Below the pieces are notes generated by a model that worked only from the letters and a program-made list of their open reading frames with translations, searched no databases and was not told the origin of the DNA. Both the position numbers and the translations under genes were made by a program. Below, one piece after another: positions 1 to 36,756 of a DNA stretch of 36,756 nucleotides. The first letter of the stretch is position 1; the number at the start of each line of letters is the position of its first letter. The DNA comes from a virus. The DNA is taken from the IMG/VR virus record IMGVR_UViG_3300031787_000391, positions 1-36,756 of that record. One strand, 5' to 3'.

Positions 1-233
1 GAGCGCTGCGTAAATTCGGTGGTGCCAGATGCGGTAAATCCGCAGTTGCTGTCAGACTGGAAGAACGCATCGGTGTCCATGCGGTTTACTGTCTTGCTGC
101 TTTTTACGCCCAGCATTACGTTACCCAGAGTCTGGATAGCGCGCTGAGTGGTAGCATCGAACAGGCTTTTCACCACAAGGTCCTGTTCGTTCTGTTCGGT
201 GTAGGCGGTTAAGCCTGATAATTCAAAAGCCAT
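1..233 (-). CDS. Major capsid protein, N-terminal part (cut by window start)
   Basis: This is the first 77 or so codons of a capsid protein, starting at ATG 233 and running off the window start. It begins MAFELSGLTAYTEQNEQDLV and contains DTDAFFQSDSNCGF followed by SGTTEFTQR. From memory, this opening is typical of major capsid proteins of Bacteroidota siphophages. The C-terminal part lies at the other end of the window (36297-36756) on the same strand, and the codon phase is kept if the two ends are joined. The joined ORF would be only 230 residues. Relatives are, as far as I recall, near 330-350, and the usual middle section is absent, so a few hundred bases are probably missing. The scaffold-like gene ends 6 bp upstream. 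Family confidence is good; the exact join is inference. Confidence 0.82.
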   Translation of the reverse strand, partial: MAFELSGLTAYTEQNEQDLVVKSLFDATTQRAIQTLGNVMLGVKSSKTVNRMDTDAFFQSDSNCGFTASGTTEFTQR

Positions 234-239
234 GTTCGC

Positions 240-812
240 TTATTTTTTATTGTTTAAGATGTCGTTGATGCGAAATGCCACCTGCTCCCGCTTGTCGGGT
301 ATGCTGTGGCGCTTGAATCCGTTGGGTTTTACTGTCGGCTCAGCGACAGGTTCTTTCACCAGCGTTTCCATCATTTCCAGCAGCGCGTTGTTGATTTCAC
401 CCTGCTTGCCGAATGCTTCTTTCAGCGACTCATGTGCTGTTTTTAAGCTGGCCAATTCGGCTTCAATAGCTTCAATTTTCTGGTAGTATTGTTTGCCCAT
501 ATCCTCAGCTTCGGGCGCTTCCACTTCTTCAACCTGGGGAGGAGTTACAGAAGCGATCACACCGGCTTCTCCCACTTCGATCACCGTACCATCAGCCAGC
601 GTGTGGCTTCCAGCAGGCGCAGGATCTCCGGTTTCCAGTGTAACGGTGCCGCCGGCAACCAGCTCACTGATCAATACTTTGGTTCCATCCACGAGGGAAT
701 ACTCAGCGGCAAGTTGCTGAGGGGCTGCAGGTGCAGCCGGAGCTTCCGGGGCTTCGTTGAACTTAGCCACCAGCGCTTTAATATCCTGAAGTACGCTTAA
801 AGGATTCTTCAT
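240..812 (-). CDS. Scaffold-like virion assembly protein upstream of capsid
   Basis: A 190-residue protein with three visible parts. A Pro/Ala-rich linker is at residues 21-32. A short beta-rich segment at 36-90 contains LADGTVIEVGEAGV. An acidic coiled-coil-like helix covers about 105-155 and leads into a basic C-terminal tail (FKRHSIPDKREQVAFRINDI). Coiled coil plus a basic tail immediately before the capsid gene is how phage scaffolding proteins often look, so scaffolding or capsid-assembly is the best guess. No catalytic motif is visible. ATG 812 was chosen over ATG 818 and GTG 830 because the GGCATG context matches the start at 7509. A CGTATTTAT motif sits just upstream of the start. Confidence 0.62.
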   Translation of the reverse strand: MKNPLSVLQDIKALVAKFNEAPEAPAAPAAPQQLAAEYSLVDGTKVLISELVAGGTVTLETGDPAPAGSHTLADGTVIEVGEAGVIASVTPPQVEEVEAPEAEDMGKQYYQKIEAIEAELASLKTAHESLKEAFGKQGEINNALLEMMETLVKEPVAEPTVKPNGFKRHSIPDKREQVAFRINDILNNKK

Positions 813-851
813 GCCCATAAATACGGGCACCTGCCAAAAAGGGACTTTTTT

Positions 852-1865
852 TTATTTGTAAGGCTGCAGAAGCGACAAAAAGGCCGATTCACGGGCCTTG
901 TTGATCTCGTCGAAATTGTAGTGCTGCTGGCAGTATTCGTACAGCGCCTGCCCTTGCTGTTCCCGCAACTCCCGGCTGTCACGTAACCGCTCCATGTGAC
1001 GCAGCCAGTCTCCCTCTGTGCGGACGTAGTTTACCAACGCTTCCGGGAAGCCAAGGTAAGGATGCACAGCACTTACCACCACCGGGATCTTCTTACCGGC
1101 AGCTTCCAGTATTTTGAGGTTGCTTTTATACGTGTTAAACATAGTTTTCAACAGCGGGATAAGTGCCACGTCTGCAGCGCTGTACAGGTCGTAATATTCA
1201 CTTATGGGGCGGCCGCGCATAATGGTATTGGATTGCTTACCGTAGTTGGTGAAATAGTCCACCATAGGCTTCCAGTGCGCTATTTCCGTTTCGTTGCTGT
1301 CCGTATAGCCGCCGATAACGAAATGCACAGACCCAGTGATTTTGCTGATGGGATTTTTGAGCAGCTTCAGATCCTCCCGGTGTGTGATGCCTCCCGCCCA
1401 GAAGAACTTAACGAACTCTGTCTCGAAGCGGTCGCTGTGGAACTGGCCATTGCCGTATGGTATGGCATTCGGGCAAAGCAGGATATTGTCGTTGTAGGTC
1501 TGCACCATAGCCGCCAGCCGTTCATGGGTGCAGGTGACCAGGTCCGCTTTGCGCAGGTGCCGGACAATGGCTGTCGGGTAGTTGGCATCCATGTATCCGT
1601 CGTACATGATGTGGTGGGCATCCAGTATCCAGTAATCATCCACATCGACGATAACTTTGAACCCGTACTTTGCACGCAACTCGAAAATATCATCTTTGTC
1701 CCAGGTGCGGCTGAGCCACACGATGTCCCAGCCTTCATCCAGCAGCCCTTCTGTGATGGTGTCGGTAATCCGGGCGCGCTCCTTACCTTCCATGAGAATG
1801 GTGGGCAGCATGAGGCGGTGGTAGCCCACACCGCTGTGCTGCTGCGTCAGTACGAGTATCTTCAT
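852..1865 (-). CDS. GT-B fold glycosyltransferase (GT4/GT1-like)
   Basis: A 337-residue protein resembling retaining GT-B glycosyltransferases, which transfer a sugar from a nucleotide-sugar donor. The N-terminal half has the Rossmann-type start MKILVLTQQHSGVGYHR and a segment KVIVDVDDYW. The C-terminal half has FFWAGGITHREDL and the donor-site helix region SNLKILEAAGKKIPVVVSA, where a glutamate normally contacts the sugar nucleotide. No signal peptide or membrane segment is seen, so it should act in the cytosol. It sits between the prohead protease and scaffold genes, which suggests modification of virion proteins; DNA or host surface glycans are alternatives. Donor and acceptor cannot be read from the sequence. 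Confidence 0.8.
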   Translation of the reverse strand: MKILVLTQQHSGVGYHRLMLPTILMEGKERARITDTITEGLLDEGWDIVWLSRTWDKDDIFELRAKYGFKVIVDVDDYWILDAHHIMYDGYMDANYPTAIVRHLRKADLVTCTHERLAAMVQTYNDNILLCPNAIPYGNGQFHSDRFETEFVKFFWAGGITHREDLKLLKNPISKITGSVHFVIGGYTDSNETEIAHWKPMVDYFTNYGKQSNTIMRGRPISEYYDLYSAADVALIPLLKTMFNTYKSNLKILEAAGKKIPVVVSAVHPYLGFPEALVNYVRTEGDWLRHMERLRDSRELREQQGQALYEYCQQHYNFDEINKARESAFLSLLQPYK

Positions 1866-1869
1866 ACGC

Positions 1870-1965
1870 TTATTTTTTGAGCTTGTTGTAGTAGTGCACC
1901 CACGTCACGGTGACGCCGGTGAGAAAACCGAACACGCCCGCAATGATTACGTCTGCTGTTTCCAT
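1870..1965 (-). CDS. 31-residue single-span membrane protein
   Basis: A 31-codon ORF starting METADVIIAGVFGFLTGVTV and ending HYYNKLKK. It has one hydrophobic stretch of about 18 residues and a Lys-rich C-terminus, giving a likely N-out, C-in single-span peptide. Its ATG overlaps the stop of the upstream protease gene (TGATG), and it ends 4 bp before the glycosyltransferase start, so it fills the gap exactly as a translated gene would. No function is recognised. Pinholin-like or membrane-anchoring roles are possible, but it is far from the lysis genes. Confidence 0.55.
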   Translation of the reverse strand: METADVIIAGVFGFLTGVTVTWVHYYNKLKK

Positions 1966-2552
1966 CAGATGTCTTTTACGAGTTGAAAAATTGCTTCAAT
2001 GATTTGTTCCGGTGTGCGACTGGCCTGCAGCTGCACGGGCTTCATGTCGAAATAGCCCTCCACGCTGAACCCTTTGAAAGTGCCGTCTTTTACCTTCGCC
2101 CAGGTCTCATCATTTTCTACTTTGGCGCCGAGGAACCAGGTACCGTCCGGCAGGTCTTCAAACTGCTTCATTTTCGGGATGCCTTTACTCTCGTCGGCAA
2201 TCCACGACTGGAAGAACACCACGCCTTCAACCGGCTTGCTGTGCATTTCGTTGGCTTGGTCCTGCAGTCCTTTCGCATAGAACTTCAGAGCGATCTTTTC
2301 GATGGTTTTCTTATCGAACACCACGTAGTATTCGCCGGCCTCGTCACGCCGGTAGATCGGCATGTCCGGGATCATGGCAGGGCCTACCACGATGCGCTCG
2401 TCTTCCGAAGCGATGGCAAAACGCTGCACTTTATCAAAAGCGAAGAACGGCTGTTCGATGGCGGGCATATCCACCAGCGCCACGGCAGATACCTCCTGCG
2501 GAGCGTCGAGGTCTTCGCTGATTTCAAGTCGGTAAATAGGGAGCTTGTCCAT
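1965..2552 (-). CDS. XkdF-like prohead maturation protease (Peptidase S78_2)
   Basis: A 195-residue protein matching the XkdF putative serine protease family. Visible signatures are YYVVFDKKTIEKIALKF, then MHSKPVEGVVFFQSWIADE, then LPDGTWFLGAKVENDETW, then GTFKGFSVEGYFD. The His of the MHSKP segment and the Ser of GFSVEG occupy the positions expected for catalytic residues in S78-type prohead proteases. This is from family knowledge, not an alignment. Its role would be to cleave scaffold and capsid during head maturation. It follows the tape-measure gene and precedes the glycosyltransferase, scaffold and capsid genes, which fits. Its family assignment is firmer than the exact catalytic residues. 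Confidence 0.85.
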   Translation of the reverse strand: MDKLPIYRLEISEDLDAPQEVSAVALVDMPAIEQPFFAFDKVQRFAIASEDERIVVGPAMIPDMPIYRRDEAGEYYVVFDKKTIEKIALKFYAKGLQDQANEMHSKPVEGVVFFQSWIADESKGIPKMKQFEDLPDGTWFLGAKVENDETWAKVKDGTFKGFSVEGYFDMKPVQLQASRTPEQIIEAIFQLVKDI

Positions 2553-2553
2553 G

Positions 2554-4401
2554 TTAACCTATACTTGCATTACGCTGCAAGAATGCGTTGATCTGATTAT
2601 TGTTTTGCAGGTCACTGTTCAATACATACGCTTGAACCGCCTGGTTGCCCATATTGTTAATGGCTTGCGCGTTTAATGCCTGCGCCTGGGCTGCCGGTGA
2701 CAGGGCCGCCTGCATTGGCGCAGCGGTAGTAATATTTCCAATTTGCGGCTGTGGTGTATTATTCGCGCCCCCAGCTCCGCTCATGTACTTCTGAATTGTT
2801 GAAGCGGCTATTGTCGCAATGCTTATGCCTGCTCTGATTTTAGCCTTTAAACTCATTGCCGTTTTTAGGGTAGCACCTCCGTCAGGCATAAGAGACCACG
2901 TCGGGTTTGCCCAGTACCCAGCAATTTCCTGCTGTGTGTTAACGACAACCCTTGCAATGGCCAGCGCTTTATCAAGAATGAACAGAGTATTGGCAAGTGT
3001 TTTGTTTTTTCCAGCAAGCTGCATAAGTAAATTAACTCCTGCTTGAGCTGCATCAAACTTCGCCGCCTGCAGATCACGTTCAGCTTGAATCAGTGCTTGG
3101 TTATACGCCAGCTGGTCCTGTATTCTTTTTTCTTGCCTTTCCTGTTCGCGTTTTTGAAACTCTTCGTTTTCCTTGTCGATAGCTGCGTTAGCATCGGCGT
3201 TGGCTTTCACCTGCTGATTTAGCCACGCCTGCTCTGCTGCCGCTTCTGCTTCCCTGTCTTTTGTGCGCTGTTCGGCCAAGGCACGCTGCCGCTCTTCTTC
3301 CTCTTTCTTCTTATCGTCTGCAGTTTTTTTGGATTCTGTAGCCGCTTTTTTGTCTATCTCCTTAATGCGTAATTGGTAACCTGCGTACCTGTTCTCCAGT
3401 TCATTTAATGTCGCAACTGCGGCGTTGATATTGGCCTCCCCTTTCGCTTCTGTTTCGGCAGGGTCAAAAACAAAAGAAGCTGCATATTTTGTGAGCGCGT
3501 CTATTTTCGCCTCCAACCCTAAATCTTTACCCACCAAACGAGCCATCCCGTCTAAGGCTTTGGACAGCAGCACAATTGGTGCCTGTATCCATTTAAGGTA
3601 TCCCGCCAGAATTCGCTGGTTACGCTCTGCCGCTTCAACCTGAGCTTGTTTTGTTATCTTGGCGTTTTCAATGTTTACTTTTGCCGCTGCTATTGCTTCT
3701 TTGACCTGCTGTACTTTTAACTGCAATATTTCGCGCTCGCTTTTTCCTTGCAGCTTCAGCACGTTATCCTGTGAGTCCAGCGCTTTTACCTTTTCCTGCT
3801 GCGTTTCAAGGTTCTTTTGTGTTTCAGCATTCAGCTTCTTCTGGGAGGTACTTACGCCGTCCACCAAAGACACAATATCTTCCCAGTACGCCACAATTGT
3901 ACCGAGAAGAACTGCCAGTGCACCAAAGCCAGTCGCGATAATGGCCCCCCGCAATGTGGTGAACGCTTTTGTTACCTGATTCTGAATAATCGAGCCAAGT
4001 CGCATAAACTCTTTGCCTGAATCAGCCAGGGAACTTAGTCCTTGTGTTAACGCCATTGCGCTCTGAACCTTCAGCAGCTGCTTTTCCAAATCTTCGCTTT
4101 CCACGCCCAGCAGCCCCATTGCACCCTGGAGTGCGGTGAAACCGTTAGCGGCCACCATGACGGTATTGCCCAGCGCTTTAAACTTATTACCGGGGTCGAA
4201 CAGATCCGCTACCTCGGAAGCCTCCTTCACGCGGTCCTTCAGTTCCGCCACTCGTTTAGCGGCAGCCATTGCTTCTTTGGAGGTTGAGCCAAATTCCTGC
4301 TGCATTCGGATCACGTCGCTGGTAGCTTCTTTGATCGCTTTGCGCATTTCACCCACGCTCTGGTACCTGACCTCTACTTCAGCCCCTATCCGTTCAGCCA
4401 T
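2554..4401 (-). CDS. Tail tape-measure protein
   Basis: A 615-residue protein with the tape-measure pattern. It has an N-terminal helical region (about 1-75, VGEMRKAIKEATSDVI) and a Gly/Ala-rich segment ending in a hydrophobic stretch near 150-170 (GAIIATGFGALAVLLGTIVA). A long charged coiled coil follows at about 355-450 (KKEEEERQRALAEQRTKDRE), then a Gln/Asn/Ala-rich C-terminus. Tape measures set tail length and are ejected with DNA. At the usual 1.5 angstrom per residue this would give a tail of roughly 90 nm, an inference. The start overlaps the previous tail gene by 8 bp. It lies immediately upstream of the head protease rather than downstream of the head genes. Confidence 0.85.
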   Translation of the reverse strand: MAERIGAEVEVRYQSVGEMRKAIKEATSDVIRMQQEFGSTSKEAMAAAKRVAELKDRVKEASEVADLFDPGNKFKALGNTVMVAANGFTALQGAMGLLGVESEDLEKQLLKVQSAMALTQGLSSLADSGKEFMRLGSIIQNQVTKAFTTLRGAIIATGFGALAVLLGTIVAYWEDIVSLVDGVSTSQKKLNAETQKNLETQQEKVKALDSQDNVLKLQGKSEREILQLKVQQVKEAIAAAKVNIENAKITKQAQVEAAERNQRILAGYLKWIQAPIVLLSKALDGMARLVGKDLGLEAKIDALTKYAASFVFDPAETEAKGEANINAAVATLNELENRYAGYQLRIKEIDKKAATESKKTADDKKKEEEERQRALAEQRTKDREAEAAAEQAWLNQQVKANADANAAIDKENEEFQKREQERQEKRIQDQLAYNQALIQAERDLQAAKFDAAQAGVNLLMQLAGKNKTLANTLFILDKALAIARVVVNTQQEIAGYWANPTWSLMPDGGATLKTAMSLKAKIRAGISIATIAASTIQKYMSGAGGANNTPQPQIGNITTAAPMQAALSPAAQAQALNAQAINNMGNQAVQAYVLNSDLQNNNQINAFLQRNASIG

Positions 4402-6415
4402 TGTTGATTATTTTTAATAGTTCCACTTTTACTAAGTCGTTATTGGTGTAGTCGTAATCTTCCACCTTGTTGAGCCGGAAGCGCACTCCGTCAATAAATA
4501 CGGGTATCGAGAAGTCGAGGCGGGCAATATCCAAAGCTGTGAGGTACACATGGCACTTGAGCAGCTTGCTGTCCTTATCGGCAATCTCCGCCACGTAACT
4601 GCTCCAGTATTTGTTGAACAGGTTGGCTGAAGGGTAAGAAGTCACCGATCCGTACACCTCATTCGGTGCGCCAAAGTTTAAATCCTTTGTCGGGCTATCC
4701 GGATCATCCAGATGGCCGGCGTATCCGTATGATGTTTTGCTGTGGTTGTTTACCCCGCTTTTAATATCCCAGCTGGTGACGCCTGTGATTTTCTTACTGA
4801 ACAGAACCCGGATATTACTGTCCATCCGGTCCTCCGCGCTCAGCGCATTGGATTTTTTATAGATCGCCACCACGTATTTGTCGTCGCTGTCATACTTGAC
4901 CAGTGGCGAAGGGCTGAACATCACTTCTGCTGAAATTTTATCCTGGGCAAACTGGAAGCCGGTGTCGAACTGCCGGTCGCCGTATGCCTGGTTGTACTTT
5001 TTCTTGTACTGTTCGTTGTAGAAATCAGCGTCTTCTTTGTACTTGAACTCGAAGATGCGGCCGTTCAGCTGCCCCATTGGTGTGATCTGCCACGCTTTGT
5101 CCCTTGCCACTTTGTACGTCCAGTCCACTTCGGTTGTCAGGTCGTAGTAATCGACGTATGGTTCGATCAGCAGGTTCTTTTCATTTGTTTTGTCTTCATC
5201 TACGTACAGATTGAACATCTTCAGTATGGACGCAAGAAAGTCCTTCTGGAAGATGCCTTTCGGGATGGTGTCGTTGACAGTCACGGTATCGCCATCGGCT
5301 ACCAGGGTAACCGTTGCCGTTGCTGCATCCACGGTGAGCGTGGCGTTCATGCCCGTTATTGTGATGGTGGTAGCGTTGTCGTTACGCACGATCAGCCGGA
5401 TGGCGTCGTTCTGGTTCAGCGTGCCGTTGTAGTTCAGCTCAATGTTGATGTTCTCGCTGACAGCGGCAGAAGGGAAAGCGAAGCTGTCCACATCCACACC
5501 GTTGACCTGCAGTGCTATGTCCCAGCCGTCGCCAGCCGTATAACTGGCAGTGAGCGGCACTTTCATATTTACCAGCACGGGGTCTGCCGGATTCCATGTG
5601 AACAGGCTGTTGGTGCCGTTAATCGTAAAGTTGCCACCTACGGCTGTATCGAACTGCACAGAAGATTGCGAACCGGTTACTGTCATACTGCCGCCTGTCT
5701 CTGTTGCGGTCAGCAGCCTCGTGGCCAGTTTGCTAAGTTGCTTAGTATTATGTGGGATGATCAGCGACTTGAACATAGCGCTGTCCATGAAACTGCTCTG
5801 AAAGGTGTACCCGGCAGCTGCAAATATCTTATCCATGTACTCCTTCACATAAAGCGCCGGACGAAAGGTGCCGATGTTGTAATCATCCCCTGTACGATAA
5901 TTGCCGTAATCAATAAGCGGATAAAAGTAACCGCTGCCGGGTGTATTGTCCCAGCTGTTCTCGATCTCAGTATGGCTGAGTGTATGGTCATAGTCTGAAA
6001 AGTCGAGGTCTTCCAGTTTGCGGTTGCTGATCTGGGTCATAAGCCCGCTGAGCTCACCAAACAGCGCTCCTTCGTACTCGATACGCCCTTCCTGCTGCTT
6101 TACAATACCAGTCAGGCGGAACACACCACGAAGTACCAGCAGACCGTTAAGGCGTAACTCGGCCCGTGAGGTTTGTGCCACGTTGAAGATGCTGCCGATG
6201 TTCGGCTGCCCTGGTGAATAAATGTTACGGCTGCCCAGTTCATGTACATGGCCAAAAATGGTATTGTTACGTGCTGTACCGGGAAGCACCAACTGCTTGC
6301 TGAACGAGGTGTTGCGGCTTGCGAACTGCGCCACGTCGTCAATGGCAAAGGTGAGTTGCACGCTGATGCGCTGGTCAATGTCTGCCTGCTGCCCTTCTAT
6401 GAATAGTTCGTACAT
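4394..6415 (-). CDS. Large tail-tip/baseplate-type structural protein
   Basis: A 673-residue protein starting MYELFIEGQQADIDQRISVQ. N-terminal features (FSKQLVLPGTARNNTIFGH, then LNGLLVLRGVFRLTG) recall large tail proteins found between the distal-tail and tape-measure genes of Bacteroidota phages. Residues from about 240 to 390 are Thr/Val/Asn-rich and beta-like, suggesting an inserted Ig- or carbohydrate-binding-like domain. The C-terminal part is aromatic-rich and ends VKVELLKIINNG. It shares a base with the preceding gene (stop/start at 6415) and overlaps the tape measure by 8 bp. Its position supports a tail-tip or baseplate role. No enzymatic motif is seen. Confidence 0.65.
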   Translation of the reverse strand: MYELFIEGQQADIDQRISVQLTFAIDDVAQFASRNTSFSKQLVLPGTARNNTIFGHVHELGSRNIYSPGQPNIGSIFNVAQTSRAELRLNGLLVLRGVFRLTGIVKQQEGRIEYEGALFGELSGLMTQISNRKLEDLDFSDYDHTLSHTEIENSWDNTPGSGYFYPLIDYGNYRTGDDYNIGTFRPALYVKEYMDKIFAAAGYTFQSSFMDSAMFKSLIIPHNTKQLSKLATRLLTATETGGSMTVTGSQSSVQFDTAVGGNFTINGTNSLFTWNPADPVLVNMKVPLTASYTAGDGWDIALQVNGVDVDSFAFPSAAVSENINIELNYNGTLNQNDAIRLIVRNDNATTITITGMNATLTVDAATATVTLVADGDTVTVNDTIPKGIFQKDFLASILKMFNLYVDEDKTNEKNLLIEPYVDYYDLTTEVDWTYKVARDKAWQITPMGQLNGRIFEFKYKEDADFYNEQYKKKYNQAYGDRQFDTGFQFAQDKISAEVMFSPSPLVKYDSDDKYVVAIYKKSNALSAEDRMDSNIRVLFSKKITGVTSWDIKSGVNNHSKTSYGYAGHLDDPDSPTKDLNFGAPNEVYGSVTSYPSANLFNKYWSSYVAEIADKDSKLLKCHVYLTALDIARLDFSIPVFIDGVRFRLNKVEDYDYTNNDLVKVELLKIINNG

Positions 6416-7509
6416 CAGCGGTATTGCGTGTTCTGGTTATCGAATTGGATGGTAAGCTGCAGGAAGTCGGCTTTCTGTATAGCGTCCTGCTTCAGCTCGT
6501 AGTTGCTTTCCGTAATGGTGACAGGGTAAACATCCAGCGCTATGTCTTTCACATAGTACACCTGCGGAGAAGTCACAAGCTCCTGCAGCCAGTCGTACTC
6601 ACCGGTGCTCAGTATGTCACTGGTAAGTGTCATTTTCTGCGTGTACTGCCCTGCATACACTTTATGCTTCTGGTGGTACACCTTCCCGGTATTTTCCACC
6701 ATGGACCCGCCCGACAGCCTCCATTTCAGCTGTTCAAATTGCTGACGCTGCACGTCAGTACTGAACTTACCGTGAACAAACGTGAAGCTGTCCCATACGC
6801 CAAAAGCGTTGAGGAATATAAGGGTGTGCGTCTGGTGTTTGGCGCATCTTGTTTTTATCTGCCGGGTGCCGGTAACACCGCTCACAGATCCACTCACCTG
6901 GAACGTACCGTCCGCATCAGGTGTGAAGCTGGTCATTACGGCTTTACCGTTGCCCGTGAAGGTGGCGCTGTCAAGCCCGAATGTCTTCTGGTAGTTCTGC
7001 CCGGAAGGTGCAAAGAAGCTGATCACCACCGGTTGGTTGGCGTATGCGTATGATGTGGCGGGCCGGTTGGTGAGAATCTGACCAGCGCCCGTGATGGCAC
7101 TTTGCTTATTGTCATAGCCCGCCCGTTTGTAGTTGTTATAAACCCGGTACGTGCCGCTGGCGATATTAGCGGTAAGTACGCCTCCGCTCACTTCACCGTA
7201 CCGGACGTCGTAATCAGTAAAGAATACTTCCGTGCCCAGCTCCGTGTTGTTGGGGAACTCGTTAAGGTCCCCGCTGGGAAAATCTGCACCCGGCAGCAGT
7301 GATCGGACGATGTTGCCCACATCCAGCACGCCCAGCTTATCGGTTCCGTAAGGGCTGTTTTTTACCCGGGTCAGTAAGGTTGCACCGTCGTAAATGTCGA
7401 AAACATACTGAAAGCCAGCGGTGCTTTTGTTCGTAGATTCCACCACATGCCACAGCTCCTCGTGGGCTGATGGGTAACCGCTGGGTGCCTGGTTCACTGT
7501 AATACTCAT
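6415..7509 (-). CDS. Tail structural protein, possible distal tail protein
   Basis: A 364-residue protein starting MSITVNQAPSGYPSAHEELW. It is largely beta-type, with an opening segment FQYVFDIYDGATLLTRVKNSP and later SPQVYYVKDIALDVYPVTIT, which looks like a repeated beta-sandwich. It lies two genes upstream of the tape measure in the direction of transcription, so a distal tail or tail-tip role is inferred. ATG 7509 is chosen over an upstream in-frame start. It follows a terminator-like hairpin and a CGTATTTATAGGC motif that recurs before two other genes, suggesting a transcription or translation boundary here. Confidence 0.6.
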   Translation of the reverse strand: MSITVNQAPSGYPSAHEELWHVVESTNKSTAGFQYVFDIYDGATLLTRVKNSPYGTDKLGVLDVGNIVRSLLPGADFPSGDLNEFPNNTELGTEVFFTDYDVRYGEVSGGVLTANIASGTYRVYNNYKRAGYDNKQSAITGAGQILTNRPATSYAYANQPVVISFFAPSGQNYQKTFGLDSATFTGNGKAVMTSFTPDADGTFQVSGSVSGVTGTRQIKTRCAKHQTHTLIFLNAFGVWDSFTFVHGKFSTDVQRQQFEQLKWRLSGGSMVENTGKVYHQKHKVYAGQYTQKMTLTSDILSTGEYDWLQELVTSPQVYYVKDIALDVYPVTITESNYELKQDAIQKADFLQLTIQFDNQNTQYR

Positions 7510-7523
7510 GCCTATAAATACGC

Positions 7524-7549
7524 AAAAGGCCCGCATTGATATGCAGGCC
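7524..7549 (-). terminator. Terminator-like hairpin before the tail gene at 7509
   Basis: On the minus strand the RNA would read GGCCTGCAT, a 4-base loop, then ATGCGGGCC, followed by TTTTG. The stem is 9 bp with one G-U pair. It sits between the stop of the gp10-like gene (7579) and the start at 7509. The T-run is short, so partial termination or an mRNA-end stabiliser is as likely as full termination. Confidence 0.5.
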
Positions 7550-7578
7550 GCACTTAAAAACAAGAACTAACAAAAAGC

Positions 7579-8244
7579 CTATTTTTTGAGTTTGACGTTT
7601 TGCTCCATTTCCTTCAGATCCACTACAATATCCCGGCCCAGTGCTTTACTCATTTGGAAAGCGAAATCTTTGAACGCCTCGTTGAAAGCAGATGTCCAGA
7701 AGCCGGTACCCACCATCCCCTTCCGCTTCGTGTTGTAAGCGATAGCAGCAGCCAGTGAGGTGAGCGCTTCATCGGGCGTTTTGGCTTTACGTTCCCTTCG
7801 TGTGGGCCCGTAGCGGGAAACATCACCCGCCCGCGCCACTGCGTTGTTCTTCTGCAGCCATCCCTTGATAGCCTGTATGTGGTTTTTACTGGGTGGCAGG
7901 AAGCGGAATTTGTAAGGGCTGGTTGTGTTGCGGTTGCCGGGCCCTAAACCCTGCACACCCCGGTTCACGTAATCGTAGTAATCGGCAGCCAGGAACTCCA
8001 CCTTGAAACCATCACGCAGCAGTTTTGGCTGGAAGCGTATGCTGTCGGCCAGCTTGCCGGTGGTGACACTGTTGCTTTCGTTGAGCTTGTCGACAGCTTT
8101 GCTGATAAACTCCTCCGCGTACAATGCCATCATGGCCTCCACCGTACTGAGCGTGGCTTCACTGAAACCGCTGCGGCTCTGCCCGAAGGTATCAAAGAAG
8201 CCTCCCTGCAGCGCTTTGGCCTGTGCTTGTGCTATGGTTGGCAT
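7579..8244 (-). CDS. HK97 gp10-like tail completion/neck protein
   Basis: A 221-residue protein with the pattern of HK97 gp10-like head-tail joining proteins. A helical N-terminus (EFISKAVDKLNESNSVTTGKL) is followed by a beta segment ADSIRFQPKLLRDGFKVEF and the characteristic YYDYVNRGVQGLGP. A C-terminal helix of the type AFNEAFKDFAFQM closes it. The inserted basic region around residues 110-160 (KFRFLPPSKNHIQAIKGWL) also occurs in longer gp10 relatives. Such proteins sit at the neck or on top of the tail. The start overlaps the upstream lipoprotein gene by 13 bp. Family-level confidence is moderate. Confidence 0.65.
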   Translation of the reverse strand: MPTIAQAQAKALQGGFFDTFGQSRSGFSEATLSTVEAMMALYAEEFISKAVDKLNESNSVTTGKLADSIRFQPKLLRDGFKVEFLAADYYDYVNRGVQGLGPGNRNTTSPYKFRFLPPSKNHIQAIKGWLQKNNAVARAGDVSRYGPTRRERKAKTPDEALTSLAAAIAYNTKRKGMVGTGFWTSAFNEAFKDFAFQMSKALGRDIVVDLKEMEQNVKLKK

Positions 8245-8516
8245 GTGTACGCCCCTCCTATTTTTGCTTTTTGATATTGCGCTTTTGGCACATACACTTT
8301 TTGCACTATAGTATCTTCGCCATCGTAGCCCTTAACTACAAGAGCAAACTGTTCATCCACATAAACAGTTTGGGCCATAGGCCGTTTGGATACTACGTTA
8401 TAGCGGGTTACTGTTTTATTGTGCGGAGCTTCCCTCCATTTGTCAATTACTACACCCGACTTTAAACCTGTTTCGCATGACGTAAACAGCAAGGCTATAA
8501 AGAGTAAGTATTTCAT
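8232..8516 (-). CDS. Small lipoprotein inside the tail module
   Basis: A 94-residue protein starting MKYLLFIALLFTSCETGLKS. A hydrophobic signal segment ends in the lipobox LFTSC, so Cys14 should be lipidated and the mature protein exported by the host. The rest is a small beta-rich domain (TVYVDEQFALVVKGYDGED) of unknown function. The start follows the stop of the frameshifted chaperone ORF by one base (TGATATG), and the end overlaps the gp10-like gene. A secreted lipoprotein within a tail operon is unusual. Superinfection exclusion at the cell surface is an attractive but unproven idea. Confidence 0.7.
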   Translation of the reverse strand: MKYLLFIALLFTSCETGLKSGVVIDKWREAPHNKTVTRYNVVSKRPMAQTVYVDEQFALVVKGYDGEDTIVQKVYVPKAQYQKAKIGGAYTCQP

Positions 8517-8517
8517 A

Positions 8518-8796
8518 TCATTTTCGTTTTATCGTTTCTTCCATCAGCGCTTTTTCCATCTTCGCTTTCTGCCGTAAATACGCCAGATCGTTGAGATATT
8601 GCAATGTCGGCAACTCCCACGCCTGCTCCAGTGTGATGCGCTCATGCTCTGCTACAAGGGCTGTGGAGTAAGTCCATCCAAAATATCGGTTAAAGACTGA
8701 AACAGCGTCTCTGCTTCCTCCTTCGACATCACCTGCTCCGCTTCCGCTTTCAAAAAGGTTTGGGAAGCCTTGATCCAGTTGGTGAACAGCAGACAA
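8518..8796 (-). CDS. -1 frame extension of the tail assembly chaperone
   Basis: A 92-codon open frame that overlaps the end of the upstream gene by about 145 bp, in the -1 frame. It has no good start of its own: the first in-frame start-like codon is a TTG lying within a run of nine T residues. Its sequence is well-formed (FNRYFGWTYSTALVAEHERI, then LEQAWELPTLQYLNDLAYLR) and ends in a Lys-rich helix. Translating from 9272 and slipping -1 at the T-run gives a 251-residue fusion of 159 and 92 residues. This is the organisation of lambda gpG/gpGT-type tail chaperones. I therefore read this as a frameshift extension rather than an independent gene. Confidence 0.72.
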   Translation of the reverse strand: MSAVHQLDQGFPNLFESGSGAGDVEGGSRDAVSVFNRYFGWTYSTALVAEHERITLEQAWELPTLQYLNDLAYLRQKAKMEKALMEETIKRK

Positions 8797-9272
8797 AAAA
8801 AAAGACAGGCATTGTACACTTGCGGGAAAGGCGCCTGCAGCAGATCCTCGGCATACGTGCTGTGGTCGGCTGCATTATACTTTTCTTCCACCCACCGGCC
8901 GTACCAGGTGCGGCGCATCGGTAGTACGCAGCTTGCCATCAACCGGTGCAGGTTCGGGATCAGTCCTTCCTGCACAAAGGTTTTACTTTCCACATATCGG
9001 GCTGCCGGCATCCGGCGTATGTCGCTGACGAACTTGTACCGCTTTCCGTTACAGTCAATGTACTTCGGTATCTTATTCTCAAAATCCAGTTTGAAGAGGA
9101 AGCGGAACTGCCGCAGCTGATTCAAGGACCAGCTATCCACTTCCGCTTCTTTCTTTTTCGTGACTATACAGATCATGCGCACCAGCTTGTCGAAGTCGGT
9201 GCTGTCTTTTTGTTCCAGTATGGGCAGCAGCTGTTGGTACTGCTGCACGGTTATGTTGTTCCAGTTACTCAT
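8652..9272 (-). CDS. Tail assembly chaperone, zero-frame product
   Basis: A 206-residue protein starting MSNWNNITVQQYQQLLPILE, helical throughout and without membrane segments. It starts in an ATGA overlap with the large terminase gene. The segment coding for PQVYNACLFFCLLFTNWIKA contains the T9 run, and from there a long -1 frame is open to 8518. Short and long proteins sharing an N-terminus are the hallmark of siphophage tail assembly chaperones, which coat the tape measure before tail-tube polymerisation. The tape-measure gene follows four genes later, farther away than in lambda. Function is inferred from architecture, not from a recognised domain. Confidence 0.65.
   Translation of the reverse strand: MSNWNNITVQQYQQLLPILEQKDSTDFDKLVRMICIVTKKKEAEVDSWSLNQLRQFRFLFKLDFENKIPKYIDCNGKRYKFVSDIRRMPAARYVESKTFVQEGLIPNLHRLMASCVLPMRRTWYGRWVEEKYNAADHSTYAEDLLQAPFPQVYNACLFFCLLFTNWIKASQTFLKAEAEQVMSKEEAETLFQSLTDILDGLTPQPL
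8796..8802 (-). promoter_or_regulatory. Probable -1 ribosomal frameshift slippery site
   Basis: On the minus strand nine T residues (8803-8795) fall in the zero frame as CTT TTT TTT TGT. This contains T TTT TTT, a canonical X XXY YYZ heptamer for -1 slippage. After slippage the reading continues TTG TCT GCT into the 92-codon extension. I did not find a convincing stimulatory stem or pseudoknot by eye immediately downstream. Confidence 0.7.
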
Positions 9273-10450
9273 CTCGATAAAAATGAAATTGCCACTTTGC
9301 TGGTGCCTTCCTGCTGCAGTCGCCGCCATGCCAGTGCCAGGGCGTTTACGCAGTCGTCGTGCAGTCCGGGAGGGGCTGTGTACTTTACTCCGGTTCTCGT
9401 CATTTCGTACTCGAAAGACTCCAGCTCAGCCGTTATCACACCTTCCGGAAATACCAGGCGGCGCTGGTGGATGGCTGCTGCAAGCCCTTCCATCAGCTGC
9501 TGCTTCGATACCTGGGTGTACTTGAACGAATACACCTCGGACCGCTCTCTCTGGATGTCTTCGGTGATGGGGTCGCCTACACCTGTGCTGTCGATCTCGA
9601 TAGGCGCATACGGCAACCTCCGGATAATTTCTTTGGTTTCGTTCCATGGCCGCTGGAAGCGCTCCAGCAGGCACACACGCCCGAAGCGGTCCAGCCCGAT
9701 GATCACTGTCCAGTCAAACGACTTGGCAAGGTCGATGCCGATGGCTACCGGTGGTTCATGGCTTATGGAGCCGGTGCACATGCGGATCATCTCCAGCCCA
9801 AACGGATTGGCCACGTTATCGTTAAACTCGGCCTCGTACTCCTGCTTAAAAGCAAGCTCCGGCAGATCCCTTTGCGCTGCCCATATCTCGCTGATGTCGA
9901 TATGCGGGTTGCTGCTGGTGGGCATCTTCCAGCTGACCCATCCTTCCTCGCCTGTCTGTCCCCGCATGAAGAACTTGTAAAAATCATTCTTTCCTTTGGG
10001 CGTACTCATGAACCAGGCAGAACCTTTTAAGTCCGTAAGCGTTGGCCGTATGGCTTCTGTCCAACTTTGCCACAGGTTACGGTTGAACGCTGCCTCGTCA
10101 ATAATCACCACCGCATATTTGCGGCTTCGTCCAGCCAGCGGATTTTCCAAACTCCAGAACTCGACAGAACCTCCGGTGATCAGTTCGATAAACTGGTTGT
10201 CGTGCTTTTTACTGCACACAGGTCCCATCGTAACAAACATCTCCTTAAAGGTCCCTTCCAGTAGTTTGTAGGTAGGCGCAAAGTAAGCCGCTGGCTTACC
10301 CGCCAGTGCGGTTTCAGCTAACAGGTTAATAGCCAGCTTTGACTTTCCCCACCTCCGGCCGCAGTTCAGTACGTTGAAGCGCCTGGCCTCAGTCGTTACC
10401 TGCTTCTGTGCTTCATGGGGTTTCGGTAGTATGATCCGAGCTGTACTCAA
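9269..10450 (-). CDS. terL: Terminase large subunit
   Basis: A 393-residue packaging motor with ATPase and nuclease domains. Walker A is CGRRWGKS (30-37). Walker B is VVIIDEA (114-120) with catalytic E119. Motif III is STPKG (149-153). Nuclease acidic residues are at GID (D240), EIDSTG (D287) and LHDD (D365/D366). It is short for the family but all motifs are present. The start must be TTG at 10450, because the preceding in-frame codon is TAG and no ATG precedes Walker A. It overlaps the small subunit by 38 bp, suggesting translational coupling. It is followed directly by the tail chaperone gene, with no portal nearby. Confidence 0.95.
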   Translation of the reverse strand: MSTARIILPKPHEAQKQVTTEARRFNVLNCGRRWGKSKLAINLLAETALAGKPAAYFAPTYKLLEGTFKEMFVTMGPVCSKKHDNQFIELITGGSVEFWSLENPLAGRSRKYAVVIIDEAAFNRNLWQSWTEAIRPTLTDLKGSAWFMSTPKGKNDFYKFFMRGQTGEEGWVSWKMPTSSNPHIDISEIWAAQRDLPELAFKQEYEAEFNDNVANPFGLEMIRMCTGSISHEPPVAIGIDLAKSFDWTVIIGLDRFGRVCLLERFQRPWNETKEIIRRLPYAPIEIDSTGVGDPITEDIQRERSEVYSFKYTQVSKQQLMEGLAAAIHQRRLVFPEGVITAELESFEYEMTRTGVKYTAPPGLHDDCVNALALAWRRLQQEGTSKVAISFLSR

Positions 10451-10874
10451 CTATAATTTTTTGAATGCCGTCTGTTTTGGTTTCTTGCTTTTCAGCGAGG
10501 TTGCAAAGGCGGGCTGTGAGGTTGGGTGCTTTGTATCTTCCGGTCATTGTCCCGGCTATCTGATCGCTCTCCCATTCTCTCCTTATATGCGTAACGACTT
10601 CAAGATAGGACCCATACGCCCCATCCTGATTATCGAGATATTGACCAATCATTGAGCCTGTCTTTTTAATGACAAAAGCCTCAAAGCCTTGCCGTAAATA
10701 GGGTTTTTTTACCCTGCGAATCACGACACCTTTTGCGGTAACTTCCTCAATAACATCTGGGTCGTTATCCACCGACAGCTTGTACTCTTCCCACATCTTC
10801 TGAACTTGCTCAGGGGTGAAGTATTTCTGCTTTATCGGCGGCTTTGACTTAACCTTTGCTTTAGCTTTTTTCAC
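10413..10874 (-). CDS. terS: Terminase small subunit (gp3-like DNA-packaging protein)
   Basis: A 153-residue protein directly upstream of the large terminase. The Lys-rich N-terminus (MKKAKAKVKSKPPIKQKYFT) is followed by a helical central region (QGFEAFVIKKTGSMIGQYLD). The C-terminal segment (QIAGTMTGRYKAPNLTARLC) resembles the GP3_package family (AGxYxxNLTARLxGL-type sequence). Small terminases bind the packaging site and load the large subunit. It overlaps the methyltransferase gene by 14 bp upstream and terL by 38 bp downstream. The assignment rests on this C-terminal motif plus position. Confidence 0.82.
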   Translation of the reverse strand: MKKAKAKVKSKPPIKQKYFTPEQVQKMWEEYKLSVDNDPDVIEEVTAKGVVIRRVKKPYLRQGFEAFVIKKTGSMIGQYLDNQDGAYGSYLEVVTHIRREWESDQIAGTMTGRYKAPNLTARLCNLAEKQETKTDGIQKIIVEYSSDHTTETP

Positions 10875-11433
10875 GTTTAAACAGTTTACTCCATGTTGTG
10901 GGTACTCCGGGCTCGCTGATTAATCGGTATCCGTATTTCTGGAACAGCTGTACCCATTCGCGCTGTTCCTTGATGTTGATATGACCCCAGGCCAGATCCC
11001 AGTCGGTGCGCTCTGACGTGCTGCTGAACAGGATGTACTTCGGTTGTATTTTACCCATCAACGCATCCAGTTCCTCAGCTGTCATGTGCTCCGCTACCTC
11101 GATAAATACGAGAAGGTCGGTTGTCTGCACTTCGTCCATCTGCTCGATATGCGGGAATGTCTCACGGATGTAGTTGCGGTGTGCTTCAAATACATCGTAC
11201 ACGCTGATCCGGTAGCCGGCTTCATGAAACGCCTGCGCGTAGCAACCGGTGCCTGGACCAAAGTCCAGAACGGTTATAACCGGCAGGTGCTTTACTGCGT
11301 TTACGGTAGCACGACACAGTTGCATAAACTGCGGGTTGTTGTGGTGGATACCAGCGCCCAGTTCCGCCTGCAGGAAGGCTTCGGGCGTTATCATGTGATC
11401 CTGCTTCGGTATGTTAACGGTAGTTGTACTCAT
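10861..11433 (-). CDS. SAM-dependent methyltransferase-like protein
   Basis: A 190-residue class I methyltransferase-like protein. Motif I is VLDFGPGTGCYAQAFHEAG, the SAM-binding glycine loop. Motif II is the acidic end of ISVYDVFEAHR. A later segment LVFIEVAEHMTAEELDALM matches the post-II region of Methyltransf_11/23-type enzymes. There is no DPPY or NPPF motif of DNA adenine methyltransferases, so the target is more likely a small molecule, protein, RNA or glycan. The gene is embedded by ATGA overlap between an 88-residue CxxC protein and the small terminase, so it is probably expressed with packaging genes. The substrate is unknown. Confidence 0.78.
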   Translation of the reverse strand: MSTTTVNIPKQDHMITPEAFLQAELGAGIHHNNPQFMQLCRATVNAVKHLPVITVLDFGPGTGCYAQAFHEAGYRISVYDVFEAHRNYIRETFPHIEQMDEVQTTDLLVFIEVAEHMTAEELDALMGKIQPKYILFSSTSERTDWDLAWGHINIKEQREWVQLFQKYGYRLISEPGVPTTWSKLFKREKS

Positions 11434-11696
11434 ACGCCAAAAGTTTCAATCATTTGTTGAATGCCTTCAAAATAACAGGATTTGCAGAAGCGGTTCGGGA
11501 ACCACTGCGCGCCGTACAGCTCCCGGTAAATTGCTTCCAGTTCCAACTTGGCAGCTGGTGATAACTCCCGGATGTAGCCGACGCGAACGGTAGCCCATTC
11601 GTGCTCAATAGCCAGGAATCGCTCTTTCAATGTAGGGGCGGCGGGGGCTGCTGCAGCCTGCGCCGGTGCTTTTGTTGTTTTCTTTTTTGTGCTCAT
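11430..11696 (-). CDS. Small CxxC protein, function unknown
   Basis: An 88-residue protein with a low-complexity Lys/Ala/Pro N-terminus (MSTKKKTTKAPAQAAAAPAA) and a folded C-terminal part. The latter contains IYRELYGAQWFPNRFCKSCYF, which includes a CKSC pair that could bind zinc or form a disulfide. It is coupled by ATGA overlaps to genes on both sides (DUF1360 upstream, methyltransferase downstream). Short proteins ending with such a motif are common in Bacteroidota phages upstream of terminase, but I cannot assign a role. Confidence 0.7.
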   Translation of the reverse strand: MSTKKKTTKAPAQAAAAPAAPTLKERFLAIEHEWATVRVGYIRELSPAAKLELEAIYRELYGAQWFPNRFCKSCYFEGIQQMIETFGV

Positions 11697-11920
11697 CTGT
11701 CAAGGTATGCGGCCAAAGCAGCGGCAGAAAGCGCCACAAAGGCCATGTTTTGAATAAATACGGGTGAAGCGTATAAACACACCGCCAGCCAGAAGGACAG
11801 GCACAACGGGCAGGAAAAGGGCTTACGCGCGAAGAGGCGGTAACGTTCCGGCAGGCGTAATACGTCAATGGTTACCCACGCCATCAGTACGGCGCTTATC
11901 GGGATGGTCAGTATGTTCAT
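11693..11920 (-). CDS. DUF1360-like small membrane protein
   Basis: A 75-residue protein with two predicted membrane spans: residues 1-16 (MNILTIPISAVLMAWV) and about 40-72. The central PFSCPLCLSFWLAVCLY fits the CxxC-x-x-FW signature of DUF1360, a family of small membrane proteins found in phages and bacteria. Starts and ends are ATGA overlaps with the flanking genes, so it is part of a tightly coupled block. No function is established for the family. Confidence 0.7.
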   Translation of the reverse strand: MNILTIPISAVLMAWVTIDVLRLPERYRLFARKPFSCPLCLSFWLAVCLYASPVFIQNMAFVALSAAALAAYLDR

Positions 11921-12621
11921 ACGATTTGTTTTAGTTTCAGCGGTTTGATTTCCTTGATGTAGCCGTTGGTTTGTTTTTTGGACGGTATCACCCGCCCTTC
12001 CAGTCGCGCCATCATGTACTGCAATGTATCTTCCAGTATGTCGTTGATATTTTCCGGTGTCACTTCATCCGGTAGATCCAGTACCACTTCGCAAGTGGCT
12101 TTCACGTAATTACCCATAAGTTTGCCTCCGACAGCTGATGCCAGTTTTTCTTTTGCCTTACTTAAAATACGGGAAAGCTGCTTCCTGCTTATATTCGTCT
12201 TCTGGCTCAGCGCCGTGATGCTCCCGGTCTTGTTGTGGATCTCCAGTACAGTCTGTTCCACCCAGTGCAGGTTGTTTTTTATGGCCTCGTCCAGCTTGCG
12301 GAGTTGCTCTTCCAGTTCCTTGCGGTTAGCTTCGGTACACTCGCTCAGCAGGTTCTCGCTTACTTCATAAGTGGCGCCCCGGTACCGACGATGAAACCTG
12401 CCGCCTGTCTGGAATACCATCTTTTGTACGATGGCAGTAGCATAATACATCAGCTGGTTACGGTTGTAAAGGTCCAGCAGCATCTGCTCTTCCTTTTCGC
12501 ATAAAGCGGCAAAAAGTTCACTTTTCAGATCTTCCTGGCCTGCGCCTGCATTGAATTTGGAAAGCATTGCGGCCAGCTCGCGGGAGTCATACAGTTGGGT
12601 TAGTATTTGGTTTTTGGTCAT
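11917..12621 (-). CDS. Sigma-70-like/HTH transcription regulator candidate
   Basis: A 234-residue soluble helical protein. The N-terminal half (EDLKSELFAALCEKEEQMLL, then MYYATAIVQKMVFQTGG) resembles a sigma-70 region 2. The part around residues 130-165 (SITALSQKTNISRKQLSRIL followed by SKAKEKLAS) is a helix-turn-helix consistent with region 4. It lies after the replication genes and just before packaging and structural genes, the usual place for a late-gene activator or phage sigma factor. I cannot see diagnostic core-binding residues, so a generic HTH regulator remains possible. It is preceded closely by the SNF2 gene and coupled to DUF1360 by ATGA. Confidence 0.58.
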   Translation of the reverse strand: MTKNQILTQLYDSRELAAMLSKFNAGAGQEDLKSELFAALCEKEEQMLLDLYNRNQLMYYATAIVQKMVFQTGGRFHRRYRGATYEVSENLLSECTEANRKELEEQLRKLDEAIKNNLHWVEQTVLEIHNKTGSITALSQKTNISRKQLSRILSKAKEKLASAVGGKLMGNYVKATCEVVLDLPDEVTPENINDILEDTLQYMMARLEGRVIPSKKQTNGYIKEIKPLKLKQIV

Positions 12622-12624
12622 TTC

Positions 12625-14004
12625 CTATTTCCGTTTTAAGTATTTTTCAATCCTTGCTTTAACCGCTTCCATCAGTGCGTCCTGCCCCTGCGCTTTGCCC
12701 TCCAATGCCTTCATTACATCTTCGTCCATAGTGCCCTTTGTCACCAGGTGGTGTATGATCACCGGCTTCTGCTGCCCCTGCCGGTCCAGTCGTGCGTTGG
12801 CCTGTTGGTACAATTCGAGGGACCAGGTAAGCCCGAACCACACGATGATGTTGCCGCCTGCCTGCATGTTCAGCCCGTGGCCGGCACTGGCGGGATGCGC
12901 CAACAGCAGCGGCACCTTGCCTTCGTTCCACCGTTGGATGTGTTCCCGGCCTTCCAGTTCTTCCGGCTTGAACGCCCGCAGGCTGTGCTTGATGCGGCTC
13001 AGGTCGTGCTGGTAGCTGTAGAACACCAGCACCGGCTGCCCGTTGGCGGCTTCCACGATTTCGTGGAGTGCTTCCAGCTTGGCGTCGTGGATCTCGTGGA
13101 CGTTGCGCTGCTCGTCATAGATAGCACCGTTGGCAAACTGCAGCAGTTTGGTGTTAAGGGCTGCAGCGTTCATGGCGGTGATCTGTGCCTCCTGCGCCAG
13201 TGCAAGAATCTGAATGCGTTCAAAGTCTTCGTACTTCTTCTGCAGTTCCGGGCTCAGCCGTACATCCACCATCCGGTCAATGCGTCCGGGCAGCTGCAGA
13301 TAATCTTTCGCTTTCATGGATACACAGATGTCCCGGATTTTGTCGTAGATCACCGACGGCTGCACGTCTTTCTTCAATCCGTATTTGTACACGATGTTGC
13401 CGTTCTGTGCCACCGGCAGGAAATACTGCTCCCTGTACTGGCTGATGGTTTTACCCAGCCGTTCGCCCTGGTCCAGCAGGTACAGCTGCGGCCAGAGGTC
13501 GATGAGGCTGTTGGGCGCCGGGGTGCCGGTAAGCCCTACCACCCGGGTCACCTGCGGACGGATACGGCGCAGTGCCCGGAAGCGTTGTGCCTTGCTGCTT
13601 TTGAAGCTGCTCAGCTCATCTATCACCACCATATCGAATGGGAACTTGTTGGCATAGTAACCCACCAGCCATACCACGTTCTCGCGGTTGATCACATAGA
13701 TGTCAGCTTTTGCGGCCAGCGCAGCTTTGCGCTGCTTTTCGGCACCCAGCACAATACTGATCTTCAGGTGACGCAGATGGTCCCACTTCTCCACCTCGCT
13801 GATCCAGGTATCCTCTGCCACCCGCTTGGGTGCGATCACCAGCACTTTGTTTACTTCAAGGTCGTGGTACATCAGATGGTCGATGGCTGTGAGGGTGCTC
13901 ACCGTTTTACCCAGACCCATGTCAAGGAACAGACCCGCTGCCGGGTTGTCCAGTATGTGGCTGGTAGCATGTTGCTGGTAGGGGTATGGTGTGTACTGCA
14001 TCAC
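12625..14004 (-). CDS. SNF2-family DNA helicase/translocase
   Basis: A 459-residue SF2 ATPase. Motif I is DMGLGKT (28-34), motif II is DELS (129-132) in the variant form common in phage SNF2 proteins, and motif III is GLTGTPAPN. C-terminal RecA-like domain motifs are ASAGHGLNMQAGGNIIVWF and the arginine-finger helix YQQANARLDRQGQ (motif VI). Phage SNF2 proteins next to VRR-NUC and DNA polymerase genes are thought to remodel replication or recombination intermediates. The start at 14004 is in an ATGA overlap with the VRR-NUC gene, so the two are translationally coupled and may act together. Confidence 0.93.
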   Translation of the reverse strand: MMQYTPYPYQQHATSHILDNPAAGLFLDMGLGKTVSTLTAIDHLMYHDLEVNKVLVIAPKRVAEDTWISEVEKWDHLRHLKISIVLGAEKQRKAALAAKADIYVINRENVVWLVGYYANKFPFDMVVIDELSSFKSSKAQRFRALRRIRPQVTRVVGLTGTPAPNSLIDLWPQLYLLDQGERLGKTISQYREQYFLPVAQNGNIVYKYGLKKDVQPSVIYDKIRDICVSMKAKDYLQLPGRIDRMVDVRLSPELQKKYEDFERIQILALAQEAQITAMNAAALNTKLLQFANGAIYDEQRNVHEIHDAKLEALHEIVEAANGQPVLVFYSYQHDLSRIKHSLRAFKPEELEGREHIQRWNEGKVPLLLAHPASAGHGLNMQAGGNIIVWFGLTWSLELYQQANARLDRQGQQKPVIIHHLVTKGTMDEDVMKALEGKAQGQDALMEAVKARIEKYLKRK

Positions 14005-14279
14005 TGTGTTACTTTTTTCAGGAAGGGTTCAATCTGATCGGTGTGGTCGATTACCTCCACCAGGAATCCCATCTTGGTCAACATGGCGATCACCAGCTGC
14101 TGGAGGTGCGATGGTTTTTTGCCCGGCCGTTTGATTTCGGCGAAGGCCACCCTGCCCGGCGCCAGCAGGATCATCCGGTCCGGCAGCCCGGATAAGCTAA
14201 GGCTGTTCAGTTTGAGGCAGACGCCGTTCATTTTTCGCACTTCTGTAAAGAGTCTCGCTTCGATAGTTCTTTCTTGCAT
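14001..14279 (-). CDS. VRR-NUC domain nuclease
   Basis: A 92-residue single-domain VRR-NUC protein. Its PD-(D/E)XK-type core is visible as SLSGLPDRMILLAPGRVAFAE followed by IKRPGKKPSHLQQ. The aspartate of PDR and the FAEIK glutamate/lysine would be catalytic. The QQ..M helix is typical of the family. Stand-alone phage VRR-NUC proteins are proposed to resolve branched DNA. It lies between the iteron cluster and the SNF2 helicase, to which it is coupled by ATGA. Confidence 0.9.
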   Translation of the reverse strand: MQERTIEARLFTEVRKMNGVCLKLNSLSLSGLPDRMILLAPGRVAFAEIKRPGKKPSHLQQLVIAMLTKMGFLVEVIDHTDQIEPFLKKVTQ

Positions 14280-14300
14280 TTCGATTCTGTTTTTATGTTT

Positions 14301-14585
14301 GTTACCAGTGTTACCTGTTCCACAGCGTTTCCATACTATATAGGCGTTTAGGCGGCGTAAAGGGCTATATACGCGTGTATGGGCGCTTTTTTCTCTATAA
14401 TTCCCCTTTTACTCTTTTTATCAATTTCAGTGGTAACAGTGGTAACAAACGGCTGAAACCTTTGCTGCTGCTGCGTTTCGGCTGTTACCACAGGTGTTAC
14501 CACTGCATTTTTTGTGGTAGCAGTGGCAACAATCTCTGTTACCACTGAAAAAAGCACTGGTAACACTTTTCCGGCCACTGGTAAC
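14301..14585. repeat. Iteron-like repeat cluster, candidate replication origin
   Basis: Nine perfect copies of GTTACC or its complement GGTAAC lie in 285 bp, starting at 14301, 14310, 14432, 14441, 14484, 14496, 14538, 14559 and 14580. Degenerate copies lie at 14516 (GGTAGC) and 14525 (GGCAAC). The extended consensus is CAGTGGTAACA. Three adjacent pairs, counting the degenerate one, are 9 bp apart. Both orientations occur, and the copies fall in different codon phases of the small ORF here. Two lie outside any ORF, so the constraint appears to act on DNA. Position directly after the primase-helicase gene supports an origin or initiator-binding region. Confidence 0.72.
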
Positions 14586-14599
14586 ACCTTTTTACTCAT
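14348..14599 (-). CDS. Uncertain 83-residue ORF over the iteron cluster
   Basis: An 83-codon ORF starting MSKKVLPVAGKVLPVLFSVV, whose ATG overlaps the end of the primase-helicase gene (GATGAGTAA). Most of its composition comes from the underlying DNA repeats, read as VLP, VVT and VTT in different phases. It also has a Gln run (QQQQ). The unusual composition suggests that the ORF may be incidental to the repeats. Coupling to the upstream gene keeps a real small protein possible. No domain is recognised. Confidence 0.4.
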   Translation of the reverse strand: MSKKVLPVAGKVLPVLFSVVTEIVATATTKNAVVTPVVTAETQQQQRFQPFVTTVTTEIDKKSKRGIIEKKAPIHAYIALYAA

Positions 14600-17018
14600 C
14601 TTCAAACCCTCCCAAATCACCCCTTTGGGTTATTTCATAAAAGCTGCCGACCCTGTAATACCCCCGCTGAAGGCCGTAAATTCCGAACCTTGCTTTGGTC
14701 TTGTAAGGCTTCCAATCATCCAGCAATCGCATTGCGTCATGTATGAATTTGGTGTTGGCGGTGTGCATATCCCCCAGCTTCATACCAAATGCTTCAACCC
14801 ATATCTCAGCTGCACACACCCTGTCTCGCTGATGCTTTCCGATAGGCTCCAGCTCGTCGTCGGTCTGGTAATATTCCCGGCGCTTGTACATGTCCCTTTC
14901 CTCCCATCCGTCGGGCAACAGCTTCTCCAGGTACCTTTCAATAATACCGGCACGGTCGTCGCGCTCGCTGTGCTGCTCCTGCACTTCCATTGCTATTGCT
15001 TCCAGTTCTTTTGGCAGGTACAAAGGCTCGCCTTGTTCGTACAGCACCACCGCTTCCGCCCATATCTGGTCCACCTCCGTTTTGGTCAGTTCCGTGAACA
15101 GATCCTTCTTTGGATTGCCGGTACGTATCGGCCAGAAGCGACGATTCCCGGTACTGTCGCGCAGGAAGTCGGCTTTGTTGGTGGACCCAAAGAAGATACA
15201 CTGGCGGGGAAAGTTTTCGATGCGCTTACCATAGGCCACCCGGAAGCGATCTTCACACTTACTTACGTAGTGCTTCACCGTCTCCACCTCCTGCTTCTTC
15301 ATACCACTGAGCTCAGCCACCTCGATAATCCACACACCCTGCAGCTGTTCGTATGCTTCCTTGCCCTGCATCGTGGTGAAGCTGTCGCTGAACCAATGGC
15401 GGCCCAGCCTGGCGAAGAGGCTACTCTTACCAATACCCTGCGGCCCTACGGTCACGGCCATGTTGTCGAACTTGATACCCGGACGCATCACCCTGGCCAC
15501 TGCTGCCACCAGCATCTTCCGGGCCACGGCACGGGTGTACTCGTTATCCTCGGCACCCATGTAATCAATGAACAGCGTGTCGACCCGCTCCTGTTCGTCC
15601 CAGCTGAGCGTGTCGAGGTAGTCCCGCACCGGGTGGAACTTGTGGCGCTCGTATATCACGGACAATGCTTTCTCCAGCTTGCCGGTGGTAAGGCCGTACA
15701 CCGTCTCGATGTAGTGCTCCATGTTATCGGCATCCCGGTCGGTCAGGTAACGGTCAGCGAAGGTGACGCTGCGCCAGGGCAGGCGGCGCGTGAACACCGG
15801 CCGGTTCTCGAAGAGGTCGTACTGGAGGTTGCTGCTGAGGTGCGGGTCGTTCTCCATGATCTTCACAATATTGTCGATAGTGGACAGCAGTGTACCTTTC
15901 TTATCATAGTCCAGCTCCTTCATCCAGTCGCGGCTTCCCTCGGTCAGCTCCACACCCTCGAAATCACCCATGGCACTCTGGAGCCGGTCTTCACCGAACT
16001 GCTGCTTCACCCGGCCATCCTTGATGGCGAGATCCGTCATAGCAGAGAAACTCGGCATCTTGTTCACCGGCGTACCTTCCTTCGCGTCTTCGTCCTTCAA
16101 GCCGAACAGGTGCAGGCGCACCAGGTCGAAGGCGTTGCACAGCTTGCTGCTGGCAGGATCTGTGGCATGGTGTGAGAAAGCGAACTTGTCGTCGTAGGTC
16201 ACCACCCCGGCAGCCGTAGAGCCGCCTGTGAACGTATAGCGGTTGTTAATAGCGCAAGGTTCGTAAGTACCGGGCAGGAACGTCTCGATTGCCTCATGGA
16301 TAGTGTACGCCCGGCAGAACGCCCCTACGATGCCAGTCTTCTCCAGCGGATCACCCTGCTTGGCGATGTCGCGCTGCACCAGCTTGTCCACCTTGCTGCT
16401 CACCGGCCACTCGCTTACGTCCCGCCAGTTGTGATAAGACGCCAGTACCTCATCGGCACATACCCACGGACCGTCCTGCACCTCGAAGAGGAACTCCCCA
16501 TCCTTAGCGGTGGAGGGCCAGTACATGAGGCGCTCCGGCTGGAAGGTGGAGGGATCGAAATATTCAATCCCCAAATTACCCGCTACCCGCCGGCCGATGG
16601 CTTCGCACTCGTCAGGCGTACACTCGCGGTCGATGGGTAGTACCAAACGCAGGCGGGGTGATTCCGGGCTGTGCTTGTGGGTGGAGTAGATGCAGGCCGC
16701 GTTGTCGTAGAGCATCGTAAACTCATCCCAGAAGCCCACCGGCGCATAGTCCATGTCGAGGGTAAGCAGCTGCCGGGCGATCACCGCACCCTTGCGGCGC
16801 TTGCCTCCTGCGAGGTGGCCGCCTACGAAGCCGCCCACGTCCTTGATCTCGTCCTGCCGCCCCTTCTTGGCGCTGTTGTATTCCCGGTACGTCTCAGCAG
16901 TACGGTGTGTAGTGCTGAGCTTCTTCACCAGGTCGCTCCACTGCATGTCCCGGTTCTTCCATTGCAGCTCCTTACGGCTGCGGCCTGTGCTTATGAGTAT
17001 GTGTCCGTCGTGGTTCAT
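14592..17018 (-). CDS. Primase-helicase (AEP-like plus VapE/SF3 helicase)
   Basis: An 808-residue replication protein. The N-terminal part has archaeo-eukaryotic primase-like motifs: LLTLDMD (D88/D90), STHKH (112-116) and the following basic PRLRLVLP. The C-terminal half is a VapE/VirE-type SF3 ATPase: Walker A GPQGIGKSS (525-533), Walker B region VWIIEVAEL (562-570) and GSTNKADFLRDSTGNRRFWP (611-630), the conserved motif C/arginine-finger segment. It should synthesise primers and unwind DNA at the origin, working with the family A polymerase just upstream. The start overlaps the 55-residue gene by ATGA. An iteron cluster begins within its last codons and extends downstream. Primase assignment is slightly less certain than helicase. 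Confidence 0.9.
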   Translation of the reverse strand: MNHDGHILISTGRSRKELQWKNRDMQWSDLVKKLSTTHRTAETYREYNSAKKGRQDEIKDVGGFVGGHLAGGKRRKGAVIARQLLTLDMDYAPVGFWDEFTMLYDNAACIYSTHKHSPESPRLRLVLPIDRECTPDECEAIGRRVAGNLGIEYFDPSTFQPERLMYWPSTAKDGEFLFEVQDGPWVCADEVLASYHNWRDVSEWPVSSKVDKLVQRDIAKQGDPLEKTGIVGAFCRAYTIHEAIETFLPGTYEPCAINNRYTFTGGSTAAGVVTYDDKFAFSHHATDPASSKLCNAFDLVRLHLFGLKDEDAKEGTPVNKMPSFSAMTDLAIKDGRVKQQFGEDRLQSAMGDFEGVELTEGSRDWMKELDYDKKGTLLSTIDNIVKIMENDPHLSSNLQYDLFENRPVFTRRLPWRSVTFADRYLTDRDADNMEHYIETVYGLTTGKLEKALSVIYERHKFHPVRDYLDTLSWDEQERVDTLFIDYMGAEDNEYTRAVARKMLVAAVARVMRPGIKFDNMAVTVGPQGIGKSSLFARLGRHWFSDSFTTMQGKEAYEQLQGVWIIEVAELSGMKKQEVETVKHYVSKCEDRFRVAYGKRIENFPRQCIFFGSTNKADFLRDSTGNRRFWPIRTGNPKKDLFTELTKTEVDQIWAEAVVLYEQGEPLYLPKELEAIAMEVQEQHSERDDRAGIIERYLEKLLPDGWEERDMYKRREYYQTDDELEPIGKHQRDRVCAAEIWVEAFGMKLGDMHTANTKFIHDAMRLLDDWKPYKTKARFGIYGLQRGYYRVGSFYEITQRGDLGGFEDE

Positions 17019-17182
17019 TGTTCGTCTTTGAGCATGATGATTTTTGCCGTGAGGCGTTGTATTTCTTCTTCGATGGCATCCTTCAGCGCGGGATCTGCGA
17101 TGAAGTCATCGAGCGTGTTGAGTACGGCTTCCTCGAAGCCATCGACAGCCATCAGCACGGTTTCCTTGTTGATCTGTGCCAT
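17015..17182 (-). CDS. Small acidic helical protein between polymerase and primase
   Basis: A 55-residue protein, MAQINKETVLMAVDGFEEAV onward, ending in a heptad-like helix (IEEEIQRLTAKIIMLKDEQ). Start ATG 17182 lies one base after the polymerase stop and is preferred over an upstream in-frame codon inside that gene. It ends in an ATGA overlap with the primase-helicase. An acidic helical peptide translated between two replication enzymes could be an adaptor, but no family is recognised. Confidence 0.65.
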   Translation of the reverse strand: MAQINKETVLMAVDGFEEAVLNTLDDFIADPALKDAIEEEIQRLTAKIIMLKDEQ

Positions 17183-17183
17183 G

Positions 17184-19133
17184 TTAGTCTTTTTTATAGT
17201 ATTTAGTAATATATCCGTCTGCACGCAGCGGCAGTCCTTTCGCCCAGCTGATCGGCTGGCCCATCAGGCTCACCATGAAGTCCAGCAGCTCCGGCTTTCC
17301 TTGCGGTATCTCCGCCACGATCTCGTCGTGTACGTGGATTACCGTCTCAATACCGGCACCATCCACCCGCAGCAGGGCAACCGCCAGGCAGTCCCGTGCA
17401 ATGGCCTGTATGATGTTCTCCACCAGCTTACCGCCGTAGGTGTCGATGCGGGTCCACGCTTTTGTTGTTTGGCTGGTGCCGTAGTACGTGATGGCCTTGC
17501 CGTATCTTCCTTCTGTGATCTTGGCGCCCATGTACATGAGCTGCCGGCCGCTGGGCAGGGTTATGATCAGCCGGTCGTGGCGGTGCTGGAAGCGCAGACC
17601 ATGTTGCATAGTAACGGCCATACCTTCCAGAGCGCTGATCGCGGCATCGTTCACCTCTTCCCACAGCCTTACGATGGCAGGGTTGGCACTGCGCCACAGC
17701 TTCACCAGCCGTTCCAGTTCCTTGTCGTCGAGGCCCATCTTATCAGCGCCCATGGCTTTCAGCGCACCGGGTCCGCCCTGGTAGCCAAGCGCCAGTTCTG
17801 CCACCTTACCCTTCTGCCGCAGGTCGCTTCCTTTCTTGATAGATTCGATGGGCACGCCGAACATCTGCGCCGCGCTGGCTTCATAGATCTTACCATGTGA
17901 GTTAAACACGTCGATGCGCCACTGCTCACCACTGAGCCACGCGATCACCCGTGCTTCGATAGCGGAGAAATCCGCTACGGCGAAGACGTTGCCGGGTGTA
18001 GGTATGAAGGCCGTGCGGATGAGCTGCGACAGCACGTCGGGTACGTTGCCGTATAGTAATTCAATCAGATCAGCATCGCCACCCGCCACCAGCTGTCGTG
18101 CGAGGTCAAGATCACTGAGATGGTTCTGCGGCAGGTTCTGCACCTGCACCAGCTGCCCGGTCCAGCGGCCGCTACGTGCGGCACCGTAATACCGCAGCAT
18201 GCCACGCACACGCCCATCCGGGCATACAGCGTTGCGCATGGCTTCGTACTTCTTCACACTCGACTTGCTGAGCTCGCTGCGGATCTGCACCACGCGGGAA
18301 GTCACATCGCAGTCAGTGGACTGCATCAGCGCAGGCAGGTCTGCTTTGCGCAGCGTTGCCACTTCTTCACCTGTCTGGTCACTGAGCCATGCCTTCAGCT
18401 GTTGCGTGCTGTTGGGGTTGTCAAGGCCGGTGAGCTGCATGGCTTCGCTTTCCAGCCGCTCACGTACCTCGCTGTCGATGCGCAGGGCCTGCTGCACCAT
18501 CGGTACATCCACCAGCACGCCCCGGTCGTTGATCTGCTGATCGAGTGCCCACAGCTGCTGTTCACTGTCGGGTATCTCCAGCCATTCCAATGCCTTTGCG
18601 ATCTCACGTTCCACCACCACATCCTGGGCGCAGTACTTCTTGAACTCATCCCAGCGGAAGAGATCGTGCTGTGGTAAGTTGCGGGTGCGCATGCCGTTCG
18701 TCTTGGTGGGTTTACAAGGCAGGCAGAAGTATTTGATCAGTGCTTTGCCGGAGGCATCCTTCTGCTGCGATAAGCCGAGCGTGCGGGCTACGTTGTCGAG
18801 GCCGCTGGGCAGCCCGGCCATGGCAGCGCGTACAGCCGTACAGCGCCATTGCTCAGCAGGCAGCTCCACGCCCAGCCACGCCTCCAGGCAGGTACGTTCA
18901 AAGTTGGCGTTGAAGGCGGTTTTGATATAACGTTTGTCGGTGAGGTACTGGCGGAATATCTCCTTCAGGCGTGGCCCTTCAGCCTTCACGTCCTTCACTT
19001 GCACAGGACCGTCGTCGAAGGCAAAGCCGATAAGCAGAATCTCGAAATCCGGGCTTTTAGCATATCGGTACACACCAGAGCGGAGAAGATCCTCGGAGCT
19101 GTACGTTTCGATGTCGATGCGGAGTGTTGTCAT
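17184..19133 (-). CDS. Family A DNA polymerase with 3'-5' exonuclease domain
   Basis: A 649-residue replicative polymerase. The proofreading domain has Exo I RIDIET (D7/E9), an Exo II-like NANFE segment (75-79) and Exo III YCAQD (167-171). Polymerase motif A is ADFSAIEARVIAWLSGE (from 387, catalytic D388). Motif B is the O-helix RQKGKVAELALGYQGG (439-454) and motif C is HVHDEIVAE (D603). It resembles phage DNA polymerases of the DUF2800/DUF2815 replication cassette. It starts right after the preceding small gene (TAAATG), and the next ORF starts one base after its stop. All catalytic positions are intact. Confidence 0.96.
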   Translation of the reverse strand: MTTLRIDIETYSSEDLLRSGVYRYAKSPDFEILLIGFAFDDGPVQVKDVKAEGPRLKEIFRQYLTDKRYIKTAFNANFERTCLEAWLGVELPAEQWRCTAVRAAMAGLPSGLDNVARTLGLSQQKDASGKALIKYFCLPCKPTKTNGMRTRNLPQHDLFRWDEFKKYCAQDVVVEREIAKALEWLEIPDSEQQLWALDQQINDRGVLVDVPMVQQALRIDSEVRERLESEAMQLTGLDNPNSTQQLKAWLSDQTGEEVATLRKADLPALMQSTDCDVTSRVVQIRSELSKSSVKKYEAMRNAVCPDGRVRGMLRYYGAARSGRWTGQLVQVQNLPQNHLSDLDLARQLVAGGDADLIELLYGNVPDVLSQLIRTAFIPTPGNVFAVADFSAIEARVIAWLSGEQWRIDVFNSHGKIYEASAAQMFGVPIESIKKGSDLRQKGKVAELALGYQGGPGALKAMGADKMGLDDKELERLVKLWRSANPAIVRLWEEVNDAAISALEGMAVTMQHGLRFQHRHDRLIITLPSGRQLMYMGAKITEGRYGKAITYYGTSQTTKAWTRIDTYGGKLVENIIQAIARDCLAVALLRVDGAGIETVIHVHDEIVAEIPQGKPELLDFMVSLMGQPISWAKGLPLRADGYITKYYKKD

Positions 19134-19343
19134 TTATTCTCCCGGACCTACTATAAGAAGCAGGTGCCAATTTTTGGTTATTAAAATGTCGAATCTGTTC
19201 TTTTGCTTCAGGTATTCGCAGTACTGCTGAATGACCTGTTTGCGCTGGTTGAAGGTTTTATGCACATCCGGATTGATGCGTACCTCCACTTCATCCACCT
19301 TGCTGTCTTTTATGTATAGCTCCAGTTTCATTTTGCGTTTCAT
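19134..19343 (-). CDS. Small basic protein upstream of DNA polymerase
   Basis: A 69-residue Lys-rich protein, MKRKMKLELYIKDSKVDEVE onward, with alternating beta and helix (HKTFNQRKQVIQQYCEYLKQ). It starts in an ATGA overlap with the 130-residue Cys-rich gene and ends directly before the polymerase start (TAAATG). Nothing identifies its function. Basic charge and location allow a nucleic-acid-binding accessory role, but this is speculation. Confidence 0.65.
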   Translation of the reverse strand: MKRKMKLELYIKDSKVDEVEVRINPDVHKTFNQRKQVIQQYCEYLKQKNRFDILITKNWHLLLIVGPGE

Positions 19344-19732
19344 AAAAGGGTTAATTGTGTAGGCTCCTTCTCATCATATCCAATGCCCAGGTTGCCCATA
19401 GTCAAGCTGTAACGCCAGCGTGAGTAACGACGGGCATGTTCGTCGCAGAGTATAGTCATTGGCAGCTTCTTACCGTTACTACGCAACCACATCCAGCCAT
19501 ACCCGAATTTGTTACGACAGCAAACCTCACCGCACACTTTGCAGTAAACTTCAATATGATGAGCGCTGTACATACCGTCTTTCAGGAAATTGTAAGTCAT
19601 GCTGTTCTGCAGCCACATACAAACCTTACCGGCGTTTTTCTGTTTGAGGAAATCGTCAAGGCAGGTGTACGTTACAGGTACGCCGCTCATTTGTAAAGCA
19701 ATTTTTTGCGATATGTGACTGAGCTTAAACAT
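19340..19732 (-). CDS. Cysteine-rich, possibly zinc-binding protein
   Basis: A 130-residue protein with a Cys/His cluster: YCKVCGEVCCRNKFGYGW, then ILCDEHARRYSRWRYS. The spacing CxxC-x3-CC plus CDEH looks like a zinc-ribbon or HNH-like zinc site. No HNH nuclease motif (HH or N in the right place) is evident. It overlaps the downstream 69-residue gene by ATGA and the upstream gene by 8 bp. Position in the replication block suggests a DNA-related role. The family is unknown to me. Confidence 0.65.
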   Translation of the reverse strand: MFKLSHISQKIALQMSGVPVTYTCLDDFLKQKNAGKVCMWLQNSMTYNFLKDGMYSAHHIEVYCKVCGEVCCRNKFGYGWMWLRSNGKKLPMTILCDEHARRYSRWRYSLTMGNLGIGYDEKEPTQLTLL

Positions 19733-20126
19733 TGCGCAGCTTTAAGGTGATAAGGGTGTGCAGTGTGGCTTTACCGTGCTTGATGGGCTCGCCAATCAAT
19801 ACCCGGCCGCTCTTCCCTTCATACGCCACACTCTCAAATACCAGGCGCACCAGTGCAGTGGAAGCAAATACCAAATTCTTGTAATTACCGGATTGCTTTT
19901 CACGAAGCACAAAGCCGTCACTCTTTACGACCTGCAGATACCAATTTTCCGGATCGTCTTCATCCTGCAGCAGCTGCACCTGTTCGCCTGGCCTCAAGTC
20001 GAGATGCTGACGCGCCGCGTCATTAAAGACGAAAATGCCGTTACGGCTGTATAAGCCAATCGAAGGAACGCCCGGCTGCGCAGTACGTGCAGGCAGCGTT
20101 TCTGTATTGTATGTCTTTAAATTCAT
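19725..20126 (-). CDS. Unknown conserved-looking phage protein in replication block
   Basis: A 133-residue mostly beta protein, MNLKTYNTETLPARTAQPGV onward, with FNDAARQHLDLRPGEQVQLL, which has the look of an AbrB/SpoVT-like or beta-barrel DNA-binding element (...A...L.L..G..V). A later segment is ALVRLVFESVAYEGKSGRVL. It starts about 15 bp beyond a strong hairpin terminator that follows the DUF2815 gene, so it may be expressed at a lower or different level than genes upstream. Function is not assigned. Confidence 0.62.
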   Translation of the reverse strand: MNLKTYNTETLPARTAQPGVPSIGLYSRNGIFVFNDAARQHLDLRPGEQVQLLQDEDDPENWYLQVVKSDGFVLREKQSGNYKNLVFASTALVRLVFESVAYEGKSGRVLIGEPIKHGKATLHTLITLKLRNV

Positions 20127-20140
20127 TGTTTACAGTTTAA

Positions 20141-20165
20141 GAAAAGCCCCCGCCGCAACGGGGGC
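20141..20165 (-). terminator. Hairpin terminator after the DUF2815 gene
   Basis: Minus-strand RNA would form GCCCCCG, loop TTGCGG, CGGGGGC (20165-20146), followed by TTTTC. A 7 bp all-GC stem with a short T-run fits a rho-independent terminator or attenuator inside the early operon, between the DUF2815 stop (20176) and the next start (20126). Confidence 0.72.
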
Positions 20166-20175
20166 CTGTTGGTGA

Positions 20176-20733
20176 TTAAAACAAATCTTCGTCTTCGATT
20201 TCGAGGTCAGCGAAATCATTCTCGGCAGTGCTCTTGCCGCCCAGGCTATCGCCGTCTTTCACCTTCATCAGGTGGTTAAGGCCGCAGGCAACACCCTTGT
20301 TACCGCTGGTGTTAAACGCAAAGAAGGTGATGGAAGCGTGACCGTAGCAGCCGCTGTAAAGTTCCTCCTGGTCGATGATGGGCTGGCGGTTCTTGTCAAC
20401 CAATCCCGGCTTTGTCTTTGCGTTGGCCGTTACGAAGTACGCGTTCTCATAAGCCGGATCATCCGGGCGTTCCTCGTCGCCATCGCGTAAAGGACTTTTG
20501 ATGTTAGCCGGGATCTTCCCGCCAAACTTTGCCTTGCCGGCTTCCTTCGCCGCTTCTATGGCTTTTTTGATCAGCCCCAGCGTTTTAGTATCGCTTTTCG
20601 GGATGATCAGTGAAACACTGTATTTTGGTTCACTGTTTTCGTCAATCTTCTTAGGCTCCCAAACGTGGAGGTAAGAAAAGCGCACAAGGCCAGTGATTAC
20701 CTTCGTGCTGTTGTCTGTGGTAATTGTACTCAC
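20176..20733 (-). CDS. DUF2815 single-strand DNA-binding-like protein
   Basis: A 185-residue protein matching DUF2815. Signatures are FSYLHVWEPKKIDENSEPKY, then YSVSLIIPKSDTKTL, then IKSPLRDGDEER and ELYSGCYGHASITFFAF. The C-terminus is strongly acidic (FADLEIEDEDLF), as in single-stranded DNA-binding proteins that recruit partners. DUF2815 is usually coded between DUF2800 and a family A polymerase in phages, exactly as here. The start is GTG at 20733 (no ATG precedes the conserved core), and an A/T-rich stretch lies upstream. A strong terminator follows the gene. Confidence 0.88.
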   Translation of the reverse strand: MSTITTDNSTKVITGLVRFSYLHVWEPKKIDENSEPKYSVSLIIPKSDTKTLGLIKKAIEAAKEAGKAKFGGKIPANIKSPLRDGDEERPDDPAYENAYFVTANAKTKPGLVDKNRQPIIDQEELYSGCYGHASITFFAFNTSGNKGVACGLNHLMKVKDGDSLGGKSTAENDFADLEIEDEDLF

Positions 20734-20746
20734 AATTGAATAATTT

Positions 20747-21904
20747 TTAAAGTGTTAAAAAATCAGCAGCTGCGGCTTCGCTGCTGTGGTATTCAGGCCG
20801 CTTGTCGGTAGCCGGTACCAGTGTGGGTTTGCCGGGAGGCTTTACCACGTAAGGTCCGATCATACTGCTGAACGTCATTTTACCCAGCAGTTTCTCGAAT
20901 GCGGTAATGCCCTGCAGCTTGCGGTTGTAAATCTGTGAATCGTCGAAGCCAGCTTTGGTAAGTTCCTGCACAACGGCTTCCTCATTGGCTATGGTACGCA
21001 CGCTGCGTCCTTCCACCAGCTTGTAGCCGGGCCAGCGCTTGCCGTTGATGGCTTCTGCCAGGGCGTGTTCTTCCACGGCTTTGATCCACTGGCTGAACAT
21101 CTCAGCACGGCTCAGCACGTCTGCGATCTCTTCATCGCTGAGCTGTGCGGGTTGCTGGAACTCGTACCTGGCCAGTTGCAGGTTGAGGTCTGCAAACGCC
21201 CGGCAGGTGGCTTTCACCTTGCAGAAGCGGCAGTGATCACCCGCCACCAGTTCGCCTTTGCCTTCATAGGCAAGATGCGCCAGCGGCTTGAGCTCGAGAG
21301 CGCCCCACTGCAACACAACATCCCGGCTGTACTCATGCTGGGCGATGTTACCCATGCGGGGTTGGTAGATGGTAGTGCGGATAGTGGTGATGTCGTATAG
21401 GTGATCGAAAGCGTTGAGTGCGCCCAAGGCGTACATCTTCATCTGCTTATTGTCAGCAGCGCTGACGGCCACACCCTTGCCGTATTTCAGATCCACCACG
21501 TCCATGATGCCGTCGGCAATGATCACACAGTCACCGGTGCCAAAGCCTTCCGGCACCCATGAGGTGAGGTCGATGCGGTGTTCGAGGAAGATGTCTGCAT
21601 CGCTGCTGCGCTTCTGCGCTTCGCTGTACAGCTCCAGTACGTATGTCACGTAATCGTCCACGTATTCCTGCATGCTCTCGCCGTACATCGGGTTGTCATA
21701 GATTTCATCCAGTTCGCCCCTGAACATCTTGGCCGCAAACCTTCCGAGCTGCAGCCCCAGTTGTATCTCTGCCAGCCGGTGAGCCAGTGTGCCCTCGGCA
21801 GCGGCCTCCCCTGCCCTGTCGGGCAGCTGCTCTTCCAGCCTTGCACTGGGCGTGCAGGTAAGCCAGCGATGGGCAGAGGAGGGTGATAGTAGTGCGTGTG
21901 CCAT
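20747..21904 (-). CDS. DUF2800 PD-(D/E)XK nuclease-like protein
   Basis: A 385-residue protein of DUF2800, related to Cas4/RecB-type nucleases. It opens with MAHALLSPSSAHRWLTCTPS, followed by EGTLAHRLAEIQLG. The nuclease core has FGTGDCVIIADGIMDVVDLK with YGKG, giving the GDxxI...DxK pattern. A downstream Cys cluster (CRFCKVKATCRA) could hold a zinc or Fe-S cluster together with the N-terminal Cys17. It is probably a recombination or end-processing nuclease acting with the DUF2815 protein and polymerase. It starts just after the 116-residue gene upstream (TAACATG). Catalysis has not been shown for the family as far as I know. Confidence 0.87.
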   Translation of the reverse strand: MAHALLSPSSAHRWLTCTPSARLEEQLPDRAGEAAAEGTLAHRLAEIQLGLQLGRFAAKMFRGELDEIYDNPMYGESMQEYVDDYVTYVLELYSEAQKRSSDADIFLEHRIDLTSWVPEGFGTGDCVIIADGIMDVVDLKYGKGVAVSAADNKQMKMYALGALNAFDHLYDITTIRTTIYQPRMGNIAQHEYSRDVVLQWGALELKPLAHLAYEGKGELVAGDHCRFCKVKATCRAFADLNLQLARYEFQQPAQLSDEEIADVLSRAEMFSQWIKAVEEHALAEAINGKRWPGYKLVEGRSVRTIANEEAVVQELTKAGFDDSQIYNRKLQGITAFEKLLGKMTFSSMIGPYVVKPPGKPTLVPATDKRPEYHSSEAAAADFLTL

Positions 21905-21905
21905 G

Positions 21906-22256
21906 TTACAGAGCGTTTACCTGGTTAAGGAAATCATGGTAATGTTCCGGCGCCAGGCTGCTGACGTTGGCAGCCCCGTACTGGGTCAGGAGCTTCTTGA
22001 GCGCTTCCCGGTGGGTCGTGCTTTTCTCCTTCACAGCGGCACGGAGCTGTTCAACGGTAATACTTCCGTTGTGGCTTACTTCAGCTTGCGGCTGTTCGGG
22101 TTTGCTGCTGTCGCTGGCAGCGGTCAATACCGCTTCTGCGGCTGCTGTCTTTTGCGCTTTCGGCGCTTTTGCTGGTGCTGCGGTGGCCACATCCCGTGGC
22201 CCTATGATGGAGTACAGCTGCTCCATCGACTCGCATTGGATTGTTACAGTTATCAT
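21906..22256 (-). CDS. Early protein upstream of DUF2800, function unknown
   Basis: A 116-residue protein with an N-terminal short domain (MITVTIQCESMEQLYSIIGP), an Ala/Lys/Pro linker at about 25-65, and a C-terminal helical domain (ITVEQLRAAVKEKSTTHREA, then LKKLLTQYGAANVSSLAPE). The C-terminal pattern occurs in several phage proteins next to recombination genes. It may be a protein-interaction module, which is inference. It starts 7 bp after the upstream 57-residue ORF. Confidence 0.7.
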   Translation of the reverse strand: MITVTIQCESMEQLYSIIGPRDVATAAPAKAPKAQKTAAAEAVLTAASDSSKPEQPQAEVSHNGSITVEQLRAAVKEKSTTHREALKKLLTQYGAANVSSLAPEHYHDFLNQVNAL

Positions 22257-22262
22257 GTGAAC

Positions 22263-22436
22263 TTAATTTTCGATTTGTAAGGGCTCCCAGTGTCCGATCA
22301 GTACCGTACATACCTGCGCGGCATCTGCCCACTGGCTATACCGGTGCGCCTCCTTTGCCATGGGTGAAGTGATAGGCATGTTGTTATGCCACCCGGCGAA
22401 ATAATGCCCGGTAATGCTATTTTTTACGACCCACAT
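22263..22436 (-). CDS. Small early ORF, 57 residues, unknown
   Basis: A 57-codon ORF, MWVVKNSITGHYFAGWHNNM onward, ending VLIGHWEPLQIEN. Its start overlaps the end of the upstream 41-residue membrane ORF by 20 bp, and it stops 7 bp before the 116-residue gene, so it fits the gene chain. Aromatic-rich and soluble. This kind of short protein with a KN...G.YF.GW opening recurs in phage early regions, but no function is known to me. Confidence 0.6.
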   Translation of the reverse strand: MWVVKNSITGHYFAGWHNNMPITSPMAKEAHRYSQWADAAQVCTVLIGHWEPLQIEN

Positions 22437-22542
22437 AGTTGTTGTGTTTTGCGTCCAGGTAAACTGCCCGCCAGTACAGTGCGGCAGATGAAATCAGCAA
22501 AAAGGCGCTGATGGATAGGATGATCATTTCAGTTTTATTCAT
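22417..22542 (-). CDS. 41-residue single-span membrane protein
   Basis: An ORF starting MNKTEMIILSISAFLLISSA, with one hydrophobic helix of about 20 residues followed by a basic tail (YLDAKHNNYVGRKK). It would sit in the host inner membrane with the basic end inside. It overlaps the next ORF by 20 bp. Early expression of a tiny membrane protein suggests host takeover or exclusion, but nothing in the sequence proves it. Confidence 0.52.
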   Translation of the reverse strand: MNKTEMIILSISAFLLISSAALYWRAVYLDAKHNNYVGRKK

Positions 22543-22554
22543 AGTCTGCAATTA

Positions 22555-22662
22555 TCAGGTAAAGAAGCCCCGGCCGTCACCTTCCAACCGAACCATTTGA
22601 CTGATCCGGGGCGTTGCAACCTCACTTATCTGTCCCTCGGTTGCCACGGGACCATCATTCAT
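22555..22662 (-). CDS. Doubtful 35-residue ORF over a structured region
   Basis: A 35-codon ORF, MNDGPVATEGQISEVATPRI onward, whose ATG overlaps the stop of the RHH gene (ATGA). The overlap favours a gene. The DNA, however, also contains two inverted repeats: GTCCC/GGGAC at 22633-22653 and GCCCCGG/CCGGGGC bracketing about 33 bases at 22566-22612. The second is followed on the minus strand by TTCTTT. The region may instead be a terminator or structured RNA. Confidence 0.3.
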   Translation of the reverse strand: MNDGPVATEGQISEVATPRISQMVRLEGDGRGFFT

Positions 22663-22817
22663 TTTACCAGTGCCTGCGCTGCGTCTCTGAGCAGCTGGGC
22701 AATGCTGGTGTTCTTTTTCTTCGCAGCTGCTTTCAGCTTGCGGTGTGCGGCAGCCGATACGTAGGTTTCAAGCCTCTTACCGCCTGCTGCTTTGGTTTTG
22801 ATTTCCTTCGTTGCCAT
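22659..22817 (-). CDS. Ribbon-helix-helix (CopG/Arc-type) DNA-binding protein
   Basis: A 52-residue protein, MATKEIKTKAAGGKRLETYV then SAAAHRKLKAAAKKKNTSIA then QLLRDAAQALVK. The layout is the ribbon-helix-helix fold: a beta strand (KRLETYVS), helix A (AAHRKLKAAAKKKN) and helix B (SIAQLLRDAAQAL). Strongly basic. RHH proteins dimerise and bind DNA through the strand, usually as repressors. It lies just after a terminator in the early region and could regulate the downstream replication genes or act as a plasmid-type copy or partition regulator. Confidence 0.82.
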   Translation of the reverse strand: MATKEIKTKAAGGKRLETYVSAAAHRKLKAAAKKKNTSIAQLLRDAAQALVK

Positions 22818-22842
22818 ATTTTAGGTTTTAGTGAAGCTGTTT

Positions 22843-22871
22843 AAAAACCGGCCAAGTGGAGACAAGGCCGG
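22843..22871 (-). terminator. Hairpin terminator in the first early transcript
   Basis: Minus-strand RNA gives CCGGCC, a 12-base loop, GGCCGG (22871-22848) and then TTTTT (22847-22843). It separates the first small early genes (23432-22892) from the RHH gene at 22817. It could act as an early attenuator that must be read through for replication genes to be expressed. Confidence 0.7.
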
Positions 22872-22891
22872 GGTCCTTAAAAACCAACCTA

Positions 22892-23017
22892 TCAATTATT
22901 ACCCATGGTGCGGGTCTTTTTAGAGGCCCTGGGTATGTACCCAAAGCGCTCAATTCTTTTGTAAGGGTCGCAGATCGCGGTTTTCCTTCGGAGTAATAAG
23001 TTGAGGAGTGCGCGCAT
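22892..23017 (-). CDS. 41-residue basic early protein
   Basis: A short basic ORF, MRALLNLLLRRKTAICDPYK onward, ending SKKTRTMGNN. It starts one base after the stop of the upstream 63-residue gene in a TGATATG junction. The same junction is used before the genes at 8516 and 28779, which supports a real gene. It is followed by a terminator hairpin. No family is recognised. The basic composition would suit nucleic-acid binding. Confidence 0.5.
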   Translation of the reverse strand: MRALLNLLLRRKTAICDPYKRIERFGYIPRASKKTRTMGNN

Positions 23018-23018
23018 A

Positions 23019-23210
23019 TCAGTTGAGTTTTGCGGCCAGTGATTTACGCAGTCCATGGAGTGTGCGGCGCAGGAATGACCGCTCTTGCGTGTTGCCTGTT
23101 TTACGGCGGGCTTCTGCCAACCGGTTGGTGTAATGGCGCACCTGCCACTCAAGGAAGAACGGTGTGCCTATTTCGCGCACCAGCGTGGGTTCAATCGATA
23201 CGTTATTCAT
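23019..23210 (-). CDS. 63-residue basic early protein
   Basis: A 63-residue helical, basic protein, MNNVSIEPTLVREIGTPFFL onward, with TNRLAEARRKTGNTQERSFL and RTLHGLRKSLAAKLN. It is the second gene of the early minus-strand transcript, starting 12 bp after the small HTH gene. The Arg/Lys-rich helices suggest nucleic-acid or protein binding. Function is unknown. The start has GCGTATGAA context, also seen at the glycosyltransferase gene. Confidence 0.58.
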   Translation of the reverse strand: MNNVSIEPTLVREIGTPFFLEWQVRHYTNRLAEARRKTGNTQERSFLRRTLHGLRKSLAAKLN

Positions 23211-23222
23211 ACGCTTTTAGGT

Positions 23223-23432
23223 TTAGTCAGTGATATAATCTGATAGGGTTTCTTTTCTGCTCTCGTAGAAATCGGATACTGCTTCTATTACTTCAGGATC
23301 GCTGCTGTCGTCACCCTCCAGTACTTGAGTAATGCGGTACCGGCTGTAACCTGTAACCTGCTGAATCTTCGCGATGTCCCCGTGGTGCTGGAGCTGGCCA
23401 ATCAGTATTTTTAATTTTTCCGGAACTTTCAT
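23223..23432 (-). CDS. Small HTH protein, Cro-like candidate
   Basis: A 69-residue protein, MKVPEKLKILIGQLQHHGDI onward. The segment IAKIQQVTGYSRYRITQVLE reads as a helix-turn-helix (helix, turn at TGYS, recognition helix), followed by an acidic C-terminus. Start ATG 23432 is chosen over an upstream in-frame codon at 23522, which would lie across the intergenic promoters. It is divergent from the XRE repressor-like gene and first in the early operon, the classic place for a Cro-type early regulator. Its family is not certain. Confidence 0.68.
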   Translation of the reverse strand: MKVPEKLKILIGQLQHHGDIAKIQQVTGYSRYRITQVLEGDDSSDPEVIEAVSDFYESRKETLSDYITD

Positions 23433-23548
23433 TTGGTTTTGTCTGAATATTTGTAGTATATTGCAAGTAAATATGAAGCAAATATAAACCGACATAACCG
23501 ACAATTCCAAATTAACAGACAAAAAAGACTAAAATTATTTTTGCAATT
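23433..23548. promoter_or_regulatory. Divergent promoter/operator region of the genetic switch
   Basis: This 116 bp A/T-rich gap separates the divergent regulators. On the minus strand TATATTTG (23486-23479) matches the Bacteroidota -7 consensus TAnnTTTG, with TTTG 21 bases upstream (23511-23508). On the plus strand TATTTTTG (23536-23543) matches the same box, only 5 bases before the repressor ATG, implying a nearly leaderless mRNA. Direct repeats AACCGACA occur at 23487 and 23496, with a variant AACAGACA at 23514. TTGCAA palindromes occur at 23461, 23541 and 23552. This combination fits overlapping promoters with two sets of operators. Confidence 0.72.
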
Positions 23549-23558
23549 ATGTTGCAAA
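23540..23558 (+). promoter_or_regulatory. Inverted repeat over the repressor start codon
   Basis: TTTGCAA, a 5-base spacer (TTATG), then TTGCAAA form a perfect 7 bp inverted repeat spanning the repressor gene's ATG (23549). It overlaps the TAnnTTTG box, so a protein bound here would block the repressor's own promoter. Autoregulation is an inference. Confidence 0.55.
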
Positions 23559-23932
23559 TCGGCTCAAACATAAGGTGGATAAGGCTTTTACGCGGCGAGA
23601 CGCAGGAGCAGTTTGGCAGACAAATCGGATGCAGCAAGGATGCTTTGGCTACTTACGAGAAAGGCAGGACGATTCCCAACGAACTGATAAAATCGAAAAT
23701 TGCGACAATAGCGGGAATCACAATCGAAGAACTGGAAACCCAGGACCTGAAAAATAAAACCATAAACGTTATAAACCCGGATACCAAACTGGTGGAGTTT
23801 ACTTTGCGAAATACTACCCCCGACAACGGAACAGACGAAAAAGAGCAGGAGCTGATGAAGCGGATCATCGAGCTGGAGACTGAGGTAAAAGTGCTGAAGG
23901 AAATGAACGACAAGCTGCTGGAAAAACGCTGA
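23549..23932 (+). CDS. XRE-family repressor-like protein with coiled coil
   Basis: A 127-residue protein. Residues 1-60 form an XRE/Cro-CI helix-turn-helix: IGSNIRWIRLLRGETQEQFG, then RQIGCSKDALATYEKGRTIP. A linker (about 68-92) leads to a heptad coiled coil at 95-127 (QELMKRIIELETEVKVLKEM), probably for dimerisation. There is no Ser-Lys LexA/CI self-cleavage domain, so classical SOS induction by autocleavage is not expected. It is transcribed away from the small HTH gene across a shared operator region. A coiled-coil repressor of this type is frequent in Bacteroidota phages. It is first of three plus-strand genes. Confidence 0.85.
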   Translation: MLQIGSNIRWIRLLRGETQEQFGRQIGCSKDALATYEKGRTIPNELIKSKIATIAGITIEELETQDLKNKTINVINPDTKLVEFTLRNTTPDNGTDEKEQELMKRIIELETEVKVLKEMNDKLLEKR

Positions 23933-24088
23933 TTTCTAAACCGTTGAATTTCACTTTTTTTTGTGCTTATCCATACTATTAATTATGCGAAAAGTACAAA
24001 CAGAAGTTGTATTTACATAACCTTAACAAACCGGTCATTAGTTTAGGGCAACTGTTTGATTTATAACCAAATCGAAAAACCCGTAACT

Positions 24089-24376
24089 ATGACTTATTAC
24101 CGAGTATCAACAAAACTACCCGTGAGCCGAATTATCAACAATGGTGTAAAGCGCGCTATTCGTGACCGCCTCATAATCATCCTTGCGGAAGAGGAACGAC
24201 AGCAGAAATTCTGGGAGGAAAATATAGCCCACCGGCTGAACCCCACCCGGAAAAAACAGGTGGAACGAGAAGCCAATAAGCGCATCCAGGCATTAAAAAT
24301 TGTTATTTATATGTTGACCCCTTTCTATGAAAGGACAACTGATGTACCTTCAATTGTTATAAAAAAGGAAAAATGA
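24089..24376 (+). CDS. Unknown basic helical protein of the plus-strand operon
   Basis: A 95-residue protein, MTYYRVSTKLPVSRIINNGV onward. It is rich in Arg/Lys/Glu with long helices (IILAEEERQQKFWEENIAHR, then KKQVEREANKRIQALKIVIY). ATG 24089 is preferred over a TTG at 24056. It overlaps the next gene by ATGA, so the two are coupled. The 156 bp between the repressor and this gene is A/T-rich and may hold its own promoter, but I see only an imperfect box (TAGTTTAG, 24039-24046). Function is unknown; a superinfection-immunity role is possible for a gene expressed with a repressor. Confidence 0.65.
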   Translation: MTYYRVSTKLPVSRIINNGVKRAIRDRLIIILAEEERQQKFWEENIAHRLNPTRKKQVEREANKRIQALKIVIYMLTPFYERTTDVPSIVIKKEK

Positions 24377-24825
24377 AACACATCACTATTCTATTGCTGT
24401 TTATTTCGCTGGGAGCGCATGGACAGCTGGTAAAGCAGGAAGAAACAAAAAGCACTATTGTCGGGCAGGTCAATTACAGCATGACAAAGACGCCCCTTGC
24501 TATTTTGTCTTTTAAGGTATTTGAATCAGATACAATGTATTCTCTTACTTTCCGGAATGTTCAATACACCCATATTGACGATTATAAGCAGCTGACCTGG
24601 ATGGGTAAGCAAACCACGGATCAACTTTATGAAACAATGCTGAGCTTTTTCAGCGACCCCACAAAACAGGAAGGCGATTACTCAGAAACATACACCCTTG
24701 GAAATGACCGGGTAACGCTTAGAGTAGTAAAGAATTTAGGCATTTACCAGCTGCTTGTTTATACAGATTTCGGTTCTTTTGTAATACAGAGTAAGCAGCT
24801 CGATAAACTGTTTGACATAAGGTAA
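24373..24825 (+). CDS. Secreted protein of the plus-strand operon
   Basis: A 150-residue protein with a clear signal peptide (MKHITILLLFISLGAHGQ, probable cleavage after AHG or HGQ) and a beta-rich mature part (TYTLGNDRVTLRVVKNLGIY, then QLLVYTDFGSFVIQSKQLDK). No Cys lipobox, so it should be periplasmic. It lies with the repressor on the only plus-strand transcript, hence potentially expressed in a dormant state, where periplasmic lysogenic-conversion or exclusion proteins are often found. This is inference; no family is recognised. A bidirectional terminator follows. Confidence 0.72.
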   Translation: MKHITILLLFISLGAHGQLVKQEETKSTIVGQVNYSMTKTPLAILSFKVFESDTMYSLTFRNVQYTHIDDYKQLTWMGKQTTDQLYETMLSFFSDPTKQEGDYSETYTLGNDRVTLRVVKNLGIYQLLVYTDFGSFVIQSKQLDKLFDIR

Positions 24826-24831
24826 AAGAAA

Positions 24832-24859
24832 GCCCCGGTCGATACCAGGGCCGCTTTTT
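24832..24859. terminator. Bidirectional terminator between converging operons
   Basis: GCCC C GGT, loop CGAT, ACC A GGGC (one C-A mismatch) forms a hairpin at 24832-24851, followed on the plus strand by TTTTT (24855-24859). On the minus strand the same stem is followed by CTTTCTTTT. It sits between the stop of the secreted-protein gene and the stop of the endolysin gene, so it ends both transcripts. Confidence 0.75.
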
Positions 24860-24875
24860 CCATTATGAGAAACAC

Positions 24876-25292
24876 CTATATTTTTGAAAGTTGAAAGTGC
24901 ATTCCGTCTTTACGTTGCCAGGTACCGCCCCAGTCGAAACCTGCATCTGTGAAGCATTTCACAAAGCCAGCCGACAGCTTGGGTGTTTGGTTCAGACCAT
25001 TCTCAAAAGCGTTTACGTCGATGGCGATACCCCAGCTGTGCAGTGACAGGGAAGCCAACCCTCGTTTTTTACGGATGTTAAAACAGCCGTCCCAGGTCTT
25101 CAGCTCAGTGACAAACCCCCGGCTGATTAGGTTACGAAATGCAGCTGTAAGCGGCGCAACCATATCCCGGTTGCAGTAGATCCGCTTGGGTATCACTCCA
25201 ATCTCCAGTTCTGCCGGAACATCCCACAGCACCATTGTTTTCTGGGCTTGCGGATCTCCGTATTTTTTTAATGCTTGTGCTGATGTTACCAT
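24876..25292 (-). CDS. Endolysin, M15-type peptidoglycan peptidase
   Basis: A 138-residue zinc L,D/D,D-carboxypeptidase-like protein (Peptidase_M15_4/VanY group). Metal ligands are H85 and D92 in SLHSWGIAIDVNAF and H132 in KDGMHFQLSK. The glutamate usually preceding the last histidine is replaced by DGM. No signal peptide or cell-wall-binding domain, so it needs holin-mediated release. It is the last gene of the lysis module and ends 17 bp from a terminator. It starts 2 bp after the GNAT gene. Endolysin role is supported by the neighbouring holin and spanin candidates. Confidence 0.9.
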   Translation of the reverse strand: MVTSAQALKKYGDPQAQKTMVLWDVPAELEIGVIPKRIYCNRDMVAPLTAAFRNLISRGFVTELKTWDGCFNIRKKRGLASLSLHSWGIAIDVNAFENGLNQTPKLSAGFVKCFTDAGFDWGGTWQRKDGMHFQLSKI

Positions 25293-25294
25293 TG

Positions 25295-25723
25295 CTAAAA
25301 GTTTAATTTTTTAAAATATAATACATCGGCCCCCGCCCATTTATAAGAAGGTTCGTAAAGCCGAAACCCTTTACTTATAAGTGAATTTGCAGAGGCGTAA
25401 TTGTTAGCGAGTGTGTACGTTATAACCGCGCAGCATTCTTTTGCAGCACGTAAGCGCAAATCAATCATTTTCTTTTGTAGTCCCTTTCCACGGTACGGCT
25501 TATGCACCCAGGCACGAACGAAAATGCAGATATTATCAGAGGAATAAAGACAGCCGCAATAGGCAATAATTTTGTTTTTATCAACCAGCACCCACCAGTC
25601 ACGGTTATCTTTGAACTCATTGCCGCAGCCATAAAATACTTCATTGTCGAGATCCATCAAGCGGCGGTACAGCCCATCGTTGATAACCCTACCTTGACAA
25701 AATATTTTACGGAAGCGTACCAT
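25295..25723 (-). CDS. GNAT-family N-acetyltransferase
   Basis: A 142-residue single-domain GNAT protein. The acetyl-CoA loop is VHKPYRGKGLQKKMIDLRLR (R/Q-x-x-G-x-G/A motif as RGKGLQ). The following segment is ITYTLANNYASANSLISKGF, with the typical N..S...L...GF of motif B. The N-terminal domain has WWVLVDKNKIIAYCGCLY. It should transfer an acetyl group to an amine on an unknown protein or small molecule. Its position between a phosphoesterase and the endolysin is unusual. Modification of host proteins late in infection, or of a toxin or defence protein, is possible but unproven. Confidence 0.82.
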   Translation of the reverse strand: MVRFRKIFCQGRVINDGLYRRLMDLDNEVFYGCGNEFKDNRDWWVLVDKNKIIAYCGCLYSSDNICIFVRAWVHKPYRGKGLQKKMIDLRLRAAKECCAVITYTLANNYASANSLISKGFRLYEPSYKWAGADVLYFKKLNF

Positions 25724-25725
25724 GA

Positions 25726-26610
25726 TTAGCAGATGTCGAGTGGCTGATTTGTTTTTATTTTCACCTCTGCACTTATTTGGCTGGTGAGCTTATCCCTCAA
25801 GCAGTGAAGCGTCAAAAAATTACCTCCCAAAGGTTTTGGCGGCGCTCCTCTTTCCACGTGCCAGCCGTTCTTGGTGTATTCCTGTTTATAAGTGGAAGAA
25901 CGCAGCAGTATTACTGATCTGATTTTTGGCTTTTGCGAATTAGGGTGCTCATCAAAATAATGGGCCATCACTTCCCCTGCATTCTTTTCATGGATGTGGC
26001 CCATGGAAATACAGTCAGCACCTTCCACAACCATCATTTCCCGGCTGAACTCAATCTGCCCCCTGGTCACAGGACCACCGCCGCCGGACCCATGCTTAAA
26101 ATACAGTTTGTATGCCCATCGCTGCGTTTTGCTTTGGTGTATCCGGAAAATAACCCATCCGTGGTATCCCATTACCGGTATATTACCTCCAAGCTCACCG
26201 GCAAACCTTTCCAGCACATTTGTCTCCAGCCGGTTTAAAATATTTGATTCGTGGTTGCCTTTACCGATACAGACAATGTTATTTCGGTAGGGCTTGTAAA
26301 AAGACGCAGCGTCTGAAATTACTGCGTCCAGGTAGTTGCTTACGTTATGCTCCGGCCGGATGTCGGCTTTATTTCTGCGTGGATCATATTTACCCTGCAT
26401 AAAGCAGAAAGTGTCTCCCGGCAGAATTATAGCGGCGTTCAGTTTTTTCGCTTCTTCCAGATCCCTTTTTAAAAGATCTCGTCGGCATTTTGGGTTGTCC
26501 CAGTGATGGTCAGGTGAAATGAAAAGGTGAAACTCCCGTTCGTCTGATTTGAGGTAGACGTTTACTATAACGGTCATGCCGTTGATCTTCTCAGCTTTGA
26601 ACTCTGCCAT
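25726..26610 (-). CDS. Calcineurin-like metallophosphoesterase
   Basis: A 294-residue protein with the metallophosphoesterase motif series. DxH is in SPDHHWDNP (D34, H36), GD in ILPGDTFCF (D66), GNHE in GKGNHESN (118-121) and GHIH in SMGHIHEKN. A glycine-rich loop FKHGSGGGG lies before the last motif and holds the second metal-binding His. It probably uses two metals to cleave phosphomonoesters or diesters. It follows the metzincin lipoprotein gene and precedes the GNAT gene. It could process nucleic acid or cyclic-nucleotide signals (for example to counter host defence), but no substrate signature is visible. Confidence 0.87.
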   Translation of the reverse strand: MAEFKAEKINGMTVIVNVYLKSDEREFHLFISPDHHWDNPKCRRDLLKRDLEEAKKLNAAIILPGDTFCFMQGKYDPRRNKADIRPEHNVSNYLDAVISDAASFYKPYRNNIVCIGKGNHESNILNRLETNVLERFAGELGGNIPVMGYHGWVIFRIHQSKTQRWAYKLYFKHGSGGGGPVTRGQIEFSREMMVVEGADCISMGHIHEKNAGEVMAHYFDEHPNSQKPKIRSVILLRSSTYKQEYTKNGWHVERGAPPKPLGGNFLTLHCLRDKLTSQISAEVKIKTNQPLDIC

Positions 26611-26633
26611 TTTTATTTTTTGTCAGGTTTAAG

Positions 26634-26678
26634 ATCACCATCAGCAATTAGAAAAGAATAAAAAGTGAGAATGGTGAT
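26634..26678. repeat. Inverted repeat in gap after metzincin gene
   Basis: ATCACCAT (26634-26641) and ATGGTGAT (26671-26678) form a perfect 8 bp inverted repeat around a 29-base A/T-rich loop. It lies directly behind the stop of the metzincin lipoprotein gene. No T-run follows on the minus strand, so it is more likely a regulatory or mRNA-stabilising stem than a terminator. Confidence 0.35.
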
Positions 26679-26679
26679 T

Positions 26680-27573
26680 TCATTGCAAGTAAATACGCAT
26701 TACCGAGGTGTCGTTCTGAATATTACAAAAGCTATTTGGCCCCACCCACCAAAGACCGATCTTCCCGTAACTCACCCCCATAATCGGGGCAGTCGGAAAA
26801 CCCGGATTGTTATTGTACTCTGTGAACGTAGTGCCGCAAATAGATTGGTGATAAAGGTTAGCAGTATGGCCGAACTCATGGCTCCCCACCCACCGGATGT
26901 TAGATACATTGTAGGCCATGTTCTTTGTGAACGTAAAGCAGGGAACCTCTAAACCCCATTTGATACAACCGATGTACGCAACCCCTCCGGCTGCACCATA
27001 GAACTGACTTTGCGTAAATATTTGCCGCTGGCGGTAATTAGGTGCATACTGAAAGTATATACTGCTGTCCCTTGTAATGGTAACGGGAAAGTTTTTATAG
27101 TCTTTCCTTATACTGTCAATTATACTCTGTCTTTCAGATGCCGTTAAACCGCTTTCTGTGGCGTAAAATTCGGCTCCATTGTTCCAGTAAGGTGTTGATA
27201 CCGTCTGTCCGTCAAAATCCAAGAAAAAGCAATACAGACGCTTTGTGGTTGTATCTAAACCGGGATCAATTGGAGGAGGCGGCGGTGCAGTACATGGTTT
27301 CGTTCCGCAGGCTAAAGGCTCTCCAGTGTATGGGCATACCTCCTGCCCTGGGTTAAATACAAACGGGCAGTTATCTTCTGAATTTTTAATACCGTCCCCG
27401 TCTGAGTCGGTTCTACCGGGAGGGTTTCCCCGCCTTGCCTGAACGATCTGATCTTGTGTAAATCGGGCAATGGTGTTCTTTTCTTCTTTATAGCAAACTT
27501 CCGGCAGGTCTGTTTTAACGGTAGCGACCTTGCCACATGATAGTAAAAACAGAACCACCCAAAGTTTACGCAT
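26680..27573 (-). CDS. Lipoprotein metzincin-type zinc protease with calcium repeat
   Basis: A 297-residue exported protein. The signal segment MRKLWVVLFLLSC has a lipobox with Cys13, so it should be lipid-anchored. Residues 55-70 (TDSDGDGIKNSEDNCP) are a thrombospondin type-3-like calcium-binding repeat, followed by a Cys/Pro-rich linker (PPPPP near 97-101). The C-terminal domain carries HEFGHTANLYH (H232, E233, H236, H242), the HExxHxxxxxH zinc motif of metzincins, with a candidate Met-turn PIMG (M265). Asn replaces the usual Gly at position 239. It is probably a secreted protease. It sits between the spanin-like and phosphoesterase genes. The target is unknown. Confidence 0.85.
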   Translation of the reverse strand: MRKLWVVLFLLSCGKVATVKTDLPEVCYKEEKNTIARFTQDQIVQARRGNPPGRTDSDGDGIKNSEDNCPFVFNPGQEVCPYTGEPLACGTKPCTAPPPPPIDPGLDTTTKRLYCFFLDFDGQTVSTPYWNNGAEFYATESGLTASERQSIIDSIRKDYKNFPVTITRDSSIYFQYAPNYRQRQIFTQSQFYGAAGGVAYIGCIKWGLEVPCFTFTKNMAYNVSNIRWVGSHEFGHTANLYHQSICGTTFTEYNNNPGFPTAPIMGVSYGKIGLWWVGPNSFCNIQNDTSVMRIYLQ

Positions 27574-27579
27574 CAGATA

Positions 27580-28188
27580 TTATTTAGTGATGAGAAAAAG
27601 TGTTGTCGCTCCTACTGCAGCTGCACCCAGTATCCGGTTCCATCGGCCTCTCCTTTCGGCTTTGCGTTCTGCCTTCGCCAGCTGTTTGCTTTGTTTTTCG
27701 TACAGTACCTGCATCCCTTCGTAGTTAGCTGTGAGGTTGCTGATCTTGACCTTGAGCGTTTCTATCTCAGCGTGCTGACCGGTGATGATCCGTTCCTGTG
27801 ATACGATTATATCGCCTTGAGCCTGCCTCATGTCCTCACTCATGCTCACGTAGCTGTCATGCGCTTCCTGCAGGTCGTTAAAGGCGCTGCGCAGGCTGTC
27901 GCAGTTGTTGGTCTGCTGGCCTCTTGCAATCGCTGCCTGGGCTTTTGCTTTGGGTTTTTGCTTTGCCTGGCGCAGGCTGTCCACCTGCTTTGTCAACACG
28001 AGGATCTGCACGCTGTCCTTGCTGCGTTGGTTCCGCAGGTGGTCCAGTGCAGGAGTGTTGATGTCAACGATGGCCGGAACCGGTGGCGCCACAGGCTTGC
28101 GGCAGTTGCAGTTGCATTTCCCCAGCAGCAGCGCTGTCACTACAATAGCAGCCATCACATAAGAGGCGTATTTCAATTTATTGTTCAT
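27580..28188 (-). CDS. Spanin-like membrane coiled-coil protein
   Basis: A 202-residue protein with an N-terminal membrane segment (YASYVMAAIVVTALLLG) followed by a Cys-rich patch (KCNCNCRKP), a long coiled coil from about 45 to 170 (DHLRNQRSKDSVQILVLTKQ, then NLTANYEGMQVLYEKQSKQL), and a second hydrophobic stretch at the C-terminus (ILGAAAVGATTLFLI). Two ends in membranes joined by a coiled coil is the layout of spanins, which fuse inner and outer membranes in the last lysis step. The lipobox is not canonical, so lipidation is uncertain. It overlaps the holin-like gene upstream. Confidence 0.55.
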   Translation of the reverse strand: MNNKLKYASYVMAAIVVTALLLGKCNCNCRKPVAPPVPAIVDINTPALDHLRNQRSKDSVQILVLTKQVDSLRQAKQKPKAKAQAAIARGQQTNNCDSLRSAFNDLQEAHDSYVSMSEDMRQAQGDIIVSQERIITGQHAEIETLKVKISNLTANYEGMQVLYEKQSKQLAKAERKAERRGRWNRILGAAAVGATTLFLITK

Positions 28189-28438
28189 CTTGCTTTGGTT
28201 TTTCAGATTCTACTTTCCCGCCTTTCCACAGTGCGATGATCTGGCCAACAGTAGCCACACCGCTCATAAGCAGTACACACACGAACAGCCATTTCATGGT
28301 TTCGGTGATGTATTCCTTATAATGCAGTGTGATGTAAGAAACCACGAATATGGCGGCTATCGCCCACAGGAAGCTGATAACACGCTTATGGCTGATTTTT
28401 CCACCTTCACTGAACATAGAGATTAAAAATTCTTTCAT
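28178..28438 (-). CDS. Holin-like two-span membrane protein
   Basis: An 86-residue protein with two membrane helices, about 20-38 (VISFLWAIAAIFVVSYIT) and 50-70 (LFVCVLLMSGVATVGQIIAL), and a charged C-terminus (KPKQDEQ). Size, topology and position fit a class II holin or a holin partner. It is coupled by ATGA overlap to the XhlA-like gene and overlaps the spanin-like gene. The opening MKEFLISMFSEGGKISHKRV resembles phage proteins annotated as holin-associated. No function is proven by sequence alone. Confidence 0.68.
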   Translation of the reverse strand: MKEFLISMFSEGGKISHKRVISFLWAIAAIFVVSYITLHYKEYITETMKWLFVCVLLMSGVATVGQIIALWKGGKVESEKPKQDEQ

Positions 28439-28779
28439 TTGAAATGTTGAATGAGTGATTGAATAATGTACATAATGGCGCTGCCCGCAATACCGGCTGT
28501 AAACACCGCACCACGAAGCCAGCTTTTGTCTTTTTCCTTCTGCAGCTTCAGCAGCTCGATCTCCTTACGCATCAGTTGAAGTTCCAGCTCCTGCGTTTCC
28601 ATACGCTTTACAAAACCGGGCTGCCCCATAGCGGGATTGCCCACAATAGCAGTAAAAACATCTTCCAACCTGTCGGCGATGGCTTCGATTTTCTTCTCCA
28701 TTGCTGCTTGTTTTTCTGCCAGGTGCCACAGCTCCTGCAGGTGCTGAATTAAACTTTTATCTTCATTCGTATTACTCAT
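28435..28779 (-). CDS. XhlA-like coiled-coil/membrane-anchor protein
   Basis: A 114-residue protein starting MSNTNEDKSLIQHLQELWHL. A long amphipathic helix (about 10-80, MEKKIEAIADRLEDVFTAIV and LELQLMRKEIELLKLQKEKD) leads into one C-terminal membrane span (GAVFTAGIAGSAIMYIIQSL). This is the architecture of haemolysin XhlA, a holin-associated protein. ATG 28779 follows the DUF1353 stop by one base (TGATATG) and is preferred over an upstream in-frame codon. It is coupled to the two-span holin candidate. Confidence 0.65.
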   Translation of the reverse strand: MSNTNEDKSLIQHLQELWHLAEKQAAMEKKIEAIADRLEDVFTAIVGNPAMGQPGFVKRMETQELELQLMRKEIELLKLQKEKDKSWLRGAVFTAGIAGSAIMYIIQSLIQHFK

Positions 28780-28780
28780 A

Positions 28781-29188
28781 TCAAATCCATTTTTTCCAAT
28801 ACAGCCAGCCGAATGCACGCACCACCAGGTAGCGCACGTAATTGTCGAAATAATTCGTGTTCGTTATCATCATCCAGCGCAGGTATTCGGCATCCACTTC
28901 TGCCCGGCTTAACATGTGCCGCTCCTGATGTACGTACAGGTAATCATGGATCAGCGTGGCCAGCAGTCCGTCGTTGAACGGCCGCACAATGCTCCACAGC
29001 CATTTTGGTACGCTGGCCATGTCGTAGCAGTACCCGGCGGGAATAATTATCACATCGCCGTTACTCAACTGCACTTCCACGTCCTTCACCAGCCGCCAGT
29101 ATTTCGGCGACTTCGTGCTGTATATGTACGACTGAACGATAACGTTGTCGCTTAGCAGTTCCTGTATGACGTTTGCGAGGTGTATCAT
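28781..29188 (-). CDS. DUF1353 family protein
   Basis: A 135-residue protein with the DUF1353 pattern: VIIIPAGYCYDMASVPKWLW followed by ATLIHDYLYVHQ (the I-P-A-G-Y-x-x-D-x-A-S-V-P and HDxLY motifs). A C-terminal hydrophobic/aromatic segment is YLVVRAFGWLYWKKWI. DUF1353 is common in phage structural or lysis regions. Its biochemical role is not known to me. The conserved His-Asp suggests an enzyme or metal site. It overlaps the upstream membrane protein by ATGA. Confidence 0.85.
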   Translation of the reverse strand: MIHLANVIQELLSDNVIVQSYIYSTKSPKYWRLVKDVEVQLSNGDVIIIPAGYCYDMASVPKWLWSIVRPFNDGLLATLIHDYLYVHQERHMLSRAEVDAEYLRWMMITNTNYFDNYVRYLVVRAFGWLYWKKWI

Positions 29189-29598
29189 TTCCCAATTCTT
29201 AACCGTTGCCCTTTACTGCGCCATGTTTGCCGGTCGTGAATAATTGATGTTATCACAAAGCGGCTGATTGCATACACGCATACGCCGCCCAGTGTGTTTC
29301 CAAAATCCTCAAAACTCATAGTGCCCCCTTTGAGGCGGTCCGTTACTTCAATAGCCCCGCTGAAGGCTGCGCCGATCAGCACTGTACGTAACAGCGCCTT
29401 GCTTTCCACGCGCTGGAACTTTTGCGGCGGCAGCTTCCAGTCGTTCTTTTGCCGGCTGACTTCGTACACCAAACCACCGAATCCAATACCGCCCAATACG
29501 TGCGCCTGATTTTCGGTAAGGTTGCCCAAACGCCCTTCGCCGTACTGTGAAAAAGACAGCAGCGGAATAATGAGCAGTATGGTAAAAAGGGTTTTCAC
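29185..29598 (-). CDS. Signal-peptide membrane protein near lysis genes
   Basis: A 137-residue protein with a strong N-terminal signal (MKTLFTILLIIPLLSFSQ) and hydrophobic Gly-rich stretches later (HVLGGIGFGGLVYE, TVLIGAAFSGAIEV, GGVCVYAISRFVITSI). It may be an outer-membrane or multi-span inner-membrane protein. The start is GTG at 29598, directly after the stop of the 183-residue gene (TAACGTG). It overlaps DUF1353 by ATGA. Location suggests a lysis or exclusion role. No family is recognised. Confidence 0.62.
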   Translation of the reverse strand: MKTLFTILLIIPLLSFSQYGEGRLGNLTENQAHVLGGIGFGGLVYEVSRQKNDWKLPPQKFQRVESKALLRTVLIGAAFSGAIEVTDRLKGGTMSFEDFGNTLGGVCVYAISRFVITSIIHDRQTWRSKGQRLRIGK

Positions 29599-29599
29599 G

Positions 29600-30151
29600 T
29601 TACATTTTCTTTGCTTCCTGAAAAATGAAATCTTTGTTTTCGTCCGTCAGCATCATAACCTGCCCCAATGCTGCGATAACAACCGAATCCCGTTCAATGT
29701 AGTTGGCATATTCAATTGCTTCTTCGGCTGTGTCTTTTGCGTCACGTTGCTGCTCTGTATCTTCCGGCATCAGTGCAATCAGGTGTTTGACCCACTGGAA
29801 CAGCGAATAGGAAGTAGCCTGTTCGGCAGTCAGTCCAACTTCTACACCAATGGCGGTTGCAATTTCTTCCGGGTGAAAGGCCGTCAGCTTCGTGCGCTTC
29901 AAATATTTACGGAGTTGCCAGAGGGTTACTTCCATCCAGTCCGGACGCTGCGCCCCGCTGATTTCTGCCAGCGTGAAATATTGTTCGTAACCGGGCAAAA
30001 TGGGTATTTCCCACTGGCCGTTTTCGTTTTCTGTGGGTGTAGCATAATTGGTGGTTATGCCGTCCGTCCATTGGTTGTTGCGGATGCAATCGGCAGTAAC
30101 CCGTTCGTTGACGGCCCATGCTTCGGCGTATGTGCGGAATTTGAGTGTCAT
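29600..30151 (-). CDS. Unknown protein, possible fibre chaperone
   Basis: A 183-residue protein. The N-terminal third (TTNYATPTENENGQWEIPIL, PGYEQYF) resembles short segments seen in phage proteins downstream of tail fibres. The rest is helical (EVTLWQLRKYLKRTKLTAFH, LFQWVKHLIALM). It shares one base with the lectin-like gene upstream. By position it could be a tail-fibre assembly factor, but there is no diagnostic domain. Confidence 0.55.
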   Translation of the reverse strand: MTLKFRTYAEAWAVNERVTADCIRNNQWTDGITTNYATPTENENGQWEIPILPGYEQYFTLAEISGAQRPDWMEVTLWQLRKYLKRTKLTAFHPEEIATAIGVEVGLTAEQATSYSLFQWVKHLIALMPEDTEQQRDAKDTAEEAIEYANYIERDSVVIAALGQVMMLTDENKDFIFQEAKKM

Positions 30152-30897
30152 TAGTATTTATTATATTTTTCGTTCAGCCTATTACACAACTCAATACATC
30201 TTTCTGAAGATAAAATGCCGTCATATAGTAGTATTTCTGCGATTTGAGCAGAAGACGGGGTGGTTCCGGAGCCGTTCGGATTACCGATTTGCGAAAAACT
30301 GTCATTAAAATTTCCAGAAACTCCGTTTGATAAACCCCAAGCTGTTTGAAGTATATTCACACCATCCACGACAAAAGCAGATCGGTTACACACAAGTATG
30401 TGCATACTGGTATCTTCCACGTTTGTTCTTACCCATGGAGAGCCAGAATTTGAGTAAAAGCCAAACCCAGTTATGTTGCCGTTAGTTCCCCCGCCTAACA
30501 AACCTGTCGCTCCACCATTTCCAAGAATGTTATTATACGAACTTCCAACACCCGCCATTCGGACAACGACAGCTAACGTTGTTGCGCCGAGCCCAAACGT
30601 TGAGCTGCCAGCTAAATTCCCCCGAAACCCCATATCAACAGTGGGCAGGTTGTTGAATGAAGCATTCGAAGCTGTATATCCCGGCTGATTTGATGCCCCA
30701 TTCTGCCAAAAATGTATTTGGTTATTTGTTTTATCGCCCCACCTGCTTACCCCGCTGCTGATTGTTATATTTACAGCTGCATCGAGCCACAACAGCAGTT
30801 TTCCTTCTCCATACGCAGAATTATCCATCCCAAAATTCAGGTTTGGAAATCCCCGAAACATCGGTCCACGGCTGGTATCTTGAAATCCTTTAAACAT
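30151..30897 (-). CDS. Lectin-like (LamG/ConA fold) receptor-binding candidate
   Basis: A 248-residue protein built around a concanavalin A/laminin-G-like domain. It opens with GKLLLWLDAAVNITISSGVS and RWGDKTNN (the WLDA...W.D.S/T.N pattern). It closes with AQIAEILLYDGILSSERCIE and LCNRLNEKYNKY, the typical last strand and helix. The middle is rich in Gly, Ser and Asn. Such domains bind sugars and are common in tail fibres. The start overlaps the stop of the upstream structural gene (TAATG). Host receptor binding is inferred. Confidence 0.75.
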   Translation of the reverse strand: MFKGFQDTSRGPMFRGFPNLNFGMDNSAYGEGKLLLWLDAAVNITISSGVSRWGDKTNNQIHFWQNGASNQPGYTASNASFNNLPTVDMGFRGNLAGSSTFGLGATTLAVVVRMAGVGSSYNNILGNGGATGLLGGGTNGNITGFGFYSNSGSPWVRTNVEDTSMHILVCNRSAFVVDGVNILQTAWGLSNGVSGNFNDSFSQIGNPNGSGTTPSSAQIAEILLYDGILSSERCIELCNRLNEKYNKY

Positions 30898-31298
30898 TAG
30901 AAATTTCCGATTGATGCTGTTACGTGAATGTTGGTGTTGTAAACCGTAGCGGCTACCTGAATTTTCTGCCCGGCTTTCAGCTGCAGGTCGTTGTAGGTAA
31001 GCACACCACCAGCGGTTGCAACGGTTGTGCTGCTGGTAACTGCTGAATACGCCTGTTCGTCGTACAGGCGAGGGTTTGCGCCGGCAGTATCGGTAATGAA
31101 AACGAGGAACGTACCGGCTGAACTGTTGCCCACATGTTTGTAGCTGATGCGGGTTACTTTGGTACCGTCACCAACGGCTGTAACCAAGTCCACTATTTCT
31201 GCTGTGGTTGCGCCGCTTTTGTCGGTTGTTGCTCCGTCAATAACTGCGTGTCTTTGTTCGGGTGAAAGTGCGAAAACGGGTGAAGTATTTGCTGGCAT
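30897..31298 (-). CDS. Small virion-associated protein downstream of fibre
   Basis: A 133-residue beta-rich protein, MPANTSPVFALSPEQRHAVI onward, with TRISYKHVGNSSAGTFLVFI and YNDLQLKAGQKIQVAATVYN. The pattern (strand-loop repeats and an AGQKI/L turn) resembles small phage head- or fibre-decoration proteins. It starts 9 bp after the collagen-fibre gene and its stop overlaps the lectin gene start. Function is inferred only from position. Confidence 0.6.
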   Translation of the reverse strand: MPANTSPVFALSPEQRHAVIDGATTDKSGATTAEIVDLVTAVGDGTKVTRISYKHVGNSSAGTFLVFITDTAGANPRLYDEQAYSAVTSSTTVATAGGVLTYNDLQLKAGQKIQVAATVYNTNIHVTASIGNF

Positions 31299-31307
31299 AT
31301 CAAAATT

Positions 31308-32708
31308 TTAATAGTTGTTGAATAAATAAAGTTTGCCGCCCACACCATCGCCGCCGCCACCTGTTGCAAAGGGCGTTATGAGCCAATCCGCATCTGCAGC
31401 GGGCGCATCCACCTTTGCCATGATACGGCTGCCTATTCCTACGGACACGCCTCCCAGCGTTCCGGCAGTGGTAATGTACCATGTGTTGCCCCTTTCGATA
31501 GCCCCGGCTGTTCCGGTTCCCCCGGTGGTGGGGAAGGTGTTGCCGCTGGCGTTGTAGCCGCCACGGTCGGAGATGCGAGTCGAAAGGGATGGCAAATCAC
31601 TTAGCATGGCAAACGTGCCGTCTTTATTCGGGAAGTATTGCTGTCGTGTGGCTGTTAAATTCTCTTTTCTTAAAACAACGGTCTGGCTGTTGCCGTTTGG
31701 AAAATAAAACACGTACCCGCCACGACCTGTTCGGGCTATACCCAACTCGCCATCAAGGTCACTGATTACGCTGCTATAAGTACCGTTAATCGGGTCATAC
31801 AGAAAAAGCGAACCTAATTTTGCGGCAAGCTGGCTTTCGTTTCCCGCGGAGAGTGTATCGTCAAGCGTTTGGGCTGGTACAAAAATCAGATCATCCGTTC
31901 CCAGCGTAGCCGTATTGCCGGCATCTGCACTAACCGCTGTGGGGCCTTCCGGGCCTTGTGGACCTTGTGCACCTGCTGGCCCCTGCGGACCTGTATCTCC
32001 GGTGTCCCCCTTCACCCCTTGCGGCCCCTGTGGGCCTGTGGCACCGGTTGCGCCCGTTGCACCTGCCGGACCTTGTAAACCCTGCAGCTGTCCCTGCAGC
32101 GCCCATACACCGTTGATCTTTTTGTAATAATCGTTAGGCGCCTCTGTGTCGATATACAAATCGCCCTCGTTTCCGGTGGCCTGCAGCGGCTCGCCTGCAC
32201 CGGTGAAAATGTTGGTTTTGTTGAAAAAGCCGGGTACTCCATTCGGCCCTACGGGCTCAGAAGGGTACATGACATCTTCCATCGGAGCTTGGCAGATGTT
32301 GTATAAAAACGGCAATTTGAGTTCTACGGTAAACGTAACCCCCGCAAGCACATCTTCAAAGCGTTCACTGAAATAAGTAAACTGGCTCCTCTTTTCAAAC
32401 GCCCACGGGTTTTTATCCCAACTGAACAGAGCGATCAAGTCGTCCGCTATCTGCTCCATATCGCTCTGCACTTCTAAATCATTACTTTGTTCAGGGTGGT
32501 GCATTGTGGCCACCGTCACTACATAGCGGTAAAAACGGGATTTTCCTTCTCGGGTAGAACTATCAAACGTAAACCACACGGCGGGGTACTGCACGTCCTT
32601 ATAGTCGTAATGCAGGAAATCTTCAGCCTTTGCCTCCCTTGCTGTTGCCACCATTTTGTGAGCTCCGGCGATCTGCACCAGCAGGTTTGTGATCTGTGTT
32701 AACGTCAT
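31308..32708 (-). CDS. Tail-terminator-like domain fused to collagen-like fibre
   Basis: A 466-residue chimeric protein. Residues 1-140 look like a tail-terminator or completion domain ([46 protein letters not shown]). Residues 145-205 hold a fibre-type segment ([20 protein letters not shown]). Residues 210-257 are 16 uninterrupted Gly-X-Y triplets ([20 protein letters not shown]), i.e. a collagen-like triple helix. The rest is a beta/Gly-rich fibre head. A tail terminator normally ends the tube; fusion to a trimeric collagen fibre would place fibres at the head-proximal end of the tail, if the first domain keeps that role. The collagen part is certain; the terminator assignment is moderate. 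Confidence 0.78.
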
Positions 32709-32775
32709 GTTTTTTCAGGTAGGCCAGTAAGGCCTTTTTTATCTTTTCACTATATTCTTTTTTCTTACTACTCAT
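32623..32775 (-). CDS. Possible 50-residue basic protein between connector and fibre
   Basis: An ORF with ATG at 32775 overlapping the stop of the connector gene (TAATG). It reads [20 protein letters not shown] then [10 protein letters not shown] and runs out of frame into the start of the fibre gene. The first 22 codons are in otherwise empty DNA and very Lys-rich. The last 28 codons overlap the fibre gene in another frame. It may be a real small protein, a translational coupling leader, or chance. Confidence 0.35.
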
Positions 32776-33356
32776 TATCTGCAACAGCTTAAAAATTCAT
32801 ACCGCGCCCACGGCTCGCCGCAATGCGCTTTCTTTGTATCTCCCAGATAAATACCAATCTCAAACGCTGTGCGCTTTGGCACGAACGTATCTACACGGTC
32901 GCCTGGGTTCAGATACTGGCTGAACTTACTGCCGGTGCCGGCTTCCTGTATGAGGTAACGGATGAGTCTTTCCAGGTACCACTCTGCCCGGTTCTTGTAG
33001 TGGTTCACGAAGTCGTCGATCTCTCCCGGGCTTACCGGTTCGGAGTTCTCGCTGCTTTTCCGGCTTACTCCTTTATTGAACAGCTGGTATGACAGCGCTT
33101 TTGCCACTTCGCTGATGGTGTAATGCACCAGCGGATCCCGGATGTAATCTTTTAACAGGGTGGTTTCATCCCCTGTCAGACTGCTGTCTTCAATACCATC
33201 CTGCAGCCGCTCATAAAGGGCTGTTCCCAAAACGGGAAGTATGAACTGCTCCTGGCATACTTTAATCTCACTCACCAGCATCTTGCTGTCAATGTTTTTG
33301 TGCACAGTGGAGCGCTCGTATATGTTTTCCGGTTTTATGAATAGTGTATCTCTCAT
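32775..33356 (-). CDS. Head-tail connector-like protein (DUF6712-like)
   Basis: A 193-residue helical protein starting MRDTLFIKPENIYERSTVHK. Features include SKMLVSEIKVCQEQFILPVL followed by GTALYERL, a pattern of the DUF6712 family of Bacteroidota phages, and a C-terminal PKRTAFEIGIYLGD. It overlaps the portal gene by ATGA and lies between portal and tail-terminator genes, where head-tail adaptors (gp6/gp15 type) are found. ATG 33356 is preferred over an upstream in-frame codon inside the portal gene. The ending ...RYEFLSCCR is Cys-rich. Confidence 0.7.
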   Translation of the reverse strand: MRDTLFIKPENIYERSTVHKNIDSKMLVSEIKVCQEQFILPVLGTALYERLQDGIEDSSLTGDETTLLKDYIRDPLVHYTISEVAKALSYQLFNKGVSRKSSENSEPVSPGEIDDFVNHYKNRAEWYLERLIRYLIQEAGTGSKFSQYLNPGDRVDTFVPKRTAFEIGIYLGDTKKAHCGEPWARYEFLSCCR

Positions 33357-35278
33357 TTCTTTTTGATTACGATGTTCAGTTTCCACGTATGGCGGCAGGA
33401 CTTGGACCGTGTGCCGTCTGGTTGCGTCCACCATCCGCCCTTCCGATCCCACACGCTGTATCCTAACCGGCGGCTGATGGTTTCAATTTCCGCACGTGTG
33501 TAGAAGCGGTCCAGCTCCAGCATGCGCTTACAGAACGGACGGTTGCGGTTATCCTGCGGGCCTTCATAGCTGTACAGCGTCTTAAAGTCCAACGTGGTTG
33601 GCTTTTTACCGCTTTGTTTGCTGAGCGGCTCGGTAAGTGTCCTTTCGACAATTACATCCTCCCCCACCCGGTATGCCTTCGCTGTCACTCTCCCATCTTC
33701 TTCCAGGCGTTCCAGTACGCTGCGCGCACCTTCCACCGACAGATCCAGCGTTTCGGCAATTACTTCCGGCGTTACCCTTTTGTCCTTACGGATCAGGTCC
33801 AGCACATCCGTTTCCAGCTGCGAGGGATCCGCGTCAGCGAACGCATGTGCTTTGTGGCTTTGCACCACAAACCATTCACCCTTTGGCGCTCCCACTTTCT
33901 CAAATTCAGCCAACATCAGCGTGTCGATCTCATCAGCGCTGAAATCCTGCGCCGTATTGTCGATGGAAAGCATCACGTCAATCTCTTCATCGCTCAGCCC
34001 CAGCGCGCTTTTAAGCAGCATGCGGGCTTGCTCTTCGTTGATCTCTCCCTTTGTGTACTTGCGTATGATGCGGCTTACGTTCTGCCACTGACGACCGGTG
34101 AGGTTCTTCAGATTCTCGTTTACAGCTTCACCAGGAGCGGCAGGTTGCGCTTGCGTCGCTTCTTCCGGATATTGTGATACGTCAATGCCTGCTTTCTCCT
34201 GCAGCCACCGTTTGGGCGCTATCTGCAGCAGTGTCTGTTCGCTGAACTCGACAGATACCGGCTCGACAGGCTGTATTTTTACAGGTTTACCAAGCAGCTC
34301 CATAAAGACCTGCTCCAGCGCCTGCTGCTTGTCATTGATGTATGTGTTCTTGAATATCCCGTAGGCGTCGCGCATCTCGCTGCGTCCTCCCAGCTGCCCT
34401 TCCACCCGGATGCCGAAGAGCATCGGGCTGGTCACCTGGTGACCGACAAAGATTTCCTGCTGAATGGTTTTACCCATGATCTCGAAATGCTTATCGAGTT
34501 CTGTATTGCTGAGGTCTTCCACCACCGGCTTTTTGTTCGGGTCTTTTCCAAAGTACAGCATAATGCTTCCCGCATTCTCGCTGCCGGTGAACTTGTTCTT
34601 AAATGCTTTTTCGATAACCGCTTTTTCTTCATCTGTTCCGAACCCTTCATAAAAGCTTAGCAGCTTAGAAGAGAACATGCCGTTGCTGATGGTGCTGAGA
34701 TGGTACTTGCTGATCTCGATGTCTGTTTTAATTGCGTTGAGCGCACTCACATAGCCGGGCAGAGGGTACACTTCACAACCAGGGCGGTACTCTTTAAAGT
34801 ACAGCAGCTGCTTTGTTTCTTTCGCCCAAACCTGTGGGTTGTAAGCGGGTATAGCTTCCGGCTCTTCTCCTGCTTTAAGGCTTTCCCAGTCCTTCACAAA
34901 AAACTGTGTCAGGTCTTTATTGGTCCGTACTTTATGGAACGGCACGTGATAAAACGCTGCTTTCTGGCCTTGTGCATTATAGTGCACCTCCAGCGCATAG
35001 CCGCCAAACACTTCGAGATCCAGCGCCACCTTCTTGAGCACTTCGTCGAGGCTTTCGTATTTGTTGGCTGGCTGCTTTATGTCAAAGCCCTGGCCAACGA
35101 TATAATTGACCTTCCCCAATACGATGCCGTTGTGCTTGCTGCTTTTACCCAGCATTTCCAGCAACATGTTCGGGTATTTGTTGTTGTCGCCGTAGTTGAT
35201 CCACTTGCCCGATTTCGATTCTCTCATCTTCGGCAGTGGTACGTCTGCAAACTTTATGATGGCTATTTTATTCTGCAT
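33353..35278 (-). CDS. Portal protein with C-terminal winged-helix and head-like domains
   Basis: A 641-residue protein. The portal part covers about 1-350: KWINYGDNNKYPNMLLEMLG, SKHNGIVLGKVNYIVGQGFD, VFGGYALEVHY and then GHQVTSPMLFGIRVEGQLGG, all typical of PBSX/HK97-type portals. Residues about 390-455 are helical (SRIIRKYTKGEINEEQARML). Residues about 490-560 read as a winged helix (LETDVLDLIRKDKRVTPEVI, SVEGARSVLERLEEDGRV). The last 70 residues (PQDNRNRPFCKRMLELDRFY ... KSCRHTW) look like the Cys/His C-terminus of minor head (SPP1 gp7/Mu F) proteins. No separate minor head gene is present. The start overlaps the upstream gene by 11 bp. Confidence 0.83.
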   Translation of the reverse strand: MQNKIAIIKFADVPLPKMRESKSGKWINYGDNNKYPNMLLEMLGKSSKHNGIVLGKVNYIVGQGFDIKQPANKYESLDEVLKKVALDLEVFGGYALEVHYNAQGQKAAFYHVPFHKVRTNKDLTQFFVKDWESLKAGEEPEAIPAYNPQVWAKETKQLLYFKEYRPGCEVYPLPGYVSALNAIKTDIEISKYHLSTISNGMFSSKLLSFYEGFGTDEEKAVIEKAFKNKFTGSENAGSIMLYFGKDPNKKPVVEDLSNTELDKHFEIMGKTIQQEIFVGHQVTSPMLFGIRVEGQLGGRSEMRDAYGIFKNTYINDKQQALEQVFMELLGKPVKIQPVEPVSVEFSEQTLLQIAPKRWLQEKAGIDVSQYPEEATQAQPAAPGEAVNENLKNLTGRQWQNVSRIIRKYTKGEINEEQARMLLKSALGLSDEEIDVMLSIDNTAQDFSADEIDTLMLAEFEKVGAPKGEWFVVQSHKAHAFADADPSQLETDVLDLIRKDKRVTPEVIAETLDLSVEGARSVLERLEEDGRVTAKAYRVGEDVIVERTLTEPLSKQSGKKPTTLDFKTLYSYEGPQDNRNRPFCKRMLELDRFYTRAEIETISRRLGYSVWDRKGGWWTQPDGTRSKSCRHTWKLNIVIKKK

Positions 35279-35648
35279 CGAACAAAGTGTATGTGGTTGA
35301 ATTATTGAATTGTGTGTAGCTCACGTCGGTGCTGTCGCTTACGAATGCCAGCCCCTGCTCTACTACGGCACCGGCCAGTGCTTCGTCTTCGTTGTCAGCG
35401 CTTGCCTGTTCGTAAATCTTATAATGGTAAAATCCGGATTCTGTAAAGTGGTCGTTGACAGTGATGGTGAACAGATTGTACCGGCTTTTGAAATCGGACT
35501 CATCAGAAGCATTCGCCAGGACAAACTTGACTTTTTCATTTGTCGCACGGCTGGTAAATACGCACAGGAAATTCGCATCGGTGATCGTCTGCGATTCCGC
35601 CAGCGTGAGGTAGAGGTCTGCCGTTTGTCCGAGCGTGAGTCTGAGCAT
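35268..35648 (-). CDS. Small virion protein upstream of portal, unknown
   Basis: A 126-residue beta-rich acidic protein, MLRLTLGQTADLYLTLAESQ onward, with YNLFTITVNDHFTESGFYHY and SYTQFNNSTTYTLF. ATG 35648 is chosen because the extra upstream codons would cover a CGTATTTAT motif and intergenic DNA. A strong terminator hairpin lies just upstream, so this gene probably starts a new transcript for portal and connector genes. The fold resembles small Ig/beta-sandwich virion proteins. Function is unknown. Confidence 0.6.
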   Translation of the reverse strand: MLRLTLGQTADLYLTLAESQTITDANFLCVFTSRATNEKVKFVLANASDESDFKSRYNLFTITVNDHFTESGFYHYKIYEQASADNEDEALAGAVVEQGLAFVSDSTDVSYTQFNNSTTYTLFDAE

Positions 35649-35670
35649 ATCAACTATAAATACGGTTAAC

Positions 35671-35698
35671 AAAAAACCCTGCCCTAAACAGGGCAGGG
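35671..35698 (-). terminator. Strong rho-independent terminator after tail-tube candidate
   Basis: Minus-strand RNA gives CCCTGCCC, loop TGTTTA, GGGCAGGG (35698-35677), an 8 bp perfect stem, followed by six T residues (35676-35671). It separates the capsid/172-residue gene block from the portal block. A CGTATTTAT motif and the ATG at 35648 follow immediately. A terminator this strong inside a structural operon implies either a promoter just behind it or controlled read-through. Confidence 0.85.
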
Positions 35699-35725
35699 CT
35701 CCTAAAATTGCTGCGTATGAGAAAA

Positions 35726-36244
35726 CTATCCTGCTGTTTCCAGTGCTGCTGCCGTTGCAGAATCCACTTCGATAATGCCGTCCGGTTCTTTACCCATGAA
35801 CTCCAGCTGGTAGCCGTTACGGTCGCCGAATGCAGTGCCGGAACCACTGGTGCTGGGACTCATGTCCAAACCGCGATCTTTACCGAGCATCCAGAACTTG
35901 TTGTTGTTGTCTTTTACAACAGCCACCAACAGGTTCTGCGCCAGCAGCTTGATTTCAGTGTTCACTGCCGTGTTCAGCTTGTTCACCACAATGGTCATCG
36001 TCTGTTCAAAGAACAACGTGCCGTTCTCCTGGTTAGGCTGCGGGTTGTTGGTGAAGTTGCCGGTTTCTTTGGGCAGTTCGTATTTCCAGAATCTTTTGTT
36101 GGAGGCTTTCGTAATGCCTGTAATTACGCCGGAAGCAGTAGCCACGGAGCTGATGTTCGCCTTCTCGATGAAGTACACCTCCGTAATACCGCCGCTGGAG
36201 TCTTTACAGTCTAACGAATAGCCACTTGTGAGCGCACAGGCCAT
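35726..36244 (-). CDS. Tail-tube/major tail protein candidate
   Basis: A 172-residue protein following capsid: MACALTSGYSLDCKDSSGGI, a beta-rich middle (NGTLFFEQTMTIVVNKLNTA, VNTEIKLLAQNLLVAVVKDN) and DRNGYQLEFMGKEPDG near the end. The latter resembles the Y-x-L/I-x-F-x-G/A-x-E turn of small tail-tube proteins. Size and position suit a tail-tube protein, though it could be another abundant virion protein. It is followed by a strong terminator, which would favour high expression of capsid plus this gene as one unit, as expected for the two most abundant virion proteins. Confidence 0.55.
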   Translation of the reverse strand: MACALTSGYSLDCKDSSGGITEVYFIEKANISSVATASGVITGITKASNKRFWKYELPKETGNFTNNPQPNQENGTLFFEQTMTIVVNKLNTAVNTEIKLLAQNLLVAVVKDNNNKFWMLGKDRGLDMSPSTSGSGTAFGDRNGYQLEFMGKEPDGIIEVDSATAAALETAG

Positions 36245-36256
36245 AATGCTATTTTT

Positions 36257-36283
36257 AAAGAGGGGGGGCTGTTACGCCTCCCC
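36257..36283 (-). terminator. Weak hairpin between capsid and tail-tube candidate
   Basis: Minus-strand RNA gives GGGGAGGC, loop GTAACA, GCCCCCCC with one A-C mismatch, followed by TCTTT. The mismatch and broken T-run make a full terminator unlikely. It may be an attenuator lowering expression after capsid, or an mRNA stabiliser. Confidence 0.35.
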
Positions 36284-36296
36284 GTTATTGAATTGG

Positions 36297-36756
36297 TTAC
36301 GCTTCAAATTTCACCACCTCGTCCATGAAGGCGAACTGCACACCGATCTTGAACGCAGTGTGAAACTTCACGTTCATGTCGTCGTTGCTGTACCACATCT
36401 GGAAGGCTTCTTCCTCGTTCTGCAGGTCAGTACCCAGGAAGATGTTGGCCATGCGGAAAGCATAGATCGCATCAGTTCCGTCGAGGCCATGTACCGGAAT
36501 CACTTTGTAAGAAGTGCCGGGAACAGTGAACTCAGGCAGGTTCTGATCGTCGCTGTTCACTCCGGGGGCGAAGTGGAACAGGTTGGCGTCCACATAAGCA
36601 TCAACCAACAGGTTGTATGTGTCGTATCCGCAGAAGATCCGCACATCGCTCTTGCCCTGGATCTTGGCAGGGAGTGCTTTGATCACTGCTTTCACAGCGT
36701 TCTTTGCGATGGTGGAAGAGTTGATCGCAGTGGCCGGTGTACCGTAGTATCCGGTA
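36297..36756 (-). CDS. Major capsid protein, C-terminal part (cut by window end)
   Basis: The open frame enters from the window end and stops at 36297. It reads GYYGTPATAINSSTIAKNAV, then KALPAKIQGKSDVRIFCGYD, ANLFHFAPGV, PGTSYKVIPVHGLDGTDAIY and ends IGVQFAFMDEVVKFEA. This matches the last ~150 residues of Bacteroidota phage capsid proteins (KSDVxIFxGxD, then N-L-F-H, GTxxKV, then D-E-V-V-x-F). The N-terminal part is at 1-233, so the gene wraps round the ends. A weak hairpin and a tail-tube candidate follow. Confidence 0.85.
   Translation of the reverse strand, partial: TGYYGTPATAINSSTIAKNAVKAVIKALPAKIQGKSDVRIFCGYDTYNLLVDAYVDANLFHFAPGVNSDDQNLPEFTVPGTSYKVIPVHGLDGTDAIYAFRMANIFLGTDLQNEEEAFQMWYSNDDMNVKFHTAFKIGVQFAFMDEVVKFEA

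Follow-up and report, generated by a model that had tools for sequence, protein, structure and literature searches.

The 285-bp repeat array at positions 14,301 to 14,585 is very probably the replication origin of a phage, bound by the winged helix of the adjacent VapE-type primase-helicase; the binding, and the assembly, melting and initiation that would go with it, are inferred. The array lies in the window, by which we mean the whole stretch of DNA analysed, which is one virus record, 36,756 bases long. We observed the array together with its place and spacing among relatives, an A+T-rich gap, a predicted winged-helix fold in VapE and the tracking of the repeat by the C-terminal domain of this protein. 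The best reading is a self-loading origin of the P4/PICI type in ordinary tailed phages, the specificity of which drifts while its geometry is conserved. The array anatomy of the P4/PICI type is found here in tailed phages and prophages of two phyla. The original prediction, an iteron replication origin bound by a phage initiator, is supported by the array position and by the geometry kept in relatives, binding and replication start remaining inferences.

The array sits between the VapE stop codon and a VRR-NUC nuclease gene. The gene order on the minus strand is exonuclease (DUF2800), Enc34-type ssDNA-binding protein, family A DNA polymerase, VapE, array, VRR-NUC and SNF2-type helicase. Matches to terminase large subunit, portal, tape measure and tail fibre are present, and the window, judged from its sequence, is a tailed phage and not a satellite. 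A glycosyltransferase-like gene (PHROG 7162; window 852-1865) is located at the record end, next to the tape-measure gene. The features are as follows.

14001 to 14279, minus strand: VRR-NUC nuclease gene, bounding the array on its far side (PHROG 93, 3.7e-22)
14301 to 14315, minus strand: distal inverted 9-bp pair (hexamer search and EM motif)
14316 to 14431, 116 bp: A+T-richer gap between the arms, the proposed melting region (A+T composition)
14348 to 14620, minus strand: small 90-aa ORF overlapping the array and covering most of it
14432 to 14585, both strands: helicase-proximal iteron arm (hexamer search and EM motif)
14432 to 14446, plus strand: anchor 9-bp pair beside the A+T-rich gap, with an inverted copy 41 bp toward the helicase gene
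14580(+), 14559(+), 14538(-), 14496(-), 14484(-), 14441(+), 14432(+): exact sites of the proximal arm
14525(+), 14516(+): degenerate pair of the proximal arm
14592 to 17018, minus strand: VapE-type primase-helicase, 808 aa, the proposed initiator (Pfam, PHROG and PDB 7pds matches)

Nine exact GGTAAC/GTTACC hexamers had been claimed for the array against about 0.1 expected (13.46 x 285/36756); all nine were found, and in both orientations, as claimed. The whole window holds 28 GGTAAC copies (either strand) against 13.5 expected, a count that none of 100 shuffles reaches, and nine of the 28 lie inside 14301-14585. Chance clustering of the hexamers is ruled out by the excess over expectation in 285 bp together with the shuffles. 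The three predicted 9-bp pairs, one of them degenerate, were located at 14301/14310, 14432/14441 and 14516 (GGTAGC)/14525 (GGCAAC), and the extended consensus nnCAgTGGTAACA was recovered. An EM motif with the consensus GTGGTAACA gives 11 sites, the nine exact and two degenerate copies, the word of the array being GGTAACA. The array begins about 7 bp past the vapE stop, hence immediately 3' of the putative initiator gene, a PICI/SaPI-type feature. Its spacing is not arbitrary: along the coding strand, starting at the VapE stop, the sites follow one another in steps of 21, 23 (inverted), 11 (inverted), 9, 22 (inverted), 12, 41 (inverted), 9, 124 (inverted) and 9. The gap has an A+T content of 59% versus 49% window-wide, which is a modest excess. 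A CRISPR-like tandem array was rejected, the sites being on both strands and the steps unequal. GC skew was uninformative: its minimum is at 36029 and its maximum at 338, and it does not turn around 14.4 kb. Outside the cluster GGTAAC is also somewhat frequent (19 of the 28 copies, with 13.5 expected for the entire window).

VapE relatives were drawn from viral contigs, genome contigs and named phages, the best 80 of 188 and the best 80 of 140 being kept. The resulting 175 loci, including the window, were reduced to 174 with a VapE stop, to 130 after removal of those at least 90% identical and to 128 with enough flank; the hosts of these 128 non-redundant relatives are Bacteroidota and Bacillota. 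The densest hexamer cluster of the whole locus is at the VapE stop (-200 to +450) in 88 of the 128, this region being 5.3% of the sequence on average, and the cluster there beats all 100 dinucleotide shuffles in 90. In both phyla, and with varying neighbouring genes, the array stays behind VapE, lying partly within the end of the VapE gene and partly beyond it, and VRR-NUC is found behind VapE in 117/128 relatives. The repeat words differ by lineage (GGTAACA, GGAACA, GTTACA, GTAACA, GTAAAC, GGATAC, GGCAAC, GTCTCA, ACTACA and others). Motif similarity is 0.44-0.49, near background, below about 60% VapE core identity and 0.79 above 70%; a Chitinophaga rhizosphaerae locus (L095, core 60% identical) shares the word of the window, GTGGTAACA. 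Conservation of the repeats in related phages, which had been suggested as a check, thus proved to be one of place and geometry, while the letters change. Relatives that keep the peptide VTT/VVT/VLP without the DNA repeats, which had been named as a refutation, were not seen. In L095 and in a second locus, L015, the iterons extend into the VapE coding end and give rise to VT-rich tails there.

The conserved feature is the spacing, centred on a pair with a step of 8-9 bp, and not the repeat letters. Motifs were built only for the 90 loci whose region beat all shuffles. In 73 of these a same-strand pair (spacing 7-10 bp) is preceded at 38-50 bp by an inverted copy (step-shuffle mean 36, maximum 50), in 75 an inverted copy is found 85-130 bp after the pair (mean 47, maximum 58), and both partners are present in 70 (mean 12, maximum 21; 300 trials in each case, steps shuffled per locus). 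Seventy of the 90 loci could be anchored on the pair for a spacing histogram, in which the opposite strand peaks at -42 to -46 relative to the pair (about -44) and the same strand at -65/-66, -76 and -85/-86; smaller peaks occur at, for example, -118 and -128. The same-strand period is 10.6 bp (R 0.656, 208 sites), the maximum for random per-locus shifts being 0.286 in 2,000 trials. As the loci are related, counts by cluster are also given: with one locus for each of 43 clusters at 60%, R is 0.67, a site occurs at -76 +/-1 in 25/43 and an inverted site at -43 +/-1 in 24/43. The A+T-rich stretch between the arms is about 90 bp in relatives, after which an inverted copy or pair follows; it is 72% A+T versus 56% for the loci, and is higher than its locus in 70/70 anchored cases. 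The polarity of the gap-adjacent pair could not be fixed across families (38 '+' and 32 '-' by the ACA rule), many motifs being near-palindromic.

A code score of at least 2 is obtained at the VapE stop in 89/128 loci, against 0/166 shuffled regions and 22/811 stretches elsewhere in the loci; a score of at least 4 is obtained in 61/128 and 0/811, respectively. Counted by 60% clusters, the code is present in 50/77, and the code or a significant array in 61/77. The thresholds were read off the same loci, therefore these scores measure specificity and are not an independent discovery; P4 and Staphylococcus phage QT1 were not used in deriving them. The score of the window's own sites is equalled by 360 of 50,000 random arrangements, which is good but not extreme. 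At the VapE stop of 39/128 relatives, Croceibacter phage P2559Y (L175) among them, the code was not found. In the array-negative loci a motif-free hexamer scan for a displaced origin yielded nothing convincing, searching three stretches of L175, L006 and L179 for repeats was no more successful, and as a group these loci are no different in their VapE to VRR-NUC distance (median 240 vs 261 bp). L175 carries about 720 bp without an annotated gene (2261-2979) between the ssDNA-binding protein and the polymerase; this stretch contains one 19-bp repeat with its copies 43 bp apart.

Among named phages and satellites eleven records were scanned, and a motif was built for six of them. Staphylococcus phage QT1 shows the full pattern with the word AGGGACG (steps 9, 22 inverted, 12, 44 inverted, 9, 102 inverted, 9), and Streptococcus phage Javan630 has the steps 44 inverted, 9, 99 inverted, 9. 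Only the near arm is seen in Paenibacillus phage Bloomfield, a cultured relative with a clear array. The fit is partial for phages 3A and Stiles and for the satellite Javan337, and an array is present in Dulem virus 37 (L176). The scan of the named records found no array at this place in Bacteroides phages BF486P3 and BO668P1, both of which lie outside the 128 relatives, in Croceibacter phage P2559Y or in the satellite Javan127.

In the P4 record NC_001609 the annotated type 1 repeats in ori have the steps 10, 11, 22 (inverted), 43 (inverted) and 10. Relative to the last pair the sites are at -43 (inverted), -65, -76 and -86, on the phage peaks, and this fit to the phage profile is equalled by 0/200,000 random arrangements and by 2/5,280 helically phased ones. 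The right-hand unit of P4 crr, beside the alpha gene, fits the profile less well (3,776/200,000). P4 resembles the window in having short iterons in both orientations and in the location of crr directly 3' of the alpha (initiator) gene, as the array adjoins VapE. It differs in its type 1 word (CTGTTCACC versus GGTAACA), in the separation of ori and crr, whereas the window has one cluster, and in being a satellite, whereas the window is a tailed phage. P4 alpha is without recognisable homology to the window VapE (hhalign against a single alpha sequence: C-terminus 0.1% probability, helicase 7%); the shared geometry may therefore reflect either deep ancestry or a common physical constraint. Alpha is reported to attach to its repeats through a winged helix before unwinding and priming (PMC4234260).

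PICI origins lie immediately 3' of the initiator gene and consist of two iteron sets with an A+T-rich region between them (PMC6092414), and the PICI/SaPI Rep binds the iterons through its C-terminal domain (PMC7581432). The window is similar in the location of the origin 3' of the initiator gene and in the iteron sets flanking an A+T-rich region. PICIs and SaPIs are satellites without virion genes of their own, whereas the window has terminase, portal, tape measure and tail fibre; the array would thus work like a PICI origin, yet the window is not a PICI. A detailed spacing code for PICI/SaPI origins did not appear in the cited passages. In SCCmec the C-terminal domain of the Cch2 helicase binds direct repeats directly downstream of its gene, a putative origin (PMC7581432), which differs from the array in having three 5-nt iterons only and in belonging to a chromosomal cassette. 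Iteron plasmid origins of the SGI1 type are DnaA-dependent, with a DnaA box beside the iterons (PMC7433901). Such an origin was rejected here for lack of a DnaA-box match near the array, TTWTNCACA occurring in the window only at 19258 and 29546.

VapE of the window matches the Pfam VapE-like_dom (1.4e-84), PHROG 256 (helicase) and PHROG 9765 (primase). VirE/VapE ATPases are predicted to be helicases of mobile elements (PMC5862659). A VapE match is present in 1,041 phage records. In its helicase and C-terminal domain VapE is homologous to PriRep1 (PDB 7pds, 'The structure of PriRep1 with dsDNA'), with an E value of 6e-124 by profile, and of 2.3e-39 by Foldseek (36% identity over about 450 residues); unlike PriRep1, it is extended by an N-terminal half that matches a primase family. 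A C-terminal winged helix is predicted at about residues 690-795, encoded at the array-proximal end of the gene. The isolated C-terminal model (pLDDT 88.9) matches 7pds best (Z 12.6, 107 residues, 3.3 A); behind it comes a mixed set, in which winged-helix DNA-binding proteins are numerous, with Z values of about 4-6, a range commonly met. The P4 origin-binding domain was absent among the 50 matches listed for the VapE C-terminus with VIA-align, which excludes nothing.

A covariation test based on shared hexamers was weak and was replaced by a motif-matrix test, which 87 of the 90 motif loci entered. Motif similarity tracks VapE residues 726-795 beyond residues 1-680 (partial r 0.123, 1/200 permutations), and the predicted recognition helix, residues 752-766, likewise (partial r 0.142, 0/1,000 permutations). 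Among the 12 best 15-residue VapE windows 11 start at residue 703 or later, the remaining one at 589. The C-terminal sequence follows the repeat more closely than the remainder of VapE does. With a partial r of about 0.12-0.16 the covariation is nevertheless weak, and some is seen for helicase residues 571-680 as well (0.094, 3/200 permutations). The likely initiator is the VapE primase-helicase itself, acting through its putative C-terminal winged helix, with binding inferred from sequence and a structural model. No evidence in this analysis points to an RHH protein as the binder.

Several points stand against the origin reading, namely the missing code in 39/128 relatives, the weak covariation, the lack of recognisable homology to P4 alpha, the modest A+T excess of the window gap and the code score of the window itself, which random arrangements reach in 360 of 50,000 cases, and other explanations of the array have to be considered. 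That it is an accessory cis site similar to P4 crr, bound by VapE for control or assembly while replication starts elsewhere, is improbable. The repeat block directly behind the P4 alpha gene is indeed crr, with ori about 4.7 kb off, but the window has only one GGTAAC cluster, the cluster at the VapE stop is the densest of the locus in most relatives (88/128), and the phage geometry matches P4 ori better than crr. It is less probable still that the array is an origin to which not VapE but some small phage protein, or an initiator of the host, is the primary binder. Such a binder is left room by the lack of binding data and the weakness of the covariation with VapE; against it, the array follows VapE through two phyla and varied gene contexts, the winged helix predicted at the VapE C-terminus has a homologue in a Rep whose structure was determined with dsDNA, and the array has no DnaA-box match nearby.

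We regard it as very unlikely that the repeats are operator sites of a regulator controlling the replication operon. They do sit between genes of one operon, but there are 11 of them, extending over about 290 bp and surrounding an A+T-rich gap with the geometry of P4 ori, and operators are usually short and located upstream of the operon. Hardly any credence can be given to a coding accident, in which the repeats would merely reflect the repetitive peptide VTT/VVT/VLP of the small ORF. The 90-codon frame (14348-14620) spans most of the array, but the copies, which had been said to sit in differing codon phases and to reach past the ORF, do both: the 11 EM sites are on both strands and occupy all three phases, and the distal pair falls outside the frame. 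Since the ORF product also has no Pfam or PHROG match, we judged that it is not the selected feature.

For the array as a VapE-bound origin, we propose that the C-terminal winged helix of the primase-helicase would bind the short iterons. These would present a fixed helical geometry, consisting of a pair, an inverted copy about 44 bp off and same-strand copies one helical turn apart, completed by a second inverted pair across the A+T-rich gap. Owing to this geometry VapE subunits may assemble on both sides of the gap, by inference as two ring complexes, and the assembled protein would melt the gap and load as replicative helicase, and as primase for the family A polymerase of the phage. The geometry would be kept because the initiator fits it, and the repeat letters may drift together with the recognition domain. 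As the array has the anatomy of a PICI/P4 origin, the same mechanism is the simplest reading.

A wider proposal, for which we see the balance as even, is that one sequence-independent spacing code governs the origins of self-loading helicases of the VapE/D5 class in tailed phages, satellites and P4. In full, the code would comprise an arm with iteron slots at intervals of one helical turn, an inverted slot at about -44, the pair, the melting gap and a mirrored pair; the letters being rewritten freely as the winged helix changes, the geometry would be the conserved signal. On this wider proposal, origins and binding words could be read from sequence alone, and the origin of each phage would be a private lock. 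If the code holds, origins could be located by geometry even with the repeat word unknown, and the initiator-origin interface would offer a natural series for studying how the specificity of a DNA-binding domain changes. In the open full-text literature, to the extent that its text was available, no description of iteron origins behind VapE in phages or of the spacing code was found, and a prior description is possible.

Further repeat clusters were seen away from the VapE stop in three relatives. At the edge of one stretch (L048:3-318), about 8.2 kb before the VapE stop, there are 14-15 copies of a CCCGTACAC-like word. A second dense array with 11 GGAACA copies is located about 7.5 kb before VapE in L117 (533-779), where the array of VapE itself uses GTGACA, and is possibly the origin of another element. 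L022 has, besides a GTAAAC array at the stop, ten CGGGAC copies at 11658-11836, about 3.3 kb behind the VapE stop.

Follow-up and report, generated by a model that had tools for sequence, protein, structure and literature searches.

A phage-encoded lipoprotein with a metzincin zinc site and a TSP3 repeat in a late operon that ends with an endolysin gene

The late operon of a circular genome, from a phage of Bacteroidota, encodes a predicted lipoprotein in which a TSP3 calcium repeat precedes a metzincin domain. This genome is the window, by which we mean the whole stretch of 36,756 nucleotides analyzed here (positions 1–36,756 of IMG/VR record IMGVR_UViG_3300031787_000391). Our computations establish the architecture of the protein, its metzincin fold and conserved catalytic residues, its lysis-operon context, its recurrence in unrelated phages, and purifying selection on its gene. 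An earlier note on this DNA, made from the sequence alone, had described a phage lipoprotein with a metzincin zinc site and a TSP3-like repeat, and this description is borne out by the sequence, a structure model, and synteny. Tentatively, and somewhat short of calling it probable, we propose that the protein is a late, outer-membrane-anchored protease acting on host envelope or surface proteins to aid the release of progeny.

The ORF of 297 residues consists of a signal peptide, a lipobox with Cys13, a single intact TSP3 repeat (residues 55–77), and a C-terminal metzincin domain (residues 113–297) (Table 1). The N terminus, MRKLWVVLFLLSC, is a 12-residue signal peptide with a lipobox, which makes Cys13 the likely site of acylation. 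A predicted signal peptide ending in a lipobox cysteine marks the product as a putative bacterial lipoprotein. The signal peptide of the window protein is short, and the Leu at lipobox position −2 is not the commonest residue there. A lipobox is also found in the aligned full-length relatives, with variants LASC, FSC, ITC, and similar, and Cys13 is conserved among those of the lipoprotein form. The ORF encodes an enzyme that is folded and has no second membrane segment, unlike an o-spanin or u-spanin, which is a short, Pro-rich or coiled-coil lipoprotein that reaches the inner membrane. It has no PHROG match.

The TSP3-like calcium repeat of the earlier note holds for one copy, which scores 27.5 bits against a cut-off of 25 (Pfam TSP_3) and contains an Asp-rich calcium loop with the DNC/NP motif. 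By alignment, the relatives retain two such repeats (DSDKDGIGDAC in the second), whereas in the window only the first is intact and the second is degenerate. Between the anchor and the TSP3 repeat lies a Cys motif with the consensus CDFxxGxYNxxxR. In the scan of the loci, this motif occurs only in lipoprotein metzincins, L097 and L105 included, if a single chance match in L020 is set aside. The motif might serve as a latency switch or form a disulfide. A cysteine-switch mechanism of latency involving the conserved Cys is possible but speculative, because the model has no confidence in that segment.

The AlphaFold2 model built from an alignment of 59 relatives has a mean pLDDT of 83.7, rising to about 95 across the catalytic core and falling below 50 at residues 20–28; a single-sequence model (pLDDT 31) was discarded. 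Its catalytic domain matches the snake-venom adamalysin BaP1 (PDB 2w12; Z 12.6, rmsd 2.8 over 141 residues) as well as many adamalysins, ADAMs, and archaemetzincins in the PDB, and Foldseek gave a best E of 9e-5 for this domain. The comparison with metzincin structures, which the earlier note had named as a check on its reading, came out in its favor. A sequence profile built from the family independently matches proteins of known structure, namely adamalysins, serralysins, and MMPs (best E 4e-4). The Reprolysin_3 profile of Pfam scores the window protein at 20.5 bits against a cut-off of 22.4, and some relatives exceed that cut-off.

The candidate Met-turn of the earlier note proved to be the motif APIMG, in which M265 is invariant, as are the three histidines and the glutamate of the zinc site. 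Position 7 of HExxHxxGxxH is Gly in about 90% or more of the family and Asn in the window; the Asn variant is shared by the Synechococcus phage S-CRM01, L071, and L113. Because Pfam matches, fold, and conservation over 59 sequences agree, a chance origin of the motifs is ruled out. With its zinc site, Met-turn, and modeled fold, the domain appears to be a genuine member of the metzincin clan, and zinc-dependent proteolysis would follow from the fold and the invariant site.

The window genome is circular, since a major-capsid-like ORF of 230 aa reads in frame over the record ends (1–233 and 36297–36756). On the minus strand, its late genes extend from the portal through the tail fiber to the M15 endolysin, with gaps of 0–70 nt from the fiber on. 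The metzincin gene lies within this tightly packed late operon, which ends with the endolysin and a terminator-like site, supporting the placement in a lysis module that the earlier note had given. That label is fair and yet imperfect, because in myovirus-type contigs the gene lies between DUF1353 and the tail sheath, without an adjoining endolysin. A promoter scan of the window found no excess over shuffles. Elsewhere in the window, we notice two genes that lie between those of the endolysin and the metzincin (25295–26610), one for a GNAT acetyltransferase and one for a metallophosphatase-like protein (phrog_7339), a collagen-like repeat in the tail fiber (31308–32708), and a glycosyltransferase (phrog_7162; 852–1865) amid structural genes.

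Table 1. Features of the window and of related phage contigs
Feature	Position	Strand	Basis or remark
Lipid-anchored metzincin ORF (predicted anchor), 297 aa	26680..27573	(-)	Coordinates and strand confirmed exact
Lipobox LLSC (residues 10–13), predicted acylated Cys13, then G-K (Lys at +3)	27535..27546	(-)	Sequence
N-terminal Cys motif, CYKEEKNTIAR in the window	27466..27495	(-)	Motif scan; model of low confidence here
Intact TSP3 calcium repeat DSDGDGIKNSEDNCPFVFNPGQ (residues 55–77)	27343..27411	(-)	Pfam PF02412, E 2.6e-6
Degenerate second TSP3 repeat (residues 78–94), Asp residues lost	27292..27342	(-)	Alignment to relatives
Metzincin catalytic domain (residues 113–297)	26683..27237	(-)	AF2 pLDDT about 95 over core; Z 12.6 to 2w12
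Zinc site HEFGHTANLYH (residues 232–242)	26848..26880	(-)	H232, E233, H236, H242 invariant in 59 sequences
Met-turn APIMG (residues 262–266)	26776..26790	(-)	M265 invariant in 59 sequences
Coiled-coil spanin-like ORF (topology only): hydrophobic N terminus with Cys, C-terminal hydrophobic segment	27580..28188	(-)	Sequence; 6 nt upstream of metzincin
Small membrane protein, holin candidate	28178..28438	(-)	phrog_1322 'membrane protein', E 4e-5
Coiled-coil protein with C-terminal hydrophobic segment	28435..28818	(-)	Cluster c61; relatives near metzincin in L010, L109
DUF1353 protein	28781..29188	(-)	PF07087 E 6e-18; phrog_1158 E 2e-25; cluster c2; near metzincin in most phages
M15 peptidase endolysin, last late-operon gene	24876..25292	(-)	PF13539 E 3e-15; endolysin PHROGs
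Terminator-like hairpin after endolysin	24831..24852	(-)	Consensus match; no excess over shuffles
T9SS-tailed phage metzincins (Sec signal and Por_Secre_tail)	L006:11398-12837; L008:11400-12839; L018:2067-3680		Each after a small secreted protein of about 144 aa

A single-sequence search of viral contigs returned no relatives, and an alignment query was required to find them. The alignment-based scan of IMG/VR revealed full-length relatives (L004–L017 and L102–L109) in about 15 distinct phage lineages, so the search for phage homologs that the earlier note had suggested was productive. These relatives keep the same order of lipobox, Cys motif, TSP3, and metzincin, share 36–46% identity with the window protein, and lie on contigs of 5 to 287 kb. 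Among 50,697 records of annotated phages, tblastn with the window protein or L013 as query gave S-CRM01 as the sole credible relative; a match in Pseudomonas phage D6 (E 9) was disregarded. The lipoprotein metzincin is thus rare among annotated isolates and recurrent in metagenomic phages, and the view of the earlier note that it is unusual in a phage stands for the former and not for the latter. A lipoprotein metallopeptidase has already been reported in Maribacter phage Molly (PMC8776804). Close pairs have dN/dS values of 0.10–0.22 (NG86) and, for pairs where it was computable, 0.07–0.15 (YN00), and the phage gene is therefore under purifying selection.

The neighbors of the metzincin vary across lineages: DUF1353 is present in about 10 of the 15, a small two-segment membrane protein (cluster c1) also in about 10, and an M15 endolysin of the same family in 5. 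In L011 and L012, the gene directly downstream encodes a lipoprotein that has a coiled coil and ends in a membrane segment, a u-spanin-like layout. No obvious counterpart to the adjacent TIMP-like lipoprotein partner of the Listeria metzincin Mtz is conserved across the phages.

Among bacteria, the catalytic domain is widespread within the Bacteroidota and most of all in Chitinophagaceae, mostly in proteins of 530 residues; a type IX secretion tail is present in L025, the one such protein that was scanned. Among cellular proteins, the nearest relatives are lipoproteins encoded on the chromosomes of Chitinophagaceae of the Lacibacter group, namely two species of Lacibacter and two MAGs related to them (Lacibacter, UBA1931, UBA1953; L022–L024, L026). 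They have the same lipobox, Cys motif, TSP3, and metzincin, with about 36–41% identity over nearly the full length, and differ in occupying one conserved chromosomal locus without phage neighbors. Because identical flanking genes recur in all four, we ruled out that these loci are prophages.

The tree of the catalytic domain unites the lipoproteins of phages with the four chromosomal ones in one clade (97/90) without separating the two groups, and L020, L021, and L113 form a distant branch. The full-length tree places the phage copies on one side, apart from the chromosomal group, with weak separation (87/86). These trees fit, without proving it, a single acquisition from a Chitinophagaceae-like host that may have been followed by spread among phages. 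The nearest tree relative of the window is L103 (97/98), a myovirus-type contig otherwise sharing few genes with it; this pairing is uncertain because both are long branches.

In Capnocytophaga, the optimal signal for lipoprotein export to the surface is C-x-K-(D/E)2, and periplasm-facing lipoproteins have no highly conserved residue there (PMC5080379). In the window, Cys13 is followed by G-K, and the acidic pair is absent. We compared Chitinophagaceae sequences and found Lys at +3 in 14/15 phage metzincins, 17/19 SusD-sized lipoproteins taken from SusD loci, and 15/37 other lipoproteins taken from near the studied genes. The difference between phage metzincins and other lipoproteins has a Fisher p of 5e-4, from a comparison that sets mutually related phage copies against a small background. 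Surface display of the lipoprotein metzincin is therefore likely, because its Lys+3 pattern resembles that of SusD surface lipoproteins. Three phages (L006, L008, L018) also encode a metzincin paralog whose type IX sorting domain scores above the Pfam cut-off in L006 and below it in L008 and L018. We take this as an independent sign that surface delivery of the peptidase is useful to those phages. T9SS cargo encoded by a phage has been reported before, in Cryophage (PMC7468147).

We speculate that the protein works as follows. Sec would export the lipoprotein and Cys13 would be acylated, anchoring it in the host outer membrane, probably on the outer face. A calcium-stabilized, Pro-rich/TSP3 stalk may keep the adamalysin-like metzincin off the membrane. 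The metzincin would be catalytically competent and appear late, when the spanin-like protein, the M15 endolysin, and the holin candidates would also be made. As infection ends, it may degrade host envelope or surface proteins, whereupon the outer surface would open and cell debris or matrix would no longer hold the progeny. In this scheme, we infer zinc-dependent proteolysis, surface topology, timing, and substrate.

The evidence for a role in release comprises the fold and active site, the dN/dS values, the roughly 15 lineages, the recurring neighbors, the packed late operon that runs to the endolysin, Lys+3, and the T9SS paralogs. The same gene with the same neighbors in at least a dozen diverse phages suggests that it trims the host surface at release. 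A precedent exists in Listeria prophages: there, the gene downstream of holin-lysin encodes a metzincin that, together with its partner Tim, increases the release of virions about 5-fold (PMC8235301). Against this role, the neighborhood is not purely lytic, because the myovirus-type metzincin adjoins the tail sheath and not an endolysin, and the chemistry is not lysis-specific, because the same protein type is chromosomal in bacteria that are not being lysed. The short signal peptide, the Leu at −2, the Asn in the zinc motif, and the missing acidic pair after Lys+3 also count against it.

The main rival to release is that the surface-anchored protease removes phage receptors or surface proteins, preventing re-adsorption to infected cells or debris and excluding superinfection. 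We consider this somewhat unlikely, and the present data cannot separate it from release; the earlier note had raised both roles. The effect would be like that of phage T5 Llp, by cutting rather than plugging. Llp is, like the window protein, a phage lipoprotein at the outer membrane; it blocks the receptor FhuA, and exclusion proteins of its type also stop the loss of progeny on cell fragments (PMC9586334). The lipid anchor with its surface-like Lys+3, the T9SS-targeted paralogs in three phages, and the location of metzincin genes near tail fiber genes in many contigs would suit receptor clearance. However, Llp is small, non-enzymatic, and the product of an early gene (PMC9586334), whereas the metzincin lies in the late operon with lysis genes. 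In a wider version, Chitinophagaceae phages would share a mobile gene set that brings metzincins to the host outer surface via lipoprotein export and type IX secretion and removes receptors and surface proteins in the last stage of infection (enzymatic receptor destruction), with the Cys-containing N-terminal segment keeping the enzyme latent until lysis. This we regard as plainly unlikely.

The adjoining spanin-like gene in the window and the u-spanin-like lipoprotein of L011 and L012 raise another reading, in which the outer-membrane protease faces the periplasm and cuts tethers between the outer membrane and peptidoglycan, or processes a lysis protein into its mature form, for instance the spanin-like product of the neighboring gene. 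The Listeria metzincin does cleave its partner lipoprotein Tim (PMC8235301). However, the Lys+3 pattern is that of surface lipoproteins and most relatives have no adjacent spanin-like gene, and this reading seems to us quite improbable. The protease might also digest extracellular matrix or environmental protein, feeding the infected cell or freeing virions from biofilm. Matrix degradation was proposed by the authors of the Molly report (PMC8776804), and Bacteroidota secrete enzymes of this peptidase family through the T9SS; we find this reading very improbable, given that a nutrient gain late in infection would be of little use and that the gene sits among lysis genes.

Metzincins can act as virulence factors, and the earlier note had entertained lysogenic conversion or virulence from a prophage. 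This is hardly credible: the genome is circular, a search for tyrosine and serine integrases whose controls gave matches detected none in the window or in 8 related phage contigs, the gene is in the late operon, and the nearest hosts are environmental Chitinophagaceae. A role at entry, with the protein digesting surface proteins as part of the virion, is barely conceivable, because the signal peptide and lipobox direct the protein out of the cytoplasm, where virions assemble, even though the S-CRM01 relative lies between prohead genes gp21 and gp22 and several myovirus-type contigs have the gene just upstream of the tail sheath.

It is poorly understood how phages of Bacteroidota get out through an outer surface densely covered with lipoproteins and T9SS cargo, or how they clear it. 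A conserved, putatively late and lipid-anchored protease of many phages is a testable candidate for this surface-exit or clearing step. The metzincin may also be an enzymatic equivalent of lipoproteins that block receptors, such as T5 Llp, and it adds a phage protein family unmatched by PHROGs. In the open-access literature, we found no paper describing the window protein and no direct report of phage proteases in a spanin, superinfection, or Chitinophagaceae context.

Both a phage lipoprotein metallopeptidase and a lysis-linked metzincin have been reported, in Molly (PMC8776804) and Listeria (PMC8235301), respectively. The window protein is set apart by its TSP3 stalk, its peptidase branch, the Gram-negative lysis context, and its recurrence across phages. 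The zinc metallopeptidase of Maribacter phages Molly and Colly (PMC8776804) likewise combines, in a Bacteroidota phage, a lipoprotein with a zinc peptidase domain, and the Colly protein also appeared weakly in the fold search (E 0.09). By contrast, it has 199 aa, is annotated as a matrixin, shows about 10% identity, and has no TSP3 described, a comparison with the window made by description only. Listeria Mtz-Tim, of phage origin, resembles the window protein as a metzincin downstream of holin-lysin in prophages, whose active protease enhances phage lysis (PMC8235301). It differs in its Gram-positive host, in that the protease is secreted and Tim is the lipoprotein, and in that no TSP3 is mentioned.

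Two further groups share the catalytic domain. The T9SS-secreted metzincins of Chitinophagaceae and of the three phages above lack the lipid anchor and TSP3, carry a C-terminal sorting domain, and form a separate tree branch. SCRM01_042 of S-CRM01 and the proteins of L020, L021, and L113 belong to the same peptidase domain family in phages, without lipobox or TSP3 and with long C-terminal domains. In S-CRM01, this distant relative, which has no lipid anchor, occupies L002:3791-5701 between gp21 and gp22.

Around the phage metzincins we also notice some accompanying genes. A papain-like cysteine protease (PF00112) lies directly upstream in L004 (8969–9853). In L010, a GIY-YIG-like gene between endolysin and metzincin (1405–2061) resembles a homing endonuclease insertion. 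Cluster c36 (L005, L010, L107; e.g. L107:9144-9779) comprises secreted proteins of ~212 aa near the metzincin, whose C termini look like T9SS tails by eye, with no Pfam match.
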